Positions 1-64,000 of a DNA stretch of 64,000 bases are shown here, piece after piece. Positions within the stretch are counted from its first letter, which is position 1. Every line of letters begins with the position of its first letter. The DNA is from Streptomyces sp. HUAS CB01 (GTDB lineage: Bacteria; Actinomycetota; Actinomycetes; Streptomycetales; Streptomycetaceae): positions 7,409,501 through 7,473,500 of the forward strand of contig NZ_CP129137.1 of NCBI RefSeq assembly GCF_030406905.1. The letters run 5' to 3'. Below the pieces are notes generated by a model, which did not search any database, had not been told where the DNA came from, and was given only the letters and a program-made list of their open reading frames with translations. The position numbers and the translations under genes were made by a program.

Positions 1-194
1 TCAAAGGCCCGGGGCAGTCGGAGCCCCGCACGGTCACGGGCCCCGGCCGGGCCCGGGGACCGGGTGCCCGTCCGCTGTCTGAGTGATCGTGGACGGGCCG
101 TTGCGCCGCGGCGGTCGGGGCCCGGGCCCCGACCGCACGATGGACGCGCCTCACCCGGTGAACGCCACCGCGGAGGACCCACAGGAGGACCCTC
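1..194. other. Intergenic, no gene seen
   Basis: I see no convincing gene here. The stretch is GC-rich and includes a compact CCCCGG/CCGGGG-type inverted repeat near 41-57 that could be the terminator of a gene lying to the left of the window. The first supported gene begins at 195. Confidence 0.5.
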
Positions 195-932
195 GTGACC
201 ACTCAGCCGTCCGGCTCCGCCGCGCCGCCCGCTCGCTACGACGACCTGCGCGCCCTCTTCGTCAACTGCACCCTGAAACGCTCACCCGAGACCAGCAACA
301 CCCAAGGTCTGATCGACAGGAGCCGCGCCCTGATGGAGCGCCAGGGCGTCCGCGCCGACGTCGTACGCGCCGTCGACCTCGACATCGCCACCGGGGTGTG
401 GCCGGACATGACCGAACACGGCTGGGAGACCGACGCCTGGCCGGCGCTCTACGAGCGGGTCATGGCGTCCGACATCCTCGTGCTCGCAGGCCCCATCTGG
501 CTCGGCGACAACAGCTCCGTCATGAAGCGGGTGATCGAGAGGCTGTACGCGTGCTCCAGCCTGCTCAACGACCAAGGACAGTACGCCTATTACGGGCGCG
601 TCGGCGGCTGTCTGATCACCGGCAACGAGGACGGGGTCAAGCACTGCGCCATGAACGTGCTCTACAGCCTCCAGCACCTCGGCTACACCATCCCGCCGCA
701 AGCCGACGCCGGATGGATCGGCGAGGCGGGCCCCGGCCCCTCCTATCTCGACCCCGGCTCGGGCGGTCCCGAGAACGAGTTCACCCATCGCAACACCACG
801 TTCATGACGTGGAATCTGCTGCACATGGCCGCGATGCTGAAAAGGGCGGGCGGTATCCCCGCCCACGGCAACCAGCGCACGGAGTGGGACGCGGGGTGCC
901 GCTTCGACTCCCCGAACCCCGAACACCGTTAG
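195..932 (+). CDS. NAD(P)H-dependent FMN reductase-like flavoprotein
   Basis: A 245-residue soluble protein with a flavodoxin-like fold. After a short variable N-terminus comes the beta1/phosphate-loop segment (FVNCTLKRSPETSNTQGLID), then the second flavin loop (LAGPIWLGDNSSVMKRVIER) and a GxxGGxLITGNEDG segment near residue 140, as in the NADPH-dependent FMN reductase/flavodoxin family. Such enzymes pass electrons from NAD(P)H to FMN or to quinone-like substrates; the substrate here cannot be told. The start is GTG, chosen because an ideal GGAGGA lies 5-6 nt upstream. It stands alone; the next gene is convergent. Confidence 0.85.
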   Translation: MTTQPSGSAAPPARYDDLRALFVNCTLKRSPETSNTQGLIDRSRALMERQGVRADVVRAVDLDIATGVWPDMTEHGWETDAWPALYERVMASDILVLAGPIWLGDNSSVMKRVIERLYACSSLLNDQGQYAYYGRVGGCLITGNEDGVKHCAMNVLYSLQHLGYTIPPQADAGWIGEAGPGPSYLDPGSGGPENEFTHRNTTFMTWNLLHMAAMLKRAGGIPAHGNQRTEWDAGCRFDSPNPEHR

Positions 933-1158
933 ACCCGGCGAGGAGGGCGGACCCGGCGAGGAGGGCTTCCGCCGACGCGCCGGATGCCGTGGTCAGCCGC
1001 GCACCGTGCCAGCGTCGCAGCTCCCAGACGTGGACCGGCCCGTCGCCGGGCCCTCCTCGCCCGAATCATTGCACAGTGCAAACCAGAGTGCCAGGGGCGG
1101 GCGGACCCGCTGGAGGGCCGGGTTCCACCCGTGTGCCGCCCGTACTTCGAGTGCACCC

Positions 1159-1914
1159 TCACTGGCGTGGGGCGACGGACTTCTCGACGTCCGCGAGCGT
1201 GGCGCCGTCGACCAGGCCGGTGTCCTCCAGGACCTCCATGTGATCCAGGACCGTCTGGTTGGCCTGCCGCGCGTGACGGCGGATCAGGTCGTTCTGCGTG
1301 GCCGCGCGCACCTCGGCGATGGTGGCGAAGATCTTCCCGTGCGAGGCGCGCAGGACGTTGGCGAAGAGGCGATCGAACTCGGCGCCCCGGGCTCCCTCCA
1401 ACTGCCGTACCCAGTCCTGCTGTTCCTGAGTCGCCTCCTCCGGAAGCGGCACTCCGAGGATCCTCGCGTCCTCACGCACCAGCTGGTCGAGCTTGCTGTG
1501 CCCGTCCAGCAGGTGCAGACCGGCCCGCTTGACGGCCTCGCTGGAGGCGTTCGTCTGGGCCAGCCGGCCCGCCGGGATCTCCCACAGCCCCGCCTGCCGC
1601 ACCTTGACGAGGAACGTCTTGTCCACCTCGGTCACCGGCTGCGGCCCCGCCGGGACGCTCCCCGCGTCTGCCGCAGCGCCGTCGTCCTCCGCGCCGGTCG
1701 CATGGCCGGTGCCGGACGAATGCCCGTAACCGGCCCCCGCGCTCTGGCCGTAGCCGCCCGCGGCGATCCCGGCGGGTGTCTGCGCGGCCGAGGCCTCATC
1801 GTCACCTCCACGGGTCACGATCAGCACGGTGGCGATGACGGCGCACACGGCCGCGATGACGCAGAGGGTCCGCAGGGGGACCCCGGACTCGGCTGCACGT
1901 CGGTTCGGACTCAT
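1159..1914 (-). CDS. DUF4142 domain exported protein
   Basis: A 251-residue protein with an N-terminal membrane segment at about residues 15-34 (LRTLCVIAAVCAVIATVLIV), a low-complexity Ala/Gly/Tyr linker of about 60 residues, then a helical DUF4142 domain from about residue 90 to the end (FLVKVRQAGLWEIPAGRLA, the paired-helix ferritin-like pattern of the family). It is probably membrane-anchored or exported with the domain outside. No enzymatic function is established for DUF4142. The ATG start is preceded by GGGAGG at correct spacing. It is divergent from the MarR gene at 2173, so the two may share regulation. Confidence 0.85.
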   Translation of the reverse strand: MSPNRRAAESGVPLRTLCVIAAVCAVIATVLIVTRGGDDEASAAQTPAGIAAGGYGQSAGAGYGHSSGTGHATGAEDDGAAADAGSVPAGPQPVTEVDKTFLVKVRQAGLWEIPAGRLAQTNASSEAVKRAGLHLLDGHSKLDQLVREDARILGVPLPEEATQEQQDWVRQLEGARGAEFDRLFANVLRASHGKIFATIAEVRAATQNDLIRRHARQANQTVLDHMEVLEDTGLVDGATLADVEKSVAPRQ

Positions 1915-2172
1915 GATGCCTCCCGGTTCGGCATGGTGTTCTGGCTCGTTGGTGTCGCCGGGAGCTGTTGTGGGCGGCTGGCACGGCACGCAGCCAGCAG
2001 TACGGACGCGAACTCCGCCGTGTTCACCGTTCGCCGGGATTTCCGGCCGGCGCCACGGAACGGGGAGACTTCCGGCGTACGGCGGGAGACCGTGGGAGTG
2101 CCGGACGGCCGCCGGACCGTCGTGGCAGGGGTGCGGGACGGCGGAGGGAGGGGGCAGGGTAGAAATGGGGGT

Positions 2173-2703
2173 ATGGCCGACAAGGGGGAGTCCGGGGAGC
2201 ACATCGACGACGTCGAGGCGGTGACGCGCGCCGTGCTGACCGCGTCCAGGCTGCTCGTCGCCGTCTCCGCGCGTTCGCTGGCGGCCGTCGAGGACCGGGT
2301 GACACTGCCCCAGATGCGGCTGCTGGTGATGCTGTCCCTGCACGGACCGGCCAAGCTCGTCGTGCTCGCCGAACGCCTCGGCGTCAACCCCTCGACGGCG
2401 ATGCGCATGATCGACCGGCTGATCGCGGCCGGCCTCGCGGACCGTCAGGCCAATCCGGCCGACCGGCGCGAGACGGTACTGCGGCTCACGCACGAAGGCC
2501 GCGCCCTCGTCGAGGACGTCACGAGCCGCCGGCGGCGGGAGATCGAGGCGATCGTGACGCGGATGGCCCCCGCTCGGCGCGCCGCCCTGATCGACGCGCT
2601 CAACGCCTTCAACGAAGCGGGAGGCGAACCGTCCGTACCGGCCGCGGACAGCGCGACGTACCCGCTGGGCTGGACGGACACGCCCCTCCCGCAGGGGGGT
2701 TGA
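2173..2703 (+). CDS. MarR family transcriptional regulator
   Basis: A 176-residue winged-helix regulator. The core at residues 30-130 shows the MarR pattern: a dimerisation helix, QMRLLVMLSLHGPAKLVVLAE, the recognition helix region VNPSTAMRMIDRLIAAGL, and the wing with its acidic-basic ADRRETVLRLTHEG motif. Members bind palindromic operators and are released by small ligands. The start at ATG 2173 was preferred over ATG 2165, which is in another frame. It is divergent from the DUF4142 gene across about 260 bp, the likely site of its operator, although I could not pick out a palindrome there. Confidence 0.88.
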   Translation: MADKGESGEHIDDVEAVTRAVLTASRLLVAVSARSLAAVEDRVTLPQMRLLVMLSLHGPAKLVVLAERLGVNPSTAMRMIDRLIAAGLADRQANPADRRETVLRLTHEGRALVEDVTSRRRREIEAIVTRMAPARRAALIDALNAFNEAGGEPSVPAADSATYPLGWTDTPLPQGG

Positions 2704-2894
2704 CGTGCTCGGCTCTGGGCTCCGGGGGAGCGCGCCCCGGCTCTGCCGGGTGGTCCCCGCACCGTCCGAGGTGCCCGGACCGCCTCGGCAGCCGTGGGGC
2801 ACCGCCGCCGAGCGCGTTACGGCTCGGCAGCGGCGCCCACGGGCAGAGAGGGCGGGGCAGGCCGGTCACGACGCCGGCCGCCCGGCCCGCCCGG

Positions 2895-3950
<1,056 letters not shown>

Positions 3951-4158
3951 TCACAACACAGGATTCACACCCCGGGGGATGGGTAGGCAGCCGCGGCTTC
4001 CCCGGTGTTCACGGTGTCGGCACACGATGGGCGCAGCCCGTCCACGCGGTGACGCCGTTCGCATGGAAAGCTCCCTGTTCGAACAACTGTTGCTTTGCGT
4101 CGGCGTGTACGAGAGTGCGCCGCCGGTCGCCCGAACAGGGAGAGGACACCCCCCACAC

Positions 4159-5004
4159 ATGTCCACCCACCGCCTCAAGCGCCGGAAACCGTGGCACATG
4201 GCCGTCGTCGCCGCGGCCGTCACCGGTATCGCCGCCCCCGCCGCCGCGATGGCCACGCAGGCACCCCCCGCCTCCACCCCCGCCCGGTCCGCCGGCGCGG
4301 TGGGCGCGTACGACGACACGTACTACAAGGACGCGTTGGGCAAGACCGGCCCGGAGCTGAAGAAGGCCCTCCACGCCATCGTCAGCGACCAGACGAAGCT
4401 GACGTACGACCAGGTCTGGGACGCGCTGAAGGCCACGGACGAGGACCCGGAGAACCCGTCGAACGTGATCCTGCTCTACACCGGCCGCTCGCAGAGCAAG
4501 GACGGCAACGGCACCGGCGACGACGACTGGAACCGGGAGCACGTCTGGGCCAAGTCCCACGGCGACTTCGGCACCGATGTCGGTCCCGGCACCGACATCC
4601 ACCATCTGCGTCCCACCGATGTGACCGTCAACAGTGCGCGCGGGAACAAGGACTTCGACGCCGGTGGCGAGGAGATCGCGGAGGCTCCCGGCAATCGCAC
4701 CGACAGCGACTCGTTCGAGCCGCGCGACGAGGTCAAGGGCGATGTCGCCCGGATGATCCTCTACATGGCCGTCCGCTACGACGGTGGCGACGGTTTCGCC
4801 GACCTCGAACCCAACGACAGCGTCGACAACGGTTCGGCGCCCCGCATCGGCCGGCTGTCCGTGCTGAAGCAGTGGAGCGAGCAGGACCCGCCGGACGACT
4901 TCGAGAAGAACCGCAATCAGATCATCTTCGAGAAGTTCCAGCACAACCGGAACCCGTTCATAGACCACCCCGAGTGGGTGGAGGAGATATGGAAGCAGGC
5001 GTGA
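4159..5004 (+). CDS. Secreted EndA/NucM-family endonuclease I
   Basis: A 281-residue exported nuclease. The N-terminus is a signal peptide (basic RLKRRK, then a hydrophobic stretch ending in Ala-rich sequence near residue 35). The nuclease domain (endonuclease I family, HNH-like beta-beta-alpha metal fold) occupies about residues 50-275. Family motifs are NREHVWAKSHGDFG, with the catalytic His, and DIHHLRPTDVTVNSARGN. Such enzymes cut DNA and RNA nonspecifically outside the cell for nutrient salvage. The ATG was chosen because it opens the signal peptide. The gene is divergent from the secreted trypsin across about 450 bp. Confidence 0.9.
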   Translation: MSTHRLKRRKPWHMAVVAAAVTGIAAPAAAMATQAPPASTPARSAGAVGAYDDTYYKDALGKTGPELKKALHAIVSDQTKLTYDQVWDALKATDEDPENPSNVILLYTGRSQSKDGNGTGDDDWNREHVWAKSHGDFGTDVGPGTDIHHLRPTDVTVNSARGNKDFDAGGEEIAEAPGNRTDSDSFEPRDEVKGDVARMILYMAVRYDGGDGFADLEPNDSVDNGSAPRIGRLSVLKQWSEQDPPDDFEKNRNQIIFEKFQHNRNPFIDHPEWVEEIWKQA

Positions 5005-5627
5005 GCCCGTCCCACGGGTGAGCCGCCCTCACCGCGTGGCGGTGTCGGGGTCGCCGTAGAGTCGGGCCCGCGGTCGAGTCGCGCTCACCGTCGTTCGCCC
5101 TTCGTGCCGTTCGTTCGCACGTCTGAGCCGCTCCGCCGGATGAGCCGTCATCGCTGAGCCGCCCTCACCGGCGGCGCCCCTCCCGCAGGGCCGGGCCGTT
5201 CGACGCCCGGTTCTGCGGGGAGGCGGTGGTCGCTTCCGTACCCGGGCCCGCGGCGGTGGGTCGCGGGCCCCGGCGTTCACGCCCCCGTCGGCCGTCCTGC
5301 CCGTCGAGCGTCCGCCGCGCGCGGCGCCCGGGCCGAACATGGGTGCTGACACCCATGGCGCACCGAGCGTGCCGCGGGCGAGGGTGTGGCGAAGGAACCT
5401 TTCCCACGGCTCCGTCCGGCATCCGCGCCGGTGCCGCGTCGGGCCGCAGGCGTGCGTCACAGCCGCGGCGCGAACGGAGCCGGTGCCGGTGGATACGTCT
5501 CGGCACAGCCTGCCCGGCCGGCCCGGGTCGTGCCCGTCTCGTCGTCCGGCGGTCTCGTACGGGTCCGCCGGGCGATGGCCGGACGGGTGCGGAGGTTCGG
5601 CGGGGCCGGCACGGTGAGGGTGAGGGC
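5005..5627. other. Intergenic region without a supported gene
   Basis: About 620 bases without a gene I can support; open frames here have shadow-like Arg/Pro/Ser-rich composition. A short direct repeat (GAGCCGCCCTCACCG) occurs near 5021 and again near 5156. Confidence 0.45.
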
Positions 5628-6137
5628 ATGTCGTACACGGACGACGAGAGGATCGCGGAACCGGAGGCCGACCTCCTCCACGACGACCCCCGCTTCGCGC
5701 GAGCCCTTGCCGCCGGTCGGCCCCGTCCGCCGCGCGACTACCGGAGGGGGCGGGCCTGGCCGTTCCTGCTCGGCGCGGCAGTCGTGGTGGTGCCCGGCAT
5801 GGCTCCGGTGCACGGACCGCTGCTCGCGTCAGGGGTGGTCCTGGCGGGGATCGCGCTGCACCGGATCGACCCCGGCCGTGTCCGGCACCGCCGCCCGACA
5901 GCACAGTGGACCGTACGGCCGACAGGCCCGCGCCCGTGTGCGAGTGCGGCCCGTCACCGGTCCGCTGAGGCTCGGTGCTGCTGCCGCCGCCGCCTCCGCT
6001 CCGCGGTGTGCGCCGCTACCGCGCGGTGTCGACGCGGGAGACGTGGTACTGCCGGATCCTCCAGCGGCCCTCGTCGTGGCGCAGGACCAGCGACAGATGC
6101 ACACGGGCCTCCCAGCCGTCCGCGTCGCCGAAGGTGA
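5628..6137 (+). CDS. Small DUF3040-like membrane protein, C-terminus doubtful
   Basis: The first 90 or so residues look real: an acidic N-terminus with a DDPRFARALAAGRPRPPRDY segment, followed by two hydrophobic helices (FLLGAAVVVVPGMAPV and LLASGVVLAGIALH), the architecture of DUF3040-type small membrane proteins. From about residue 90 the translation becomes Arg/Cys-rich and non-protein-like, and the last 120 bases overlap the convergent gene ending at 6016. The true stop may have been lost by a frameshift. No function is known. Confidence 0.5.
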   Translation: MSYTDDERIAEPEADLLHDDPRFARALAAGRPRPPRDYRRGRAWPFLLGAAVVVVPGMAPVHGPLLASGVVLAGIALHRIDPGRVRHRRPTAQWTVRPTGPRPCASAARHRSAEARCCCRRRLRSAVCAATARCRRGRRGTAGSSSGPRRGAGPATDAHGPPSRPRRRR

Positions 6138-6381
6138 CGTCCGCGAAGCCCCCGGCGACCTGCTCGCCGAGCGTGTAGGTGTGCAGGACCGTCGTCTGGG
6201 CCGTCCGGCCGGCCGGTACGGCTTCGTAGTAGTCCCGCACGGCGTCCCGCCCCGTGAGGACGGTGGGCCCGAAGCCCTGGAAGAGGGCGTCGGCCGTGAA
6301 CAGATCGGCCATGTCATCGGGCCGGTGGCCGTCGAAGGCGGCCTTCCATCGCCGCAGGACCTCGGGCATCGGATGGTTCAT
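6016..6381 (-). CDS. NTF2-like (SnoaL/DUF4440-type) protein
   Basis: A 121-residue single-domain protein with the NTF2-like cone fold: helix 1 (VLRRWKAAFDGHRPDDMADLF), the FGPTVLTGRDAVRDYY segment, then antiparallel strands ending in GRWRIRQYHVSRVD. Such proteins are ligand-binding or isomerase/cyclase domains; no catalytic set is clear here. It is divergent from the TetR gene at 6541 and shares its intergenic region, which carries two GACCGGTC-type operator boxes, so it is probably part of that regulon. Confidence 0.8.
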   Translation of the reverse strand: MNHPMPEVLRRWKAAFDGHRPDDMADLFTADALFQGFGPTVLTGRDAVRDYYEAVPAGRTAQTTVLHTYTLGEQVAGGFADVTFGDADGWEARVHLSLVLRHDEGRWRIRQYHVSRVDTAR

Positions 6382-6490
6382 CGCTCAGGTGCTCCTCTGT
6401 GCGTGCCGCCTCGGCCGGGCCTCGCGTTCCTGTGGGGGGCGGGGCTCCTCCGTGGCGTCGCGAAGGGTGACGGACGGCTTCCCGAACAAC

Positions 6491-6529
6491 TAGCCGACCG
6501 GTCTATTACAAACTAGTCGAGCGGTCGTA
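6491..6529. promoter_or_regulatory. Candidate TetR operator pair A
   Basis: Two boxes lie between the NTF2-like gene and the TetR gene: TAGCCGACCGGTCTA (centre 6499.5) and TAGTCGAGCGGTCGTA (centre 6522.5), 23 bp apart. They match boxes at 9331-9372 and 9834-9884. Their position just upstream of the TetR start suits autoregulation. Confidence 0.65.
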
Positions 6530-6540
6530 TACTCGCAAGC

Positions 6541-7161
6541 ATGGGACGCACCAGTGACGCGAGAGAGAAGATCATCAGCGCCGCGCAGTCACTCATCGAA
6601 CTGCGGGGCTACTCGGCGCTCGGCGTGGCCGAGATCTGCAAGACGGCCGGGGTGCCCAAGGGGAGCTTCTACTACTTCTTCGAGTCCAAGGAGGCGCTGG
6701 CGCTGACCGTGCTCGACGAGCACTGGGCCGGGCAGCGTCGCGAGTGGACCCGTGTCCTGGGCGGTGAGGGCGAGCCGCTGCAGCGGCTCCGGCAGCTCTT
6801 CGAGGAGACCGAGGCGAGCCAGCGCGCGGGGCAGCAGAGCTGTGGCACGGTGTCGGGCTGCCTGTTCGGCAACCTCACGCTCGAGCTGAGCAATCAGACC
6901 GAGGCGATCCGCCGGCGCCTGCAGGAGATCTTCGACGCCCAGGTCGCCATGGTGGAGTCGGTCGTCGCGGAGGCGCGTGAGCGTGGCGAGGTCACCGTGG
7001 CCGACACCCACGAGGCGGCGCGGTCGGTCGTCGCTCAGCTCGAGGGGCAGGTGCTGTTCGCGAAGCTCTACAACAACACGTCGCGGCTGAGCGTCCTGTG
7101 GGCCAACTGCCTGGCGCTGCTGGGCGCCCGGACGGCCCCGGAGGCCGCGGCCGAGGCGTGA
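6541..7161 (+). CDS. TetR/AcrR family regulator of the GACCGGTC regulon
   Basis: A 206-residue protein. Residues 8-55 form the TetR HTH (REKIISAAQSLIELRGYSAL, VAEICKTAGVPKGSFYYFF), the rest a helical ligand-binding and dimerisation domain. The segment QSCGTVSGCLFGNLTLEL near residues 99-117 holds two cysteines and resembles the LmrA/YxaF-type group of TetR proteins. I infer that it represses itself, the divergent NTF2-like gene, and the flavoenzyme/SDR genes at 7.4-10.5 kb through the shared operator. The effector is unknown; the target functions suggest an electrophile, quinone or nitro compound. Confidence 0.88.
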   Translation: MGRTSDAREKIISAAQSLIELRGYSALGVAEICKTAGVPKGSFYYFFESKEALALTVLDEHWAGQRREWTRVLGGEGEPLQRLRQLFEETEASQRAGQQSCGTVSGCLFGNLTLELSNQTEAIRRRLQEIFDAQVAMVESVVAEARERGEVTVADTHEAARSVVAQLEGQVLFAKLYNNTSRLSVLWANCLALLGARTAPEAAAEA

Positions 7162-7317
7162 GCGGGCAGCGGCGCGGCGGTCGGCGTCCGCACGGTGGCA
7201 GCGGCCCGGGTGACGGGCGGTGGCGGCCCGAGTCGCCTGCCGACGGCGGCGGTGGGACGCCGCGGCGGTGGGAGCGCCACGGTCCGGCCGGCGGAATGCG
7301 AACCGTGGATCCCGGGA

Positions 7318-7347
7318 CCCGGTGTCCCGGGTATCCGGGGCACCGGG
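7318..7347. terminator. Bidirectional hairpin between convergent genes
   Basis: An 11-bp stem, CCCGGTGTCCC (7318-7328) with GGGGCACCGGG (7337-7347), one G-T wobble and an 8-nt loop. It lies between the convergent TetR and nitronate monooxygenase-like genes, so it can terminate both. Confidence 0.6.
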
Positions 7348-7382
7348 CCCTCGAGGTACGTGCCACGGCCGCCGACGGGCGT

Positions 7383-8414
7383 TCAGACCTGGGAGGCGAG
7401 CCTCGTCAGGATCCGGGCGGCGGGCTCGGCCGTGGCGTCGCGGTATCCGGTCCCGGCCCACAGATGGATCAGTTCGGGTTCGTCGGCCGACGCGGCGGCC
7501 TGGCGCATCGGCCGCGTCAGATGGTGCAGAGCGGGATACCCGGAGGGGGCGTGCCCGCTGTGCCGGTCCGTGAACCGGTTGGCCAGAGCCCGTGCGGGCC
7601 GGCCGGTGAACGCCCTGGTCACCACGGTCCGGCGGCGTCCCGGGTCGGCCAGGGCAGTCCTGTGGGGGAGTGACGTGCCGGCTTCGTCCGCGCGCAGGAG
7701 CGCCGTGCCGGCCATCACCGCCTCCGCCCCCGCGCGCAGGGCCCCGGCCACGTCGCCCGGGCCGGCGAGTCCACCCGCGGCGACGAGCGGCAGCGAAACC
7801 GTCGCCCGTACCCGCCTCAGCAGCTCGGTCAGCGGGACCGGGGCCGGGACGCGCTCCGGGGTGAACGTGCCGGAGTGCCCACCGGCTGCCGACGCCTGTA
7901 CGGCCAGCACGTCGGCGCCCGCCTCAGCGGCCAGGAGGGCCTCCGCGGGGGAGGTCACCGTCTGGACGACCAGGGTGCCGGCGGCGCGCAGCGAGGCGAC
8001 GACCGCGGGCTCCGGGACGCCGAAGGTGAAGCTCACGACCGGGACCGGCGCGGCAAGCAGCAGATCGATCTTGTCGGTCCAGTGGTCGTCGTCCTCGACG
8101 ATGTTCGCTGTCCCGGTGTCGATTCCGAAGGCCCGGGCGTCCGGGGCGATCGCGGCGGCATAGCGCCGGAAGTCCTGCGGGTCGACCGGCAGGGGGTTCG
8201 GCGCGAAGAGGTTGACCCCGAAGGCGACTCCGTGGCTCCGGACCTCGCTGATCTGCTCGGCCAGTGCGTCGGCGGTCTTGTATCCCCCGGCGAGGAACCC
8301 CAGCGAGCCCGTCCTGGCCGCCGCCACGACCAGCATGGGGGTGCTCGGACCACCGGCCATCGGCGCGGCCAGTACCGGGTTGTCCACGCCGAGAGCGCGG
8401 AGCGGTGAAGCCAT
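7383..8414 (-). CDS. Nitronate monooxygenase-like FMN enzyme
   Basis: A 343-residue TIM-barrel flavoprotein of the 2-nitropropane dioxygenase/nitronate monooxygenase family. It begins PLRALGVDNPVLAAPMAGG, has the mid-barrel VQASAAGGHSG motif with the histidine typical of class I enzymes, and the FMN phosphate site LVAAGGLAGPGDVAGALRAGAEAVMAGT. Such enzymes oxidise alkyl nitronates, with a protective role against propionate-3-nitronate. The start was set at ATG 8414 (MASPLRAL) with GAGGAAG upstream rather than the longer frame. It follows the SDR gene on the same strand and is probably co-transcribed from operator B. Confidence 0.87.
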   Translation of the reverse strand: MASPLRALGVDNPVLAAPMAGGPSTPMLVVAAARTGSLGFLAGGYKTADALAEQISEVRSHGVAFGVNLFAPNPLPVDPQDFRRYAAAIAPDARAFGIDTGTANIVEDDDHWTDKIDLLLAAPVPVVSFTFGVPEPAVVASLRAAGTLVVQTVTSPAEALLAAEAGADVLAVQASAAGGHSGTFTPERVPAPVPLTELLRRVRATVSLPLVAAGGLAGPGDVAGALRAGAEAVMAGTALLRADEAGTSLPHRTALADPGRRRTVVTRAFTGRPARALANRFTDRHSGHAPSGYPALHHLTRPMRQAAASADEPELIHLWAGTGYRDATAEPAARILTRLASQV

Positions 8415-8578
8415 GGAGATTCGTCTTCCTCGTGAGACCGGGTCCCTCGTGAGTCCGGACGGGCTCGGTCCGGGACGGACCCGGCGGTCCGCTCGGACGG
8501 TCGTGGGTGCCGCCTCGTCCGCGCGGCCTCGGGCCGCACGGGGCACGGCCGGCCGACGCGCCGCCGCGGAGCCCTCGC

Positions 8579-9292
8579 TCAGTGGCCGGCGCTCTGGCCA
8601 CCGTCGACATGGAGGATCTCGCCGGTGACGAACGGTGCGTTCTCGAGATAGACCACGGCGTCCACGATGTCGCTCACCTCGCCCATGCGGCCGACCGGAT
8701 GCAGAGCCGCGAGCGTCCCGTGATGCTCCTCGGGGTGCATGGGCGTCTTGATGGTGCCCAGCGACACCGCGTTGCTCCGGATTCCGCGTCGGGCGTACTC
8801 GATGGCCAGCGCCTTGGTGGCGGACTGGAGACCGCCCTTGGTCAGGGAGGCGAGTACGGAGGTCACGTCCGAGGTGGCCTGGTCGGCGAGCGTGCTCGTG
8901 ATCTGCACGACATGACCGCCGCCCTGTTCGAGCATGCGCTCCACCGCGAGCTGGGTGATCCGGAAGAAGCCGTTCAGGTTCACACCGAGCACCGCGTCGT
9001 AGTCGTCCTCGGTGTACTCGGTGAAGGGCTTCGCGATGAAGATCCCCGCGTTGTTGACCAGGGTGTCGACGCGGCCGAACCGTTCGACGGCGGCGGTGAT
9101 GACCCGCTCCGCGGTCGCGCGATCGGCGATGTCGCCCTGGACGGTGACGACCTCGGGATCGTCCGAGGCGGCGATGCTCCTGGACGTGGCGACGACGCCG
9201 TAGCCGAGCTCGCGGTAGCCGGCGACAAGCCCGGCCCCGATGCCCTGCGAAGCGCCGGTGACGACCGCGACCTTCTGGATCTGAGTGCTCAT
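8579..9292 (-). CDS. SDR-family protein with the catalytic Tyr replaced
   Basis: A 237-residue classical short-chain dehydrogenase by architecture: the TGASQGIG dinucleotide loop at residues 13-20, NNAGI near residue 82, the conserved Ser in ITSTL, and a C-terminal DGGQSAGH. The YxxxK active-site tyrosine is absent: the aligned segment reads ASLTKGG, so Ala sits four residues before the lysine. The protein may have altered chemistry or a binding role. Its promoter faces operator pair B and it precedes the nitronate monooxygenase-like gene in the same direction, 164 bp away. Confidence 0.85.
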   Translation of the reverse strand: MSTQIQKVAVVTGASQGIGAGLVAGYRELGYGVVATSRSIAASDDPEVVTVQGDIADRATAERVITAAVERFGRVDTLVNNAGIFIAKPFTEYTEDDYDAVLGVNLNGFFRITQLAVERMLEQGGGHVVQITSTLADQATSDVTSVLASLTKGGLQSATKALAIEYARRGIRSNAVSLGTIKTPMHPEEHHGTLAALHPVGRMGEVSDIVDAVVYLENAPFVTGEILHVDGGQSAGH

Positions 9293-9330
9293 GGTGCTCT
9301 TCTCTCTGGGAGTCGGACCCGGCGGATTGC

Positions 9331-9372
9331 TAACCGACCGGTCGCCTATGGCAAAGTAGACGACCGGTCGAA
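9331..9372. promoter_or_regulatory. Candidate TetR operator pair B
   Basis: Two boxes, TAACCGACCGGTCGCC and TAGACGACCGGTCGAA, with GACCGGTC centres at 9339.5 and 9365.5, 26 bp apart. They lie in the divergent promoter between the SDR gene (minus) and the muconolactone isomerase-like gene (plus). Confidence 0.7.
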
Positions 9373-9466
9373 TTATTTCAACCAGTGCCGTCCTCGGGCG
9401 TGCAGCCTGCGGACCCGCAGGCCGCGCCCCTGTGTACGGACGGCCGGCAGAGAGTGGGAGAAAGCC

Positions 9467-9769
9467 ATGAAGGAGTTCCTGGTGGAGCTCACGACCACCG
9501 TTCCGGAGGGCACCGGCCCGGCTGAGGTCGCCCGCCGCCGTGCCGCGGAGGCGGTGCGGGCCGGGGAGCTGGCCGCGGCCGGGCATCTCGTCAGGTTGTG
9601 GCGGCCGGTCGGCGAGCTGCGCAGTGTGGGTGTGTGGCGGGCCGCCGACGAAGCCGAACTGCGAGGGCGGGTCCTCGGCACGCTGCCGCTTTGGCCGTGG
9701 ATGACCTCGGTGATCACGGCTCTGGAGCCCCATCCCAACGATCCGGGCGGGGCTGTCGTCGTCGCCTGA
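9467..9769 (+). CDS. Muconolactone delta-isomerase-like protein
   Basis: A 100-residue protein covering the whole muconolactone isomerase domain: MKEFLVELTTTVPEGT at the start, the helix AEVARRRAAEAVRAGELAAAGHLVRLWR, and the strand GVWRAADEAELRGRVLGTLPLWPWM typical of the family. Family members isomerise muconolactone in the beta-ketoadipate pathway, but no catechol pathway is present nearby, so a different small substrate is likely. The ATG is preceded by GGGAGAAAG. It is divergent from the SDR gene and flanked by operator pairs B and C. Confidence 0.8.
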   Translation: MKEFLVELTTTVPEGTGPAEVARRRAAEAVRAGELAAAGHLVRLWRPVGELRSVGVWRAADEAELRGRVLGTLPLWPWMTSVITALEPHPNDPGGAVVVA

Positions 9770-9833
9770 GCGCGCCGGCCCGCGGCTCCCCCTCGCAGGG
9801 CGGCAGTCGTGACCTTGGTCCTTTGACGACATT

Positions 9834-9884
9834 CGGGCCGGTCGTCTACCGTCGAATAGTGGACCGGTCGTCTAGTGGCCGGTT
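9834..9884. promoter_or_regulatory. Candidate TetR operator cluster C
   Basis: Two strong boxes, GGCCGGTCGTCTA (centre 9839.5) and GGACCGGTCGTCTAG (centre 9865.5), again 26 bp apart, plus a weaker GGCCGGTT at 9877-9884. They sit 40-90 bp upstream of the WrbA-like gene. Together with A and B they define a palindromic consensus TAGACGACCGGTCGTCTA. Confidence 0.7.
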
Positions 9885-9926
9885 CGGCAACCCCCGCACC
9901 ATCCCGACAAGGAACGGAGACCCGCT

Positions 9927-10535
9927 GTGGCCACTCCCGTCAAGCTTTCGATCGTCTACTACTCCTCCACCGGCACCATCGCCGAGATCGCCGAGGAACT
10001 CCGCGACGCCGCTGTGAAGGCAGGCGCCGAGGTCCGTCTGCTGAAGGCGGCCGAGCTCGCCCCCCGGGCGGCCGTCGAGGCCAACCCCGCATGGGCTGCC
10101 AACGCTGCCGCGACCGCGGACGTCCCGGAGGCGACCCCCGAGGACATCGAGTGGGCCGACGCCGTACTGTTCGGATCCGCCACCCGCTTCGGCAACATCT
10201 CCTCGCAGCTCAAGCAGTTCATCGACACCCTCGGAGGGCTGTGGGCGCAGGGGAAGCTGGCCGACAAGGTCTACAGCGGCTTCACCTCGTCCGCGACCCC
10301 GCACGCCGGTCAGGAGACGACGCTGCAGGCGCTCTACACGAGCGTGCACCACTTCGGTGGCATCGTGGTCGCCCCCGGCTTCACCGACCCGGTCAAGTTC
10401 GCGGACGGAAACCCCTACGGCACCTCGCACGTCGACGGACAGGGCACCAACCCCGTGGACGACACCACCCGAGCCGCCGCCCGCCACCAGGCCGAGCGCG
10501 TGGTGAACACGGCCGCGCGGCTCAAGGCGGCCTGA
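9927..10535 (+). CDS. WrbA-like NAD(P)H:quinone oxidoreductase
   Basis: A 202-residue flavodoxin-fold protein of the WrbA type (NQO type IV). Features are the phosphate loop YYSSTGTIAEIAEEL at residues 10-24, the FGSATRFGNISSQLKQF loop near residue 80, the FTSSATPHAGQETTL segment, and the C-terminal NPYGTSHVDGQG. WrbA enzymes reduce quinones by two electrons, avoiding semiquinone radicals. The start is GTG with GGAACGGAGA upstream. The gene is directly preceded by operator cluster C and followed by a strong hairpin, so it ends the transcription unit. Confidence 0.9.
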   Translation: MATPVKLSIVYYSSTGTIAEIAEELRDAAVKAGAEVRLLKAAELAPRAAVEANPAWAANAAATADVPEATPEDIEWADAVLFGSATRFGNISSQLKQFIDTLGGLWAQGKLADKVYSGFTSSATPHAGQETTLQALYTSVHHFGGIVVAPGFTDPVKFADGNPYGTSHVDGQGTNPVDDTTRAAARHQAERVVNTAARLKAA

Positions 10536-10561
10536 CACCCCCACCCTGGGCCGTCGGCATG

Positions 10562-10593
10562 GGCCGGCGCCACCGCAAACGGTGGCGCCGGCC
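10562..10593. terminator. Strong hairpin terminator after the WrbA-like gene
   Basis: A perfect 14-bp stem, GGCCGGCGCCACCG (10562-10575) and its complement (10580-10593), with a CAAA loop, starts 26 bp after the WrbA-like stop. There is no T-tract, as is common for actinobacterial terminators. Confidence 0.75.
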
Positions 10594-10777
10594 GTCGCGT
10601 TCACGGCACCGCACCCGCAGCGACACCGCACCGGCAGCGACTCCGCACCGGCCGGGCGCGGCGCGCTTCGGCGTGGCGAGCGCCAGGTGGAAGCGGCCGA
10701 CGGGGTCCTTGCGCGACCGGGTTGTCTGCCGCCCGCCCGACCGGGATCAGCCCGGCAGCGTGCGGCAGGATGAGACG

Positions 10778-11326
10778 ATGGCGACGAATCAGACGTGGGC
10801 ACGGGTGCACAGGGACCTCCTGGCGGCGAAGTCCTGCGTGTACGACCCGGTCGGCTTCGACTGCGCGCAGTTGGAGCCCGAACCGGAGAGCGCCGAGTAC
10901 GCGGCCCACGCGTTCACGCTCGATGGGCGCTCGGTCAGATTCCGGGTGGGCAAGACCACCCCGACGAAGGTCGGCCAGTTCGTCACCCTGTGGCAGCGGT
11001 CCGAGGAAGGGCCGATCCGGCCCTTCGATGTCGATGACGGCGTCGACCTCGTGGTGGTCAGCAGCCGTGACAGCGGCCGTTTCGGGCAGTTCGTCTTCCC
11101 GGGCCCGGTGCTGTGCGAGCGCGGGATCGTGTCCGGGGCCCGATCCGCCGGGAAGCGAGGATTCCGCGTCTACCCGCCGTGGGTCGCCACGACCGGTCGT
11201 CAGGCACGCACCACCCAATCGTGGCAGGTGGACTACTTCCTGGACATCGATGAGGAAGGCCGCGTCGATCTGGCGCGCGCCACCGCCCTCTACCACCCGG
11301 GGAGTTCGGAACCGCCACCGCGGTGA
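10778..11326 (+). CDS. MepB family protein
   Basis: A 182-residue protein matching the MepB family along its length, with LEPEPESAEYAAHAFTLDGR, the FRVGKTTPTKVGQFVTLWQR core, a GQFVFPGPVLCERGIVS segment and the WQVDYFLDI tail. MepB is encoded next to the MepA efflux pump in staphylococci; its biochemical role is not established, and no pump gene is present here. The ATG was preferred because GGCAGGATGAG lies just upstream; a GTG six codons earlier is possible. Confidence 0.85.
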   Translation: MATNQTWARVHRDLLAAKSCVYDPVGFDCAQLEPEPESAEYAAHAFTLDGRSVRFRVGKTTPTKVGQFVTLWQRSEEGPIRPFDVDDGVDLVVVSSRDSGRFGQFVFPGPVLCERGIVSGARSAGKRGFRVYPPWVATTGRQARTTQSWQVDYFLDIDEEGRVDLARATALYHPGSSEPPPR

Positions 11327-11475
11327 ATCAGGGGCGCCCGGACGCGTCCACGTCCACGCGTCGGCCACGTCGGAGAGACGAATCCGCAATCACCTGCGGG
11401 CCCGGTGCCCCTGGGACGCGTTGTCGGTGGGGCGTCGCAGGGTGCCGACCGGTATTCCCTGGCTCTGGAGGACCT

Positions 11476-12577
11476 GTGCCCCGGCTCGCCCGCCTTGTCG
11501 CCTCACTCGCCGCCCCACGCGCATACTCGGGCGCCGACGGCGCCCCGTACCTGGAGTCCTGGCCCACCACACGGCTCCTTGTCCAACGCAGCGACACGGA
11601 CGTCATGGTGGAGGACCTCGGACTCGTTGAGGCGCCCCTGTCGACGCCTGCGCGGTTCCGCTTTCCGGCGCCCTGGCCCCGCGGGTTCGGTCGATGCGCG
11701 GTGTCGCCCCACGGCGACCTCGCGGTCTTCACCGGAGTGCACGCCGTGCTGGCTGTGGACCGTTCGGGGATCGTCCAGTGGGAACTACGGCACCGCTGCT
11801 GGGCGGGCTGCGACGGGCACGCCGCTTTCGAGGAGTACGAGAACGACCACTGCCACCGGTACGCGAACAGCGGCTCGGCCGGCGTCTCCGCGGACGGTGC
11901 GCTCGTGTGGGTCCATGTCCGTGGCCCTCTGGCCCGGGACCACTCCGGCAACGGGGACGGGTCGGAGGAGTGGTTGGTCGTCAACGCCGCGGACGGCACA
12001 GTCCTCGCAGGTGCCGATACAGGAACGGCAGCGGGAGGGTCAGTGCATGTTCCGCACCCCCTCACCGCACCAGATGGGCCTGACCATCGGCGAAGGCCAG
12101 GACGGCGCCCCGTTGAGGTGGGGACGTTGGGACGGCCGCACTCTCGTCGTCGACCGCTTCGACGACGAGGACCGTGTCCTGGTGGCGGTCAGCCCGTCCG
12201 GCAACCGCCTGCTCACCGTGACCCACGACCAGGACACGCTGGCCGTTCATCGCGTCACCGATTACTCGGTGGAGGTGGAGCTGGGTGCGACCGTTCTTCC
12301 CCCGCACCCCGGAGCAGAGCCTGAGGACGACGGGGCCGAGGTCTTCTTCGACTGCGAGGGGGGCTTCATCGACGAGGCCACCGCCCTCGTCGGAACCGTC
12401 GAGAGCGACGAGGAATTCGGCCCGGGCCGGCACTGGCTCGTCGACACCACCCGCCTGCGGCTACAGGGTGAAGTCGTCTGTCCCCGCGATGTCTCCGGCA
12501 TGCCAAGTGCCCTCGGAGACGGCACCTGGTACACCGTCTCCGCGACCGAGAATGCCCTTCATGTCTGGGCTCTGTAA
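11476..12577 (+). pseudogene. Frameshifted beta-propeller-like protein
   Basis: One protein is split over two frames. It starts at GTG 11476 with GGAGGA upstream (MPRLARLVASLAAPRAYSG) and reads in one frame to about 12057; the homologous-looking continuation (QMGLTIGEGQDGAPLRWGRW to LHVWAL) is in the next frame to 12577. The switch falls in a run of five Cs at 12057-12061, where one extra base would explain it. Recurrent segments such as CAVSPHGDLAVFTG, GVSADGALVWVHV and VAVSPSGNRLLTV look like WD40-style blades. No function is known. A real mutation and a sequencing error cannot be told apart here. Confidence 0.7.
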
Positions 12578-12668
12578 GGGCTTGCGCCTCCCCGTGGCGG
12601 ACGCGCGCACCCCCTGAGCACGTCTCCGAAACACCTGGCTGGGTACGCTCTCGCCAGGAGGGAGGGTC

Positions 12669-12812
12669 ATGGAGTCACTGGGGATCCTGTTCGTGGCCGC
12701 AGCCTGGGGTGTTCCGTTGGCTTGTCTGCTGGGTGGGGCAGTCGCCGTCGTCGGCATCGCACGCCGGCATCGCCGGGTCATCACCGCACTGAAGAAGACC
12801 GGGGACGAGTGA
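12669..12812 (+). CDS. Small membrane protein, 47 residues
   Basis: A short gene with an excellent ribosome site (AGGAGGGAGGG) six bases before its ATG. The product has one long hydrophobic helix at about residues 4-30 (ILFVAAAWGVPLACLLGGAV) and a basic tail (RRHRRVITALKKTGDE), so it should sit in the membrane with its tail in the cytoplasm. I do not recognise a family. It follows the frameshifted gene by about 90 bp. Confidence 0.6.
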   Translation: MESLGILFVAAAWGVPLACLLGGAVAVVGIARRHRRVITALKKTGDE

Positions 12813-13034
12813 TGCGGACCGGCCGGTGATCTCCACCCGTATCCGCAACATGCCCGCCGAGCCGGGCGCTCGCTCTGACCGTCCGGGACCGACTGCGCTC
12901 CGCCGCCCCGGACGCCGTGGGTTCGGCCCGGCTGGCGCGTGCCTTCAGCAGCAGCGCCGCCGCGCCCCTGACTGATGCTCCTATTGATCGTCAAGGGTCG
13001 GGATGCGCTCGCAGGAGCGAGGTACCTTCACCCC
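12813..13034. other. Intergenic, no gene seen
   Basis: No gene supported. This is the left margin of a disturbed segment (13035-13630) holding gene and IS fragments, with visibly lower GC than its surroundings in parts. Confidence 0.4.
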
Positions 13035-13094
13035 ATGTTACTTACTCCCGACGGCGAGGTCCGCAGCCGCGATGAGCTGGTCGCCTTCGTCCGA
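13035..13094 (+). pseudogene. N-terminal piece of a DUF7660-like gene
   Basis: An ATG opens MLLTPDGEVRSRDELVAFVR, which resembles the N-terminus of DUF7660-type proteins (a RxxLVxFVRxLRxDY beginning). After the Arg codon ending at 13094 the frame turns into unrelated sequence and stops at 13131-13133. A matching C-terminal portion of the same family lies at 18008-18205. The two breakpoints share TCCGAG (13090-13095 and 18009-18014) in the same codon phase. Confidence 0.45.
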
Positions 13095-13240
13095 GTGGCT
13101 TTATCGAGCAGTAGTGACGTCGCTTGTCGATGAGTTTGGGAGGTGCCCATTTCCACGGATGGGTGATGTCGACGAGTTCGGGAGGCACCAGGGTTCTTGC
13201 CAGGGCAGCATCGAGGTGCTCCTGGTGAAAGGTGCTGGTC

Positions 13241-13480
13241 ATGCCGCAGATGTCGAAGGTCGAGCTGTACGCGGCGATCCGGCGTGACCATCGCGACGGC
13301 ATGTCGATGCGGGAACATGAACGCACGCACGGCGTGACGTGGCGGACGGTTCGGAAAGCGTTGGACTCGGCTTGGCCGGGGCCGTGCAAGAAGCTGCCGA
13401 CTATCCCGTAGGAGACGTCGGCGCCGTGTTCTTCGACCAGCCGGTGGAAGATCCGCGTGATGGTGTGCCGTCGATGCGGA
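13241..13480. mobile_element. Rearranged IS21-family (IstA) remnant
   Basis: On the plus strand, 13241-13411 encodes 56 residues like an IS21 IstA N-terminus (KVELYAAIRRDHRDGMSMRE, then GVTWRTVRKALDSAWPGPCK). On the minus strand, about 13390-13475 reads HTITRIFHRLVEEHGADVSY, which resembles the next IstA segment but in the opposite orientation. The element is therefore broken and partly inverted. No IstB gene is nearby. The surrounding 13096-13630 holds no other recognisable gene. Confidence 0.65.
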
Positions 13481-13630
13481 ACGGTCGTCGTCTACGAAGG
13501 TCTCAACGACGTTGGTGCAGAGGCGATCGGCATCGCTCCCCGGCGTCGAGTTGCTCACGCACTGACCGGCCGCGGTTCTGGGTCTTTCCCCTGCACGCAC
13601 TCTTCCGTGCGTACAAGCCCCAGCTCGCTA

Positions 13631-14614
13631 TTACGAAGGTAGCCCCGGGGGCCTGAACGACTTGCGGTAGTCGGTGGGGGAGACCCCCACCGTCCGGGTG
13701 AAGTGGTGGCGCAGGTTCGCCGCTGTGCCCAGGCCGCTGCGGTCGCCGATCTGCTCCACCGGCAGGTCGGTCGACTCCAGCAGGCTCTGTGCCCGGCCGA
13801 TGCGCTGCTGCAACAGCCACTGCAGCGGCGTCGTGCCGGTCGCCTCCCGCAGCCGCCGGTAGAAGGTGCGCGGGCTCAGCCCGGCCCGGCGCGCCAGGTC
13901 GTCGACGGTGAGCGGCTCGTGCAGCCGCTCGGCCGCCCACTGGAGTACGGGAGCCAGGCCCGCGTCGTCGTCGCGGGGCACCGGCGCCTCGATGAACTGG
14001 GCCTGGCCGCCCGAGCGGTGGGCCTGCACGACGAGGCGCCGCGCCAGCTGGTTGGCGGCCGAGGCCCCCAGGTCGCGGCGGACCAGGTGCAGGCACAGGT
14101 CGAGCGCGGCGGTGGCCCCGGCGCTGGTGAGGACCCCGCCCTCGTCGGTGTAGAGGACCGAGTCGTCGACGACCACCTCGGGGTGGCGGGCCGCCAGCTG
14201 GGCGGTGTGACTCCAGTGCGCGGTGGCCCGGCGGCCGTCGAGGAGCCCGGCCGCGGCGAGCGCGAAGGCGCCGGTGCACAGGGAGACCATCCGGGCCCCA
14301 GAGGCGGCGGCTTCGCGCAGGGCCGCTACCAGATCGGCCGGGACCTCCTGGCCGTCCTCGACGACCGCGTCGGGCACGGACGGCACGATGACCGTGTCGG
14401 CGCCCACGAGCGCGTCCAGGCCGTACTCCGTCCGCAGGGAGATTGCCCCGGCCGGGGCGTTGCCGCAGAGCCTCAGCTCGTACCAGGGGTCGGCCAGGTC
14501 GGGCTGCGGGATGCCGAACACCGTGCAGGCGATGGAGAGTTCAAACAGCTCCCAGAGGGAGACCCCCGAGCGAGGGTCGGGGACGACGGCCACGGCGACG
14601 ACACCTGCGCTCAT
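13631..14614 (-). CDS. GlxA-type regulator (DJ-1/PfpI + AraC HTH)
   Basis: A 327-residue regulator. Residues 5-195 form a DJ-1/PfpI-like domain, with the nucleophile-elbow equivalent SLCTGAFALAAAGLLDGRRA keeping a Cys. Residues 225-320 hold two AraC-type HTH motifs (LTVDDLARRAGLSPRTFYRR and VEQIGDRSGLGTAANLRHHF). Such proteins act as transcriptional activators in amino acid, betaine and stress pathways. It is divergent from an imine-reductase-like gene, with a perfect 9-bp inverted repeat between them, so that enzyme is the likely target. Confidence 0.9.
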   Translation of the reverse strand: MSAGVVAVAVVPDPRSGVSLWELFELSIACTVFGIPQPDLADPWYELRLCGNAPAGAISLRTEYGLDALVGADTVIVPSVPDAVVEDGQEVPADLVAALREAAASGARMVSLCTGAFALAAAGLLDGRRATAHWSHTAQLAARHPEVVVDDSVLYTDEGGVLTSAGATAALDLCLHLVRRDLGASAANQLARRLVVQAHRSGGQAQFIEAPVPRDDDAGLAPVLQWAAERLHEPLTVDDLARRAGLSPRTFYRRLREATGTTPLQWLLQQRIGRAQSLLESTDLPVEQIGDRSGLGTAANLRHHFTRTVGVSPTDYRKSFRPPGLPS

Positions 14615-14636
14615 TCACCGATCCTAACCCGGCCCC

Positions 14637-14673
14637 GTGGCAGGAATTTTGCGTACATGGTCAGTCCTGCCAC
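14637..14673. promoter_or_regulatory. Perfect inverted repeat in the GlxA/IRED promoter
   Basis: GTGGCAGGA (14637-14645) and TCCTGCCAC (14665-14673) are exact complements separated by 19 bp, placed between the divergent GlxA-type regulator and the oxidoreductase gene. The geometry suits a dimeric AraC-type regulator binding two turns apart. Confidence 0.55.
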
Positions 14674-14744
14674 TGTCACGCCCCTTCCGCTCCTGCAAGT
14701 GTGGATCTTGTTCAAGGACCGCCACAGACAGGGATTTGTCACTC

Positions 14745-15611
14745 ATGAACGCACAGAACGTCACCGTCATCGGTCTGGGACAGATGGGCGCGGCGCTCGC
14801 CGGTGCCCTCCTGGACGCCGGGCACACCACGACCGTCTGGAACCGCAGTCCCGAGAAGGCCGGGCCCCTCGTCGCCCGGGGCGCGGTCCGCGCGGAGACG
14901 GTCGCCGAGGCCGTCGCCGCGAGCGACCTAGTCCTGGTGTGCGTCCTCGACTACCCGGCCGTACGCGAACTCCTCGGCCCCGTAGGGGAGTCGCTGCGCG
15001 GCAAGGCCCTGGTCAACCTCACCTCAGGCTCGCCCGAGCAGGCGCGCGAGGAGGCGAAGTGGGCGGCCGGGCAGGGGATCGCGTACCTCGACGGCGGCAT
15101 CATGACGACCCCGCCCGGCGTCGGCGACAGCGCCCACATGTTCCTCTACAGCGGCGCCCCCGAGGTCCTGGCCGCGCACCGCGACACCCTGGCCGTCCTC
15201 GGCGACCCCGTCGACCTCGGGACGGACGCGGGGCTCGCCTCGCTGTACGACTCCGGGCTGCTCGGCCTCATGTGGGCCGTCTTCGGCGGCTGGCTGCACG
15301 CCACCGCGCTGGCCGGCGCGGACGGGGTCGCGGCGAGGGACTTCACGACGATCGCCTGCCGCTGGCTGAAGACGGTGTCCTGGTTCATGACCGGGTACGC
15401 CGAGCAGATCGACGCGGGCGAGTACCCCGGCCACGACGCCACCATCGACGTGCAGGTCGCCGCGATCGGCCACCTGCTGCACGCCGGGGCCGACCGGGGC
15501 ATCGACCCCCGACTGCCCGAACTGCACCTGGAGTTGATGCGCCAGATGGTGGCCGCCGGGCACGGGGGCGACAGCTACGCCCGCGTGATCGACGCCTTCC
15601 GTAAAAGCTAG
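14745..15611 (+). CDS. NADPH-dependent imine reductase-like oxidoreductase
   Basis: A 288-residue protein with a Rossmann N-terminus (VTVIGLGQMGAALAGALLDAG, then WNRSPEKA with the Arg expected for NADPH) as in 6-phosphogluconate/beta-hydroxyacid dehydrogenases, and an all-helical C-terminal domain. The YDSGLLGLMWAVFGGWLHA segment resembles the Asp-containing catalytic helix of bacterial imine reductases, and the usual hydroxyacid-dehydrogenase lysine motif is not evident. Reduction of a cyclic imine is therefore the likeliest chemistry; the natural substrate is unknown. It is divergent from the GlxA-type regulator. Confidence 0.82.
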   Translation: MNAQNVTVIGLGQMGAALAGALLDAGHTTTVWNRSPEKAGPLVARGAVRAETVAEAVAASDLVLVCVLDYPAVRELLGPVGESLRGKALVNLTSGSPEQAREEAKWAAGQGIAYLDGGIMTTPPGVGDSAHMFLYSGAPEVLAAHRDTLAVLGDPVDLGTDAGLASLYDSGLLGLMWAVFGGWLHATALAGADGVAARDFTTIACRWLKTVSWFMTGYAEQIDAGEYPGHDATIDVQVAAIGHLLHAGADRGIDPRLPELHLELMRQMVAAGHGGDSYARVIDAFRKS

Positions 15612-15788
15612 GTCGTCAACGCCGCTGCGTTAATGGCCCACAGAGACCGTCTCATCCTTGAGAACCTGACACTGCCGTCATTTCTCATCGACATCCGCAG
15701 TCCAGATGATTACCCCCTGCCTCCCGAACCTGCCGACAAACGCTGTCCCTAGAGAGGTTCTGGCACGGCTTCCGTGAAGCGGTCACGA

Positions 15789-16205
15789 TTAGTGATCGGT
15801 GGGCGTTTCGAGTGCTTGGAGGATCTGTCGCACTTCCTGGCGCCACTGGTCGGCGTCGGCGCTGTCCACCCAGCCGGTTGCCATTTCTGATCCGCCCTGG
15901 AGAACCCGATGCAGTGCCAGTCTCGCCGACGCGCGAAGGGAGGCTGGCAGTGTGGGCAGCGGTTTCCTGGGGCTGTCGTCCGGGTCAATCACGATGGGGC
16001 TGTCCGGGAGGGTGCTGGCGACGAGGGCGCCAGCGGCAATGGCTTCGGCCCCGTCTCCGCCATCGACGCGTTCTCCCGAGTCGGTTACTCGCTGGAATGC
16101 CCGCCACAGCACATCAATGACCTGCTGGTGGGTGAGCCCCTCAAGTCCATCGACGAAGTCTGCGGCGAGGTCGCTGTCGAACGGGCCGGTTCCCCACGTT
16201 CCCAT
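15789..16205 (-). CDS. DUF4259 domain protein
   Basis: A 138-residue protein starting MGTWGTGPFDSDLAADFVD, the hallmark N-terminus of DUF4259 proteins, followed by helices with an acidic middle and a GWVDSADADQWRQEV C-terminal segment. Function is not known; family members often occur as small standalone genes, sometimes near immunity-type loci. Of two adjacent ATGs, the second (16205) is better spaced from AGGAG. Its 5' flank abuts the ISL3 element. Confidence 0.8.
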   Translation of the reverse strand: MGTWGTGPFDSDLAADFVDGLEGLTHQQVIDVLWRAFQRVTDSGERVDGGDGAEAIAAGALVASTLPDSPIVIDPDDSPRKPLPTLPASLRASARLALHRVLQGGSEMATGWVDSADADQWRQEVRQILQALETPTDH

Positions 16206-16242
16206 CATGGCTCCTGATATGGCTGTCTCGGACGAAGACATG

Positions 16243-17988
16243 GTTCCAGGATCCACTGACATCGGTCACGGGGCGAGGAGGACCCGCTTGCGGAGCAGTG
16301 CGAAGCCAGCGCGACCGAACATCTGGCGCTTGAGCATCTTGATCCGGTTGACGTGTCCTTCGACGACGCCGGAGTTCCAGGGCAGGGTCAGGCCGGCGAT
16401 GACTGCGTTGCGGTCTCGGTCGATGCCCGCCGCGAGAGTGTGGAGGCTGGGAAGGTCGTCCTGGCGGACGGCGTCGAGCCACTGCGGAAGTCGTTCTCCC
16501 TGACGCTCGGTGAGCATGTGGGCGAAGGACCGGACGTGACCGGTCAGGGCGTCGAGTTCAGGGCAGTTGGCCAGAACGGCCTTGAGCCGGAGCTGTTCGA
16601 TCTCGGTCAGCGTCTCGGGTCGGCTGAGGATCCACCTCGTCACCACGCGGGGTGCCGGCGGCTGCGCGGTGACCGGCCGCGGCGACGTGCGCTTCTCTCG
16701 CAGGTAGGCGCTGACCCGGCCATAACTGCCTCGATAGCCCAAGGGAACGATCTCCTCCCAGAGCTTCCAGGCGTTGGTGCAGCCCTCGTCCCAACGTTCG
16801 TCCAGGTAGGGCTTGTACTCATCGAGGACGGAGGTCCTGTTGTGCTGCCACTGGCCGCGAAAGAGGTCTTCCGGCTTCGCCGCGTCGGCGAGGCTCTTGA
16901 CGGTGCGGTGGGTCATCTGGAGCTGACGCCCGATGGAACGGCGGCTGTGGCCGGCTTCCAACAGTGCGTGGACCGTGGCGTGCCTGGCCCGCATTCGGTT
17001 GGCGAACCGCTCGCTCCGCCATGGAGAGTCCACCTTCTCCTCGGGCGGCGCCGGTGGTTCGGCCTTCACCTCGCGATCGGGGACCAGGACGCGAAGGCAC
17101 GGGCGGTGGCGGGCGACAGCCCGCTCAGCAGCTTCCCCCAGGTTGTGCCACAAATGCCAGCGGTCGGCGACCTGCGTCGCCTGGGGTGCCCCGGCTGTGG
17201 CGCCTTCCGCGAAGAACGGCGCGCGGTCCCGGCAGACGATCTCGATCCCGGGTCGCTTCGCCAGCCATGCGGCCAGGCTGGACGCTTCCCGGTCAGGCAG
17301 CAGATCCACCGGCCGACGGGTCTCGACGTCGACGAGCACCGTGCCGTAGACCCGTCCTTTGCGTGTGGCGTACTCATCAACACCAACCACCCGCGGGGCC
17401 GGGACTTCGGGTTCGGGCAATGCATCGAGCAGCCGCAACACCGCGCTGCGGCTGATGGGCACCCCGAAGGCCCGTGCCATCCGAGCGCCGGCCCGGCCAG
17501 CGAGGGCGAGCCCCACCGCGGCGAGAGTCGACCGCAACCGCTCCGTCCACCTGCTGTGCCGCCGGGTCAGCCCCGGCATCTGCTCAGCGAACGTCCGCCG
17601 AGCACACGAAGACTCCGGACAGAAGAACCGCCGAACTCGCAGTTGGAGGACCACCAGACGTCCCCCACTCGGAACGTCCGCAGGAAACCGCAGGTAAGAG
17701 CTGTGCACCCGGGTCGACTCGCTCCCACAATCCGGGCATGCCGCCCCGCCCGCCGTACTGCAGACATCGATGCGTATCGCCTCATGACTCACGTCCAGCG
17801 ACAGCACCGACACGCCCGCGATGGACGGTAACAACAGGCCCTCAATGGGAGGCGACGTCTCTTCCACGACGCCGCACTGTCGACCACACTAAGATCGGCC
17901 CCGGTCATTTTCAGGCAACTTCCCCGAGCCTGATCAGAGCGTCAGCCGTCACTCAACGTGCACGCATCACGGAAAGCGAGCCAGAACC
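16243..17988 (-). mobile_element. ISL3-family insertion sequence, ends tentative
   Basis: The transposase gene 16266-17867 fills the element. The flanks show GGTTCCAGG at 16243 and, on the other strand, GGTTCTGGCTCGC ending at 17988, a plausible but imperfect terminal inverted repeat. No matching target duplication is visible at these limits, so the exact ends remain open. Confidence 0.45.
16266..17867 (-). CDS. ISL3 family transposase, full length
   Basis: A 533-residue DDE transposase. The N-terminal zinc-binding region has CPDCGSESTRVHSSYLR and FFCPESSCARRTFAEQ; the catalytic domain begins VVGVDEYATRKGRVYGTVLVD with the first Asp, then CRDRAPFFAEG and ADRWHLWHNLGEA with the second Asp, and ends with NSGVVEGHVNRIKMLKRQMFGRAGF carrying the Glu. 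Length and motifs are complete, so the element may be active. It is followed at its upstream side by a truncated DUF7660-like gene. Confidence 0.92.
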   Translation of the reverse strand: MEETSPPIEGLLLPSIAGVSVLSLDVSHEAIRIDVCSTAGGAACPDCGSESTRVHSSYLRFPADVPSGGRLVVLQLRVRRFFCPESSCARRTFAEQMPGLTRRHSRWTERLRSTLAAVGLALAGRAGARMARAFGVPISRSAVLRLLDALPEPEVPAPRVVGVDEYATRKGRVYGTVLVDVETRRPVDLLPDREASSLAAWLAKRPGIEIVCRDRAPFFAEGATAGAPQATQVADRWHLWHNLGEAAERAVARHRPCLRVLVPDREVKAEPPAPPEEKVDSPWRSERFANRMRARHATVHALLEAGHSRRSIGRQLQMTHRTVKSLADAAKPEDLFRGQWQHNRTSVLDEYKPYLDERWDEGCTNAWKLWEEIVPLGYRGSYGRVSAYLREKRTSPRPVTAQPPAPRVVTRWILSRPETLTEIEQLRLKAVLANCPELDALTGHVRSFAHMLTERQGERLPQWLDAVRQDDLPSLHTLAAGIDRDRNAVIAGLTLPWNSGVVEGHVNRIKMLKRQMFGRAGFALLRKRVLLAP

Positions 17989-18007
17989 CCTAGAGATCAA
18001 CGAAGCC

Positions 18008-18205
18008 ATCCGAGAGTTGCGCCAGGACTACCTCCGCCGGGGCCATGAGTGGGAGAACCAGAGCCTCGACCACTTCCTTGAGGCCCTCGCGGCGTGGATG
18101 GATGACTCGCCGGGCTGGTATCGAAACTTCGGGAAGCAGCTCCCCGAGGAAGGGGACTGGACCTTCCTGGCCAGAGCACTTCCGGCCGCCACCGTCTATG
18201 AGTGA
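18008..18205 (+). pseudogene. C-terminal piece of a DUF7660-like gene
   Basis: The frame encodes RELRQDYLRRGHEWENQSLD, HFLEALAAWMDDSPGWYRN and FLARALPAATVYE, the conserved body and tail of DUF7660-type small proteins. The N-terminal start region is missing: upstream in the frame lies the end of the ISL3 element. It may be the other half of the fragment at 13035, or a separate paralogue cut by the IS. Confidence 0.6.
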
Positions 18206-18222
18206 ATCCGCTGCTGGAGCGG

Positions 18223-19437
18223 TCAGGCCGCGGTGAGCCAGTCCCGGTAGGCGCTGGCGAGGTCGTCGTCGCGGCGTGTGCCGCGCTCGATGCAGGAGAT
18301 CACCGCAGGCCAGACACCGAAGTGTTCGGCGACGGTGGTGAGGGTGATGTTCTTGGCCTGGCGTGCGGGTCGTAGGTCGGAGATGTCCGGGACGGTGACC
18401 GGTGTGGTGAGGTAGCGGAAGATCTCCCGGGCGATCGCCCGCTTGAGTGGGCGGATGATCTCCTTCTTCGTGCGTCCGGCGGCGGTCTGCCGGGCGACGT
18501 ATTCGCGGGTGCGGGCGTCGCTGGACATGCGGACGAGAGCGATGCGGTAGAGGGCTGAGTTCGCGCCGCGGTCGCCGCCGCGGGAAAGACGGTGGCGGTT
18601 GGTCCTGCCGCTGGAGGCGGGGACAGGTGCGACGCCGCAGAGCGCTGCGAAGGATGCCTCCGTGCGCAGGCGGTCGGGGTTGCCGCCGGCGGTGACCAGG
18701 AGCGGGGCCGCGGTGTCGGGGCCGACACCTAACGCCGCTCGCAGGCCGGGATTGTTGTCGGTGGCGGCTGTGTCCAGGGCGGCGGTGAGGGTGTCGTGTT
18801 CCGTGGTCAGGGCCTGGACCCGGCGGGCGAGGGTCTTCAGCGCGGTCAGGAGGGCGACGCGCGGTCCGTCGCCGGTGGGGCGGAGCCGGGCGATGGCGTC
18901 GACCCGGGTCTTGCCGCGCAGGGCGGTGTACTTGACGCGGATATCGTCCGGGGCGGTGATGAGGATGTGCGCGATCGGGTTCAGGGTGGCGGTGCGGGCC
19001 TTGACGGCGGACCGGGCGGCGTTGTGGAGGGCGCGTATGCCGCTGACGGTATCGTCCTTGGGAATGACCGAGGCGCGGCCGGACAGCGCGGCGCGGGCGG
19101 CTGCGTAGGCGTCGATGGGATCGGACTTGCCGATCCGGCGCCGCTCTGCCTTGTCGGGCCGGTTGACCTCGACCACGGTCAGGCCCGCTTGGCGTGCGGC
19201 ACGGGTGAACCCCAGGCCGTAGGAGGAGGTCCCCTCGACCCCGACGGCGGTCACGGTGCCGTGGGCGTTCAGGAACGCGATCGCCGCGGCGTATCCGGCT
19301 TGCGTGGTCGGGAACTCGGCGTTGGCGATGTGGCCGCCCCGGTCGGTGATGACAGCGACGTGGATCGTGTCCGCGTGGGAGTCCACTCCGCCGAACACCG
19401 CATCCAGTTCGGTGGCGGGCGTGGTCGTCGCTGTCAT
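18223..19437 (-). CDS. IS110 family transposase (DEDD recombinase)
   Basis: A 404-residue RNA-guided-type recombinase. The RuvC-like domain shows FGGVDSHADTIHVAV (first Asp), VGVEGTSSYGLGF (Glu) and GKSDPIDAYAAARA (Asp pair). The C-terminal Tnp domain has FAALCGVAPVPASSGRTNRH with the conserved serine, then RGANSALYRIALVRM. The last 60 or so residues (VAEHFGVWPAVISCIERGTR) form an extra HTH-like tail. The gene looks intact. The noncoding flank at 19438-19640 is where an IS110 bridge RNA would be expected. Confidence 0.92.
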   Translation of the reverse strand: MTATTTPATELDAVFGGVDSHADTIHVAVITDRGGHIANAEFPTTQAGYAAAIAFLNAHGTVTAVGVEGTSSYGLGFTRAARQAGLTVVEVNRPDKAERRRIGKSDPIDAYAAARAALSGRASVIPKDDTVSGIRALHNAARSAVKARTATLNPIAHILITAPDDIRVKYTALRGKTRVDAIARLRPTGDGPRVALLTALKTLARRVQALTTEHDTLTAALDTAATDNNPGLRAALGVGPDTAAPLLVTAGGNPDRLRTEASFAALCGVAPVPASSGRTNRHRLSRGGDRGANSALYRIALVRMSSDARTREYVARQTAAGRTKKEIIRPLKRAIAREIFRYLTTPVTVPDISDLRPARQAKNITLTTVAEHFGVWPAVISCIERGTRRDDDLASAYRDWLTAA

Positions 19438-19640
19438 CCTGTGGGCTGCCTTTCTGGCCGGAGGTGACGCCGGCCGGGTGGGTCAGACAGGACATTGAGG
19501 GGGCCTCTGGCCAAGCTCCTATCAGGTCATGTTCCACCTGGCCGGAGCCATGGAGAACGGGTCCCGGTAGCCGGACAGAACAGTCGCAGGACAGCCCAGC
19601 AGGACGTCAGTCAGACCCTGAGCCACGACCACCGGAACCC
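19438..19640 (-). ncRNA. Candidate IS110 bridge RNA region
   Basis: The roughly 200-base noncoding stretch upstream of the IS110 transposase start, on the same strand. IS110-group elements encode a structured guide RNA in this position. A GGCCGG/CCGGCC hairpin at 19456-19475 is visible along with repeated CTGGCC words. Limits and loops cannot be set without covariance data. Confidence 0.3.
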
Positions 19641-19683
19641 GCTACGAGTATCAATGTCAGACCCGTGCGCAAGGATCTCCCGT

Positions 19684-21732
19684 ATGACGACTCTTCCCGC
19701 CGATGAGGCGCTGTCCAGCCATGCCCAGTACCAGGACGCCGTGCGCCGCGCACGGGAGGCCGCAGCGGCCTACTACGGCGACGGCGACAGCCCGCTGGAC
19801 GACGCGGCCTACGACCGGCTCCTGCGCGCTGTCGCGGACTGGGAGAAGGTCCATCCCGGGGAGGTCCTGCCCGAATCGCCGACGGACAAGGTCGGCGCGG
19901 GCGCGGCTCCCGTCGGCGATGTCGCGCACACCACACGCCTGCTGTCGCTCGACAATGTGTTCACACCCGAGGAACTGAGCGCCTGGGGCGTGTCACTGGA
20001 GCGGCGGCTGGGGCGCCCGTCCACCGGCGGCTTCACGGTCGAGCCGAAGTTGGACGGGGCCGCCGTCGCCGCCCGTTACCGTGCCGGCCGCCTGGTGCAG
20101 ATCATCACGCGCGGCGACGGCAGCCACGGCGAGGACGTCAGCCACGTGATCGGCACGATCGACGGGCTGCCGGCCGAGCTCCCGCATCCGGTGACGTTCG
20201 AGGTGCGGGGTGAAGTCCTGTTCACCCAGGAGCAGTTCGAGGCCGCCAACGCGGTGCGCACGGCACACGGCGCCAAGGTGTTCTCCAATCCCCGCAACGG
20301 GACGTCGGGCACGCTGCGTGCCAAGGACCGGCCCTACCGGCTGCCCATGACCTTCTGGGCGTACGGCGCGGTGGACCTGGACGGACAGGCGTTCCTGCCC
20401 GTCGGTGCGACCCATGCCGAGGTGCTTCGGGCGGTCGAGGACGCCGGAGTGCGGACGACGGCCGCCACACCGGCCGGCCTGCACGTCTGCGCGACACTCG
20501 ACGAAGCGCAGCAGCGGGTCGACGAGATCGCAGCGATGCGCGCGGCGCTGCCGTTCGGCATCGACGGCGTCGTCATCAAGGCCGACGACGCGGACGAGCA
20601 GGCCGCAGCCGGCTTCGGCAGCCGCTACCCGCACTGGGCCATCGCCTACAAGCTCCCGCCCATGGAGCGCCGTACGAAGCTGCTCGGTGTGGAGTGGAAG
20701 GTGGGCAGGACCGGAGTCATCGCACCCCGCGCCGTGCTGGAACCCGTCGAGGTCGACGGCAGCGTCGTCACCTTCGCCACCCTGCACAACCCGGCCGACA
20801 TCCGGCGACGCGACCTGCACCTGACGGACACCGTGACCATCTACAAGGCGGGCGACATCATCCCGCGGGTCCAGGCGGCGGTCGTCGACCTCCGGCTGCC
20901 GGGCGCCGAGCCCGTGCCGCTGCCGGAGCACTGCCCCGAGTGCGGCGGTGACATCGACCGGAGCCAGGAGCGGTGGCGGTGCGCGAAGGGCGCCGCCTGC
21001 CGGCTGCCCGCCGCGATCCTGTACGCGGCGGGCCGCGACCAGCTCGACATCGACGGCCTCGGCGAACGGTACGTCGAGGCCCTGGTGGCCTCGGGAGACG
21101 TCGTCGACATCGCCGACCTGTTCACGCTCGGCCTCGATCGGCTCACCGCCGCCTCCGGCAGCGAGAAGCGGGCCGTCAAGCTCGCCGAGCAGATAGCCGC
21201 GGCCAAGTCCAAGCCGCTGAACCGGGTGTTCTGCGCTCTCGGCATCCTCGGCACCGGGCGCAGCATGTCCCGGCGCATCGCCGCCCACTTCCGCACCATG
21301 GACGCCATCCGCGCCGCGGACGCCGAGACGTTGCGTGGCGTCGACGGCATCGGTGCCGAGAAGGCCCCGGTCGTCGTCCAGCAGATCGCCGAACTCGCAC
21401 CCGTCATCGACAAGTTGATCGCGGCGGGAGTCAACATGACCGAGCCGGTCCCGGAGGAGACGGCCGGGCAGGGGCCGCTCGCGGGTAGGACCGTCGTGGT
21501 CACCGGCAAGATGACCGGCCCACTGGAAGGCTACGGCCGTACCGACATGGCCGCGCTGATCGAGAACGCCGGAGGGCGGTCCGGCAGCGGTGTCAACGCC
21601 GGTACGCACTACCTCGTGGCGGCCCGGGCCGGGGGCAGACCGAGTTCCAAGGCCGTGAAGGCCGAGCAGCTCGGGGTGGAGGTGCTCACGCCGGAAGCCT
21701 TCGCCGAGATCGTCGCGGACTACCTCGGCTGA
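19684..21732 (+). CDS. ligA: NAD-dependent DNA ligase, probable second LigA
   Basis: A 682-residue NAD+-dependent ligase. The N-terminal Ia domain (YYGDGDSPLDDAAYDRLLRAV) is followed by the adenylation domain with the nucleophile Lys122 in VEPKLDGAAVA, an OB fold, a four-cysteine zinc finger (CPECGGD ... CAKGAAC), a helix-hairpin-helix domain and a BRCT domain (GRTVVVTGKMTGPLEGYGR to the end). It seals nicks in DNA. It is shorter than typical actinobacterial housekeeping LigA and sits among accessory genes beside an IS110 element, so I read it as an accessory paralogue. It is cut off from any operon. Confidence 0.93.
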   Translation: MTTLPADEALSSHAQYQDAVRRAREAAAAYYGDGDSPLDDAAYDRLLRAVADWEKVHPGEVLPESPTDKVGAGAAPVGDVAHTTRLLSLDNVFTPEELSAWGVSLERRLGRPSTGGFTVEPKLDGAAVAARYRAGRLVQIITRGDGSHGEDVSHVIGTIDGLPAELPHPVTFEVRGEVLFTQEQFEAANAVRTAHGAKVFSNPRNGTSGTLRAKDRPYRLPMTFWAYGAVDLDGQAFLPVGATHAEVLRAVEDAGVRTTAATPAGLHVCATLDEAQQRVDEIAAMRAALPFGIDGVVIKADDADEQAAAGFGSRYPHWAIAYKLPPMERRTKLLGVEWKVGRTGVIAPRAVLEPVEVDGSVVTFATLHNPADIRRRDLHLTDTVTIYKAGDIIPRVQAAVVDLRLPGAEPVPLPEHCPECGGDIDRSQERWRCAKGAACRLPAAILYAAGRDQLDIDGLGERYVEALVASGDVVDIADLFTLGLDRLTAASGSEKRAVKLAEQIAAAKSKPLNRVFCALGILGTGRSMSRRIAAHFRTMDAIRAADAETLRGVDGIGAEKAPVVVQQIAELAPVIDKLIAAGVNMTEPVPEETAGQGPLAGRTVVVTGKMTGPLEGYGRTDMAALIENAGGRSGSGVNAGTHYLVAARAGGRPSSKAVKAEQLGVEVLTPEAFAEIVADYLG

Positions 21733-21766
21733 GGACGCGGGCCCCAGGGGCCCCGGAACGTCCGGG

Positions 21767-21882
21767 GTCTCCGGTTCCGCAACCTCCGGGTCCCCGGTTC
21801 CGCAACCTCCGGGGTCTCCGGCTCCACAACCTCCGGTCCCCGGTTCCGCAACCTCCGGGGTCGCCGGCTCCGCAACGGCCGG
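21767..21882. repeat. Five imperfect 22-24 bp tandem repeats
   Basis: Units resemble GTCCCCGGTTCCGCAACCTC and run head to tail just after the ligase gene. They do not belong to a supported gene. Absence of spacers rules out CRISPR. Confidence 0.75.
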
Positions 21883-21962
21883 AGCGAGCCGCCTTCCCCG
21901 GGTGCGGTGCGCCGTGCCCCGGCGTTGCGGCGGGCGACGGGCTTCCCCGGCCGGGAACGTGG

Positions 21963-22376
21963 TCAGGAGACGCCGCGCTCGCCGAGGTAGTCCGCCCGCC
22001 CGTCGTCGTCGAACTCGAACGGGCCCTCCGGAATGACGCAGAACTCGTTCCCCTCCGGGTCGGCCATGACCAGGAACCCGCCCGACGCGTACGGATCGAG
22101 GAGCCGGCCGCCCAGCGCCTCGACGCGTGCCTGCTCGGCGGCCGGGTCCGGCGAGGCGACGTCGAAGTGGAGTCGGTTCTTCCCGTTCTTCGTCCCGGCG
22201 ACCTTCTGGAATCCCAATCCCAATCCCTGCCCAGCCCCCCGCTCGAGCCATACGTAAGGGCCCGTTCTCGCCGCGACAGGTCTTCCCAGGAGCTCGCCCC
22301 AGAACGCGGCCAGCCGCTCGGGGTCCACGCAGTCGATGATGAGGTCCTTGATCGTCAGCAGCCGGGTCTCCGCCAT
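21963..22376 (-). CDS. VOC family (glyoxalase/bleomycin resistance-like) protein
   Basis: A 137-residue protein covering two beta-alpha-beta-beta-beta modules: IKDLIIDCVDPERLAAFWGELLGRP at the start, GKNRLHFDVASPDPAAEQARVEALGG in the middle and LVMADPEGNEFCVIPEG near the end. The His in LHFDV and the Glu in NEFCV are at the usual metal positions. Substrate is unknown; many actinobacterial relatives are annotated only as VOC proteins. ATG start at 22376. Confidence 0.87.
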   Translation of the reverse strand: MAETRLLTIKDLIIDCVDPERLAAFWGELLGRPVAARTGPYVWLERGAGQGLGLGFQKVAGTKNGKNRLHFDVASPDPAAEQARVEALGGRLLDPYASGGFLVMADPEGNEFCVIPEGPFEFDDDGRADYLGERGVS

Positions 22377-22397
22377 GGGGCGATCCTGGCAGACGCC

Positions 22398-22802
22398 TCA
22401 CACCGGGATACGGCGGGCGATGAAGCTTCCGACGCAGTTGCGTTCGGCGATGGCGGGCAGGGCGCACAGGCTGATGAAGCCCATTCCCGCGAACAGGGCC
22501 GACTGCAGGTAGAGCTCGTACAGCCCCGAACCTTCGCGGATCAGCTCGTAGCAGCTCGTCGCCATCAGGGCGCCGAGCACACACATCCCGAGGAACATCA
22601 GGACCAGGAGGGCGCCGCCCAGTGCGTACGGCCAGCGGCGGCTCGGTGCGGAGGCGCCACCCGCTCCGGACCCCCGGGGCTCGCGGGCGTCCCCGAGCGA
22701 CGGCGCCCCGCCGGTCGAGGCCGTTGCGGCCGCTGCGGCCCGCGAGGGGACGTCAGCCCCACCGACGCCGACCTCGGTGCGGGAGTGCACAGACGTGTAC
22801 AT
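22398..22802 (-). CDS. Membrane protein with low-complexity N-terminus
   Basis: A 134-residue protein with an Ala/Gly/Ser-rich hydrophilic N-terminal half and two hydrophobic helices (YALGGALLVLMFLGMCVLGALM and LYLQSALFAGMGFISLCALPAIA). I recognise no family. The ATG at 22802 is preceded by AGGTGA at good spacing, better than the ATG 21 bases upstream. About 90 bp upstream begins a bipartite element shared with two other minus-strand genes (at 26555 and 28281), suggesting common control. Confidence 0.65.
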   Translation of the reverse strand: MYTSVHSRTEVGVGGADVPSRAAAAATASTGGAPSLGDAREPRGSGAGGASAPSRRWPYALGGALLVLMFLGMCVLGALMATSCYELIREGSGLYELYLQSALFAGMGFISLCALPAIAERNCVGSFIARRIPV

Positions 22803-22891
22803 GAGCCATTCACCTGCAGTCATCGCGGTCCGGGGAGTCGTGGGAGAGGTGCCGCCCTCGCGTCGTCCGGTGCCGAGCGGCGCCTCCGGTA

Positions 22892-22945
22892 CCAGTAGGC
22901 CCGAGCGGACGGCTCCTGTCCCGAGACGGGAATTCGGGGCTTGAC
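22892..22945 (-). promoter_or_regulatory. Shared bipartite upstream element, copy 1
   Basis: On the minus strand GTCAAGCCCCGAATTC is followed after GTCAAG by 38-39 nt in total spacing and then GGCCTACTGG (plus-strand CCAGTAGGCC at 22892-22901, CTTGAC at 22940-22945). The same pair occurs at 26678-26732 and 28434-28488. Confidence 0.7.
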
Positions 22946-23140
22946 ACCGTCGGCCCGCCATGGTGTTGCCCGAGGCCCGACCCGAATCGCTCGGCTGCCC
23001 GACCGGCGCGTACGGTCCGTGATGTGGCCGATGCGACACGTGATGCCGGTGCGGGCTGAGAGGCGGGCAATTCGGCCTCGCCCGCCGGCTCGGTGCCGTC
23101 CGATGCAAACCACAGACCGTCCGACTGCGTCCTTCCGGAC

Positions 23141-23932
23141 ATGCACACGATCTTCGGGGGAATGCACCAGCTGCTCAGGTTCGGGATGCTGCAGGCGAGG
23201 TGCTGCGCTTTCGCGGTGGCGCTCCTCGGCGGCATCGCGGTCTCCCGGATGCTGCCGGAACTGCCCGTCGCCCGGTACGACCTGGTCCTCGGCTACGGCC
23301 TGCTGCTGACCTTCGCGGCCCGGCGCCTGGGCTGGGAGAGCAGCCGCGACACCCTCGTGATCGCCGCCTGCCATGTCGTGGGACTGCTGTTCGAGCTGGT
23401 CAAAGTGCGCATGGGCTCCTGGAGCTACCCCGAGGAAGCGCTGACCAAGATCGCCGGGGTGCCGCTGTACGGCGGTTTCATGTACGCGGCCGTCGCAAGC
23501 TACGTCTGCCGAGCCTGGCGCCTGTTCGACCTGCGCTTCACGGGCTACCGCGCGACCGCGACCGCACTGGTCGCGGCGGCCGTGTACCTCAACTTCTTCT
23601 CCCACCACTGGCTGCCGGACTTCCGCTGGCCGCTCGCGGCGGCAATGGTGGCGGTGACCGCCGGAGCCTGGGTCGGCTTCACCGTCGGCCGCCGGCGCTA
23701 CCGTATGCCGCTCGCCGTGTCCTTCCTGCTGATCGGCTTCTTCCTGTGGGTCGCGGAGAACGCCGCCACCTACGCCGGTGCCTGGAGCTATCCGCACCAG
23801 CTCGGCGGCTGGGAACCGGTGGCGCTGACCAAGTTCGGCGCCTGGGCGCTGCTGATCAGTGTCACGTTCGTCCTCGCCGAACGACTGAGACGTGCCGGCG
23901 GGGGTGAACGGCCGACCGGGCAATCGGTCTGA
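23141..23932 (+). CDS. DUF817 family integral membrane protein
   Basis: A 263-residue polytopic membrane protein matching DUF817. Conserved family features are FELVKVRMGSWSYPEEA, the LYGGFMYAAVASYVCRAWRLF helix, NFFSHHWLPDFRW and the late FLWVAENAATYAGAWSYPHQ, with several aromatic and charged residues inside helices. Seven to eight membrane spans are likely. Function is not established. The ATG at 23141 was used; an ATG at 23162 is a possible alternative. It is divergent from the small membrane protein at 22802. Confidence 0.85.
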   Translation: MHTIFGGMHQLLRFGMLQARCCAFAVALLGGIAVSRMLPELPVARYDLVLGYGLLLTFAARRLGWESSRDTLVIAACHVVGLLFELVKVRMGSWSYPEEALTKIAGVPLYGGFMYAAVASYVCRAWRLFDLRFTGYRATATALVAAAVYLNFFSHHWLPDFRWPLAAAMVAVTAGAWVGFTVGRRRYRMPLAVSFLLIGFFLWVAENAATYAGAWSYPHQLGGWEPVALTKFGAWALLISVTFVLAERLRRAGGGERPTGQSV

Positions 23933-24060
23933 ACACCGACGAGCGGGCCGGGGAACGGGCCGGGGAGCAGACCGAGGTACGGACCGAGGCACGGAGTGAG
24001 GAGCGGAATCCGCCGTTCGGGGTAGATATCCGACACACCCCTCGACGAGGAGGACGCGCC

Positions 24061-24582
24061 ATGAACGGAGAACGCGTTCCTGACGGCAAAGAGCGGCAGG
24101 ACGGGCGGGGGGAGACGGAAGAGGAGCGGGCCGACCGCCAGTGGCAGGAACTCGTGCAGGAGATACGGGTCGTGCAGACGGGCGTGCAGATCCTGTTCGG
24201 CTTCCTGCTGACCGTCGTCTTCACCCCGATCTTCCAGCGGCTCGACCAGACCGACAAGGCCATCTACATCGTGACGGTCATCCTCGGTTCGCTGGCCACC
24301 GGGGCCCTCGTCGCCCCGGTCGCCTTCCACCGCATCGTCACCGGGCGGCGCATCAAGCCGGAGACGGTCACCTGGGCCTCGCGCCTCACCTTCGTCGGGA
24401 TCGTTCTGCTGCTCGCCACCCTGATCACGGCGCTGTTCCTGATCCTGCGCACGGCCACGCACGACGGCTTCGTGCCCTATCTGGTGGCCGGGGTACTCGC
24501 CTGGTACCTGCTCTGCTGGTTCGTCCTCCCGCTCTGGGCCCGGACGCGCTACACCGCGGACTCCGTCGACGACGCCGCGTAG
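24061..24582 (+). CDS. DUF6328 family membrane protein
   Basis: A 173-residue protein. An acidic N-terminal tail of about 35 residues precedes the signature WQELVQEIRVVQTGVQILFGFLLTVVFTPIF, then four hydrophobic helices, the last being LVAGVLAWYLLCWFVLPLWA. The organisation fits DUF6328 proteins, common in actinobacteria and often near stress genes. The start is supported by ACGAGGAGGAC seven bases upstream. Confidence 0.82.
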   Translation: MNGERVPDGKERQDGRGETEEERADRQWQELVQEIRVVQTGVQILFGFLLTVVFTPIFQRLDQTDKAIYIVTVILGSLATGALVAPVAFHRIVTGRRIKPETVTWASRLTFVGIVLLLATLITALFLILRTATHDGFVPYLVAGVLAWYLLCWFVLPLWARTRYTADSVDDAA

Positions 24583-24692
24583 CCTCGTCCCTCCGTTTCA
24601 CTGTGCCGGGGCGGCAGAGGGCCGCCGTGCGATGAACGCCGGGCCGACGCCGACCGTACTCCTGGGCACGATTCCGGGAGGTCTGCCCAGCG

Positions 24693-25661
24693 ATGCCGTT
24701 CACCCACCGCGCACCCGCGGCCGTTGCCGCGCTTCTCCTCGGCGCGCCGCTCCTCGTCGTCGCGGCCGGGGCCGCCCCGGCAGCTGCCCACGGCGCTCCC
24801 ACGGATCCGGTCAGCAGGGCGGTCGCCTGCGGCCCCCGGGGCGGTCATACGGGGTCTGCCGCCTGCGCGGCGGCGGTGGACGTCGGCGGGCGCGCGGTGC
24901 TGAAGGAATGGGACAACATCCGGGTGGCGGGCGTCGCGGGCGACGACCGCCGGGTGATCCCTGACGGTCAGCTGTGCAGTGCGGGCATCAGGGCCTACCG
25001 GGGCCTGGACGCACCGGGCCCCGACTGGCCCGCCACCCGCATGGACGCCGGTGGCCGGTTCACGCTCACCTACGGGTCCACGATCCCGCACCGCGGCACC
25101 TTCAGCGTGTACCTCACCAAGAACGGTTACGACCCGGGTACGCCCCTTTCCTGGGGCGACCTGGACCGCGAACCGTTCCTCACGGCCACCGACCCGGTGC
25201 TCCGGGACGGTGCCTACCGCATCAAGGGCACGCTTCCCGCGGCCCGGACCGGTCGGCACGTGCTCTACACGGTCTGGCGGAACTCCGACACCCCCGACAC
25301 GTATTACTCCTGCTCCGACGTGGTCCTGACCGCCCGTGCCGGGGACGGTCCCGGCAGCGGGGGCAAGGGGAAGAGCGGCAGGGGCGCCCGGGGTGCGGAC
25401 GGCACGCCGAGCACCTCCGGCACCCCGGACCCGCAGGACCGGCGCACCGCACAGGGCGCAGAACCCCAACCCACGCCCGAGCCCCCGACACCGGCAGCCT
25501 CGTCCGTTGCGGGCGGCCTCCCGGGGGGCACGGCGGGGCCCGGCGCGGCTACGGCCGTCGAGGACGCGGGCGGCCTCCCGGCCACGGTGGCGGGAGCGGC
25601 CGCCGCCCTGGCCGTCACCGGCGCGGCCGGGGGCTACTACCTGCACAGGCGCCGCTCGTAG
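24693..25661 (+). CDS. AA10 lytic polysaccharide monooxygenase, membrane-anchored
   Basis: A 322-residue exported protein. The signal peptide ends AAA at residue 32, leaving His33 as the mature N-terminus, which with His133 (TIPHRGTFSVY) forms the copper histidine brace of AA10 enzymes. The catalytic domain runs to about residue 215 and contains paired cysteines and the WGDLDREPF segment. A long Gly/Pro/Thr linker and a C-terminal hydrophobic helix with RRRS tail follow, so the enzyme is likely anchored to the cell surface rather than released. Such copper enzymes cut chitin, cellulose or cell-wall glycans oxidatively. No carbohydrate-binding module is present. Confidence 0.87.
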   Translation: MPFTHRAPAAVAALLLGAPLLVVAAGAAPAAAHGAPTDPVSRAVACGPRGGHTGSAACAAAVDVGGRAVLKEWDNIRVAGVAGDDRRVIPDGQLCSAGIRAYRGLDAPGPDWPATRMDAGGRFTLTYGSTIPHRGTFSVYLTKNGYDPGTPLSWGDLDREPFLTATDPVLRDGAYRIKGTLPAARTGRHVLYTVWRNSDTPDTYYSCSDVVLTARAGDGPGSGGKGKSGRGARGADGTPSTSGTPDPQDRRTAQGAEPQPTPEPPTPAASSVAGGLPGGTAGPGAATAVEDAGGLPATVAGAAAALAVTGAAGGYYLHRRRS

Positions 25662-25967
25662 GGTCCCGGCCCTCCGCCCGGACGAGTCGGCGGATACGCA
25701 GGACCGGCTGAGGGGGCACGGACGACCCGCAGGCCGGTACGGCCCGCCGCGCCGGAATGGAGCGGCGGGCCGTACCGACCGGTGCCGCCCGCCGTACCGA
25801 CCGGCCCGTCCCGCTGCTCCGGTCACTCGCATCTGCTCCGGTCCGTCATACCTGCTCCGGTCCGTCACAACTGCCTCCCGTACCGCAGTCGACGGGACCG
25901 ACGTCACCGACCGCCCCTCCGGCCGCCTGCGCCGCCGAGGTCGCGGCCGCCGAAGCCGTTGCCGCCG
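25662..25967. other. Intergenic with short tandem repeats
   Basis: No gene seen. It holds three 19-bp tandem units (25814-25870) and GC-rich inverted sequence, between the convergent LPMO and glycine-rich protein genes. Confidence 0.5.
25814..25870. repeat. Three 19-bp tandem repeats
   Basis: Consecutive units CTGCTCCGGTCACTCGCAT, CTGCTCCGGTCCGTCATAC and CTGCTCCGGTCCGTCACAA. They lie in noncoding sequence between convergent genes. Confidence 0.75.
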
Positions 25968-26555
25968 TCAGCCCTCGCCGCCGTCGCCGCCCCGGCCGCC
26001 AGCGCCGCTGAGGTCGCAGCCGATGCCGAAGCAGATTCCGCCGTCGCCCCCCGCCCCGCCGGAGCCGCCGTCGCCCTCACCGGCCGCGTCGCCGCCGCCA
26101 CCGCCGTCGCCACCCGTCACGCTGCCGTTGCAGATGCCGGCGCAGATCCCGCCGTCGCCGCCGTCCCCGCCGTCCTGGCCGGTGTCCCCGGCCGTGCCGC
26201 TGCCGCCGTTGGCACTGCCGTTGCACAGCCCCGCGCAGAAGCCGCCGTCCTCACCCTCGCCGCCGTTGGCGGTGTCATTGCAGTTGCCCACGCACGCCCG
26301 GTCGCCGACCTGGACATTGCCCTCGTCGCCCAGCTCGACGTCGAACGGCCCGCCGCTGTCGCCCGCCGGAAGATGCGCCGCGGCCTGCGCCGCCGGCGAC
26401 TGCGTGACGGCCTGCGCTGCCGGCGTCGCCGACTGCGGGGCGGCCGGTGCCGCCACCGCGGCGGGTGCCATCACCCCAGCACCGAGCAGACCGGCCGCCA
26501 CCACCAGGCCCAGCCGACCGGCCCACGAACCCATACACCTGAATCGCATGAACAT
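25968..26555 (-). CDS. Secreted Gly/Asp-rich protein with Cys-x3-Cys motifs
   Basis: A 195-residue exported protein. The signal peptide (LGLVVAAGLLGAGVMAPAAVA) ends near residue 36. The mature part has an Ala/Gln-rich stretch, then a Gly/Asp/Glu-rich body in which four short cysteine motifs recur: ACVGNCND, FCAGLCNGS, ICAGICNGS and ICFGIGCD. The regular spacing suggests a repeat-built, possibly disulfide-bonded or metal-binding surface protein. I recognise no family. GGAG lies seven bases before ATG 26555; ATG 26549 is an alternative start. It has the shared bipartite upstream element. Confidence 0.75.
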   Translation of the reverse strand: MFMRFRCMGSWAGRLGLVVAAGLLGAGVMAPAAVAAPAAPQSATPAAQAVTQSPAAQAAAHLPAGDSGGPFDVELGDEGNVQVGDRACVGNCNDTANGGEGEDGGFCAGLCNGSANGGSGTAGDTGQDGGDGGDGGICAGICNGSVTGGDGGGGGDAAGEGDGGSGGAGGDGGICFGIGCDLSGAGGRGGDGGEG

Positions 26556-26677
26556 CCCCTTTCTCCGGAGAAACGCCGTCCCTGATTCACGTTCGATGTC
26601 GGATGCCTTTTCCCGCCGAACAGGCGAGGCCCCGGGAAATGCCGAGGAGAATCACAGGACTGGATGTGTTTGTCCCT

Positions 26678-26732
26678 CCAGTAGGCCGTGCCGTGCCCGC
26701 CGCCGTCACGCCGCGCGAATTCGGGCCTTGAC
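26678..26732 (-). promoter_or_regulatory. Shared bipartite upstream element, copy 2
   Basis: Minus strand GTCAAGGCCCGAATTC, then GGCCTACTGG; on the plus strand CCAGTAGGCC at 26678-26687 and CTTGAC at 26727-26732, 39 nt between. It lies about 120-175 bp upstream of the gene starting at 26555. Confidence 0.7.
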
Positions 26733-26980
26733 ACATTTCTCGGTTGTCGTTATCAGCGCCCGGCGCGCGGAAGGACGAGCCACCCGCGCGGCGCGCGCGA
26801 AGGGGAGTTCCCGTGCGGGGACGCACCGGTCCGAGCACGACCGGGGCTCTCCACGACGAAGGCCGGCCGCCCGAGCCCACTGGACCCGGGCGGCCGGCCG
26901 GTGTGCCGGGCCATCCCTCCGTACATGTGTCCCCGTCCGCCCCGTACCACTCGCCGTGCGGTACGGGGCGGGGCGGCGGG

Positions 26981-27520
26981 CTACTCCATCAGAGCCGCCC
27001 AGTCACCGTCGAGGACCTGCTCCCGCCAGGTGTCGACCTCCTTCTTGGAGACGTCGTACTTCTCGGCGACCTCGGCGGTCGTCGCCTCGTCGGCCAGGAG
27101 CGCCACCACGATGCGCACCTTGTCCACCACCGACAGCTCGTCCTTCGGCTTGTCCGGCAGTTCGCCGAACGCCTCGAAGTCCTTGAGGTCCTTGAGGTCC
27201 TTCAGATCCTTGAGGTCCTCCAGCTCCTCCAGCCCCTCGAGGTCCTTGAGGTCCTTCAGGTCCTTGAGGTCCTCGGGATCCGCACAGCCGGGCCCGCCGG
27301 GCTTGCCGGGCTCACCCGGCTGTCCGGGCTCGCCTCCCTTGCCGCCTTCCCCGCCCTTTCCGCAGTCGGCGGACCGGCTGCCGAGGGCGGCGGCATCGGC
27401 GGAGAGGCTGCTGCCCGGTGCGGGACTCTGCGGAGCCTGAGCGGCGCACGCGGTCCCGGTCGCGACGGCCACCGAGGCCACCGCCAGAACGATCGAACGT
27501 TGCCAGAGTTTCCTGGACAT
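26981..27520 (-). CDS. Exported repeat protein with transposase-type HTH tail
   Basis: A 179-residue protein in four parts: a signal peptide (residues 1-27, ending ACAAQA); a short collagen-like Gly-X-Y stretch (GGEPGQPGEPGKPGGPG); a run of about 13 Leu-Lys/Glu-Asp triplets (residues 82-118); and a C-terminal domain whose sequence KVRIVVALLADEATTAEVAE plus KYDVSKKEVDTWREQVLDG has the pattern of a transposase OrfA-type helix-turn-helix. An HTH on an apparently exported protein is odd. The ATG at 27520 has GGAG at nine bases. It lies 134 bp after the glycine-rich gene 28281-27655 and may be co-transcribed. Confidence 0.7.
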   Translation of the reverse strand: MSRKLWQRSIVLAVASVAVATGTACAAQAPQSPAPGSSLSADAAALGSRSADCGKGGEGGKGGEPGQPGEPGKPGGPGCADPEDLKDLKDLKDLEGLEELEDLKDLKDLKDLKDFEAFGELPDKPKDELSVVDKVRIVVALLADEATTAEVAEKYDVSKKEVDTWREQVLDGDWAALME

Positions 27521-27654
27521 GGGGGGATGCTCCATTTCATGTCAAGAGAGGGGGTGCCACCGGCGCTCCCGCGCACCCGGTCACGGTGGGGGGTGGAGGC
27601 CGGGCCGGCCTCCACCCCGTCGAGGCGGACCGTGGGCCGCCGCGCCTACGGCGA

Positions 27655-28281
<627 letters not shown>

Positions 28282-28433
28282 CGCAATACTCCTTTTCGCG
28301 CCAATGATGAGAGTGCCCCTCCCGGTCGGCCCGGGAGGAATTCCGGAGCGGACAATGGCCGGTGAATTCCCGCCGTTCTTACGTTCCGCTGCGGTGCGCT
28401 GCGCCTCCCCGATGTCCGGTGAGGCCCGCATCA

Positions 28434-28488
28434 CCAGTAGGCCGGAGGGAGGGGGGATCGGTCTCGTTCCGAGGAATCGGGACTTGAC
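28434..28488 (-). promoter_or_regulatory. Shared bipartite upstream element, copy 3
   Basis: Minus strand GTCAAGTCCCGATTCC, then GGCCTACTGG; on the plus strand CCAGTAGGCC at 28434-28443 and CTTGAC at 28483-28488, 39 nt between. It lies upstream of the glycine-rich protein gene starting at 28281. Confidence 0.7.
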
Positions 28489-28752
28489 GCATTCCGAAAG
28501 GCTGGGTAAAAGCGGCGGCCGACGCGGCCGGGCGGGGCTTCGCGCCGGGGTGTGCGGGCGCATCGGCGACCGCCCCGAGAGCACGGCCGTGGTACCGGGC
28601 CTGGTTCCGGGAGCCTGGTTCCGGGGCGTCCGGTTCGTGGTGCGGGCCCGGCGGCGCGCGGCCGCGTTCCCGCTCGGGGCGACGGCGTCGGGCGCCGTCC
28701 GCCGGTACCGGGCGGCCCGGCTCGGCAGGCTCGGCGCCGTGGAGTGTTCGCC

Positions 28753-29238
28753 TCAGGCGATTCCAAGACTGGCGTGGATGGTCTTGCCGCCGGGGGAGGG
28801 GGCGATCTCGACCGAGAGGCAGAGACGCTGGACGAGCGGCCATCCGTGCCCGCCCGGCAGGAACCCGTCGGCCGCCCGCTTGCAGTGCGGTGCCTCGACG
28901 GTGCGGTCGGCGACGCTGATCCGTAAGGTGTCGTCGCTCAGGGAGGCGGTGAAGGACGCGACGCCGCCGCCGTGCCGCAGGGCGTTCGTCACGAGCTCGG
29001 ACGTGACCAGGAGTGCGTCCGCCAGCACCGTACCCGCGTTCGTGTGCCGAGTGGTGCCCGGGTCCGAAGTCGTGTCCGTACGCGCCTGGGCGTACGGACA
29101 CGTGGCCTCGTCCAAGCGCCTGTCGCCGCGTGCGGTACGCCTGGCCCGCGCGGATGCCAGCAGACGCCGCACATGGCCCCGTGCGGCTGCCGCCGTCACG
29201 TCCGGCTGCGCCGGTCGCGTATGGTCGTCCGTGGTCAT
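28753..29238 (-). CDS. Anti-sigma-type HATPase (RsbW/SpoIIAB-like)
   Basis: A 161-residue GHKL ATPase. The N box is LVTSELVTNALRHGG, the G1 region ISVADRTVEAP and the G2 loop GGHGWPLVQRL, as in the histidine-kinase-like ATPases that bind sigma factors or STAS proteins and phosphorylate a STAS serine. The N-terminal half carries an unusual basic and Thr-rich insertion. The ATG is preceded by GAGGGGG. The gene is divergent from the SpoIIE phosphatase operon, consistent with a role as the kinase in the same partner-switching circuit. Confidence 0.85.
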   Translation of the reverse strand: MTTDDHTRPAQPDVTAAAARGHVRRLLASARARRTARGDRRLDEATCPYAQARTDTTSDPGTTRHTNAGTVLADALLVTSELVTNALRHGGGVASFTASLSDDTLRISVADRTVEAPHCKRAADGFLPGGHGWPLVQRLCLSVEIAPSPGGKTIHASLGIA

Positions 29239-29494
29239 GACCACCCCCTCGTCGTGCGACCGCCATCGGGCCCGCTCCCCGCGCCCGGACAGGACGCTTC
29301 CTCCGCGTGTGCCCCCTCTCTCACACGGCACACCGTCACCAGTGGACCGGAACCGCCGCATTGCGCGGGGGTCCGGTGGCGGTGGGTGGCGGGATGCGGT
29401 GGCCGCTTGATGACATGAGGGAAGGTGCGGGATGGTGGCACCCGTCCTGACTTCCAGTGGAAGGTGATGAGGCCCGCTCCCGGGCCTTGGCAAC

Positions 29495-31159
29495 ATGACG
29501 ACTTTCGAAGGCTCCTCGCGCGCGTCGCGGGGCCTGGTCCTCACTGTCGGTGCCTCGTGGACGCAGGCGCCCTACCCCGCCCTGGTCGCGGACCGCGCCG
29601 GTGGGGTGGTGGAAGTGAACGCGGCGGCAGCCGCTCTGTTCCCAGGCGCGCTCAGAGGGACACCGCTCGACGACGCGGTGCCCGCGTGGCTGGCCGACGC
29701 GCACCGCCGTGTGGCCGAGGACGGCGCCACCGAGGGCCGGACGGACACGGTGCGCGGCCGGCACGAAGGCCTGACGCTGGAAGCCCATCCGACCGTCGGC
29801 GACAACGGAGACGTGGTCTGGTGGCTCGTCGACGACACCGACCGCCTGCTGGCCGAGACGGCCCTGCACGACGAACGGGAACGCACGACCTTTCTTGCCG
29901 AGGCGTCCACCCGGTTGCTCGCCTCGCTCAACGTGGACCGGTGCATGGAGGTGGCGGTCCGCATCGCCGCGGAACACCTGGCGGACGCCGCGCTGCTCGT
30001 CGCCCCGGCCGCCGGGAAGCGCCACCCCATCGCCGCGGGCGTCCGGGGCGGTTCCGTCGTCCGCACCACCGGCAGGATCGACCCCTCCGCGGTACCCGGC
30101 CTGAGCGAGGCGCTGCAGGGCTTCCCGCCCGTACCGTCCCGGTGGATCGATCCGGCCGCGCTACCGGACTGGGCCGTCCCCGACGGCCTGGACGGGCCCG
30201 TCGGATCCGTCGTGGTCACCCCGCTGCCGGGTCACGGTGTGCCGGCCGGAGCACTGATCCTCCTGCGCCGCGGTGAGAACGCCGCGTTCGACGCCTCGGA
30301 GGAGGTCTTCGCACGCGTCTTCGCCGCCCGCGCGGGAGTGGCACTGTCCGCGGCCCGTCTGTACGCGGAGCAGGCGAGCATCACGGCGACGCTGATGATG
30401 GAACTCCTGCCGCCGGAGCTCCGGCACGTGCACGGTGTGGAGTTCGCCGGCGGATGCCGCGCCTCACGCGACACCGAGCGGGTCGGCGGCGACTTCTACG
30501 ACGTGCACCCGGGCGACTCGCCCGACCGCGAGACGTTGGCCGTGCTCGGCGACGTGTGCGGCAAGGGCCTGGAGGCCGCCGTCCTGACCGGCAAGATCCG
30601 CAACACCCTGCAGGCCCTGCTTCCCCTGGCCGACGACCACGAGAATCTGCTGCGGCTGCTCAACGGCGCACTGATCAGCAACCGGCACGCCCGGTACGCC
30701 ACTCTGGTCCTGGCCTCCGTGCGCCGTGAGGGACGCACCACCCACCTGCGTCTGACCAGTGCGGGACATCCCAGGCCGCTGATCGTGCGCCACACGGGCC
30801 AGGTCGAGGAAGTCGACACGTCGGGAACCCTGATCGGGGCCCTGCCCGAGGTCAACGCCCATACCGCGCACGTGGATCTGACGCCGGGGGAGACCTGTCT
30901 GCTGTACACGGACGGCATCACGGAGGCCAGGGGCGGTCCCCTCGGCGACGTGCTGTTCGGCGAGGAACGGCTGTGGGCGGCGCTGGCCGAATGCGCCGGC
31001 ATGCCCGCCGAGGCGGTCGTGGAGCGGCTGCAGATGCTGGCCTCGGAGTGGGTCGGCGGCGGGCCGCACGACGACATGGCGGTGGTGGCGATCACCGCGC
31101 CGCACGGCACCCACCTCACGGCGGTCGACGGCCACACCCCGGGCAGGTACACGGCATGA
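29495..31159 (+). CDS. PAS/GAF SpoIIE-type PP2C phosphatase
   Basis: A 554-residue serine phosphatase. A PAS-like region (about 20-100) with YPALVADRAGGVVEVNAAAA, a GAF domain (about 125-285) and a PPM/SpoIIE catalytic domain (about 310-545) are in order. Metal-binding acidic residues are in RVGGDFYDV (about 330), LGDVCGKGLEAA, YTDGITEAR and HDDMAVVAI. Such enzymes dephosphorylate STAS anti-anti-sigma proteins. The stop overlaps the start of the cobalamin-binding gene (ATGA), which is itself overlapped with a STAS gene, so the phosphatase, B12 sensor and probable substrate are translationally coupled. Confidence 0.93.
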   Translation: MTTFEGSSRASRGLVLTVGASWTQAPYPALVADRAGGVVEVNAAAAALFPGALRGTPLDDAVPAWLADAHRRVAEDGATEGRTDTVRGRHEGLTLEAHPTVGDNGDVVWWLVDDTDRLLAETALHDERERTTFLAEASTRLLASLNVDRCMEVAVRIAAEHLADAALLVAPAAGKRHPIAAGVRGGSVVRTTGRIDPSAVPGLSEALQGFPPVPSRWIDPAALPDWAVPDGLDGPVGSVVVTPLPGHGVPAGALILLRRGENAAFDASEEVFARVFAARAGVALSAARLYAEQASITATLMMELLPPELRHVHGVEFAGGCRASRDTERVGGDFYDVHPGDSPDRETLAVLGDVCGKGLEAAVLTGKIRNTLQALLPLADDHENLLRLLNGALISNRHARYATLVLASVRREGRTTHLRLTSAGHPRPLIVRHTGQVEEVDTSGTLIGALPEVNAHTAHVDLTPGETCLLYTDGITEARGGPLGDVLFGEERLWAALAECAGMPAEAVVERLQMLASEWVGGGPHDDMAVVAITAPHGTHLTAVDGHTPGRYTA

Positions 31160-32505
31160 CCGACATCCACGACGCCCGGTTCGGCGCGGCCGGTACTTCG
31201 GAGGCCGCCCTCGCCGCCGAAGCCGGGGGAGCCGCCGACATCGGGGGAGCCGCCGAAGCCGGGCGAGCCCCCTTTTCCGGCAAGGCCGTTGAAGCCCTCG
31301 AGACCGACCGGGCCGGTCGCACTGACCGCACCGACTCGACCGACCGCACTGGCCGCACCGTCCCGACCGACCAGAGCGACCCTGCCGGCGAGGCAGTGGC
31401 CGAGGAGACCCGGCCCGCCCTGCTCTCCCGTGCCCGGGACGAACTCTGGCGGGCGGTGGACGAGCGGGACGAACTCGCCGCCGCACGCGGCGTGTTCGAA
31501 CTGCTGGACTCCGGCCTCGACGCGGAGGACATCCTGCTGGAGGTCATCGCACCGGTGCAGCACAAGGTCGGGGTGGAGTGGGCCGCGGGTCGCATCACCG
31601 TCGCCCAGGAGCACGCCGCGACCGCCATCCACGACCGGATCATCGCCGCCATGGCGCACCGGGCCACCGCGAAGGCCCCGGACCGGGATCACGGGAAGCG
31701 CGGGATGACCGTCGTCGTCGCCTGCGTGGAGGGGGAATGGCACGCCCTGCCGGCCCGGATCCTCGCGGAGACGCTGCGCCTGCGCGGCCACACGGTCGAC
31801 TTCCTCGGCGCCCAGGTCCCCACCCCGCACCTCATCGCCCATCTGCACCGGACCGCTCCGGACGTCGTGGCGCTGTCCTCCTCCCTTCCCACCCGGCTGC
31901 CGACGGCGCACGCGGCCATCACGGCGATCCAGGCCACGGGCGTGCCGGTGCTCGCCGGAGGGGCGGCGTTCGCCCCCGACGGCCGCTACGCACGGCTGCT
32001 CGGCGCCGACGCCTGGGCCGCGGAGGCCCGGGAGGCCGCAGACGTACTCGGCCGGGGCCTGCCCCGCCCGCACCTGGACTCCGCCAGGCTGGCCGTCGAG
32101 GACCTGCCCCATCTGATCGACCAGGAATACACGATGGTGAGCCGAGGCAAGCGGCAACTGGTGAAGAACACCCTGGCGAATCTCGAACAACGACTGCCCG
32201 CGATGCGGTCGTACAGCGAAACGGAACGTGAGCGCACCGCCGAGGACGTCGCCCACATCGTCGACTTCCTCGCCGCCGCGCTCTACACCGACGACGCACG
32301 GCTGTTCACCGGCTTCCTCGAATGGACGGGCGACATCCTCGAAGCCCGGGGGGTGCCCGCCCTGGTCCTCCTCCCCGGCCTCGAGCACCTCCAGGAGGAG
32401 CTCAAGGACTTCCCCCGTGCCCTGGACTGCCTCGCGCAGGGCGCGGCCGCTCTCCGCGGGCGGAACCGCCGTCCCACGATCCCCGGCCCTGGAACCGCAG
32501 CATGA
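31156..32505 (+). CDS. Cobalamin-binding protein with B12-photoreceptor motif
   Basis: A 449-residue cytosolic protein. After about 80 low-complexity residues (DRT-rich at 58-68) comes a four-helix cap (about 90-175) that contains W142 followed by exactly nine residues and E152-H153, the W-x9-E-H signature of CarH-type B12 photoreceptors. The Rossmann cobalamin domain (about 184-300) shows EGEWHALPA with His196 as the probable cobalt ligand, SSSLPTRLP and VLAGGAAF. A helical C-terminal domain (about 320-435) follows. No DNA-binding domain is present, unlike CarH. It overlaps the phosphatase and STAS genes by 4 bp each, so it probably feeds into partner switching. Confidence 0.88.
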   Translation: MTDIHDARFGAAGTSEAALAAEAGGAADIGGAAEAGRAPFSGKAVEALETDRAGRTDRTDSTDRTGRTVPTDQSDPAGEAVAEETRPALLSRARDELWRAVDERDELAAARGVFELLDSGLDAEDILLEVIAPVQHKVGVEWAAGRITVAQEHAATAIHDRIIAAMAHRATAKAPDRDHGKRGMTVVVACVEGEWHALPARILAETLRLRGHTVDFLGAQVPTPHLIAHLHRTAPDVVALSSSLPTRLPTAHAAITAIQATGVPVLAGGAAFAPDGRYARLLGADAWAAEAREAADVLGRGLPRPHLDSARLAVEDLPHLIDQEYTMVSRGKRQLVKNTLANLEQRLPAMRSYSETERERTAEDVAHIVDFLAAALYTDDARLFTGFLEWTGDILEARGVPALVLLPGLEHLQEELKDFPRALDCLAQGAAALRGRNRRPTIPGPGTAA

Positions 32506-32915
32506 CCGCATCTCCCCAACGCACGTTCAATGTCGACGTCACCACCGGCACCGGAGAGGTGTGCGTCCGGATCGACGGCGACCTCGACTGGGAGTCGGCC
32601 GACGACCTCACCGAGGCCGCCCGCGCCTGTCTGGAGGCGGAGGGGCCGCCGCGCCTCCTCCGGCTGGACTGCACGCAGCTGACTCTCTGCGACTCCATGG
32701 GGCTGGCGGCGCTGCTCATGGTCCATCGCCTTGCTACGGCCGCCGGGGCGCGGCTGCGTCTGGACCACCGGCCCCAGGCGCTCGAACGGCTGCTGGAACT
32801 GACCGGCACCCTCGGCCACTTCACCGGAGCCGACGCGGGCGAGGCCGCCCAGATGCCCGGGGAGCCGGACGCGCAGGGCCCGGCCGGTGCGACCCCGCCC
32901 GCCCGCCCGACGTAG
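32502..32915 (+). CDS. STAS anti-anti-sigma factor
   Basis: A 137-residue protein with one STAS domain (residues 8-105): VCVRIDGDLDWESADDL, then the phosphorylation site region LTLCDSMGLAALLMV, whose Ser is the likely target of the neighbouring ATPases and phosphatase. A Gly/Pro/Ala-rich tail of about 30 residues follows. The start ATG overlaps the stop of the cobalamin protein gene. The TAG stop lies at the edge of a MITE-like repeat. Confidence 0.9.
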   Translation: MTASPQRTFNVDVTTGTGEVCVRIDGDLDWESADDLTEAARACLEAEGPPRLLRLDCTQLTLCDSMGLAALLMVHRLATAAGARLRLDHRPQALERLLELTGTLGHFTGADAGEAAQMPGEPDAQGPAGATPPARPT

Positions 32916-32982
32916 GGCGTGTTGCGAAAGCAGCTCCGTCCGCCCTCGGGCCAGGAGGGACCTTCCCGAAGACGCACCGGAC
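32913..32982. repeat. Rearranged MITE-like repeat, copy 2
   Basis: TAGGGCGTGTTGCGAAAGCA opens the repeat and supplies the stop codon of the STAS gene. It contains the end sequence of the repeat at 53904-54081 in inverse orientation, followed by an inverted piece of the other end (GGGCCAGGAGGGACCTT), with the centre missing. Confidence 0.65.
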
Positions 32983-33022
32983 GCGGATCGGCTTTCGGCG
33001 GCAGCTCGTGTCGGTCCGTCAC

Positions 33023-33364
33023 TCACCAGTTCCGGGTGGCGATCAGCTCCTCCACGTCCGCATCCGTGAAGCCGTAGGTCGACGCGACGAACCAGAAGTC
33101 CTCGGCGATCTCCTCGCGGGCGACCGTCTCGATCTCACTCCCGGCTGCCTCGAACTCCGCCTCCAGCTGGTTGAACTCCTCCGTCGCCGCCTGGGTCAGC
33201 ACGTACAGGGCTGCCGGATCCGACGGCCGGTCGGCCTCGATCCGCTCGCACAGCCGCACCAGGATCGTGCGTCCCTCGTCGACGACGTGATCGGGGTAGT
33301 ACGGGTCCGCGTACAGCTGACGCAAGAACGCATGCCCCGCCACCCGCTGGTCGGTGATCGGCAC
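33023..33364 (-). CDS. DUF5713 family protein
   Basis: A 113-residue acidic, helical protein matching DUF5713: FLRQLYADPYYPDHVVDEGR near the start, LYVLTQAATEEFNQLEAEFE in the middle and the tail EDFWFVASTYGFTDADVEEL. Function is unknown. The start is GTG with GGGAGGGGG upstream. It lies between two STAS genes on the opposite strand. Confidence 0.85.
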   Translation of the reverse strand: MPITDQRVAGHAFLRQLYADPYYPDHVVDEGRTILVRLCERIEADRPSDPAALYVLTQAATEEFNQLEAEFEAAGSEIETVAREEIAEDFWFVASTYGFTDADVEELIATRNW

Positions 33365-33557
33365 AGTGCCCCCTCCCGGTGGAAGAACCGACGGGCCGAT
33401 CATGCACCCCACCACTGACAACGACGCCGTCCCCGAGCGTCCCGCCCATCGTGACCAGTACGTTCGCCACGGGCCCTGGCGGACGCGCGCCACCGTGTGA
33501 TCGGCCCGACGCGGCCCCGCTGTACGCCCGCTGCGGCCGAACTGGGACAATGCCTCG

Positions 33558-33935
33558 ATGAACGAAGACCTGGAAGTGACCGTGACCCTGGACGGCGACG
33601 TGCGCGTCGTCCAGGTCAGCGGTGAATGCGACGCCGACGAGGCCGGGGTGCTGGCCCGGACGCTCGCGGCGCCCTTCGACGGGACCGCCCTCGGCGTCGT
33701 CGTGGACCTCTCCCGGGTCACGTTCGCCGACTCCTCGTTCCTCCACACGCTCATCGAGGCGCACCGGAGCCACCTGGCGGCCGGTCTTCCGCTCGTGCTC
33801 GCCCAGCCCCACAGCGCGGTCCAGCGGCTCCTGGACCTCACCGACACGGCGCGCCACTTCACCGTCGCCCCCACGACGACCGCCGCGCTGGACGAGGTCC
33901 GCGGAGCACGCAGCGACGGCCACCACGTCCGGTGA
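33558..33935 (+). CDS. STAS domain protein
   Basis: A 125-residue single STAS domain: VRVVQVSGECDADEAGVLAR, then VVVDLSRVTFADSSFLHTLIEAH with paired serines at the phosphorylation position and a C-terminal helix. It is followed 74 bp later by a GHKL ATPase on the same strand, forming a compact STAS-kinase pair of the SpoIIAA/SpoIIAB type. Confidence 0.87.
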   Translation: MNEDLEVTVTLDGDVRVVQVSGECDADEAGVLARTLAAPFDGTALGVVVDLSRVTFADSSFLHTLIEAHRSHLAAGLPLVLAQPHSAVQRLLDLTDTARHFTVAPTTTAALDEVRGARSDGHHVR

Positions 33936-34009
33936 GGGGCGTACCGGAGCGGCACTCGGCGCAGGGTGAGCAGCAGACGGCGGACCTGGCGACGCCGCGA
34001 GGGGGAAGC

Positions 34010-34504
34010 ATGACGAACGAGACCGCCACCGGCCGCGAACAGCACTCCGGAGCGGCGGGGGGTGCGCACGAGGCCCGCACCGCACCAGGGCCCGGCGCGC
34101 ACGGAGACCCTCCCGCGCCCGGTGGGCAGGACCGGCGACCCGCCACGGCCTCCGCCGCCCGTGAGCGGGTGCGCCGGCTCCTCGACGGTCATCCCGGTGC
34201 ACCGCTGCTGCCGCGCGTGGTCAACGACGTCCTGCTGGTGACGTCCGAACTGGTCACCAACGCGCTGCGGCACGGAGGCGGAATCGCCGCCTTCCACGCG
34301 GAGCTCGACGGTGGCACCGTCCGGATCCGCGTGACCGACCGCTCCACCGCGCCGCCCAGCAGTGCGTCGCGGCGGGACGTCACCACCCCCGGCGGATTCG
34401 GCTGGCCGCTCGTCCGGCGCCTCAGCCGCAGTGTCACGATCACCCCCACCGGCGACGGCAAGACCGTCGAGGCCGTCCTGCTCCTCACCCCGGACGGCGT
34501 CTGA
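34010..34504 (+). CDS. Anti-sigma-type HATPase
   Basis: A 164-residue GHKL ATPase closely similar in layout to the one at 28753-29238: N box VTSELVTNALRHGGG, G1 RIRVTDRSTAPP, G2 GGFGWPLVRRLSRSV. The first 45 residues are Gly/Pro/Ala-rich and probably disordered. It should phosphorylate a STAS partner, most simply the product of the adjacent gene at 33558. A strong GAGGGGGAAG precedes the ATG. A perfect hairpin follows about 90 bp after the stop. Confidence 0.87.
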   Translation: MTNETATGREQHSGAAGGAHEARTAPGPGAHGDPPAPGGQDRRPATASAARERVRRLLDGHPGAPLLPRVVNDVLLVTSELVTNALRHGGGIAAFHAELDGGTVRIRVTDRSTAPPSSASRRDVTTPGGFGWPLVRRLSRSVTITPTGDGKTVEAVLLLTPDGV

Positions 34505-34595
34505 CCGCGCCCACCGGAAGCGACCGATCCGGCCCCCGCACGGGAACGGCCCCCGGAACCGGGCAGCCGCCACACGTCAACGGCCTGTGAACGGC

Positions 34596-34625
34596 ACAGG
34601 CCGCCGCGAGGACGCGGCGGCCTGT
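34596..34625. terminator. Bidirectional hairpin between HATPase and rpmJ
   Basis: A perfect 13-bp stem, ACAGGCCGCCGCG (34596-34608) with its complement (34613-34625) and an AGGA loop, between the convergent HATPase and L36 genes. Confidence 0.75.
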
Positions 34626-34639
34626 TCCCGGTCGCGCTG

Positions 34640-34762
34640 TCAGCCCTGACGGGCCTTGAAGCGCGGCTCCTTCTTGTTGAGGACGAACGTCGTCCCCCTG
34701 CGCCGGACGACCTGGGCACCTGGCCTGGCCTTCAGCGCGCGCAGCGACCTGCGTACCTTCAT
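34640..34762 (-). CDS. rpmJ: 50S ribosomal protein L36, Cys-less type
   Basis: A 40-residue protein beginning [20 protein letters not shown] and ending RFKARQG. The order and basic character are those of L36, but the zinc-ribbon cysteines are absent, marking the zinc-independent paralogue (YkgO type). In zinc-limited actinobacteria such copies replace the zinc-bearing protein and are repressed by Zur. It lies 148 bp downstream of a Cys-less L33 gene on the same strand, as in the known Zur-controlled L36/L33 pairs. Confidence 0.9.
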
Positions 34763-34910
34763 CGCACTTCCTTCCTTCGTCTGCCCCGGGCGGCCCCTGC
34801 GTCCGCCGGGCGGCGTGGTTCGGTCCGCCGGGCGGCCGGCGCCTGAAGACGGCCGGCCGCGGGTGGCCGAGCCTCTCCGGTGCCACGCGGGGCCGGGTGC
34901 GGGCAGGGCG

Positions 34911-35075
34911 TCAGCGCACCTCGCGGTAGAGCACGTGCCGGCCCGCCGCCGGGTCGTACTTGCGCAGTACGAGCCGGTCGGGGTCGTTCATCCGGCTCTT
35001 CCGGGTCACATACGAGTGACCGGTTCCCGCCGACGACCGGAGCGTCACGACGGGGCGCCTGTCGTTGCGTGCCAT
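34911..35075 (-). CDS. rpmG: 50S ribosomal protein L33, Cys-less type
   Basis: A 54-residue L33 ([40 protein letters not shown]). The paired CxxC motifs of the zinc-binding form are missing; Thr/Ser and Asp/Leu take their places. This is the alternative, zinc-free version. It precedes the Cys-less L36 on the same strand. A 24-bp palindrome 80-103 bp upstream is a candidate operator. Start supported by GAGAGGGG. Confidence 0.92.
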
Positions 35076-35154
35076 CTCATTCCCCTCTCACCGGAGATTC
35101 GGGCGGCTCGGGCGGGCGGCTCGATCGCCTCCGCCGGAGTCGACAGCTGCAACA

Positions 35155-35178
35155 CGGGAATCACTCATGACATTCCCG
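35155..35178. promoter_or_regulatory. Palindrome upstream of the zinc-free ribosomal genes
   Basis: CGGGAAT (35155-35161) and ATTCCCG (35172-35178) are exact complements separated by 10 bp. The position upstream of the Cys-less L33/L36 pair suits a Zur-type operator, though the half-sites do not clearly match the usual TGAAAAT-type Zur box. Confidence 0.45.
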
Positions 35179-35260
35179 GCGTCCGGCGCCGCGACGGGCG
35201 GGGCGACGCAGCCGGCGGACGGACCTCGTGGCCGTGTGAGTCCGTGGCCAGCGCCGCCGG

Positions 35261-35881
35261 TCACGCGTCCGGGCAGAGCGTGGCGATGGCCGTCCCCCGC
35301 AGGAATTCCTCGGCGCGGTCCCACGGCCAGCCGTTCTCGACCACCAGCGTGCGCCAGCTGGAAGGGCCGAACCAGAACCACAGCGTGTCCGCGGTCTCCT
35401 CGGCCGTGGCCGCGGGCGCGGAGGGCAGCGTGTGCAGGTGGCGGGCGGCGGTGGTGACCGCGTCCCGATAGGCGGCGGTCGCGCGCCTCCACAGCGCTTC
35501 GCCGTCCTCATGGACCGGCAGCGCCTTGTGAATGGCCTCGTGGACCTGGAAGTGACGTTCGTTGCCGACGCGCGTGCCGTGGGCGAGCGCCGCCAGCACC
35601 TCCCGGGGCGTACGGAGGGCGTACACCAGCTCGACGGCGCGCTCGTGGCCGGACGCCGCGACGCCCTGGTCGACGATCCGGTCCAGGATGTCGCCCTTGG
35701 CGCCGACGCTCGCGAAGACGGTCTTCGGGGAGACGCCGGCCGCCTTCGCGATGTCCGCGACGGTCACCAGCCCGTAGCCGCGGTCGGCGAACAGCTCGGT
35801 GGCCCGCCGGAGGATCTGCTCGCGCGTCCGGGCGGCGGACTGCTCGCGCAGGGGGGAGACGTAGGCGCGTTTGGCGGACAC
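35261..35881 (-). CDS. TetR family regulator
   Basis: A 206-residue regulator with an N-terminal HTH (REQILRRATELFADRGYGLV, VADIAKAAGVSPKTVFAS) and a helical effector domain rich in aromatic residues near the C-terminus (LWFWFGPSSWRTLVVENGWPW). Effector unknown. It is divergent from the NTF2-like gene at 36033, and the intergenic region contains an AGGT...ACCT inverted repeat, so it likely controls that gene and itself. Confidence 0.88.
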   Translation of the reverse strand: MSAKRAYVSPLREQSAARTREQILRRATELFADRGYGLVTVADIAKAAGVSPKTVFASVGAKGDILDRIVDQGVAASGHERAVELVYALRTPREVLAALAHGTRVGNERHFQVHEAIHKALPVHEDGEALWRRATAAYRDAVTTAARHLHTLPSAPAATAEETADTLWFWFGPSSWRTLVVENGWPWDRAEEFLRGTAIATLCPDA

Positions 35882-35919
35882 GGGGCCATCCTACGGCGAC
35901 GACACCAGCAGCCTATTCA

Positions 35920-35940
35920 TTAGGTAGTGTGTAACCTCAA
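35920..35940. promoter_or_regulatory. Candidate TetR operator
   Basis: TTAGGT and ACCTCAA arms flank a short AT-richer spacer in the 150-bp divergent promoter of the TetR and NTF2-like genes. The local drop in GC suggests the promoter core lies here too. Confidence 0.4.
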
Positions 35941-36032
35941 TTGTGTTGGCGGCCGCCCGGACCCGTCGGGGAGTGCGGCCGCACGGCGCGCGGCGCACTC
36001 GGGGTTGCCCGGAGGCACGCGCAGGGGAAGGT

Positions 36033-36608
36033 GTGGACGGCATGGCGGCACGGCTTGCGGAACTGGCCCAAGGGCTCTTCCGGGTTCTCGAGACCGGCGA
36101 CCCGGCGCTGGCCGCCGATGTCGTCGCGGCGGACTTCCGCAACCGGGAGGCGGCGGTGTCACCCTCGGCGTGTTCCCTGCCGGGGCCCGCGGGGGTGCTC
36201 GCCTCGGGGGCGTGGATGCGGTCCGCCTTCAGCGACCTGCGCTTCCCGATCCTCGGCGTCGCCGGCAACGACGACCAGGTCTGGGTGCGGCTGCGCATGC
36301 AGGGGCGCCACACCGGCCCGTTCGTCCGCTTCCGCGACGGGGCGCTGGACCAGGCCGTACCTCCGACCGGCCGGGAGATCGACGTCGAGCAGATCCACGT
36401 CCTCACCGTCCGCGACGGCAAGGTGACCGCCCACGAGGCGGTCCGCGACGACATCACCATGCTGGGGCAGCTGGGGGTGTTCCCCCCGGCGCCGGCGACG
36501 GCGGTACGCATGCTCGGCTGGAAGGCGACCGGGCGAGCGGCACGCGCCGCGGCCACCGTCACCACGCGGGCGGCCGAAGCGGCCGCCCGCGCGCTGCCTG
36601 TGCGCTGA
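36033..36608 (+). CDS. NTF2-like ester cyclase/SnoaL-like protein
   Basis: A 191-residue protein. The NTF2-like domain spans about residues 8-150: ALAADVVAADFRNREAAVSP, WMRSAFSDLRFPILGVAGND, then VWVRLRMQGRHTGPFVRF and a GREIDVEQIHVLTVRDGKVT strand pair as in SnoaL-like and ester cyclase-like proteins. An Ala-rich tail follows. Start choice: GTG 36033 is 5-6 bases after AGGGGAAGGT; the ATG three codons later is the alternative. It is divergent from a TetR gene, its probable repressor. Confidence 0.8.
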   Translation: MDGMAARLAELAQGLFRVLETGDPALAADVVAADFRNREAAVSPSACSLPGPAGVLASGAWMRSAFSDLRFPILGVAGNDDQVWVRLRMQGRHTGPFVRFRDGALDQAVPPTGREIDVEQIHVLTVRDGKVTAHEAVRDDITMLGQLGVFPPAPATAVRMLGWKATGRAARAAATVTTRAAEAAARALPVR

Positions 36609-36741
36609 CCGGGCGCGTCATCCCGCTCGTACCGGGGCGATTCCGCCGGCCCCCGGCGCCACGGGTGCACAGGGCAGGCCCCGGCTCTCGCGGCGTCTCG
36701 GCCTCTCCGGAGCCTCGCTGTGCCCCGCCGGGCCCTGCCTG

Positions 36742-37194
36742 TCACTCCGGGGTCGGCGGTCGCGCAGTGTGATCGGGATGGTGGCGCGACCGGCGGGACT
36801 CCTTCATCTCGGCTTCGTGGAGATGGTCGCGTCCGTCCGCGAGATCGCGCACCACCGCGTGTTCCAGGTCGGCGAACGGCCGGTAGTAGGTCTTGTTGTA
36901 GGCCTCGATGATCTGAAACGTCCAGTGGCCCGGAATGACGTTGCGGCCCAGGATCTCCCGCTCGACCAGGGCGGCCTGCCCGGGATGGCCCGCCTCGCGC
37001 AGCAGGCGCACGGCGTTGTCCAGTTCGAGGTCGGCGCTGCCGGTCAGCTGGTGGAAGGCGTAGAGGTGACCCCGGGCCCGCTCCGTGGTCTCCAGTGCCT
37101 TGGACAGCGAACCGAGCGCCTGGACCGTTTCGTCGCTCACGTGCGCCGGACGTCGGTGGGCGGGATCCGGGGCGTCGGTGGTTTCGTTCGTCAT
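36742..37194 (-). CDS. Conserved helical protein of unknown function
   Basis: A 150-residue soluble protein. The central part (ALGSLSKALETTERARGHLY, FHQLTGSADLELDNAVRLLREAGH, VEREILGRNVIPGHWTFQII) is predicted mainly helical and looks conserved, and the C-terminal tail is His/Arg-rich (ESRRSRHHPDHTARPP). I do not recognise a named family. It is divergent from the holin-like envelope gene at 37355. Confidence 0.65.
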   Translation of the reverse strand: MTNETTDAPDPAHRRPAHVSDETVQALGSLSKALETTERARGHLYAFHQLTGSADLELDNAVRLLREAGHPGQAALVEREILGRNVIPGHWTFQIIEAYNKTYYRPFADLEHAVVRDLADGRDHLHEAEMKESRRSRHHPDHTARPPTPE

Positions 37195-37354
37195 CACGTC
37201 CGTATGCCCCCGGGGGGCGGGGACATCGGCAACCCGTAGGCCATATGTGTCAGGGGTTCCGAGCGGTGAATTGCGTGTTTTTGGGTACTCGCGCCTGCAC
37301 GGCGGAGGGCGGCAGCGCTGCTCCGCGGGATCGACAGGAACGGAGGCGAACGTC

Positions 37355-37792
37355 GTGTCAAGCCACACGCAGTCGGACTCCCGCGGTGCGCACCGCGCAG
37401 GCTCCTCCGCACAGGAGCCGGTGAGTGAACTGGTGCAGCGGGCGTCGCAGCAGCTCACCGAGCTGGTGCGCGGAGAACTGGCTTTGGCGCAGGCGGAGAT
37501 GAAGGAGAAGGGCCGACGTTACGGCAAGGGCGGCAGGCTTTTCGGCGGGGCCGGTGTGGTGGGCTTTCTGACGCTGCAGGCGCTCACCGCGACGGCCGTT
37601 GCCGCCCTGGCGGTGCCTCTGCCCGTATGGGCCGCGGCGCTCGTCGTGACAGTCGTGCTGGGAGCGATCGCCGCGGTGCTGGCCGTCCGGGGCAGGAAAC
37701 AGGTCGACCAGGCCGCACCGCCCGCACCGCAGCAGACGATCGAGAACGTGAAAGCCGACGTGGCCGAGATCAAGGGGAGTGTGCAGCGATGA
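37355..37792 (+). CDS. Phage holin family (Holin-X/DUF1469-like) membrane protein
   Basis: A 145-residue protein: a helical amphipathic part (VSELVQRASQQLTELVRGEL, AQAEMKEKGRRYGKGGRLFG), two transmembrane helices between about residues 65 and 115, and an acidic tail. This is the actinobacterial holin-superfamily pattern, usually chromosomal and paired with DUF3618, as here (the next gene overlaps by 4 bp). The start is GTG with GGAGGCGAA upstream. A GGGTAC hexamer at 37283 resembles a SigB-type -10 box, though no clear -35 is seen. Confidence 0.82.
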   Translation: MSSHTQSDSRGAHRAGSSAQEPVSELVQRASQQLTELVRGELALAQAEMKEKGRRYGKGGRLFGGAGVVGFLTLQALTATAVAALAVPLPVWAAALVVTVVLGAIAAVLAVRGRKQVDQAAPPAPQQTIENVKADVAEIKGSVQR

Positions 37793-38229
37793 GCGAGCCG
37801 ATCCACGAGGGGCGCACCGCGTCCGACGTCGAGGAACTGCGGGAGCGGGTCGAGCAGACCCGTCATGAGCTGGGGCAGACGGTCGAGGCACTCGCCGACA
37901 AGGCCGACGTCAAGGCGCGTGGCCAGGCGAAGGCCGCCGAGGTCAAGGACCGCGCCGCCCATGCCGCGGGGGTGTTGCGGCACAAGGCCGCCGACGGCGC
38001 GGCCCGGCTCCGGGACGGTCTGCCCGGGACGGTCACGGAGAAGGCCTCCCGGACTGCCGGGCAGGCTCGTGCCACGGCCAGCAAGGCGGGGCACATATGG
38101 GATGAGAGGGCACCTGAGCCGGTCAGGGCGAAGGCCGCGCAGGCCGCACGGGTGGCCCGGCGGTACCCGGCGCTGCTGGCCGCCGCCGCGGCGGTCGCCG
38201 TCTGGCTGGTTCGCCGCCGTAGGAGCTGA
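37789..38229 (+). CDS. DUF3618 domain protein
   Basis: A 146-residue protein beginning with the DUF3618 core (DVEELRERVEQTRHELGQTVEALADKADVKAR in sequence across residues 13-44), then a long Lys/Ala-rich helix with 11-residue-type periodicity reminiscent of LEA/CsbD-like stress proteins, and one C-terminal membrane helix (YPALLAAAAAVAVWLV) with an RRRRS end. It overlaps the holin-like gene by 4 bp (ATGA), so they form an envelope operon. Confidence 0.85.
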   Translation: MSEPIHEGRTASDVEELRERVEQTRHELGQTVEALADKADVKARGQAKAAEVKDRAAHAAGVLRHKAADGAARLRDGLPGTVTEKASRTAGQARATASKAGHIWDERAPEPVRAKAAQAARVARRYPALLAAAAAVAVWLVRRRRS

Positions 38230-38407
38230 CCCGACCGGCAAGCCGCATGCAGCAGAGCGTGACGGTCCGCAACGGAGCGCGGCCCAGTGCCGGCAGGCGC
38301 CTGCGACCTCGGGCGGGAGGCCGAATGGGGGAGCCGTACGGCACGAGGGGCGAGCCCCGGCGGGTCGGCTGTGGGGAGCGGCACGGAAGGGCACGCGGCC
38401 TGCGGCC

Positions 38408-38803
38408 CTACTGTGGACGGGGGAACAGCGACGCGGTGCCGCTCAGGGCGAGGAGGCGCGTCACGGCGGGACTCCGGGGGCCCAACTCCAGGGACTTGCC
38501 GTGGGCTTGCGCCTCACGCCGCAGCCGCAGCAGCACGTTGAGACCCGAGCAGTCCAGGAAGGGCACGGCTCTCAGGTCGATCTCGAGGCCGCTGCGCGAA
38601 CGTGCCAGGGCTTCCTGCAGAGCGCGCCGCAGGGCGGGAGCCGTGTCGTGGTCCAGTTCGCCGCGGATCACCATCACCAGCCGGCCGCAGCCCCCCGGAT
38701 AGCTGTCCGTGGAGAAGGGCAGCGGTGGGGCCGCCGGGGCGGCGGCAGCCGCTGTTCCGGCACCCCACGGACCGAATCCGCGTTCGTACTCATGCTCCGC
38801 CAT
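38408..38803 (-). CDS. STAS domain protein
   Basis: A 131-residue protein. An Ala/Pro-rich N-terminal linker of 35 residues is followed by a STAS domain: LVMVIRGELDHDTAPALRRAL, then IDLRAVPFLDCSGLNVLLRL with the phosphorylatable Ser. It is divergent from a small winged-helix regulator, with a 7-bp inverted repeat in between. Confidence 0.87.
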   Translation of the reverse strand: MAEHEYERGFGPWGAGTAAAAAPAAPPLPFSTDSYPGGCGRLVMVIRGELDHDTAPALRRALQEALARSRSGLEIDLRAVPFLDCSGLNVLLRLRREAQAHGKSLELGPRSPAVTRLLALSGTASLFPRPQ

Positions 38804-38873
38804 GGCGGCCTCTCCCAAGTCCACCGGTCTTCCCCTCCAAGGTCACCCCGGCACATGTGACCCGTCAAGAGTT

Positions 38874-38907
38874 ACACGAAACTCAGTTCATGTCTTTTCG
38901 TTCGTGT
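38874..38907. promoter_or_regulatory. Inverted repeat between STAS and wHTH genes
   Basis: ACACGAA (38874-38880) and TTCGTGT (38901-38907) are exact complements with a 20-bp spacer in an AT-richer divergent promoter; candidate binding site for the adjacent winged-helix protein. Confidence 0.45.
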
Positions 38908-38929
38908 ACTTCAGCCCTAAGATCGAGCC

Positions 38930-39265
38930 ATGGGTGTAGCGCCAGAACCGCACAACGGATGGACGTTCCTCACGAATCACGCCCGTGTGCTCGCTGCCAT
39001 CGCCGACAACTCGAGCGTGCGCATCCGGGACATCGCGGCACACTGCCGGCTGACGGAACGCGCCGTTCAGAAGATCATCGCCGACTTGGAGCAGGCGGGC
39101 TACCTGTCGCACACGCGCCAGGGGCGTTCGAACAACTACCGCATCGAGCAGGCGAAGGTACTGCGGCATCCGGCCGAGGCCGGGCTCACAGTGGCCGCGC
39201 TCCTCTCGCTGCTCGTCGCGGACGAGGCGAACCGCGTCGTCGGCCCGGACGGCGAGAGGCACTGA
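38930..39265 (+). CDS. Small winged-helix (MarR/ArsR-like) regulator
   Basis: A 111-residue DNA-binding protein: helix-turn-helix VRIRDIAAHCRLTERAVQKI followed by IADLEQAGYLSHTRQGRSNN, the wing. It has no separate effector domain. The shape resembles the IclR/MarR-type wHTH group that regulates stress genes. It is divergent from a STAS gene and may control it through the repeat at 38874. Confidence 0.82.
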   Translation: MGVAPEPHNGWTFLTNHARVLAAIADNSSVRIRDIAAHCRLTERAVQKIIADLEQAGYLSHTRQGRSNNYRIEQAKVLRHPAEAGLTVAALLSLLVADEANRVVGPDGERH

Positions 39266-39545
39266 GCCGCGCCCGCCCTCGCGCGGCTCACGGAGGCACG
39301 GGGTGGCGGCGGTCGCCCGTGCGGCGCACAGCAGCAGGAGACGGGGCGGCAGCAGCAGGCGGGGACGTTCTCCCGGACGAAGCCCCTGCGGGGGCCGTAC
39401 GGCCAGAGGCCGGACGGCGCTCCGGCGTACGCCCGCCCAGCTGCCTCGACGCACATCCGGGCCCCCTCGGAATCCGAGCCGATGCCGTGCGTGTCGGCCG
39501 GCCGTACGCTGGAGCCGACGCCCAAGGGGGGCCGGGAGGTCCTGT

Positions 39546-40490
39546 ATGCCGCGCCCTGTGTGGTCCGGTGCGATCAGCTTCGGGCTGGTGACGATTCCGA
39601 TCAAGATGCTGCCCGCGACCGAGGACCGTTCGGTCCGGTTCCGGTCGGTGCACCTGGAGGACATGGGCCGGGTCCGCAACAAGAAGATCTGCGAACTCGA
39701 GGGCCGTGAGGTCAGCAGCGGGGAGATCGGCAAGGGCTACGAGCTGTCCGGTGGAGACACCATCACCATCACGGATGAGGAACTGGACGCCATCCCCCTG
39801 CCGACGGCGAAGGCGATCGACATCCAGGCTTTCGTCCCCGCGGAATCGATCGATCCCGTACGGATCGCCGACGGCTACTTCCTCCAAGCCGACGGACCCG
39901 TTGCCGCCAAGCCGTACGTGCTTCTGCGCAAGGCGCTGGAGCGGAGCTCGAAGGTGGCCGTGGCGAAGCTGGCGTTTCACGGACGTGAGCGGCTCGGGCT
40001 GCTGCGCGTCCTGGAGGACGCGATCGTGATCCACATGATGCGGTGGCCCGACGAGATCCGGAATCCGTCCGAGCTCGCTCCGAAACCCATGGATCTGGAC
40101 GAACAGGAGCTCGAGGGAGCGCTGTCCCTCCTGGACACGATGAGCTCCGAAGCGATGCCCGACCTCCACGACGAGTACCGCGAGTCGCTGGAAGCGGTGA
40201 TCGCTGCCAAATCGGAGGGCAAGGCTCCTGAGCTTCCGCAGCCGGCGGCAGAGCCGAGCGGTCAGGTGGTGGACCTGATGGCCGCTTTGAACGCCTCGGT
40301 GGCAAAGGCCAGAGAGCAGCGGGGCGAACCCGCGACGGTGCACGACATGCCGACGAAGCGAACCGCGAAGAAGTCCGCGGCCAAGAAGTCAGCCGCCCAG
40401 AAAGCTGCGGCCAAGAAAGCCGCGAAGACGACCGCTTCGAAGAAGACGACGGCGAAGAAGTCCACGGGGCGCAAACCGCGCAGTGCCTAG
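39546..40490 (+). CDS. ku: Ku protein, non-homologous end joining
   Basis: A 314-residue bacterial Ku. The core (residues 1-255) begins MPRPVWSGAISFGLVTIPIK and contains HLEDMGRVRNKKICELEGRE and ALERSSKVAVAKLAFHGRER, which form the ring around DNA ends. The C-terminus from about 275 is a Lys/Ala-rich tail (KKSAAKKSAAQKAAAKKAAK), which in actinobacteria adds DNA binding. Ku holds broken ends for LigD. No full LigD is in the window, but a standalone LigD phosphoesterase domain lies at 57351-57971. GGGAGGT precedes the ATG. Confidence 0.95.
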   Translation: MPRPVWSGAISFGLVTIPIKMLPATEDRSVRFRSVHLEDMGRVRNKKICELEGREVSSGEIGKGYELSGGDTITITDEELDAIPLPTAKAIDIQAFVPAESIDPVRIADGYFLQADGPVAAKPYVLLRKALERSSKVAVAKLAFHGRERLGLLRVLEDAIVIHMMRWPDEIRNPSELAPKPMDLDEQELEGALSLLDTMSSEAMPDLHDEYRESLEAVIAAKSEGKAPELPQPAAEPSGQVVDLMAALNASVAKAREQRGEPATVHDMPTKRTAKKSAAKKSAAQKAAAKKAAKTTASKKTTAKKSTGRKPRSA

Positions 40491-40758
40491 TCCGGCAGCT
40501 CGGCCGACCCGAATTTCCTCACCCGCCCGAGGAGTGTGTGCGTTCGTCACGCCGCCGGCCCGGCCCGGCGGCTCCGGCCATGCCTCGAGGGCGCCGTCGC
40601 CGCGGAGGAAATCCCCCATACCGTCCCGCGGGGCACGGCGTGACGGGATGCGGCGCCGAACGCCGCGACAGTGACAGCGAAAGGCGAGTTTGAATGTGCC
40701 TTTCCGGTGCAGGCGATAAACGAACCCGTTCGACGTCCCGAGGCAGGAGAGAAACATC

Positions 40759-41037
40759 ATGGGCATCATCGCCTGGATACTCATCGGCTTGCTCGCCGGA
40801 ATGATCGCCAAGTTTCTGATGCCTGGCAAGGACCCCGGCGGCATCATCATCACCATGCTCATCGGTATCGCCGGCGGCCTCCTGGGAGGCTGGCTCGGCA
40901 AGGTCATCTTCGGGGTCGACTCGATCGACGGCTTCTTCGACCTTTCCACGTGGGTGGCGGCGATCGTCGGCTCCCTGATCCTGCTGGCGCTCTACCGGCT
41001 CGTCGCCGGAGGCAGGCGCTCTCACCGGCACGCCTGA
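40759..41037 (+). CDS. GlsB/YeaQ/YmgE family stress membrane protein
   Basis: A 92-residue membrane protein with the family pattern: ILIGLLAGMIAKFLMPGKDP, then GIIITMLIGIAGGLLGGWLG and a third helix. Glycine-zipper-like packing is evident. Relatives are induced by osmotic and acid stress. A spaced AGGAGAGAA precedes the ATG. Neighbouring Ku and STAS genes support a stress setting. Confidence 0.9.
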   Translation: MGIIAWILIGLLAGMIAKFLMPGKDPGGIIITMLIGIAGGLLGGWLGKVIFGVDSIDGFFDLSTWVAAIVGSLILLALYRLVAGGRRSHRHA

Positions 41038-41122
41038 GTGCCACCAGGGGGTGACCGCGTGAAGGGGATCCCGGTTCCGGCTGCTGCCGCTCAGCCCGGA
41101 CCGGGATCCTCGTGTGCGAGTC

Positions 41123-41842
41123 CTACCGCGTCGGGTTCTGCCCGCCGGCCGTCCCCGCGGCTCCTTCCTCGACGTCCGCGCGCCCGCCTGGCCCCAGGGG
41201 CCCCGGGCAGCCGGTGCTGCGCGCGAGGCGGGGGAGCCCACGCCGCGAGAGGAACGTGGCGATCAGCGGAAGCGCGGCCCGCACCGGCTGCCCGGCGCGC
41301 AGCCAGGAGGGCACGTACACAGCGGGGTTGCGCCGTTCGACGGTGCGCACCATTCGGGCCGCCACCTCCGGCACCGGGTGGACACGTCGCGCCGGCCGGG
41401 ACATGTGTGCACGCAGTTCGCGCAGGACGGGCCTGTCGTCGACATCGCGGACCATGTCGGTGTCGATCCAGCCGAGGTGGGCGATACCCACTCCGACGCC
41501 CTGGTGGGCGCACTCGGCCCGCAGGGCGTGCGCGAAGGACTCCACACCCGCCTTGGAGGCGCAGTCGGCGCTCATCATGGGGGCGGCGCCCAGGGATGCC
41601 ATCGACGCGATCTGCAGGTAGTAACCGCGTGTGGCGCGCAGCTGGCCGATGAACGAGCGGGCCGTGACCGCGCCGCCGATGAGGTTGACCTCGATGACCC
41701 GACGCCACAGTGACGGATCGGTCATCTCGAAGGGCCGCCCTCGGCAATCCCCGCATTGGCGACGACGACCGAGGCGGGCCCCATGTCGGCGCGTACGTCA
41801 CGGGCAACGCGTCGCATGGCGCCCTCGTCGGTGACGTCGTCG
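41123..41842 (-). pseudogene. Short-chain dehydrogenase pseudogene
   Basis: An SDR in two frames, lacking its N-terminus. The upstream piece (41842 to about 41735) reads VDDVTDEGAMRRVARDVRAD and VVVANAGIAEGG, after which one base is missing and the rest continues in another frame from EMTDPSLWRRVIEVNLIGG to 41123, with the ASKAG element present as DCASKAGVESFAHAL. The dinucleotide-binding start is replaced by a TnpB relic at 41843. Damage from both a frameshift and a truncation marks it as dead. Confidence 0.8.
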
Positions 41843-42003
41843 ACCAACCGAAGTTCGCATGCACGGCGTGCGGGTTCGCGGCGAACGCGGACCACGCCGG
41901 CGCGACGAACGTCCTCAACAGGGCCGGGCCGGGCTGGCCCTCTGCGCGGCGGCTCAGCCACCGACGTAGGAAGCCCGCGCGTTTACGCGTGGGTGGAGTC
42001 ACG
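41843..42003 (+). mobile_element. IS605/TnpB relic with right-end hairpin
   Basis: The plus strand encodes FACTACGFAANADHAGATNV followed by LNRAG, the terminal zinc-ribbon of a TnpB protein with only the second CxxC pair left. Just after it is a hairpin, CCCGCGCG (41974-41981), loop TTTA, CGCGTGGG (41986-41993), in the position of an IS605 right end. Only the last 45 or so codons remain; the rest of the element and the SDR N-terminus are lost. Confidence 0.72.
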
Positions 42004-42467
42004 GTCATCCTCTCCGTCTACCTGCGGCAGCGGGGATCCCCTGAGTCCAAGCCGGTCGGTGCCGCCCATTCCTCCACCGGGGTCGAAGGCTGACGGCGGC
42101 GCCCGCGTCGGACGAGGTCCACCACCCGGCCGGGAAGGCCCGAGCCGGAGCCCGGAACGAGGTCCGGAAGCCGGACGACGGGAGGACGGCACGACGGGAG
42201 GACGGTAGGCAGGACGAGGGGCCGGCGGATGCCCGTCCGCCGCCACGGCATCCCGCCGCCGGGCCGCCCCGAACGTGTCCGATATGTCGGGGTGCTGTCC
42301 ACGAGGAGGAGCGCGGCACGGTACGCTGCCTCGTATTTTGTCGCACGACAACGATTCTTGGACCGGTCGTGCGGCGGAGCACGGGGGTGGGCCCTCCGCC
42401 GGAGGGCCGCAGCGCTCCACCCGTCTTCGTCGGCGGGAGGAGCCGGGTCAGGCTAGCGAGGGTGGTC
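42004..42467. other. Noncoding region upstream of the histidine kinase
   Basis: No supported gene. It contains the palindrome at 42338-42351 in an AT-richer patch, likely the promoter of the histidine kinase gene. Confidence 0.45.
42338..42351. promoter_or_regulatory. Palindrome upstream of the histidine kinase
   Basis: TTGTCG-CA-CGACAA, a perfect 14-bp palindrome about 117 bp before the ATG of the tandem-HAMP kinase, in a local drop of GC (TATTTTGTCG). Candidate operator. Confidence 0.4.
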
Positions 42468-45400
42468 ATGGCTGAGACGACGGTGGGGAAGACACGTCCG
42501 GTGCAGCGGACGGGGTCGCACGAGGGGGGCGCCGTGGGGGAGCCCGAGCTGCGGCAGTTGCTGGCGGGGCTCACGGCCGTGCGGGACGGGGACTTCGGCA
42601 CGCGGCTGCCGGACGACGCCGACGGTCTGCTCGGCGAGATCGCCGGTGTGTTCAACGGCATGGTCGACCAGCTCTCCCTGTTCACCTCCGAGGTGACGCG
42701 GGTCGCCCGGGAGGTGGGCACCGAGGGAACGCTCGGCGGACAGGCCGACGTCCCCGGTGTCTCGGGCACGTGGGCGGACCTCACCGACTCGGTGAACGCC
42801 ATGGCGGGCAACCTCACCACACAGGTACGGGACATCGCGCAGGTCGCGACGGCGGTGGCGCGCGGCGACCTGTCGCAGAAGATCGACGTGGACGCGCGGG
42901 GGGAGATCCTGGAGCTGAAGGAGACCATCAACACGATGGTCGACCAGCTCTCCGCGTTCGCCGACGAGGTCACGCGCGTCGCCCGTGAGGTGGGCACCGA
43001 GGGGATCCTCGGCGGGCAGGCGGACGTCAAGGGCGTCTCCGGCACCTGGCGGGACCTGACCGACTCCGTCAACTTCATGGCCGGCAACCTCACGGCACAG
43101 GTGCGCTCGATCGCCCACGTCGCGACGGCGGTGGCGCGCGGCGACCTGTCGCAGAAGATCGACGTGGACGCGCGGGGGGAGATCCTGGAGCTGAAGGAGA
43201 CCATCAACACGATGGTCGACCAGCTGTCCTCCTTCGCCGACGAAGTGACGCGGGTGGCCCGTGAGGTGGGCACCGAGGGCCGGCTCGGCGGACAGGCGGA
43301 CGTCCAGGGGGTCTCCGGGACGTGGAAGGACCTCACCGAGTCCGTGAACGTGATGGGCGACAACCTCACGGCACAGGTGCGCTCGATCGCCCAGGTCACC
43401 ACGGCCGTCGCCCAGGGCGACCTCACCCAGAAGATCCGCGTGGACGCGCGGGGGGAGATCCTGGAGCTGAAGGAGACCATCAACACGATGGTCGACCAGC
43501 TGTCCTCCTTCGCCGACGAGGTCACGCGCGTCGCCCGTGAGGTGGGCACCGAGGGCAACCTCGGCGGCCAGGCGACGGTCCGGGGCGCCTCCGGCACCTG
43601 GAAGGACCTCACCGACAACGTCAACGTCATGGCCTCCAACCTGACCGGGCAGGTGCGTTCCATCGCGCAGGTGGCCACCGCGGTGGCGCGCGGCGACCTC
43701 TCCCGGAAGATCACGGTCGAGGCCAAGGGCGAGGTCGCCGCGCTGGCCGAAGTGATCAACACCATGGTGGACACGCTCTCCGCGTTCGCCGACGAGGTCA
43801 CCCGCGTCGCGCGCGAGGTCGGCACCGAGGGCCGGCTCGGCGGCCAGGCGCGGGTGCCGAACGTCGCGGGTACCTGGAAGGACCTCACCGACCACGTCAA
43901 CTCCATGGCGACGAACCTGACCAACCAGGTGCGCAACATCGCCCAGGTCACCACCGCCGTCGCCAACGGCGACCTGTCGAAGAAGATCGACGTGGACGCG
44001 CGGGGCGAGATCCTGGAGCTGAAGACGACCATCAACACGATGGTCGACCAGCTGTCGTCGTTCGCCGCCGAGGTCACGCGGGTCGCGCGGGAGGTGGGCA
44101 GCGAGGGCCGGCTCGGCGGGCAGGCGGAGGTCGAGGGCGTCTCCGGCACCTGGAAGCGGCTCACGGAGAACGTGAACGAGCTGGCCGGGAACCTCACCCG
44201 CCAGGTCCGCGCCATCGCCGAGGTCACCAGCGCCGTCGCCGAGGGCGACCTCACCCGCTCCATCACCGTTGACGCCTCCGGCGAGGTCTCCGAACTCAAG
44301 GACAACATCAACGCGATGGTGGAGTCCCTGCGCGCCACCACCCGCGCCAACCAGGAACAGGACTGGCTCAAGACCAACCTGGCCCGGATCTCCGGGCTGA
44401 TGCAGGGCCACCGCGACCTCGCGGTCGTGGCCGAGCTGGTCATGGACGAGCTGACGCCGCTCGTCTCGGCCCAGTACGGCGCGTTCTACCTCGCCGAGGA
44501 GACCCAGGACGGCACCGAACTCCGGCTCGTCGGCTCGTACGGGCGCCCCGCCGGCACCCCCGCGGAGGACCGTTTCGGGCTGGGCGAGTCCCTCGTCGGC
44601 CAGGCGGCCCGCAGCCGCCGTACGATCGCCGCGGACAACGTGCCGGGGGACTACGTCATCTCCTCCGGGCTCGGCCGTACGACGCCGGGCAGTCTGATCG
44701 TGCTCCCCGTCGTGGTCGACGAACAGGTCCTCGGCGTCATCGAACTGGCGTCGTTCACGCCGTTCACCCCGGTTCACCGGGACTTCCTGGGGCAGCTGAT
44801 GGAGATGATCGGCGTCAACGTCAACACCATCGTCGCCAACGCCCGCACCGACGAACTGCTCGACGAGTCCCAGCGCCTGGCGACGGAACTGCAGTCCCGC
44901 TCCGAGGAACTCCAGGTCCAGCAGGACGAACTGCAGCGCTCGAACGCCGAACTCGAGGAGAAGGCCGCCCTGCTGGCGGACCGCAACAGCGCCATCGAGG
45001 GCAAGAACCTCGAGATCGAGCAGGCGCGGCAGGAACTGGAGGACCGCGCACAGCAGCTGGCGCTCGCCTCCCGCTACAAGTCGGAGTTCCTGGCCAACAT
45101 GAGCCACGAGCTGCGCACCCCGCTCAACAGCCTGCTGATCCTCGCCCAGCTGCTGGCCCAGAACCCGACCCGGAACCTCACCCCGAAGCAGGTCGAGTAC
45201 GCCGGCATCATCCACTCCGCCGGATCCGATCTGCTCCAGCTCATCAACGACATCCTCGACCTGTCCAAGGTCGAGGCGGGCAAGATGGACCTCAACCCGG
45301 AGCGCATCGCGCTGCGTCCGCTGCTGGACTACGTCGAGGCCACGTTCCGGCCGGTCACCACGCAGAAGAGCCTCGACTTCACCATCACCACCGCGCCCGG

Positions 45401-46763
45401 CGTCCCGGCCGACCTGGTCACCGACGACTCCCGGCTCCGCCAGGTGCTGCGCAACCTGATCTCCAACGCGGTCAAGTTCACCGAACGCGGCAGCGTCGAA
45501 CTGCGCATCGAACCCGCGTCCGACGCCGAGCTGCCCGACTCCGTCCACCGCGGCGACGCCGTCGTGGCCTTCCGCGTCAAGGACACCGGCATCGGCATCG
45601 CCGAGCAGCAACTGGAGGTCATCTTCGGTGCCTTCCAGCAGGCGGACGGCACGACCAGCCGCAAGTACGGCGGCACCGGTCTCGGACTGTCCATCAGCCG
45701 CGAGATCGCCCATCTGCTCGGCGGCGCGGTGACCGCCGAGAGCGCACTCGGCCAGGGCAGCACCTTCACGCTCTACCTCCCTGCCGCACGCGCCGACTTC
45801 CAGGGGCAGGCCGACGACCCGGCCCGTCCGGCGGCGCCGCCCGAGGCCACCGAGCAGACGGCCGACGGCGAACGGCCCGCGACGGCCTTCGGCGCCGGCC
45901 GGACCCGGCAGACCCGGCGGCTGCTGGTGATCGAGGAGCGCCCCCGCGGTCTGCTGTCCCTCGTGGCCGAGAGCGCTGTCGGCGAACTCGCCGGCGGCGA
46001 TCTCCCCGACCGCGACAACTTCGAGGTCGTCGCCTCGGTCGGACCGGAGGAGGCGGCCGCCGCCCTCGCCACCGACCCGTTCCACTGCGTGGTCCTCGAA
46101 CTCGACATGGCCGACGGGCAGGCGCTGCGCTTCCTCGACTCGATGGACGGGGACGCCGCGCTGCGGACCGTGCCCGTACTGGCCCACAACAACCGCCGGC
46201 TGGACGCGGCGGACGAGCGCGCGCTGCAGTCCCGCGTCCACGACCGGCCGCTGGAGCTGCTGTCCAGCCTGGACGAACTCCGTGAACGCATCGCCCTGTA
46301 CCTCTCGGCCGAGCAGCCCGGCGACGTCGTGCCGCTGGTCCGGGTGGAGGAGAGCCAGCAGCAGTTGCCGAGCGCGGCCGGCGGGCTCCAGGGCCGCACG
46401 GTCCTCGTCGTCGACGACGACGCCCGCAACCTGTACGCGCTCAGCGGCATCCTCGAACTTCACGGCATCCGCGTCCTCCACGCCGAGAACGGCCGGCAGG
46501 GCATCGAGAAGCTGGCCGAGCACCCCGAGATCGACCTGATCCTGATGGACGTGATGATGCCGGAGATGGACGGCTACGCGGCCACGTCCAGGATCCGCCA
46601 GATGCCCCAGCACACGGCGTTGCCGATCATCACGGTCACGGCGAAGGCGATGCCCGGCGACCGGGAGAAGAGCCTCGCCGCGGGTGCCAGCGACTACGTC
46701 ACCAAGCCCGTGAACGCCGACGACCTCGTGGCCTGCCTCCGCAGGTGGCTGAGTGCACCGTGA
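42468..46763 (+). CDS. Cytosolic tandem-HAMP hybrid histidine kinase
   Basis: A 1431-residue kinase without membrane segments. About seven HAMP-type units of roughly 92 residues (30-620) repeat motifs such as [20 protein letters not shown]. Then come a GAF domain (about 630-790), a coiled coil, HisKA with His880 ([11 protein letters not shown]), HATPase (N box [26 protein letters not shown]), a degenerate receiver (about 1150-1270, VLELDMADG) and a typical receiver with Asp1361 ([13 protein letters not shown]). The layout matches HAMP-repeat hybrid kinases related to fungal Nik1-type osmosensors. The next gene, a SpoIIE phosphatase, is 84 bp downstream and probably in the same operon. Confidence 0.93.
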
Positions 46764-46847
46764 CGCACGCCGCGCCACGGCGGCACACCCGTACCGGAGC
46801 ACGCACAGCCTCCCTCACCGCCCTCACCCCGAGGAGTCCGCAGCGCC

Positions 46848-49388
46848 ATGAACCGAACCGAGCCCACCGGGAACCCGCCCGGTGACGACGCGCTGCTCGC
46901 GCCCGGGCGCGTGCCGGCCCCCGGCTCCGGGGCGTCGTACGGGAGCGGACCCGGCGCGGACCCGGCGCACGCACCCGAGCCGGGAGCGCCCTCGCCGACC
47001 GCGGCCACGCCCGCCCCCGGCATCCCGCCGGCCTCCACCGGGCCCGGGGACGCACCGGACCGCACCTCCAGCGTCGGCCGTCTGGCCGCCACCGTGGAAC
47101 GGCTCCGCAGGGAGATCCGTGACGCGCACGCGGCCGCCGACGGACGGGCCCTGATCGAGCTCGCCAAGGGCGTCCTGATCGAAAGGCTCCGCTGCGGACC
47201 GGCGCAGGCGGCCTCCCAACTGGCCGAACTCGCCGAACAGGCGGGCCTGTCGCAGCTCGAACTGGCCGCGGACATCATCAACCAGGCCGCCCGTGACGAC
47301 GTCGCGGACATCGCGTCCGAGTTCGTCCGGCGCGCCAAGGACGCGGAGCGGCCCGGCCCGTCCGTCTCCGTCCGGCTGCGCACGGCCGAGAGCGCTGCGC
47401 TGGCCTCCGGCGACACCCAGGCCGTCGCCGAGTCGCTGCTCGAGCACGCTCTCGCCCCGCTGGGCGCGACGGCCGTCGCCGTGTGGACCGCGGGCACGGA
47501 CGGCTCCCTGTCGCTCAGCGGCCATGCCGGCTTCGGCACGGACGACGCGGCACGCTGGCGGTACGTGCCGCCCGGCGTGGCCACCGTCGCCCGCCGGGCA
47601 CTCGGCGAGCGGCGTCCGGTGCACATCGCCTCCCTCGCGGAGGCGGGGGTCCCCTCGATCGGCCACAACCGGATGGCGGAGGGCGGCCGGATCGCCCTGC
47701 CGGCCGGAACCGGGGGCCGAATTCACGGAGTTCTGGAGATCTGCTGGCCGCAGCTCCTCCCGGACCGGGCGCCGGCGGTCGAGCGCCAGCTCGACGCCCT
47801 GGCCGAACTGTGCGCCCACACCCTGGAGAGCGCCCCCGCCACCGGACCGGGCCTCCGGACCGCAGCGGAACCCGCCGGCGTGTCCGAACTCGTGGAGCTG
47901 GCCGAGGGACTGCACGATCCGGCGCTCGTCCTCGTGCCGCACCTCGACGCCGACGGGCACCTCACCGACTTCCGGGTCCGCCACGCCAACAGCCGCTTCC
48001 TCGACCCGGCGGGCCGGCCCCGCAGCGCCGTCAGCGGCGCCCTGCTGCTCGAGGCGTACCCCATGGCCGCCGGGGACAGCGACCTCTTCGACAAGGTCGA
48101 ACGCGTCTACGCGACGGGTGAACCGTTCCGGGCCCGGCGGATGACCCTCACCGCCCTCGTCGACCAGGTGCCGCTCGACACCGTCGCCGACCTCAGCATC
48201 AGCCGGCACGGCCGCGCCGTGCTGCTCATCTGGCGCATCGAGGACGAGACGGCGCGGCTGGCCAGTCTGCTCCAGCACGCCCAACGCCTCGGCCGGATAG
48301 GGGGTTTCGAGGAGAACCTGGTCAGCGGCGAGGTCACGTGGAACGGCCAGCTCTACTCCCTGTACGGCCGCGCCGTCACCGACAGCCCCGTCCACCTGGC
48401 GGACCTCTCCGACCACGCGCACGCCGACGACGCGGTCACCATCGGCCGCTTCCTCCAGGCGGTGCTGCACCACCGGCGGCCCGCCTCGACGGCTTTCCGC
48501 CTCCAGCGCCCCGACGGCGTCACCCGGCACATCCGCGTCATCGCCGAACCCGTCCTCGACGCCGAGAACCGGCTCATCGCCGTGCGCGGCGCCTACCAGG
48601 ACATCTCCTCGCAGCACTGGACCGAGGTCGCGCTGGCCGCCACCCGCGACCAACTGGAGCACACCGAGAAGGAGTCGGCCGAGCGCAACCGGCTCGCCCT
48701 GCAGCTCCAGCACGCGATCATGCCGCCACGCCGCGCTCCGCTCGACGCGCCCGGCCTGGAGGTCGCCGTTCGCTACCGGCCGGCGGAATCGGAGTCCCTC
48801 GTCGGCGGGGACTGGTACGACACGGTCGTGCTGCCGTCCAAGCGCATCCTGCTGTGCGTGGGCGACGTCGCCGGACACGGGATCGAGGCGGCCACGGGCA
48901 TGGTCGTCCTCCGCAACGCCATGCGCGGCCTCGCCGTCACCGGCGCCGGCCCGGCCCAGCTGCTGTCCTGGCTGAACATCGTGGCGCACCACCTGACCGA
49001 ACACGTCACCGCCACCGCCGTCTGCGGCCTGTACGACCCGGAGACCCGGATGCTGCGCTGGGCCAGGGCGGGACATCTGCCCCCGGTGCTCGTACGCGGC
49101 AGCGACGCCACCACCCTGCCCATGCCCGGCGGACTGCTCCTGGGCGCCCTCGGAGACGCGCAGTACCAGGAGTCCGACGTCCAACTGGAGCCGGGCGACT
49201 CGCTGCTGATGTACACCGACGGTCTCGTCGAACGCCGCGACACCTCCGTCCACGACTCCCTGACCCAGCTGCTCGGCACGGCCAGGACGGCTTCGGCGAC
49301 CCTGGAACGGCGACTGGACCATCTGCTCACGCACAGCAAGTCCGACACCGACGACGACACCTGTCTGATCGGCGTCAGGGTGCTCTGA
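46848..49388 (+). CDS. ANTAR/GAF/PAS SpoIIE-type phosphatase
   Basis: An 846-residue regulator. A disordered Pro/Gly-rich start is followed by an ANTAR-like helix set (about 75-145: LIELAKGVLIERLRCGPAQA), GAF (about 170-325), two PAS-type regions (about 345-455 and 470-600), and a SpoIIE PP2C domain (about 610-846) with LVGGDWYDTV near 653, VGDVAGHGIEAATGMV, YTDGLVERRD near 788 and DDDTCLIGVRVL at the end. It should dephosphorylate a STAS protein. ANTAR domains usually bind RNA, so an RNA role is possible. It follows the HAMP-repeat kinase. Confidence 0.92.
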   Translation: MNRTEPTGNPPGDDALLAPGRVPAPGSGASYGSGPGADPAHAPEPGAPSPTAATPAPGIPPASTGPGDAPDRTSSVGRLAATVERLRREIRDAHAAADGRALIELAKGVLIERLRCGPAQAASQLAELAEQAGLSQLELAADIINQAARDDVADIASEFVRRAKDAERPGPSVSVRLRTAESAALASGDTQAVAESLLEHALAPLGATAVAVWTAGTDGSLSLSGHAGFGTDDAARWRYVPPGVATVARRALGERRPVHIASLAEAGVPSIGHNRMAEGGRIALPAGTGGRIHGVLEICWPQLLPDRAPAVERQLDALAELCAHTLESAPATGPGLRTAAEPAGVSELVELAEGLHDPALVLVPHLDADGHLTDFRVRHANSRFLDPAGRPRSAVSGALLLEAYPMAAGDSDLFDKVERVYATGEPFRARRMTLTALVDQVPLDTVADLSISRHGRAVLLIWRIEDETARLASLLQHAQRLGRIGGFEENLVSGEVTWNGQLYSLYGRAVTDSPVHLADLSDHAHADDAVTIGRFLQAVLHHRRPASTAFRLQRPDGVTRHIRVIAEPVLDAENRLIAVRGAYQDISSQHWTEVALAATRDQLEHTEKESAERNRLALQLQHAIMPPRRAPLDAPGLEVAVRYRPAESESLVGGDWYDTVVLPSKRILLCVGDVAGHGIEAATGMVVLRNAMRGLAVTGAGPAQLLSWLNIVAHHLTEHVTATAVCGLYDPETRMLRWARAGHLPPVLVRGSDATTLPMPGGLLLGALGDAQYQESDVQLEPGDSLLMYTDGLVERRDTSVHDSLTQLLGTARTASATLERRLDHLLTHSKSDTDDDTCLIGVRVL

Positions 49389-49536
49389 TCCGGTTCGCGG
49401 ACCGCCGGGGCGGCGATCGTCCCGGCGGCGACGACGCCCGCCGGCGTGCTCAGGGACGCGTCGTCCCGCGACGTTCTCGCACCCTTCTCGCGACTCCCGC
49501 GCCGTCGGGCGACGCGGCGCGGGAGCCCATGAACTC

Positions 49537-51019
49537 TCAGCGTTCGGCCGTCACACGTATCGTCTCCAGCTTCGGATCCGCGGTGTCCGGCACGACCATT
49601 CCCGCCTCCTTGCCGCTTGCCAGGTACGCCAGTACGGCCCCGTTCAGTCGTTCCCCGGGCACGACGACCGGGATGCCGGGCGGGTACGGCGTGACCATCT
49701 CCGCCGCGACCCGGCCCACTGCGTCCCGCAGGGGAATCTGCTCCGTGGGGCCGAAGTACGCGTCCCGCGGCAGAGCCGCCTGTTCGAGGCGCAACTCCGT
49801 GGGCGGCGGAACATGGACGGCGGTCGAGGGGCGGAGCGAGGGGGCGTTGTCCGCCAGGTCCCTCAGGGCCGTCAGCAGCGCGGCCGCCGAGTCGTGGTCG
49901 TCCGCGTACGTGAGCTGTGCGCTGATGCGGCGGTGATCGGCGAGATGGGAGGTTCACGCGGTGGTGCCGGCGGAGCCAGTCCGCGCCCCGGTAGCCGCTG
50001 ATGCCGAGGGCCGACACATCGATGACGACGGGCAGCGGGTCCAGATCGGTCGCGAGCCCGGGGCCGACGTACTCGGGGCGCCCGTCGACATGCATCCCGT
50101 CGATGGCGCCGATCGACGAGCGTACGACTCCGCTCAGTTCGAGGGCGTTCTGGATCAGTTCCTTGCCCTGTTCGACCATGTGGCGCCGCCAGGCGTCCAG
50201 GGCGGCGTAGATGAGCACGGACGGGCTCGTGGTGCCCAGCAGGTCCTCACGGGACTTCAGCACGGTGGGATCCACCAGGTCACCGCTGAGATGGAACACC
50301 GAACTCTGCTCCAGCCCGCTGCCCATCTTGTGCACTGAGGTCACGCAGACGTCCGCGCCTGCGTCCATCGCCCAGGTGGGCAGGTCGTCGTGGAAGGGCA
50401 GATGGGCACCCCACGCCTCGTCCACCAGCAGCGGCCGTCCGTGCCGGTGGCAGAGTGCTGCGAGCGCGGACAGATCGGCGCAGCTGCCGTACGGCGTCGG
50501 GCTGGTCACCAACGCGCCCTTGGCGTCGGGGTGCTCGCGGAACGCCTCGTCGAACGACTCCACCGACGGAGGGTGCGCCAGATGCCGTTCGGCATCCCAT
50601 TGGGGATCCACCCACACGGGCCGCACTCCGGACAGGATCAGCCCGGCCACCACGGCCTTGTGCGCGTCGCGCCCCACCAGCAGCTTCTCGCCCGGCCCGG
50701 CGACGGCGAGCATGCTCGCCTTGACGGACAGCGAACTGCCGCAGGTGGAGAAGAACGTGTGGTCGGCACCGACCGCGTCGGCCATGAGGTCCTGAGCCCG
50801 TTCCAGCACCCTTCCCGAGGCGCTGCGGTCGTCGAGCCCGGAGGTGGCGAGGACGTCGGAACGGAACACTCCCGGTCCCAGCACGGCAACGGCACGCGGA
50901 TCGGCCCCGAGGCCCTGCTTGTGGCCGGGCGGCGTATAGGGCTGCTCCCCGCTGCGGTGGTAGGCCTCCAGCGCCTCCAGCACGGGCGCGTGCGAATGGT
51001 CCGGTTGCGGTGAGATCGT
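49537..51019 (-). pseudogene. Orn/Lys/Arg decarboxylase, ACG start and frameshift
   Basis: A fold-type I PLP decarboxylase: YTPPGHKQGLGADPRAVAVL at the start, FFSTCGSSLSVKASMLAVAG, the PLP-lysine motif TSVHKMGSGLEQSS, and a C-terminal domain with YPPGIPVVVPGERLN. Two defects are visible. An ideal ribosome site, GAGGAGG, is followed five bases later by ACG (51019) where ATG is expected. The frame then breaks at about 49947-49949 in a GGG tract (one extra base), the remainder (SHLADHRRISAQLTYADDHD onward) being in another frame. It may be recent decay or sequencing error. Confidence 0.8.
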
Positions 51020-51364
51020 GACCGCCTCCTCGGCAGGGGGACGAGCGGGGTGCGGTGCGTCCCCCGCCCGGCCGAGCCGGCTTCGGCGGCCTGCGCCCCG
51101 CGGGGCGTGTCGCCTGCACTCCGCGTACCCGGACCCCTCCGCCCCACTCGCCCGATCCCCGCCCCGCGCGGGAGCCGCGAGCCGGGTTTCGGCCGGCAGC
51201 CGGGGCGCGCCGTCGGACCCCGCCCCGCGCGGGAGCCGCGAGCCGGGTGCCGGCAGGCGGCAGCCGGGGCGCGCCGCCGGACGACCGCACATCCGGGGAG
51301 GCCGCCCCGGCCTTCGCCGCCCAGTGCCTCAGGGGCGGTCCGGCCGGACCTCGCCGCTGGTCCC

Positions 51365-51676
51365 TCAGTCCCTGCCGCTCTTGCCGCCGCTGGGCCAGAC
51401 GCCCGTCGCCCGCTGCACGGCCTTGGCGCCTGACCTGTCGACCACGCTGCGCACGACGGCGAAAATGGCGCCCTGCACGGCGGCCGCGAGCAGGATCTCG
51501 CCCCACTTCCGGTCGCGGTCGAGCGCGTCGGGCGCGTTGTCCTCGTGCCGCAGCACCTTCCACGCCTTCTGGAAGGCGAGACCGGCGAGCGCACCGCCGC
51601 CCCAGCTGAGGGCGAAGCCGACCGGCTTGTAGACGAGCGGCACCTTGCCCTTCCTCTTCAGCTTCATCTTGTTCAT
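51365..51676 (-). CDS. DUF4235 membrane protein
   Basis: A 103-residue protein with the DUF4235 signature: VYKPVGFALSWGGGALAGLAF, FQKAWKVLRHEDNAPDALDRD, then GEILLAAAVQGAIFAVVRSVVDRSG. Two membrane helices with a polar link. Common beside stress genes in actinobacteria; role unknown. AAGGGGG precedes ATG. Divergent from the FUSC gene. Confidence 0.87.
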   Translation of the reverse strand: MNKMKLKRKGKVPLVYKPVGFALSWGGGALAGLAFQKAWKVLRHEDNAPDALDRDRKWGEILLAAAVQGAIFAVVRSVVDRSGAKAVQRATGVWPSGGKSGRD

Positions 51677-51912
51677 GGGTCCCCCTTCACCTGTTTCCGT
51701 GCCGTGCACACCTGGGCGTCCTCCGTGAGCGCGCATCCCTGCGCCTCCCCGGGCGTCCCGAGTGGCGCGTGCCCCCTCGATCACCTCGTACACCCGTACA
51801 CGTGTCCGTTTCGCCGTACACCCGGTGGGCACCCGCCGCGCCGAGCGCCCGGACGTCCTCCAGGCGCGGCGTACGCACCCCGGACGACCCCGACGGAACA
51901 GGAAGAGCACAC

Positions 51913-53058
51913 ATGCAGTGGTGGCGTCGGCTGCGGTGGGAGGCGGCGGCGGTCCGGCGCTCCGCCCTCCGGGCCGTGCGAGGGCCGGGGAGTGAGCGCA
52001 ACACCCTCGTCCAGTCGCTGAAGGCCGCGGCGGCGGCCGTACTCGCCTGGGCCGTGACGGGCTGGTGGTGGGGGGCGCCCATGGCCCTGATGGCGCCGTG
52101 GACGGCCGTCGCGCTGGTGCAGAGCACCGTGTACCGCTCCCTCGTGTCCGCGGTCCAGCAGGTGGCCGTCATCGGCTTCGGCGCGGTGCTCGCCGCCGGG
52201 GCGGCAGCGGCCACGGGGAACACCACGGTGGCCATGGCCCTCGTCCTGCCCCTGACGGTCCTGATGGGCAACTGGACCCGCTTCGGGACGCAGGGCCTCT
52301 ACGCTCCGACCACCGCCCCCTTCGTCCTGGCCTACGGCTCCACGTCCTTCGCCGACGTGGGCCACCGACTGCTGGAGACGTTGATCGGCGCTCTCATCGG
52401 GATCGGTGTGAACGCGCTCGTCCTGCCCCCGGTGCATCTGAAGGACGTACGTGCCCACCTGTACCGGCTGCCCCGCGAGACCGCGGAGCTCCTGCGCACC
52501 ATGGCCGCGGGGATGGAGCACGGCTACGAGCGGGCGGACGCCGAGCGCTGGCACGACCGGGCGCGCGGCCTCCACGGCACCGTCGCCGCGCTGCACGAAG
52601 CACGGGGCTGGACGCGGGAGAGCTACCGGTTCAACCCGGGACACCGCCTTCGCCGCCGCGGCCCCGCCCTGCCGCCGTCCGAGCGTGACTCCGCCTGGGA
52701 ACGGGCCACCCACCACCTGATGTCCCTGACGCGCCTGCTCGCCGACGCCGCCGGCGGCAGCCCTTCCCTGCGCCCGCCCCACTCGGACGCGCTGGAACCG
52801 CTCGGCGAGGTGCTGCGCCGTGCGGCGGAGGTCTGCGTGCCCGAGTCGGCACCGGTGACGGTGCCCGCGCCCGGCCCCGTCGGGAGGGGCGCGCAGGAGC
52901 GTCGGGCCGACGCGCTGTCGGACGCCTGGGGCGCCCACGGTCGGCTGAAGGCCCTGGTCGTCAGCGAGGACCCGGAGACGGCCACGTCTCTGGGCGGCGT
53001 CGTGGCGGAGACCCAGCAGTTGCTGTACACGCTCGAACCGGAGGGCACGCGGTCCTGA
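51913..53058 (+). CDS. FUSC family (aromatic acid exporter-like) membrane protein
   Basis: A 381-residue protein. Six hydrophobic segments fill residues 35-180 (TLVQSLKAAAAAVLAWAVTG, MALMAPWTAVALVQSTVYRS and following), matching the FUSC half-domain of aromatic carboxylate efflux proteins. The C-terminal half is a long helical cytosolic domain beginning at about residue 185. It probably exports an aromatic acid or similar compound. The ATG is preceded by GGAAGAG. Confidence 0.85.
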   Translation: MQWWRRLRWEAAAVRRSALRAVRGPGSERNTLVQSLKAAAAAVLAWAVTGWWWGAPMALMAPWTAVALVQSTVYRSLVSAVQQVAVIGFGAVLAAGAAAATGNTTVAMALVLPLTVLMGNWTRFGTQGLYAPTTAPFVLAYGSTSFADVGHRLLETLIGALIGIGVNALVLPPVHLKDVRAHLYRLPRETAELLRTMAAGMEHGYERADAERWHDRARGLHGTVAALHEARGWTRESYRFNPGHRLRRRGPALPPSERDSAWERATHHLMSLTRLLADAAGGSPSLRPPHSDALEPLGEVLRRAAEVCVPESAPVTVPAPGPVGRGAQERRADALSDAWGAHGRLKALVVSEDPETATSLGGVVAETQQLLYTLEPEGTRS

Positions 53059-53240
53059 CGACCGGCGCGGACGGCCCCTGCGGCCGCCCCTCGGACAAAG
53101 GCGGCATGTGTGTCGAATGACTTGCGGGGCAGGCGGATGCCTGAAGGCCGACGCGGGCCGAGCCGCCGGGACGACGTTCCGTGGCCGGGGCACTCCCCGT
53201 AGCGGCCTCTCACCGAGGACCTCAGCAGAAGGCGGAGGAC

Positions 53241-53612
53241 ATGAATCCACTGATCGTCAGCCAGGACGCGCCCGTCACGGAAGCCGCGAGCAATCCGGTC
53301 CTGGGCGGAATCGGCCCGTTCATCGCCGGAATCGTGATCGTCGCGGTGCTCATCGGGGTCATTCCCTGGGCCATCCGGCGCCGGAGGACGCAGCCGCGAC
53401 GGCCGCGGCCCTCCGAGCAGCCCGTGCGTCCGGCCGGACGCACGCACATCGAGGAGAACCGGGAACCGGACGGCGAGACCTTCCCGGACGACGGCTCCCG
53501 ACTGACCCCGCATCAGCTGGGGTCCCACAGCTCACACCCCGGCCCCGAGGGACGCCGTCGCAGCGACGAACAGGGCGGCGGTTCCTTCGGCAGCGGCGGA
53601 CTCGGCGGATGA
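53241..53612 (+). CDS. DUF6479 family membrane protein
   Basis: A 123-residue protein with one membrane helix (IGPFIAGIVIVAVLIGVIPWAI) near the N-terminus and a cytosolic tail: a basic RRRRTQPRRPRP stretch, HIEENREPDGETFPDDG and a Gly/Ser-rich end. These features are characteristic of DUF6479, whose function is unknown. GGCGGAGGAC directly precedes the ATG. Confidence 0.82.
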   Translation: MNPLIVSQDAPVTEAASNPVLGGIGPFIAGIVIVAVLIGVIPWAIRRRRTQPRRPRPSEQPVRPAGRTHIEENREPDGETFPDDGSRLTPHQLGSHSSHPGPEGRRRSDEQGGGSFGSGGLGG

Positions 53613-53723
53613 CCCGGGACGCGTCGCGGTCAGGACGTCTCCGCGGCATGAATCCCTGGTCCCACCGTTCCCCGCGGTGTGAACCGCCACCCGGCACCGA
53701 CGGCACCAGGAGGCCATCACCCC

Positions 53724-53906
53724 ATGAAGCACACTCAGCGGCAGACCGGCCACCCGCGCACCGCGGACGAGGAGGTCGCGCGTGAGGTCCGGGAGGCAGA
53801 GCTCGACGTGACCGAACGCGGTCCGGAACGAGGCGAGGCGGGAGACGCGCTCACCCCGAACGAGGAGGCCCAGGAGGACGCGCGCGGCGACGACCGCGAT
53901 CACTAG
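53724..53906 (+). CDS. Small highly acidic protein
   Basis: A 60-residue hydrophilic protein rich in Glu, Asp and Arg ([20 protein letters not shown], then [16 protein letters not shown]), probably disordered or a single helix. I recognise no family. AGGAGG lies about 10 bases upstream of the ATG. Its TAG stop is supplied by the first bases of the MITE-like repeat at 53904, so the original C-terminus may have been different. Confidence 0.6.
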
Positions 53907-54081
53907 GCCGTGTTGCGAAGGTCCCTCCTGGCCCGCGACGCCCTGGCACGCACGCTCGCTGCGTTGTCGGAGTCATCCGAGTACGTCCAGTCCGAGGATG
54001 ATCCGCCGCCGTGCGATCGCACGCACCGGACGCCGCAGACCCCCTGCGGGCGGACGGAGCTGCTTCCGCCACACACCCCAG
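53904..54081. repeat. MITE-like repeat, copy 1
   Basis: About 178 bp with imperfect terminal inverted repeats: TAGGCCGTGTTGCGAAGG at the left, and at the right (reverse strand) GGGGTGTGTGGCGGAAGC. A rearranged second copy lies at 32913-32982. The interior is GC-poorer than the flanks near 53957-54002. In both copies the first TAG serves as the stop of the preceding gene. Confidence 0.6.
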
Positions 54082-54150
54082 CGGGGCACGGTGAGCCCCG
54101 CCGAACGCCGTCCGCGGCGTTCGCCTCCCATCCCGACGAGGAGCACACCG

Positions 54151-55692
54151 ATGGCCATCTCCGAGCGTTCCGCCGGCTCGCTGTGGACGGAGTACGACCC
54201 GGGGCCCGAGTACCCGTCACTGCACGAGGACGTCCGCGTCGAAGTCGCGGTGGTGGGCGGCGGCATCGCCGGGATCTGCACGGCCTGGGAGCTCGCCCGC
54301 GCGGGCCGGCAGGTGGTGCTCGTGGAGGCCGACCGGATCGCGCGGGGCGTCACCGGCCACACGTCGGCGAAGGTGTCGGCGCTGCAGGGCACGGCGTACA
54401 GCCGCATTCGCTCGGCACGCGGCCCCGACGCGGCCCGGCTGTACGCGGCCTCCCAGGCCGACGCGGTACGCCGTGTGGCGGAGGTGGCCGGGGAACTCGG
54501 CATCGACTGCGATCTGGAACGTGTGCCCGCGTACACGTACGCCGCCGATCCGGCGAAGGCCGACGGCATACGGCGCGAGGCCGAGGCGGCCGCGGAGGCC
54601 GGGCTGGCGGTGTCCTTCCTCCGGGACGCCGACCTCCCCGTCCCCGCCGCGGCCGCCGTACGGCTCGACGACCAGGTCCAGTTCCATCCCCGGAAGTACC
54701 TGCTCGCACTCGCCGCGGACTTCGTGCGCAGCGGCGGGACGATCGTCGAACGCAGCCGCGTCACGGGGCTCGACGAGGGCGATCCGTGCCGTCTGACGAC
54801 GAGTGCGGGTCCGACCGTCGAGGCGCGGCACGTCGTCGTCGCCACGCACTACCCAATCTTCGACCGGGCGCTGCTCTTCACCCGTCTGGAGTCCCGCCGC
54901 GAGGCGGTCGTCGCCGGGCCGCTGCCCCCGGGGGCGGGGGAACCCGCCGGCATGCTCCTGACCGAGGAGGAGGGCACCCGGTCGGTGCGCAGCGCTCCCC
55001 ACGAGAGCCACGGCCGCATGCTCGTCGTCACCGGAGAGAAGTTCACTCCCGGAGACCCGAGGGACGGCGGTGCCACCGCCCACTTCGACCGGCTCGAACG
55101 CTGGGCGGAGGAGCACTTCAGGGACTTCGCGGTCACCCACCGCTGGGCCGCGCAGGACACGTTCCCCACGGACGACGTGCCCTACGTCGGCCGGCTCCAC
55201 CCCCTGACCCGCCGGGTCCACGTCGCCACCGGGTTCGGCGGCTGGGGCATGACCGGGGGAGTGATGGCGGGCCGGCTGCTGAGCGCACTGGTCACCGGGG
55301 AGTCGTCGCCCTGGGCCGGGCTCTACGATCCCGTCCGGCTCCATCCCAGCGACGCGCCCGACGCCCTGAGGCTCTGGGCCAAGACCGCCAGGCACCTGGT
55401 CGCCGACCGGCTGCCCGGCGGCCGCGCCGACTCGGTGGACGACATCCCGGACGGCGGCGGCGCCGTGGTGAGGGGCCCGCACGGCGGCCTCCACGCCGTG
55501 CACCGCGACGCATCCGGTGTACTGCACCGGGTCTCGGCCCGCTGCACCCATCTCGGCTGCATCGTGCACTTCAACGACGCCGAGACGACGTGGGAGTGCC
55601 CGTGCCACGGCTCGCGCTTCGACGTGGACGGCAAGGTGCTCCAGGGCCCCGCGGTCCACCCACTCGAACGTCAGGACGACGAGGACACCTGA
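54151..55692 (+). CDS. FAD-dependent oxidoreductase with C-terminal Rieske domain
   Basis: A 513-residue fusion. Residues 25-380 form a DAO-type FAD domain: [20 protein letters not shown] (dinucleotide fold), [16 protein letters not shown], and late [17 protein letters not shown]. Residues 430-505 form a Rieske [2Fe-2S] domain with [11 protein letters not shown] and CPCHGSRFD, which supplies two Cys and two His ligands. Such fusions are common in soil bacteria, probably as electron-transfer amine/amino acid oxidoreductases; the substrate is unknown. GACGAGGAGC precedes the ATG. Confidence 0.9.
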
Positions 55693-55834
55693 CGATCCCG
55701 GCCTCGCGGCCGCCGGATCCCGCCGTTTCGTCAGGAGTTCCCCGGCGGTGCGCCGGGCCGTCGCCCGCCTCCGGGACCGGGGCGACGACGGTGTCCGTCT
55801 GGAAGTGCGCGGGCGAGTTTGCTAGACGTGGGGG

Positions 55835-56206
55835 ATGCATGAATATGACGGCAGCCCATCGACCCCGTCGCTCGGCGTGCTCAGCTGCAGCCGGCGGGGC
55901 AACGCATGGGTCATCACCCTCGGCGGGGACCTCGGTCCGGACGCAGTGGCCGGCGTGTCGCGGCGGCTCGACGACGTGCTGGAGGGAGAGAGGCGGGCCA
56001 TCGTGATGGACACGAAGTCGGTGACCTCCGCCGATCCGGCCATGCTCGCCCTGCTGACACGGCTCCAGGCGGAGGCCTCGCTGTATGTCGCGGCGCCTTC
56101 GCCGCCCGTACGGGAGCTGCTGGAGACGGCCGGCCCCGGCGCCTCGGTCCGCACCGCCACCTCGCTGGGAGAGGCCCTGGACGCGGTCGGCGCCGGGTCC
56201 GCCTGA
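55835..56206 (+). CDS. STAS domain protein
   Basis: A 123-residue protein with a STAS fold: AWVITLGGDLGPDAVAGVSR, IVMDTKSVTSADPAMLALLT (Ser/Asp region) and a C-terminal helix. The phosphorylation-site serine is followed by Ala-Asp-Pro rather than the usual Ser-Gly, so regulation may differ from a classical anti-anti-sigma factor. Its stop lies 31 bp before the YbdK-type ligase. Confidence 0.75.
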   Translation: MHEYDGSPSTPSLGVLSCSRRGNAWVITLGGDLGPDAVAGVSRRLDDVLEGERRAIVMDTKSVTSADPAMLALLTRLQAEASLYVAAPSPPVRELLETAGPGASVRTATSLGEALDAVGAGSA

Positions 56207-56237
56207 CCGGCACACCGGCGAAGGCAGCGAGCGAGCC

Positions 56238-57338
56238 GTGCGCAGCGTGGGAGTGGAGGAGGAACTCCTCCTGGTGGACGCGGAGACCGGGGAGCCCCGC
56301 GCCGTGTCGGCGGCCGTCCTGGACGCCGCCGCGAGGGAGACGGCGGGGGAGGACCAGGTCTTCGAATCGGAGCTGCAGCGCGAGCAACTGGAGTTCGCCA
56401 CCCGGCCCGGGACCCGGATGGAGGAACTCGCGGCCGAGATCCGGCGGTGCCGGGCCGAGGCGGCGCAGCACGCCGAGGACACGGGCGTCGCCGTCGCCGC
56501 CCTCGCCACCTCCCCCCTCCCGGTCAGCCCCTCCGTCGCCGTCGGCACGCGGTACCACTGGATGGCCGAACGCTTCGGGCTCACTCTCCAGGACCAGCTC
56601 ACCTGCGGGTGCCATGTCCACGTCTCCGTGGATTCCGACGACGAGGGCGTCGCGGTCCTGGACCGCATCCGGCCCTGGCTGTCCGTCCTGCTCGCCCTGA
56701 GCGCCAACTCCCCCTTCTGGCAAGGACAGGACAGCCACTACAGCAGCTACCGCAGTCAGGTGTGGGGCCGCTGGCCGTCGGCCGGCCCCGTCGGGATCTT
56801 CGGCTCGGCCGACCGGTACCACCAGCAGGTGCGGGACATGGTCGGCACCGGCGTCCTCCGGGACGAAGGGATGATCTACTTCGACGCCCGGCTGTCCCAT
56901 CGGTATCCCACGGTCGAGATCCGGGTCGCGGACGTCTGCCTGGATCCGGACTCGACGGTGCTCCACGCGGTCCTCGTCCGCGGGCTGGTCGAGACGGCGT
57001 CCCGCGAGTGGCAGGCGGGGGAGCCGCCGGCGCGGCACGGGGAGTCCATGCTGCGGCTGGCCGCGTGGCAGGCCGCCCGCTACGGCCTCGAAGGCCGCCT
57101 GCTCCATCCCCGGACGATGCGCCCCGCGCCCGCCGAAACGGTGGTGCGAGCACTCTTCGACCATGTACGCGACGCCCTCGACGACGCAGGGGACACAAAA
57201 CGCGCCCAGGACGCGCTCGCGGCGGTGCTGAGGACCGGCAACGGGGCAGCCGTCCAGCGCGCGATCCTGGAGCGGACCGGCAGTCTGCGGGAGGTCGTCA
57301 CGGAGTGCGTGCGCCTCACCGGCGCGCGGCGCGCCTGA
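56238..57338 (+). CDS. YbdK-type carboxylate-amine ligase (GCS2 family)
   Basis: A 366-residue ATP-grasp-like glutamate-cysteine ligase family 2 protein. Recognisable are the N-terminal VGVEEELLLVDAETGEP, ESELQREQLEFATRPG, GCHVHVSVDS, and NSPFWQGQDSHYSSYRSQVW with SHRYPTVEIRVADVC near the active site. YbdK enzymes have weak gamma-glutamylcysteine synthetase activity, and the true product in actinobacteria is not settled. The start is GTG, directly before the conserved N-terminus. Confidence 0.9.
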   Translation: MRSVGVEEELLLVDAETGEPRAVSAAVLDAAARETAGEDQVFESELQREQLEFATRPGTRMEELAAEIRRCRAEAAQHAEDTGVAVAALATSPLPVSPSVAVGTRYHWMAERFGLTLQDQLTCGCHVHVSVDSDDEGVAVLDRIRPWLSVLLALSANSPFWQGQDSHYSSYRSQVWGRWPSAGPVGIFGSADRYHQQVRDMVGTGVLRDEGMIYFDARLSHRYPTVEIRVADVCLDPDSTVLHAVLVRGLVETASREWQAGEPPARHGESMLRLAAWQAARYGLEGRLLHPRTMRPAPAETVVRALFDHVRDALDDAGDTKRAQDALAAVLRTGNGAAVQRAILERTGSLREVVTECVRLTGARRA

Positions 57339-57350
57339 GGCGCGCGCCGG
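57319..57350. terminator. GC hairpin between convergent genes
   Basis: CCGGCGCGCG (57319-57328) and CGCGCGCCGG (57341-57350) are exact complements, spanning the stop of the YbdK gene and facing the convergent LigD phosphoesterase gene. Confidence 0.45.
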
Positions 57351-57971
57351 TCAGCTGTCGCCCGCGGCGTCCTCGGCGACCCGCTTGAGCGTGCGGCCGG
57401 TTCGGGCCGACCGGGCACGGTGCGGCTGAGGGGCGTCGTGCGCGGCGGCGTTCGAGCCGCTCTTCTTCACGAGCAGCCAGCGTTCACGCCCGCCGTCCGG
57501 GCCGGTGCGGGTGAGCGCGTAACCGCCGTGGAGCTTGCGACCGTGCAGGGCGAAGGAGGCGTGCCCCCGCTCCAGCGCCTCGGCCATCGGGACCTCGCCC
57601 CCGTGGCGGTCCTCGGTGAGGTTCCTGAACGTGCCCTCGTCCCAGATGATGACCGTGCCGCCGCCGTACTCGCCCGGGGCGATGACGCCCTCGAAGTCCG
57701 CGTACTCCAGGGGGTGGTCCTCCGTCGGCAGGGCGAGCCTCTTCTCCTGCGGGTCCGACGACGGGCCCTTGGGAACGGCCCAGCTCCTGAGCACTCCGTC
57801 CACCTCGAGCCGGAAATCGAAGTGCATCGTGCTCGCGTCATGGATCTGCACCACGAAGGCGGGCTCGGCGTGAGCTCCGCGTCCCTGCCGTTCGCCGCCG
57901 CCCTCCGGCTCGGCGGTCCTGTCGAAGCGGCGCTTGCGGTGGTAATCCCGCAGTGGTTCCTTCCCCGGCAT
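57351..57971 (-). CDS. Standalone LigD-type 3'-phosphoesterase
   Basis: A 206-residue protein equal to the phosphoesterase (PE) domain of LigD. Motifs are FVVQIHDASTMHFDFRLEVD (metal-binding His and Asp), LRSWAVPKGPS, and VIAPGEYGGGTVIIWDEGTF, followed by a basic tail. The PE domain trims 3'-phosphates and ribonucleotides at breaks before ligation. No polymerase or ligase domain is attached. With Ku at 39546 it suggests dispersed end-joining functions. Confidence 0.92.
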   Translation of the reverse strand: MPGKEPLRDYHRKRRFDRTAEPEGGGERQGRGAHAEPAFVVQIHDASTMHFDFRLEVDGVLRSWAVPKGPSSDPQEKRLALPTEDHPLEYADFEGVIAPGEYGGGTVIIWDEGTFRNLTEDRHGGEVPMAEALERGHASFALHGRKLHGGYALTRTGPDGGRERWLLVKKSGSNAAAHDAPQPHRARSARTGRTLKRVAEDAAGDS

Positions 57972-58056
57972 GCCGGCTTCCTTCCCTTCGGCTCGGGGCT
58001 CCCCACTCCGGGGTCTTACGGGACAACGACGGGGCGGAGACCGAAACGACGTGACC

Positions 58057-58095
58057 GGGTCCCGGGACGGCAGACCTGCCGCCGTCCCGGGACCC
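58057..58095. terminator. Hairpin terminator after csbD-like gene
   Basis: A perfect 15-bp stem, GGGTCCCGGGACGGC (58057-58071) with its complement (58081-58095) and a 9-nt loop, 14 bp beyond the CsbD-like gene stop in its direction of transcription. Confidence 0.78.
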
Positions 58096-58108
58096 GTGGG
58101 GAAGAGCC

Positions 58109-58324
58109 CTACATGTTCTTGCGGGCCTTGCCCTTCAGTTCTTCCGCGGTGCCGCGCACCGTCTGCTCGGCCTCGGCGGTCTTTTCCTTGGTCTTGCCGG
58201 CCAAACGGTCCGCAGTGCCCTTGGCGCGAAGCTCCTCGTTCCCAGTGACCTCGCCGGCCTTCTGCTTGGCCTTGCCGACGGTCTCCTGGGCCTTTCCGCG
58301 AATCTTCTTTCCCTGTGCAGCCAT
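58109..58324 (-). CDS. CsbD family stress protein
   Basis: A 71-residue Lys/Glu-rich helical protein with the CsbD signature KIRGKAQETVGKAKQKAGEV, TGNEELRAKGTADRLAGKTK. CsbD-like proteins are abundant under SigB-type stress. Upstream on its strand GTTT-N16-GGTAGC resembles a SigB-type promoter. A perfect hairpin follows. Confidence 0.93.
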   Translation of the reverse strand: MAAQGKKIRGKAQETVGKAKQKAGEVTGNEELRAKGTADRLAGKTKEKTAEAEQTVRGTAEELKGKARKNM

Positions 58325-58401
58325 CTGAGTCAGCCCCTTGAGCGTCCGACGTTTCTTGCGGCTACTTCATTGCTGCTACCTCGGACGAGTCCGCTCAAAC
58401 G

Positions 58402-59355
58402 TCACCTGGCGTATTCGTCCTCGTCCTCCTCCTCATCCTCGTATTCGTCCTCCTCCTCGCCTTCCTCGGGCGCCTCGTCCTCGTCCGCGTACTCGCCGTC
58501 ATCCTCTTCGTCCTCGTCGTATTCTTCCTCGTCCTCTTCCTGACCCTGTTCTTCCTCGTCCTCCAGTGCCTCTTCGTGACTGCGCACGACTTCACCGTCA
58601 CGGATTTCCCCGCGCCATCCCTCGGGTTCCTCGTCGGCGAACGAGACGTAGCGGACGAAGTTCTTGAAGTCCAGCCTCAGCCGACGGCCTTGGGCCCGCC
58701 AGAGATTGCCGGTCTTCTCGAAGAATCCGGAAGGGTAGTACTCGACGACGAGAACGATCCGGGTGAGGGACGGCGCCAGGGAGTGGAAGCTGACGCAGCC
58801 GCGCGTGGTGCCCTTGGCGCCCTCGGAGGTCCACATGATCCGGTCGTCCGGGACCTGCTCCTGAACCGTGGCCTTCCAGCCCCGGGTGGAGGGCCCGACC
58901 TTGACCTTCCAGTCGCTGTGCACGTCGTCGCTGTCCTTGGAGACGCTGCGCACACCCTTGGCGAAGTCGCTGAAGTCCTCGTACGCCGTCCAGTGGTCGT
59001 ACGCCGCGCGGATCGGCACGCCCACGTCCTGGACCTCGAGAATGTTCATGGACTTGCCGCCGCCGGACTTCCGTTTGCCCTTGCCGCCGCCGAGCAGGTC
59101 CTTGGCCTTTCCGACCACCTTGTCCTTCATGCCCTTGGCCTTGCTTCCGGTGACGGCCTTCATGATGCCGCCGCCGGGCAGCGGGCCGCCGCCCTGGGCC
59201 GAGTCGAGCAATTGGTCGGTGAGGCCCGAGAGTTTGTCGCCGGCCTTGTCCGCCAGGTTCTCGACCTGGGCGCCGAGGAAGTCGACCAACTCGTCGCGCA
59301 GGAGGTCGAGACCGGAGCTCTCGCCGCCCTTGGCGGCACCTGATTCCTTGGCCAT
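58402..59355 (-). CDS. GvpZ-like SRPBCC protein with acidic tail
   Basis: A 317-residue protein. A helical N-terminus (LLRDELVDFLGAQVENLADK) and Lys/Gly-rich link precede an SRPBCC (START-like) domain at about 100-245: NILEVQDVGVPIRAAYDHWT, VSFHSLAPSLTRIVLVVEYY. Residues from about 265 are almost all Glu/Asp with Tyr. Such SRPBCC proteins accompany Streptomyces gas vesicle genes (GvpZ). It is 3 bp after the GvpY-like gene, so translation is coupled. In the usual cluster this pair lies inside the gvp operon; here it faces away. Confidence 0.78.
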   Translation of the reverse strand: MAKESGAAKGGESSGLDLLRDELVDFLGAQVENLADKAGDKLSGLTDQLLDSAQGGGPLPGGGIMKAVTGSKAKGMKDKVVGKAKDLLGGGKGKRKSGGGKSMNILEVQDVGVPIRAAYDHWTAYEDFSDFAKGVRSVSKDSDDVHSDWKVKVGPSTRGWKATVQEQVPDDRIMWTSEGAKGTTRGCVSFHSLAPSLTRIVLVVEYYPSGFFEKTGNLWRAQGRRLRLDFKNFVRYVSFADEEPEGWRGEIRDGEVVRSHEEALEDEEEQGQEEDEEEYDEDEEDDGEYADEDEAPEEGEEEDEYEDEEEDEDEYAR

Positions 59356-59358
59356 GGC

Positions 59359-60372
59359 CTACCTCCGCCGTCCGGCCGTCTTCTTGGCGGCCGTCTTGCG
59401 CGGAGCCGTCTTCTTCGCGGCGGTCTTCTTCGCCGCGGTCTTCTTGGCTGTTGCCTTCCTCGGCGGTGTCTTCTTCGCGGCGGTCTTCTTGGCCGTGGCT
59501 TTCCTCGGCGGTGTCTTCTTCGCGGCGGTCTTCTTGGCCGTGGCTTTCCTCGGCGGTGTCTTCTTCGCGGCGGTCTTCTTGGCCGTGGCTTTCCTCGGGG
59601 GTGCCTTCTTGGCGGCGGTCTTCTTCGCCGGGGCCTTTTTCGCCGGAGCCTTTTTCGCGGCGGTCTTCTTGGCCGCCGTCTTCTTCGTGGGTGCTCGCTT
59701 CGCCGTGGCCTTCCTGGCGGCCGCCTTGCGCGGGGCGGGCTTCTCGCGTCCTCTCGCGGGCCTTCGTCGGCGCGGGGGCTCCTCTTCTTCCTGTTCTTCC
59801 TCTTCTTCTTCCGTCTCCTGTTCCTCCGGCTCTTCCTCTTCCTCTTCCTCTTCCCCTTCCTCCTCCTCTTCCTCGGCCTCGGGCTCCTCCGGCTCTTCCT
59901 CCTCCTCTTCCTCTTCCTCCTCGGCCTCGGCCTCCGGCTCCTGTTCTTCCTCTTCTTCTTCCTCCTCCTGTTCCTCCGGCTCTTCCTCTTCTTCCTCCTC
60001 CGCCGGTTCCTCGTCCTCGTACTCCTCCTCTTCGTACTCCTCGTCCTCCTCCTTGCCCTTGCCTCCGAGATGGAGTGTGCGTTCATGGAGCGAGTCCGCC
60101 AGATCCGCGAGCTTCCGGTCGGCGGCGGCCGTGAGGGCCTTGCGCCCCGCGTCCAGCAGTTCCCCTCGTATCTGTTCGTTGAGCTCGGCGACTTGTGGGA
60201 CGTCCTTCAGTTTGCGCAGCCCTTCCGTCGCCAGCTGCTGCGGATCCAGGCCGAAGCGGCGCCCTGCGATGTAGGTCGCCATGGCGAACGCGAGGCGGCC
60301 CTTCTTCGCGCGCCCGAGCAGGTACCCGCCCGCGACCGCGGCCGCGAGAGCGATCTTGGTCGTGTCGTTCAT
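59359..60372 (-). CDS. GvpY-like protein with Glu and Lys/Ala repeat blocks
   Basis: A 337-residue protein. The folded part (1-100) starts [20 protein letters not shown], with one hydrophobic segment and helices. Residues 105-205 are nearly pure Glu with Asp, Pro and Tyr; residues 210-337 are histone H1-like repeats ([15 protein letters not shown]). The opposite charges could pair within or between molecules, or the basic block could bind nucleic acid. Annotators often misname such proteins DNA primase. The gene starts 178 bp from gvpO, divergent, and is followed by the GvpZ-like gene. Confidence 0.72.
59446..59604. repeat. 45-bp tandem repeats inside the GvpY-like gene
   Basis: About 3.5 near-identical 45-bp units encode [15 protein letters not shown]. 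The DNA identity is much higher than protein constraint requires, so copy number may vary between strains. Confidence 0.8.
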
Positions 60373-60474
60373 GAACTGTTCCCTTCGCAAAGGGCGTTGG
60401 GGAAGGAGGGGGACGGTCGTCATCACGCTGGGGCGCCGCCCAGGCCCACCAGCCGTGCAGGCCGACGCGCACGA

Positions 60475-60515
60475 CACATATGTCCCTATATAGTGAAATT
60501 GTAGATTCGTGCGTG
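60475..60515. promoter_or_regulatory. AT-rich divergent gvp promoter region
   Basis: An unusually AT-rich island (CATATGTCCCTATATAGTGA and following) in the 178-bp gap between the divergent GvpY-like and gvpO genes. TATAGT at 60489 is a plausible -10; no clear -35 can be picked. Confidence 0.5.
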
Positions 60516-60550
60516 GAATATGGCGCCCGCTCCGTCCCCGGAGAACGACC

Positions 60551-60847
60551 ATGGCCCCTCCAGAGCAACCCGCGAAGCGGAAGCCCCAGAAGAAGGCCGC
60601 CTGGGTCATGCGCTCCGCGGCGCAGCAACTGGCGCAATTGCTCGGACGACCGCCCGAGTCGGTGTCCGCCATCAAGCCGACCGACGACGGCTGGGAGGCC
60701 GACGTGGAGGTCGTTGAACTGGAGAGGATCCCCGAGACGACGAGCGTGATGGCCAGCTACCGAGTGACCCTGGACAAGGAGGGTGACCTGGTGGCCTACG
60801 AACGCAAGCGCAGATACACCAGAGGGCAGATCGACCGCAGGCCTTGA
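60551..60847 (+). CDS. gvpO: Gas vesicle protein GvpO
   Basis: A 98-residue protein. After a Lys/Pro-rich start come [40 protein letters not shown] and [20 protein letters not shown] with YTRG, the GvpO domain. GvpO is required for vesicle formation and possibly regulation. It opens the plus-strand gvp operon. The ATG was chosen because GGAG is eight bases upstream. Confidence 0.93.
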
Positions 60848-60874
60848 GCGGTCGGCCCGGTGAAGGGAGGCGCC

Positions 60875-61339
60875 ATGACCGTGGTGCCGCAGGGCGGAGG
60901 CGGCGTCGCCAGGGGCGGGGGCAGCAGCAGCCTCTACGACGTCCTGGAACTCATTCTTGATCGCGGACTCGTCATCGACGTCTTCGTGCGGGTCTCGCTC
61001 GTCGGTATCGAGATCCTGAGGATCGACGCCCGCATCGTCGTGGCCAGCGTGGACACGTACCTGCGCTTCGCCGAAGCGTGCAACCGCCTCGACCTGGAGG
61101 GCGGCAAGCAGCCGTCGCAGCTGACCGACCTGGTGGGGGACACCGTCGAGAAGGGGGCCCGCGGCAAGTCCAAGGGGGCGCTCTCGGGTGCCGTGGAAGC
61201 CGTGACCGACACCATGAAGGGCGGCGGCGACGAGGACGAAGAGGAAGAGGAGGAACAGGAGGAGCGGGAGCCTGCGGCACGACGGCGGCGTACGACGAGC
61301 CGGAGGCCCCGGCGTTCGAGGGAACGCGAGGAGGAGTGA
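60875..61339 (+). CDS. gvpA: Gas vesicle structural protein GvpA with acidic tail
   Basis: A 154-residue GvpA/GvpJ-family protein. Residues 20-72 carry the vesicle wall fold: [49 protein letters not shown]. Compared with classical GvpA (about 70 residues) it has an extra 75-residue tail, first helical, then Glu-rich and ending in Arg repeats, as in Streptomyces. It should form the ribs of the vesicle wall. AAGGGAGG precedes the ATG. Confidence 0.93.
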
Positions 61340-61342
61340 CCC

Positions 61343-62056
61343 ATGGCCGTCTACGTGTACTCCATCGTGGGCAAGGAGCATCCGCTGGGGCTGGACGACA
61401 TCGCCGGGGTCGGCGACCCTCCCTCCCCGCTGCGGGCCGTGACGTCGGGATCACTCACCGCGGTCGTCAGTGATGCTCCCGAGGATCTGCGCCCCAAGCG
61501 CCGTGACCTCACGGCGCACCAGGAGGTCCAGACCCGGCTCATGGCCGACGGCGCGGTGCTGCCCCTGAGGTTCGGCCTGACCGCACCGGACGACGACGCC
61601 GTCCGGGAGGCCCTGGAGGAGCGGGCGACGGAGTACGCGGACCGGCTCGGCGCGCTGGAGGGATGCGCCGAGTACAACCTGAAGGTCAAGCAGGACGAGG
61701 ACGCCCTGCTGCGGCAGATCCTCGAGGACTCGCCCGAGGCGAGGGAACTCAACGCCGCGGTCCGCGGCGGCACGGCCGGCCCCGACGTCTCCCTCGCGCT
61801 CGGCGAACTCGTCGCCGGGGAAGTGGACGCGCGCCACGCGTCGCTCGCCGCAGGGGTCGTCGAGGCGCTCCGGCCCTTCTCCCGCGACCAGCAGACCTCC
61901 CAGCCCTCCGGCGAGGACTTCCTGAGCGTTTCCTTCCTGGTGGCCGAGGAGCAGGAGGAACTCTTCCTGGCCACCGAGATGAGCGTCGCGAACCAGATGG
62001 GGGAGGACTTCGAGTTCCGCCTCAACGGCCCTCTCCCCCCGTACAGCTTCGTCTGA
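61343..62056 (+). CDS. gvpF: Gas vesicle protein GvpF
   Basis: A 237-residue GvpL/GvpF-family protein: VYVYSIVGKEHPLGLDDIAG, TAHQEVQTRLMADGAVLPLR, AEYNLKVKQDEDALLRQILE and the closing FEFRLNGPLPPYSF. GvpF is a minor component that binds GvpA and helps nucleate the vesicle. It starts 3 bp after gvpA and ends 10 bp before gvpG. Confidence 0.95.
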   Translation: MAVYVYSIVGKEHPLGLDDIAGVGDPPSPLRAVTSGSLTAVVSDAPEDLRPKRRDLTAHQEVQTRLMADGAVLPLRFGLTAPDDDAVREALEERATEYADRLGALEGCAEYNLKVKQDEDALLRQILEDSPEARELNAAVRGGTAGPDVSLALGELVAGEVDARHASLAAGVVEALRPFSRDQQTSQPSGEDFLSVSFLVAEEQEELFLATEMSVANQMGEDFEFRLNGPLPPYSFV

Positions 62057-62066
62057 GGGTGATCCC

Positions 62067-62321
62067 ATGGGCCTGCTCACGCAGATCGTGACCCTTCCGC
62101 TGGCCCCCGTGCGCGGTGCCGTCTGGGTGATGGACCGGGTGCTGGAGGCGGCGGAGAACGAGTACTACGACCCCGAGCCCGTCCAGCGGGAGCTGGCGGA
62201 GCTGGAGGCGCGGCTCCTCTCCGGCGAGATCGACGAGGAGACCTTCGACCGCCGCGAGGACGAGCTCCTGGAGCAGCTGGAGGAGATCAGGGCGTTCTGG
62301 GACGAGCGGGGTCGGCCGTGA
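62067..62321 (+). CDS. gvpG: Gas vesicle protein GvpG
   Basis: An 84-residue protein with the GvpG pattern: LLTQIVTLPLAPVRGAVWVM, then LEAAENEYYDPEPVQRELAE and a charged coiled-coil ending LEQLEEIRAFWDERG. It is an accessory assembly protein. Its stop overlaps the GTG of the next gene. Confidence 0.92.
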   Translation: MGLLTQIVTLPLAPVRGAVWVMDRVLEAAENEYYDPEPVQRELAELEARLLSGEIDEETFDRREDELLEQLEEIRAFWDERGRP

Positions 62322-62803
62322 GCGATCCGCTGGCCGGCCGGATGGGCAACTATCCGTCCAGGGCCGCGCCGTACGGGCAGAGCTCCACCAGCAACCTGGC
62401 GGACATCCTGGAGCGGGTCCTGGACAAGGGCATCGTCATCGCGGGCGACATCCAGATCAATCTGCTCGACATCGAGCTGTTGACCATCAAACTCCGTCTG
62501 CTGGTCGCCTCCGTCGACAAGGCGAAGGAGATGGGCATCGACTGGTGGGAGCACGATCCCGCGCTGTCCTCGCGCGCCCGCGGGGGCGAACGGTCCCTCG
62601 CCGAGGAGAACAGGCGGCTGCGGGCCGAGGTCGAGGCCCTGCGCAGGGGCGAGGCGTTGCCGGGAGGCCGGCGCTCGGCCACGGGGGCGGATGCGGAGGA
62701 GGAGCCCGCCGAGGCCGAGCTCGTCGAGGAGGAACCCGTAGAGGAGGAACGGCCCCGGTCGTCCCGGCCGGCCCGACGTACCAGGAAGGCACGAGATGAG
62801 TGA
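62318..62803 (+). CDS. gvpJ: Gas vesicle protein GvpJ
   Basis: A 161-residue GvpA-family minor protein: NLADILERVLDKGIVIAGDI, QINLLDIELLTIKLRLLVAS, VDKAKEMGIDWWEHDP, the last typical of GvpJ/GvpM types. The C-terminal half is Glu/Arg-rich. The start is GTG overlapping the gvpG stop (GTGA). Confidence 0.9.
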   Translation: MSDPLAGRMGNYPSRAAPYGQSSTSNLADILERVLDKGIVIAGDIQINLLDIELLTIKLRLLVASVDKAKEMGIDWWEHDPALSSRARGGERSLAEENRRLRAEVEALRRGEALPGGRRSATGADAEEEPAEAELVEEEPVEEERPRSSRPARRTRKARDE

Positions 62804-63722
62804 CCGTGTCTCCTACGTCTACGCCGTGGTGCGGGAGGCCGACGGGCTCCAGGAAGCCGTCGTCGGCACCACCGGGGTCGCCGGGGCGCCCGTGCGCCTG
62901 CTCCCGCTCACCGGCGGTGACGGTCTGCTGCTCGCGGTGAGCGCCGTCCCCTCGGAGGACTTCCGGGAGGAGGCACTCAAGCAGCACCTGGAGGACCTTC
63001 GATGGCTGGAGTCCGTCGCGCGTGCGCACCACGCCGTCATCGAGGAACTGTCCGCCCGGACCACCGTCCTTCCCCTGCGTCTGGCCACCGTGTACCTGGA
63101 CGACGAGCGGGCGACGAACGCACTGGACGCACAGAGCGAGATCCTCGCCCGACGGCTGTCCCACCTCGCCGCCCACGTGGAGTGGGGAGTCAAGATCTAC
63201 GTCGAGTCGTCGGCGGCGCCCGCTCCGGGGCCTGTCGAGCCCGCGGGCTCCGAGGAGCTCAGCCCGGGCCGGGCGTATCTGCGGACCCGCAAGGCCCAGC
63301 GCACCGTACGGGACACCGCACACCGCTCGGCGCGGACCGCGGCCGAGCGGATCGAGGAGGCGGGCCGCCGGTACGCCGCCGACCGGGCCCGGCACCGTGT
63401 GCAGCAGGGCGAACTCGCCACCGCGCCGGGCGAGAACGTCCTCAATGACGCGTATCTCGTGGCGCGGGACCGGGCCGAGGCGTTCCGCGACGAGGTGAGC
63501 CGCGCGGCGGACGACCTGGACGGGGTACGGGTCGAACTCACCGGCCCCTGGGCGCCGTACTCGTTCGCGACACCGCCGGACACGGCCGGGGCGGCGGAGT
63601 CACCGCGGGCGGAGGGCCCCGCGGCTGCGACGGGGTTCGCCGGGCCGGCGGGGAGCGGGGCGCGAGCGGCCGCAGCGCACCCGGACACGCCCGCCGGGAC
63701 CGAGCGGGGCACGGAACAGTGA
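62796..63722 (+). CDS. gvpL: Gas vesicle protein GvpL
   Basis: A 308-residue GvpL/GvpF-family protein, larger than GvpF: VSYVYAVVREADGLQEAVVG, ARAHHAVIEELSARTTVLPL, VEWGVKIYVESSAAPAPGPV, and VRVELTGPWAPYSFATPP near the end of the domain, followed by an Ala/Gly/Pro-rich tail. It overlaps gvpJ by 8 bp and gvpS by 4 bp, so the operon is translationally coupled. Confidence 0.93.
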   Translation: MSDRVSYVYAVVREADGLQEAVVGTTGVAGAPVRLLPLTGGDGLLLAVSAVPSEDFREEALKQHLEDLRWLESVARAHHAVIEELSARTTVLPLRLATVYLDDERATNALDAQSEILARRLSHLAAHVEWGVKIYVESSAAPAPGPVEPAGSEELSPGRAYLRTRKAQRTVRDTAHRSARTAAERIEEAGRRYAADRARHRVQQGELATAPGENVLNDAYLVARDRAEAFRDEVSRAADDLDGVRVELTGPWAPYSFATPPDTAGAAESPRAEGPAAATGFAGPAGSGARAAAAHPDTPAGTERGTEQ

Positions 63723-64000
63723 CGGCGCCCCGGCCGCTCCCGGGCGTGTCGCCCCGGCCGTCGGAGACCGACACCGCCCTGCCGGACCGTCAGGTCGCCC
63801 TCATCGACCTGCTGGACCGGTTGCTCAGCGGGGGAGTCGTCCTGACCGGTGACGTGGTGCTGTCGATCGCGGACATCGATCTCGTACGGATCTCCCTGCG
63901 CGCACTCATCATGTCCATCCGCTCCTCGGAGGGCGGCGGCGACACGGAGGGCAGTGCCTTCCCGGGGCCGGTTCACCCCGCGGAGGACAGCGGCCTCCCG
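63719..64000 (+). CDS. gvpS: Gas vesicle protein GvpS, cut by window edge
   Basis: The first 94 codons of a GvpA-family protein: QVALIDLLDRLLSGGVVLTG, DVVLSIADIDLVRISLRALI. Its order after gvpL and the GvpA-like domain indicate GvpS of the Streptomyces cluster; gvpK would be expected beyond the edge. It starts with GTG overlapping the gvpL stop and has no stop within the window. Confidence 0.88.
   Translation, partial: MTAPRPLPGVSPRPSETDTALPDRQVALIDLLDRLLSGGVVLTGDVVLSIADIDLVRISLRALIMSIRSSEGGGDTEGSAFPGPVHPAEDSGLP

Follow-up and report, generated by a model that had tools for sequence, protein, structure and literature searches.

A predicted photocobilin paired with a dedicated clade of SpoIIE-type phosphatases in actinobacteria: a candidate light-gated input to a partner switch

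We have studied a three-gene operon of Streptomyces sp. HUAS CB01 in which the gene for a predicted photocobilin is preceded by that of a SpoIIE-type phosphatase and followed by that of a STAS protein. The pairing of photocobilin and phosphatase recurs across actinobacteria, and the phosphatases concerned group together as a clade. We propose, with a probability of about 0.7, that the photocobilin provides a light-gated input to a partner switch by acting through the adjacent phosphatase. Coupling of a photocobilin to SpoIIE and STAS proteins has already been suggested in an earlier report (PMC10979010), and our own addition is therefore limited to the pairing counts and the clade of phosphatases.

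The window, i.e., the whole stretch of DNA analysed, comprises 64,000 nucleotides (GCF_030406905.1, NZ_CP129137.1, positions 7,409,501-7,473,500, forward strand). Its relevant features are as follows.

28753-29544, minus strand: divergent HATPase_c_2 gene, a possible kinase, true start probably internal (PF13581, E = 1e-7)
29495-31159, plus strand: SpoIIE/RsbU-type PPM phosphatase of the photocobilin-linked clade (PF07228, E = 2.9e-43; PPM domain about 30521-31096)
29567-30403, plus strand: PAS-like and GAF-like regions at the N-terminus, then a long linker helix (residues 267-303) leading to the PPM domain, from an AlphaFold2 model
31156-31159, plus strand: ATGA overlap of phosphatase stop and photocobilin start (ATGA or GTGA in 117/133 linked places)
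31156-32505, plus strand: photocobilin with predicted four-helix cap, B12 Rossmann fold and bilin-binding photoglobin domain
31579-31614, plus strand: W142-x9-E152-H153, upper-face AdoCbl light-sensing motif, equivalent to W61 and E71-H72 of SasPcob
31741-31743, plus strand: H196, predicted lower axial cobalt ligand, equivalent to H108 of SasPcob
32122-32463, plus strand: photoglobin domain with predicted biliverdin contacts D364 (32245-32247) and W390 (32323-32325)
32502-32505, plus strand: ATGA overlap at the photocobilin/STAS junction
32502-32915, plus strand: STAS antagonist with DSMG phosphoserine motif (STAS_2, E = 6.6e-16)
33558-33935, plus strand: second STAS gene, outside the three-gene overlap set (Pfam match)
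About 34010-34504, plus strand: downstream HATPase_c_2 gene, a possible anti-sigma kinase, start uncertain (PF13581, E = 9e-12)

The first-pass annotation had described genes for a SpoIIE phosphatase, a cobalamin-binding protein and a STAS protein joined by ATGA overlaps. The open reading frames and Pfam matches confirm this; the three genes lie in that order on the plus strand, with stop and start overlapping at both junctions. A minus-strand reading frame (from 33023) and the second STAS gene separate the operon from the downstream HATPase gene.

The product of the middle gene matches the Pfam B12-binding (PF02310, E = 4.6e-20) and cap (PF02607, E = 2.3e-13) families. Its C-terminus (residues about 323-436) contains a photoglobin domain that had been overlooked. 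The features of a photocobilin are present: a cap and Rossmann B12 domain followed by a photoglobin, the W-x9-EH and E/DxH motifs, and both bilin contacts, D364 and W390 aligning with D270 and W296 of SasPcob. The match to photocobilins (262 bits) extends through the globin domain. The earlier view of a CarH-type photoreceptor was thus right as to the signature motif, and the bare CarH-type reading is rejected because the match spans the second, bilin-binding domain. Pfam gave no DNA-binding domain even at E ≤ 1, with no match outside the B12 domains, as the annotation had stated; in particular, the MerR-type domain of CarH/LitR is absent. We conclude from the sequence and predicted fold that the middle gene encodes a putative photocobilin with the residues for AdoCbl light sensing and biliverdin contact.

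Homologues were collected from 57 of 150 genomes of the genus (E ≤ 1e-30), 47 of 296 genomes of the class (E ≤ 1e-20) and 42 named loci. Residues and neighbourhoods were counted over 143 non-identical places scoring over 150 bits, residues without gaps. Matches of up to 150 bits (including L099) and the duplicate loci L101, L108 and L109 were dropped, and each row ended at the domain border, leaving the photocobilin N-terminal tail outside the alignment. Thirteen photocobilin places lie outside the neighbourhood count (G050, G064, G096, two in G010, G402, G307, G429, G343, G193, and second places in G152, G355 and G360); the five from the genus set are covered by the pairing count in 150 genomes given below. 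The tryptophan, nine-residue spacing and Glu-His pair noted in the first-pass annotation are present in the sequence and almost invariant, beyond what chance would give, with W142 kept in 139/140 homologous places and E152 and H153 in 140/140. The suggestion of H196 as a likely cobalt ligand is likewise upheld, as it aligns with H108 of SasPcob and is kept in 140/141. The predicted bilin contacts are more variable: W390 is kept in 132/141 and D364 in 112/141, and the aspartate is missing in each of the 14 named Micromonospora sequences that are ungapped there.

Does the protein sense light, or simply its cofactor? It could respond to AdoCbl supply or redox state, with photolysis incidental and the phosphatase reporting cobalamin status. 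The B12 site is indeed the invariant part of the protein, and the bilin aspartate is lost in 29/141 places. Yet the residues kept in nearly every homologue include the tryptophan and Glu-His pair given as the light-response signature of B12 domains in PMC11796333, and the window protein retains both bilin contacts. We regard a cobalamin or redox sensor as improbable, if the most credible of the alternatives.

The B12-binding Pfam family occurs at ten places in this genome (E ≤ 0.001): the window gene, a second photocobilin copy and eight others. The second copy (L100; G000:C1:36462-37487) is 60% identical, carries the Wx9EH and ExH motif pair, and has SpoIIE upstream and STAS downstream. The motif pair was not found in the fetched stretches of the other eight.

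As neighbours we then counted SpoIIE or STAS domains no more than 450 bases away on the same strand. Of the 143 photocobilin places, 133 have SpoIIE directly upstream, with a 4-base overlap of phosphatase stop and photocobilin start (ATGA or GTGA) in 117 of the 133. STAS lies directly downstream in 77/143 (4-base overlap in 57 of these). On collapsing at 80% identity the corresponding values are 98/105 and 54/105. Since STAS follows in only 77 places, it is the phosphatase-photocobilin pair, not the trio, that is the constant core. The expectation that the order phosphatase-B12-STAS would be conserved across genomes was therefore borne out for the pair and only in part for the full trio. Among named places the pair is found in Streptomyces (22/23), Micromonospora (15/15), Nonomuraea (2/2), Nocardiopsis (2/2), Actinoallomurus (1/1) and further families, and is absent in single places of five other genera. 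None of the 15 Micromonospora places has STAS downstream. This genome (8.1 Mb) has 56 SpoIIE domains over the cut-off, so that chance adjacency would be expected for about one gene in a hundred, by an arithmetic that ignores phylogeny.

The ten places lacking SpoIIE upstream comprise two that are interrupted (L077, L150), two second tandem copies (L174, L175), L189, at a contig end where the upstream gene is not visible, and five with visible upstream sequence (L188, L190, L191, L195, L196). No phosphatase-photocobilin fusion was seen in the frames of these loci. No other broadly recurrent neighbour was found among frames of 200 amino acids or more, further clusters reaching at most 22/106 loci; those that could be placed consisted of antisense or overlapping frames, neighbours in Micromonospora, or small sets.

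The upstream gene encodes a predicted PPM phosphatase with its active-site acids. D333, D353, D473 and D527, which we take to be the metal-binding acids, align with B. subtilis SpoIIE and are invariant in 27 relatives. The GAF region of the window protein falls below the Pfam cut-off (18.9 versus 22.4 bits), and is detected at E ≤ 0.01 in 17 of the 27 relatives. The solved structures nearest to the phosphatase model include RssB, the RsbU-RsbW domains of Rv1364c, and SpoIIE.

Across the 150 Streptomyces genomes, both genes are present in 56, the phosphatase only in two, the photocobilin only in one and neither in 91, kinship being ignored. In G057, the one genome counted as photocobilin only, a partial SpoIIE domain (157 bits) precedes the photocobilin at L153. 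Of the 68 matches to the window phosphatase (E ≤ 1e-45), 63 are no more than 600 bases from a photocobilin, again ignoring kinship, and 63 of 66 photocobilin places are beside such a match.

A quick tree was calculated from 41 linked representatives, 24 unlinked neighbouring domains and 49 other SpoIIE domains of this genome (of 55 other matches 53 were fetched, and 49 of these passed a filter on length and score). Seven domains at first classed as unlinked were removed, as they came from duplicate loci or from places whose photocobilin was broken or had been dropped. All 41 linked representatives, including that of the window, lie together on the same side of one branch (SH-aLRT 98). This split recurs in a wider FastTree tree of all 130 linked domains, with a support of only 0.73. 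The pairwise identities of linked phosphatases and photocobilins are correlated (0.93, 130 pairs), a value that common descent alone can give. Taken with the active-site acids, the alignments and models point to a PPM phosphatase of a clade tied to photocobilins.

Five matching phosphatases are unpaired. Three (L283, L285, L286) are followed directly by a STAS gene, without an intervening photocobilin match, and as members of the clade they indicate that the phosphatase can do without the photocobilin. L284 adjoins a photocobilin broken into several remnants, and at L287, a distant match (39%), no photocobilin or STAS was found. We read the unpaired phosphatases as having lost the sensor from a phosphatase-STAS core, gain being the other possibility.

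The photoreceptor might instead act on another partner, such as STAS, an HATPase or a diguanylate cyclase encoded elsewhere, the phosphatase merely sharing its operon. SasPcob alters a diguanylate cyclase in vitro, according to PMC10979010, and of the photocobilins without SpoIIE upstream, L196 adjoins a GGDEF gene and L195 an HATPase gene. Against this, the constant neighbour is the phosphatase, not STAS or HATPase, and the linked phosphatases form one clade; we consider such a bystander role for the phosphatase slightly less probable still than a cobalamin sensor. A corrinoid methyl-carrier subunit of a methyltransferase is rejected as most improbable, for the NCBIfam matches to MtgC, MtbC and the pyl_corrinoid domain reach only 28-45 bits (cut-offs 215-370) compared with 262 bits to photocobilins, the globin domain is present, and among frames of 200 amino acids or more nothing recurs broadly nearby besides the phosphatase and STAS regions.

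The downstream gene encodes a predicted STAS antagonist with its phosphoserine, the phosphorylatable serine being kept in 76 of the 77 downstream STAS proteins. A link between the bilin aspartate and downstream STAS was considered (76 places with both, 36 with aspartate only, one with STAS only, 28 with neither); tree-independent pairs were not significant, and this link is therefore not claimed.

The divergent and downstream HATPase genes had been put forward as the kinases of the system. Both are indeed HATPase_c_2 genes, and close relatives of each other (88.7 bits, the third of 24 genome matches, self included). The assigned kinase role is not supported beyond a possibility, an HATPase of the window's profile occurring within 3.5 kb in 37/143 places. 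No SigB/F/G-type sigma factor was matched in the 64-kb window. At L192, the order is HATPase, sigma-70 factor, STAS, HATPase, phosphatase, photocobilin and STAS (Pfam for the HATPases, sigma factor and both STAS; our own profiles for the phosphatase and photocobilin), and this photocobilin has valine in place of the bilin aspartate. L181, L182, L183 and L198 have the order STAS, HATPase, phosphatase, photocobilin (own profiles, with Pfam on L182), the STAS match of L198 being weak (38 bits).

Of the systems described, SasPcob, a standalone photocobilin of Saccharothrix syringae (8j2w/8j2x), is closest. It has the same domain order, fold, W-x9-EH motif, cobalt histidine, and bilin aspartate and tryptophan, and like the window protein has predicted SpoIIE and STAS partners (PMC10979010). 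The window protein is about 45-47% identical, and its N-terminal tail of about 85 residues is unmodelled. AbDPcob (8j2y) has the photocobilin module in common with it (141 bits); unlike the window protein it has a fused GGDEF output (a diguanylate cyclase), and histidine replaces the bilin aspartate. In the CarH/LitR group, CarH has a MerR DNA-binding domain and no globin, the reverse of the window protein.

PMC10979010 reports that photocobilins are converted by light on AdoCbl, or on biliverdin in a ternary complex. Illumination raised turnover by the fused diguanylate cyclase more than tenfold; standalone SasPcob acted on a separate enzyme through protein contact, altering its activity, and the sign of the light effect changed with biliverdin occupancy. 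The function of standalone photocobilins is there called less clear. A network analysis, with Streptomyces sp. M41 among the species analysed, gave STAS, SpoIIE and PP2C-like phosphatases as potential interactors of SasPcob, and a role in stress was suggested. Searching titles and abstracts, we found no other paper with an experimental test of the photocobilin-SpoIIE link, although the photoglobin paper of Schneider et al. (2022) may hold gene-neighbourhood data. RsbU/RsbT and RsbP/RsbQ offer an analogy for the phosphatase, with a PPM domain, N-terminal sensory part, helical linker, separate partner and STAS target; RsbU-type phosphatases are switched when the partner orders the linker, according to PMC12143880. 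The partner here would differ, being a photoreceptor encoded beside the phosphatase rather than RsbT or RsbQ.

How might the light-gated switch operate? In the dark, AdoCbl-bound photocobilin would keep the phosphatase in a single state of activity, probably by touching its GAF-like domain or linker helix directly. Four phosphatases with missing or broken photocobilins showed no relaxed constraint in the PAS, GAF or linker parts, so a contact site there is not supported. Green light on AdoCbl, or red light via biliverdin, would break the Co-C bond, and the photocobilin so changed would switch the phosphatase, either on or off. The phosphatase may then dephosphorylate STAS~P, and unphosphorylated STAS would remove an HATPase anti-sigma kinase from a SigB/F/G-type sigma factor encoded elsewhere. 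We infer both the phosphatase's control by light, with its sign, and the sigma factor.

This light-gated switch is supported by the photocobilin identity, the upstream SpoIIE (133/143) and its overlap (117/133), the pairing in the Streptomyces genomes (63 of 68 phosphatases and 63 of 66 photocobilins), the single clade and the STAS serine (76/77), and by the L192 cassette with its sigma factor and the STAS-HATPase-phosphatase-photocobilin order of L181-L183 and L198. Published effects of photocobilins on enzymes, and of linker switching on RsbU-type phosphatases, support it by analogy. Against it stand the missing STAS in 66/143 places, the five places without SpoIIE, the three clade phosphatases without photocobilin, the lack of an observed fusion, the FastTree split of 0.73 and the window without a sigma factor. 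The original idea of a light/B12 sensor gating a partner switch rather than DNA thus gains support from the conserved synteny and dedicated phosphatase clade, the bare CarH-type sensor having given way to a photocobilin.

We also lean, somewhat less firmly, towards a broader proposal, that the dedicated PPM clade is the physiological target of actinobacterial standalone photocobilins, the two forming one split photophosphatase that would respond to green light via AdoCbl and red via biliverdin and feed a sigma-factor partner switch. A phosphatase of one clade, nearly always adjacent in actinobacteria and sharing the sensor's pattern of presence and absence, offers standalone photocobilins a testable target. 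If the proposal is correct, a B12-based photoreceptor would act on protein phosphorylation, and it might serve as a two-colour optogenetic phosphatase. Heme oxygenase is present in 54 of the 57 Streptomyces genomes with photocobilin and in 139 of all 150, so that these counts show supply only.

The source genome contains a second full SpoIIE-photocobilin-STAS set (L100, G000:C1:28000-46000), located close to the end of contig C1, and the photocobilin it encodes is 60% identical to that of the window. A tandem pair of full sets is seen in Streptomyces poonensis (locus L076). At L174 (8310-10425) a single SpoIIE gene is followed by two tandem photocobilins and then by STAS, and the same order is present at L175.

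A second SpoIIE-like domain (66-80 bits) lies ~1.0-1.3 kb downstream in 13 of the 15 named Micromonospora loci (L082-L098). STAS was not found in these named loci, and the aspartate corresponding to D364 of the window photocobilin, a predicted biliverdin contact, is absent from them, as judged where the alignment has a letter.

SpoIIE is missing upstream of the photocobilin in L196 and L195, among other loci. In L196 (7306-9218) the photocobilin adjoins a GGDEF gene, resembling the published diguanylate cyclase fusion AbDPcob; in L195 (2648-4400, minus strand) a HATPase_c_2 gene lies directly downstream. Remnants of a photocobilin, split into several pieces and flanked by linked-type SpoIIE and STAS, were found in L284 (3697-5051).

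In the window, three adjacent ORFs with low-complexity products are clustered on the minus strand (25968-28584):

25968-26555, minus strand, low-complexity ORF
26981-27535, minus strand, low-complexity ORF
27655-28584, minus strand, low-complexity ORF

Their products are Gly/Asp-rich or contain DLKDL repeats, and look secreted.
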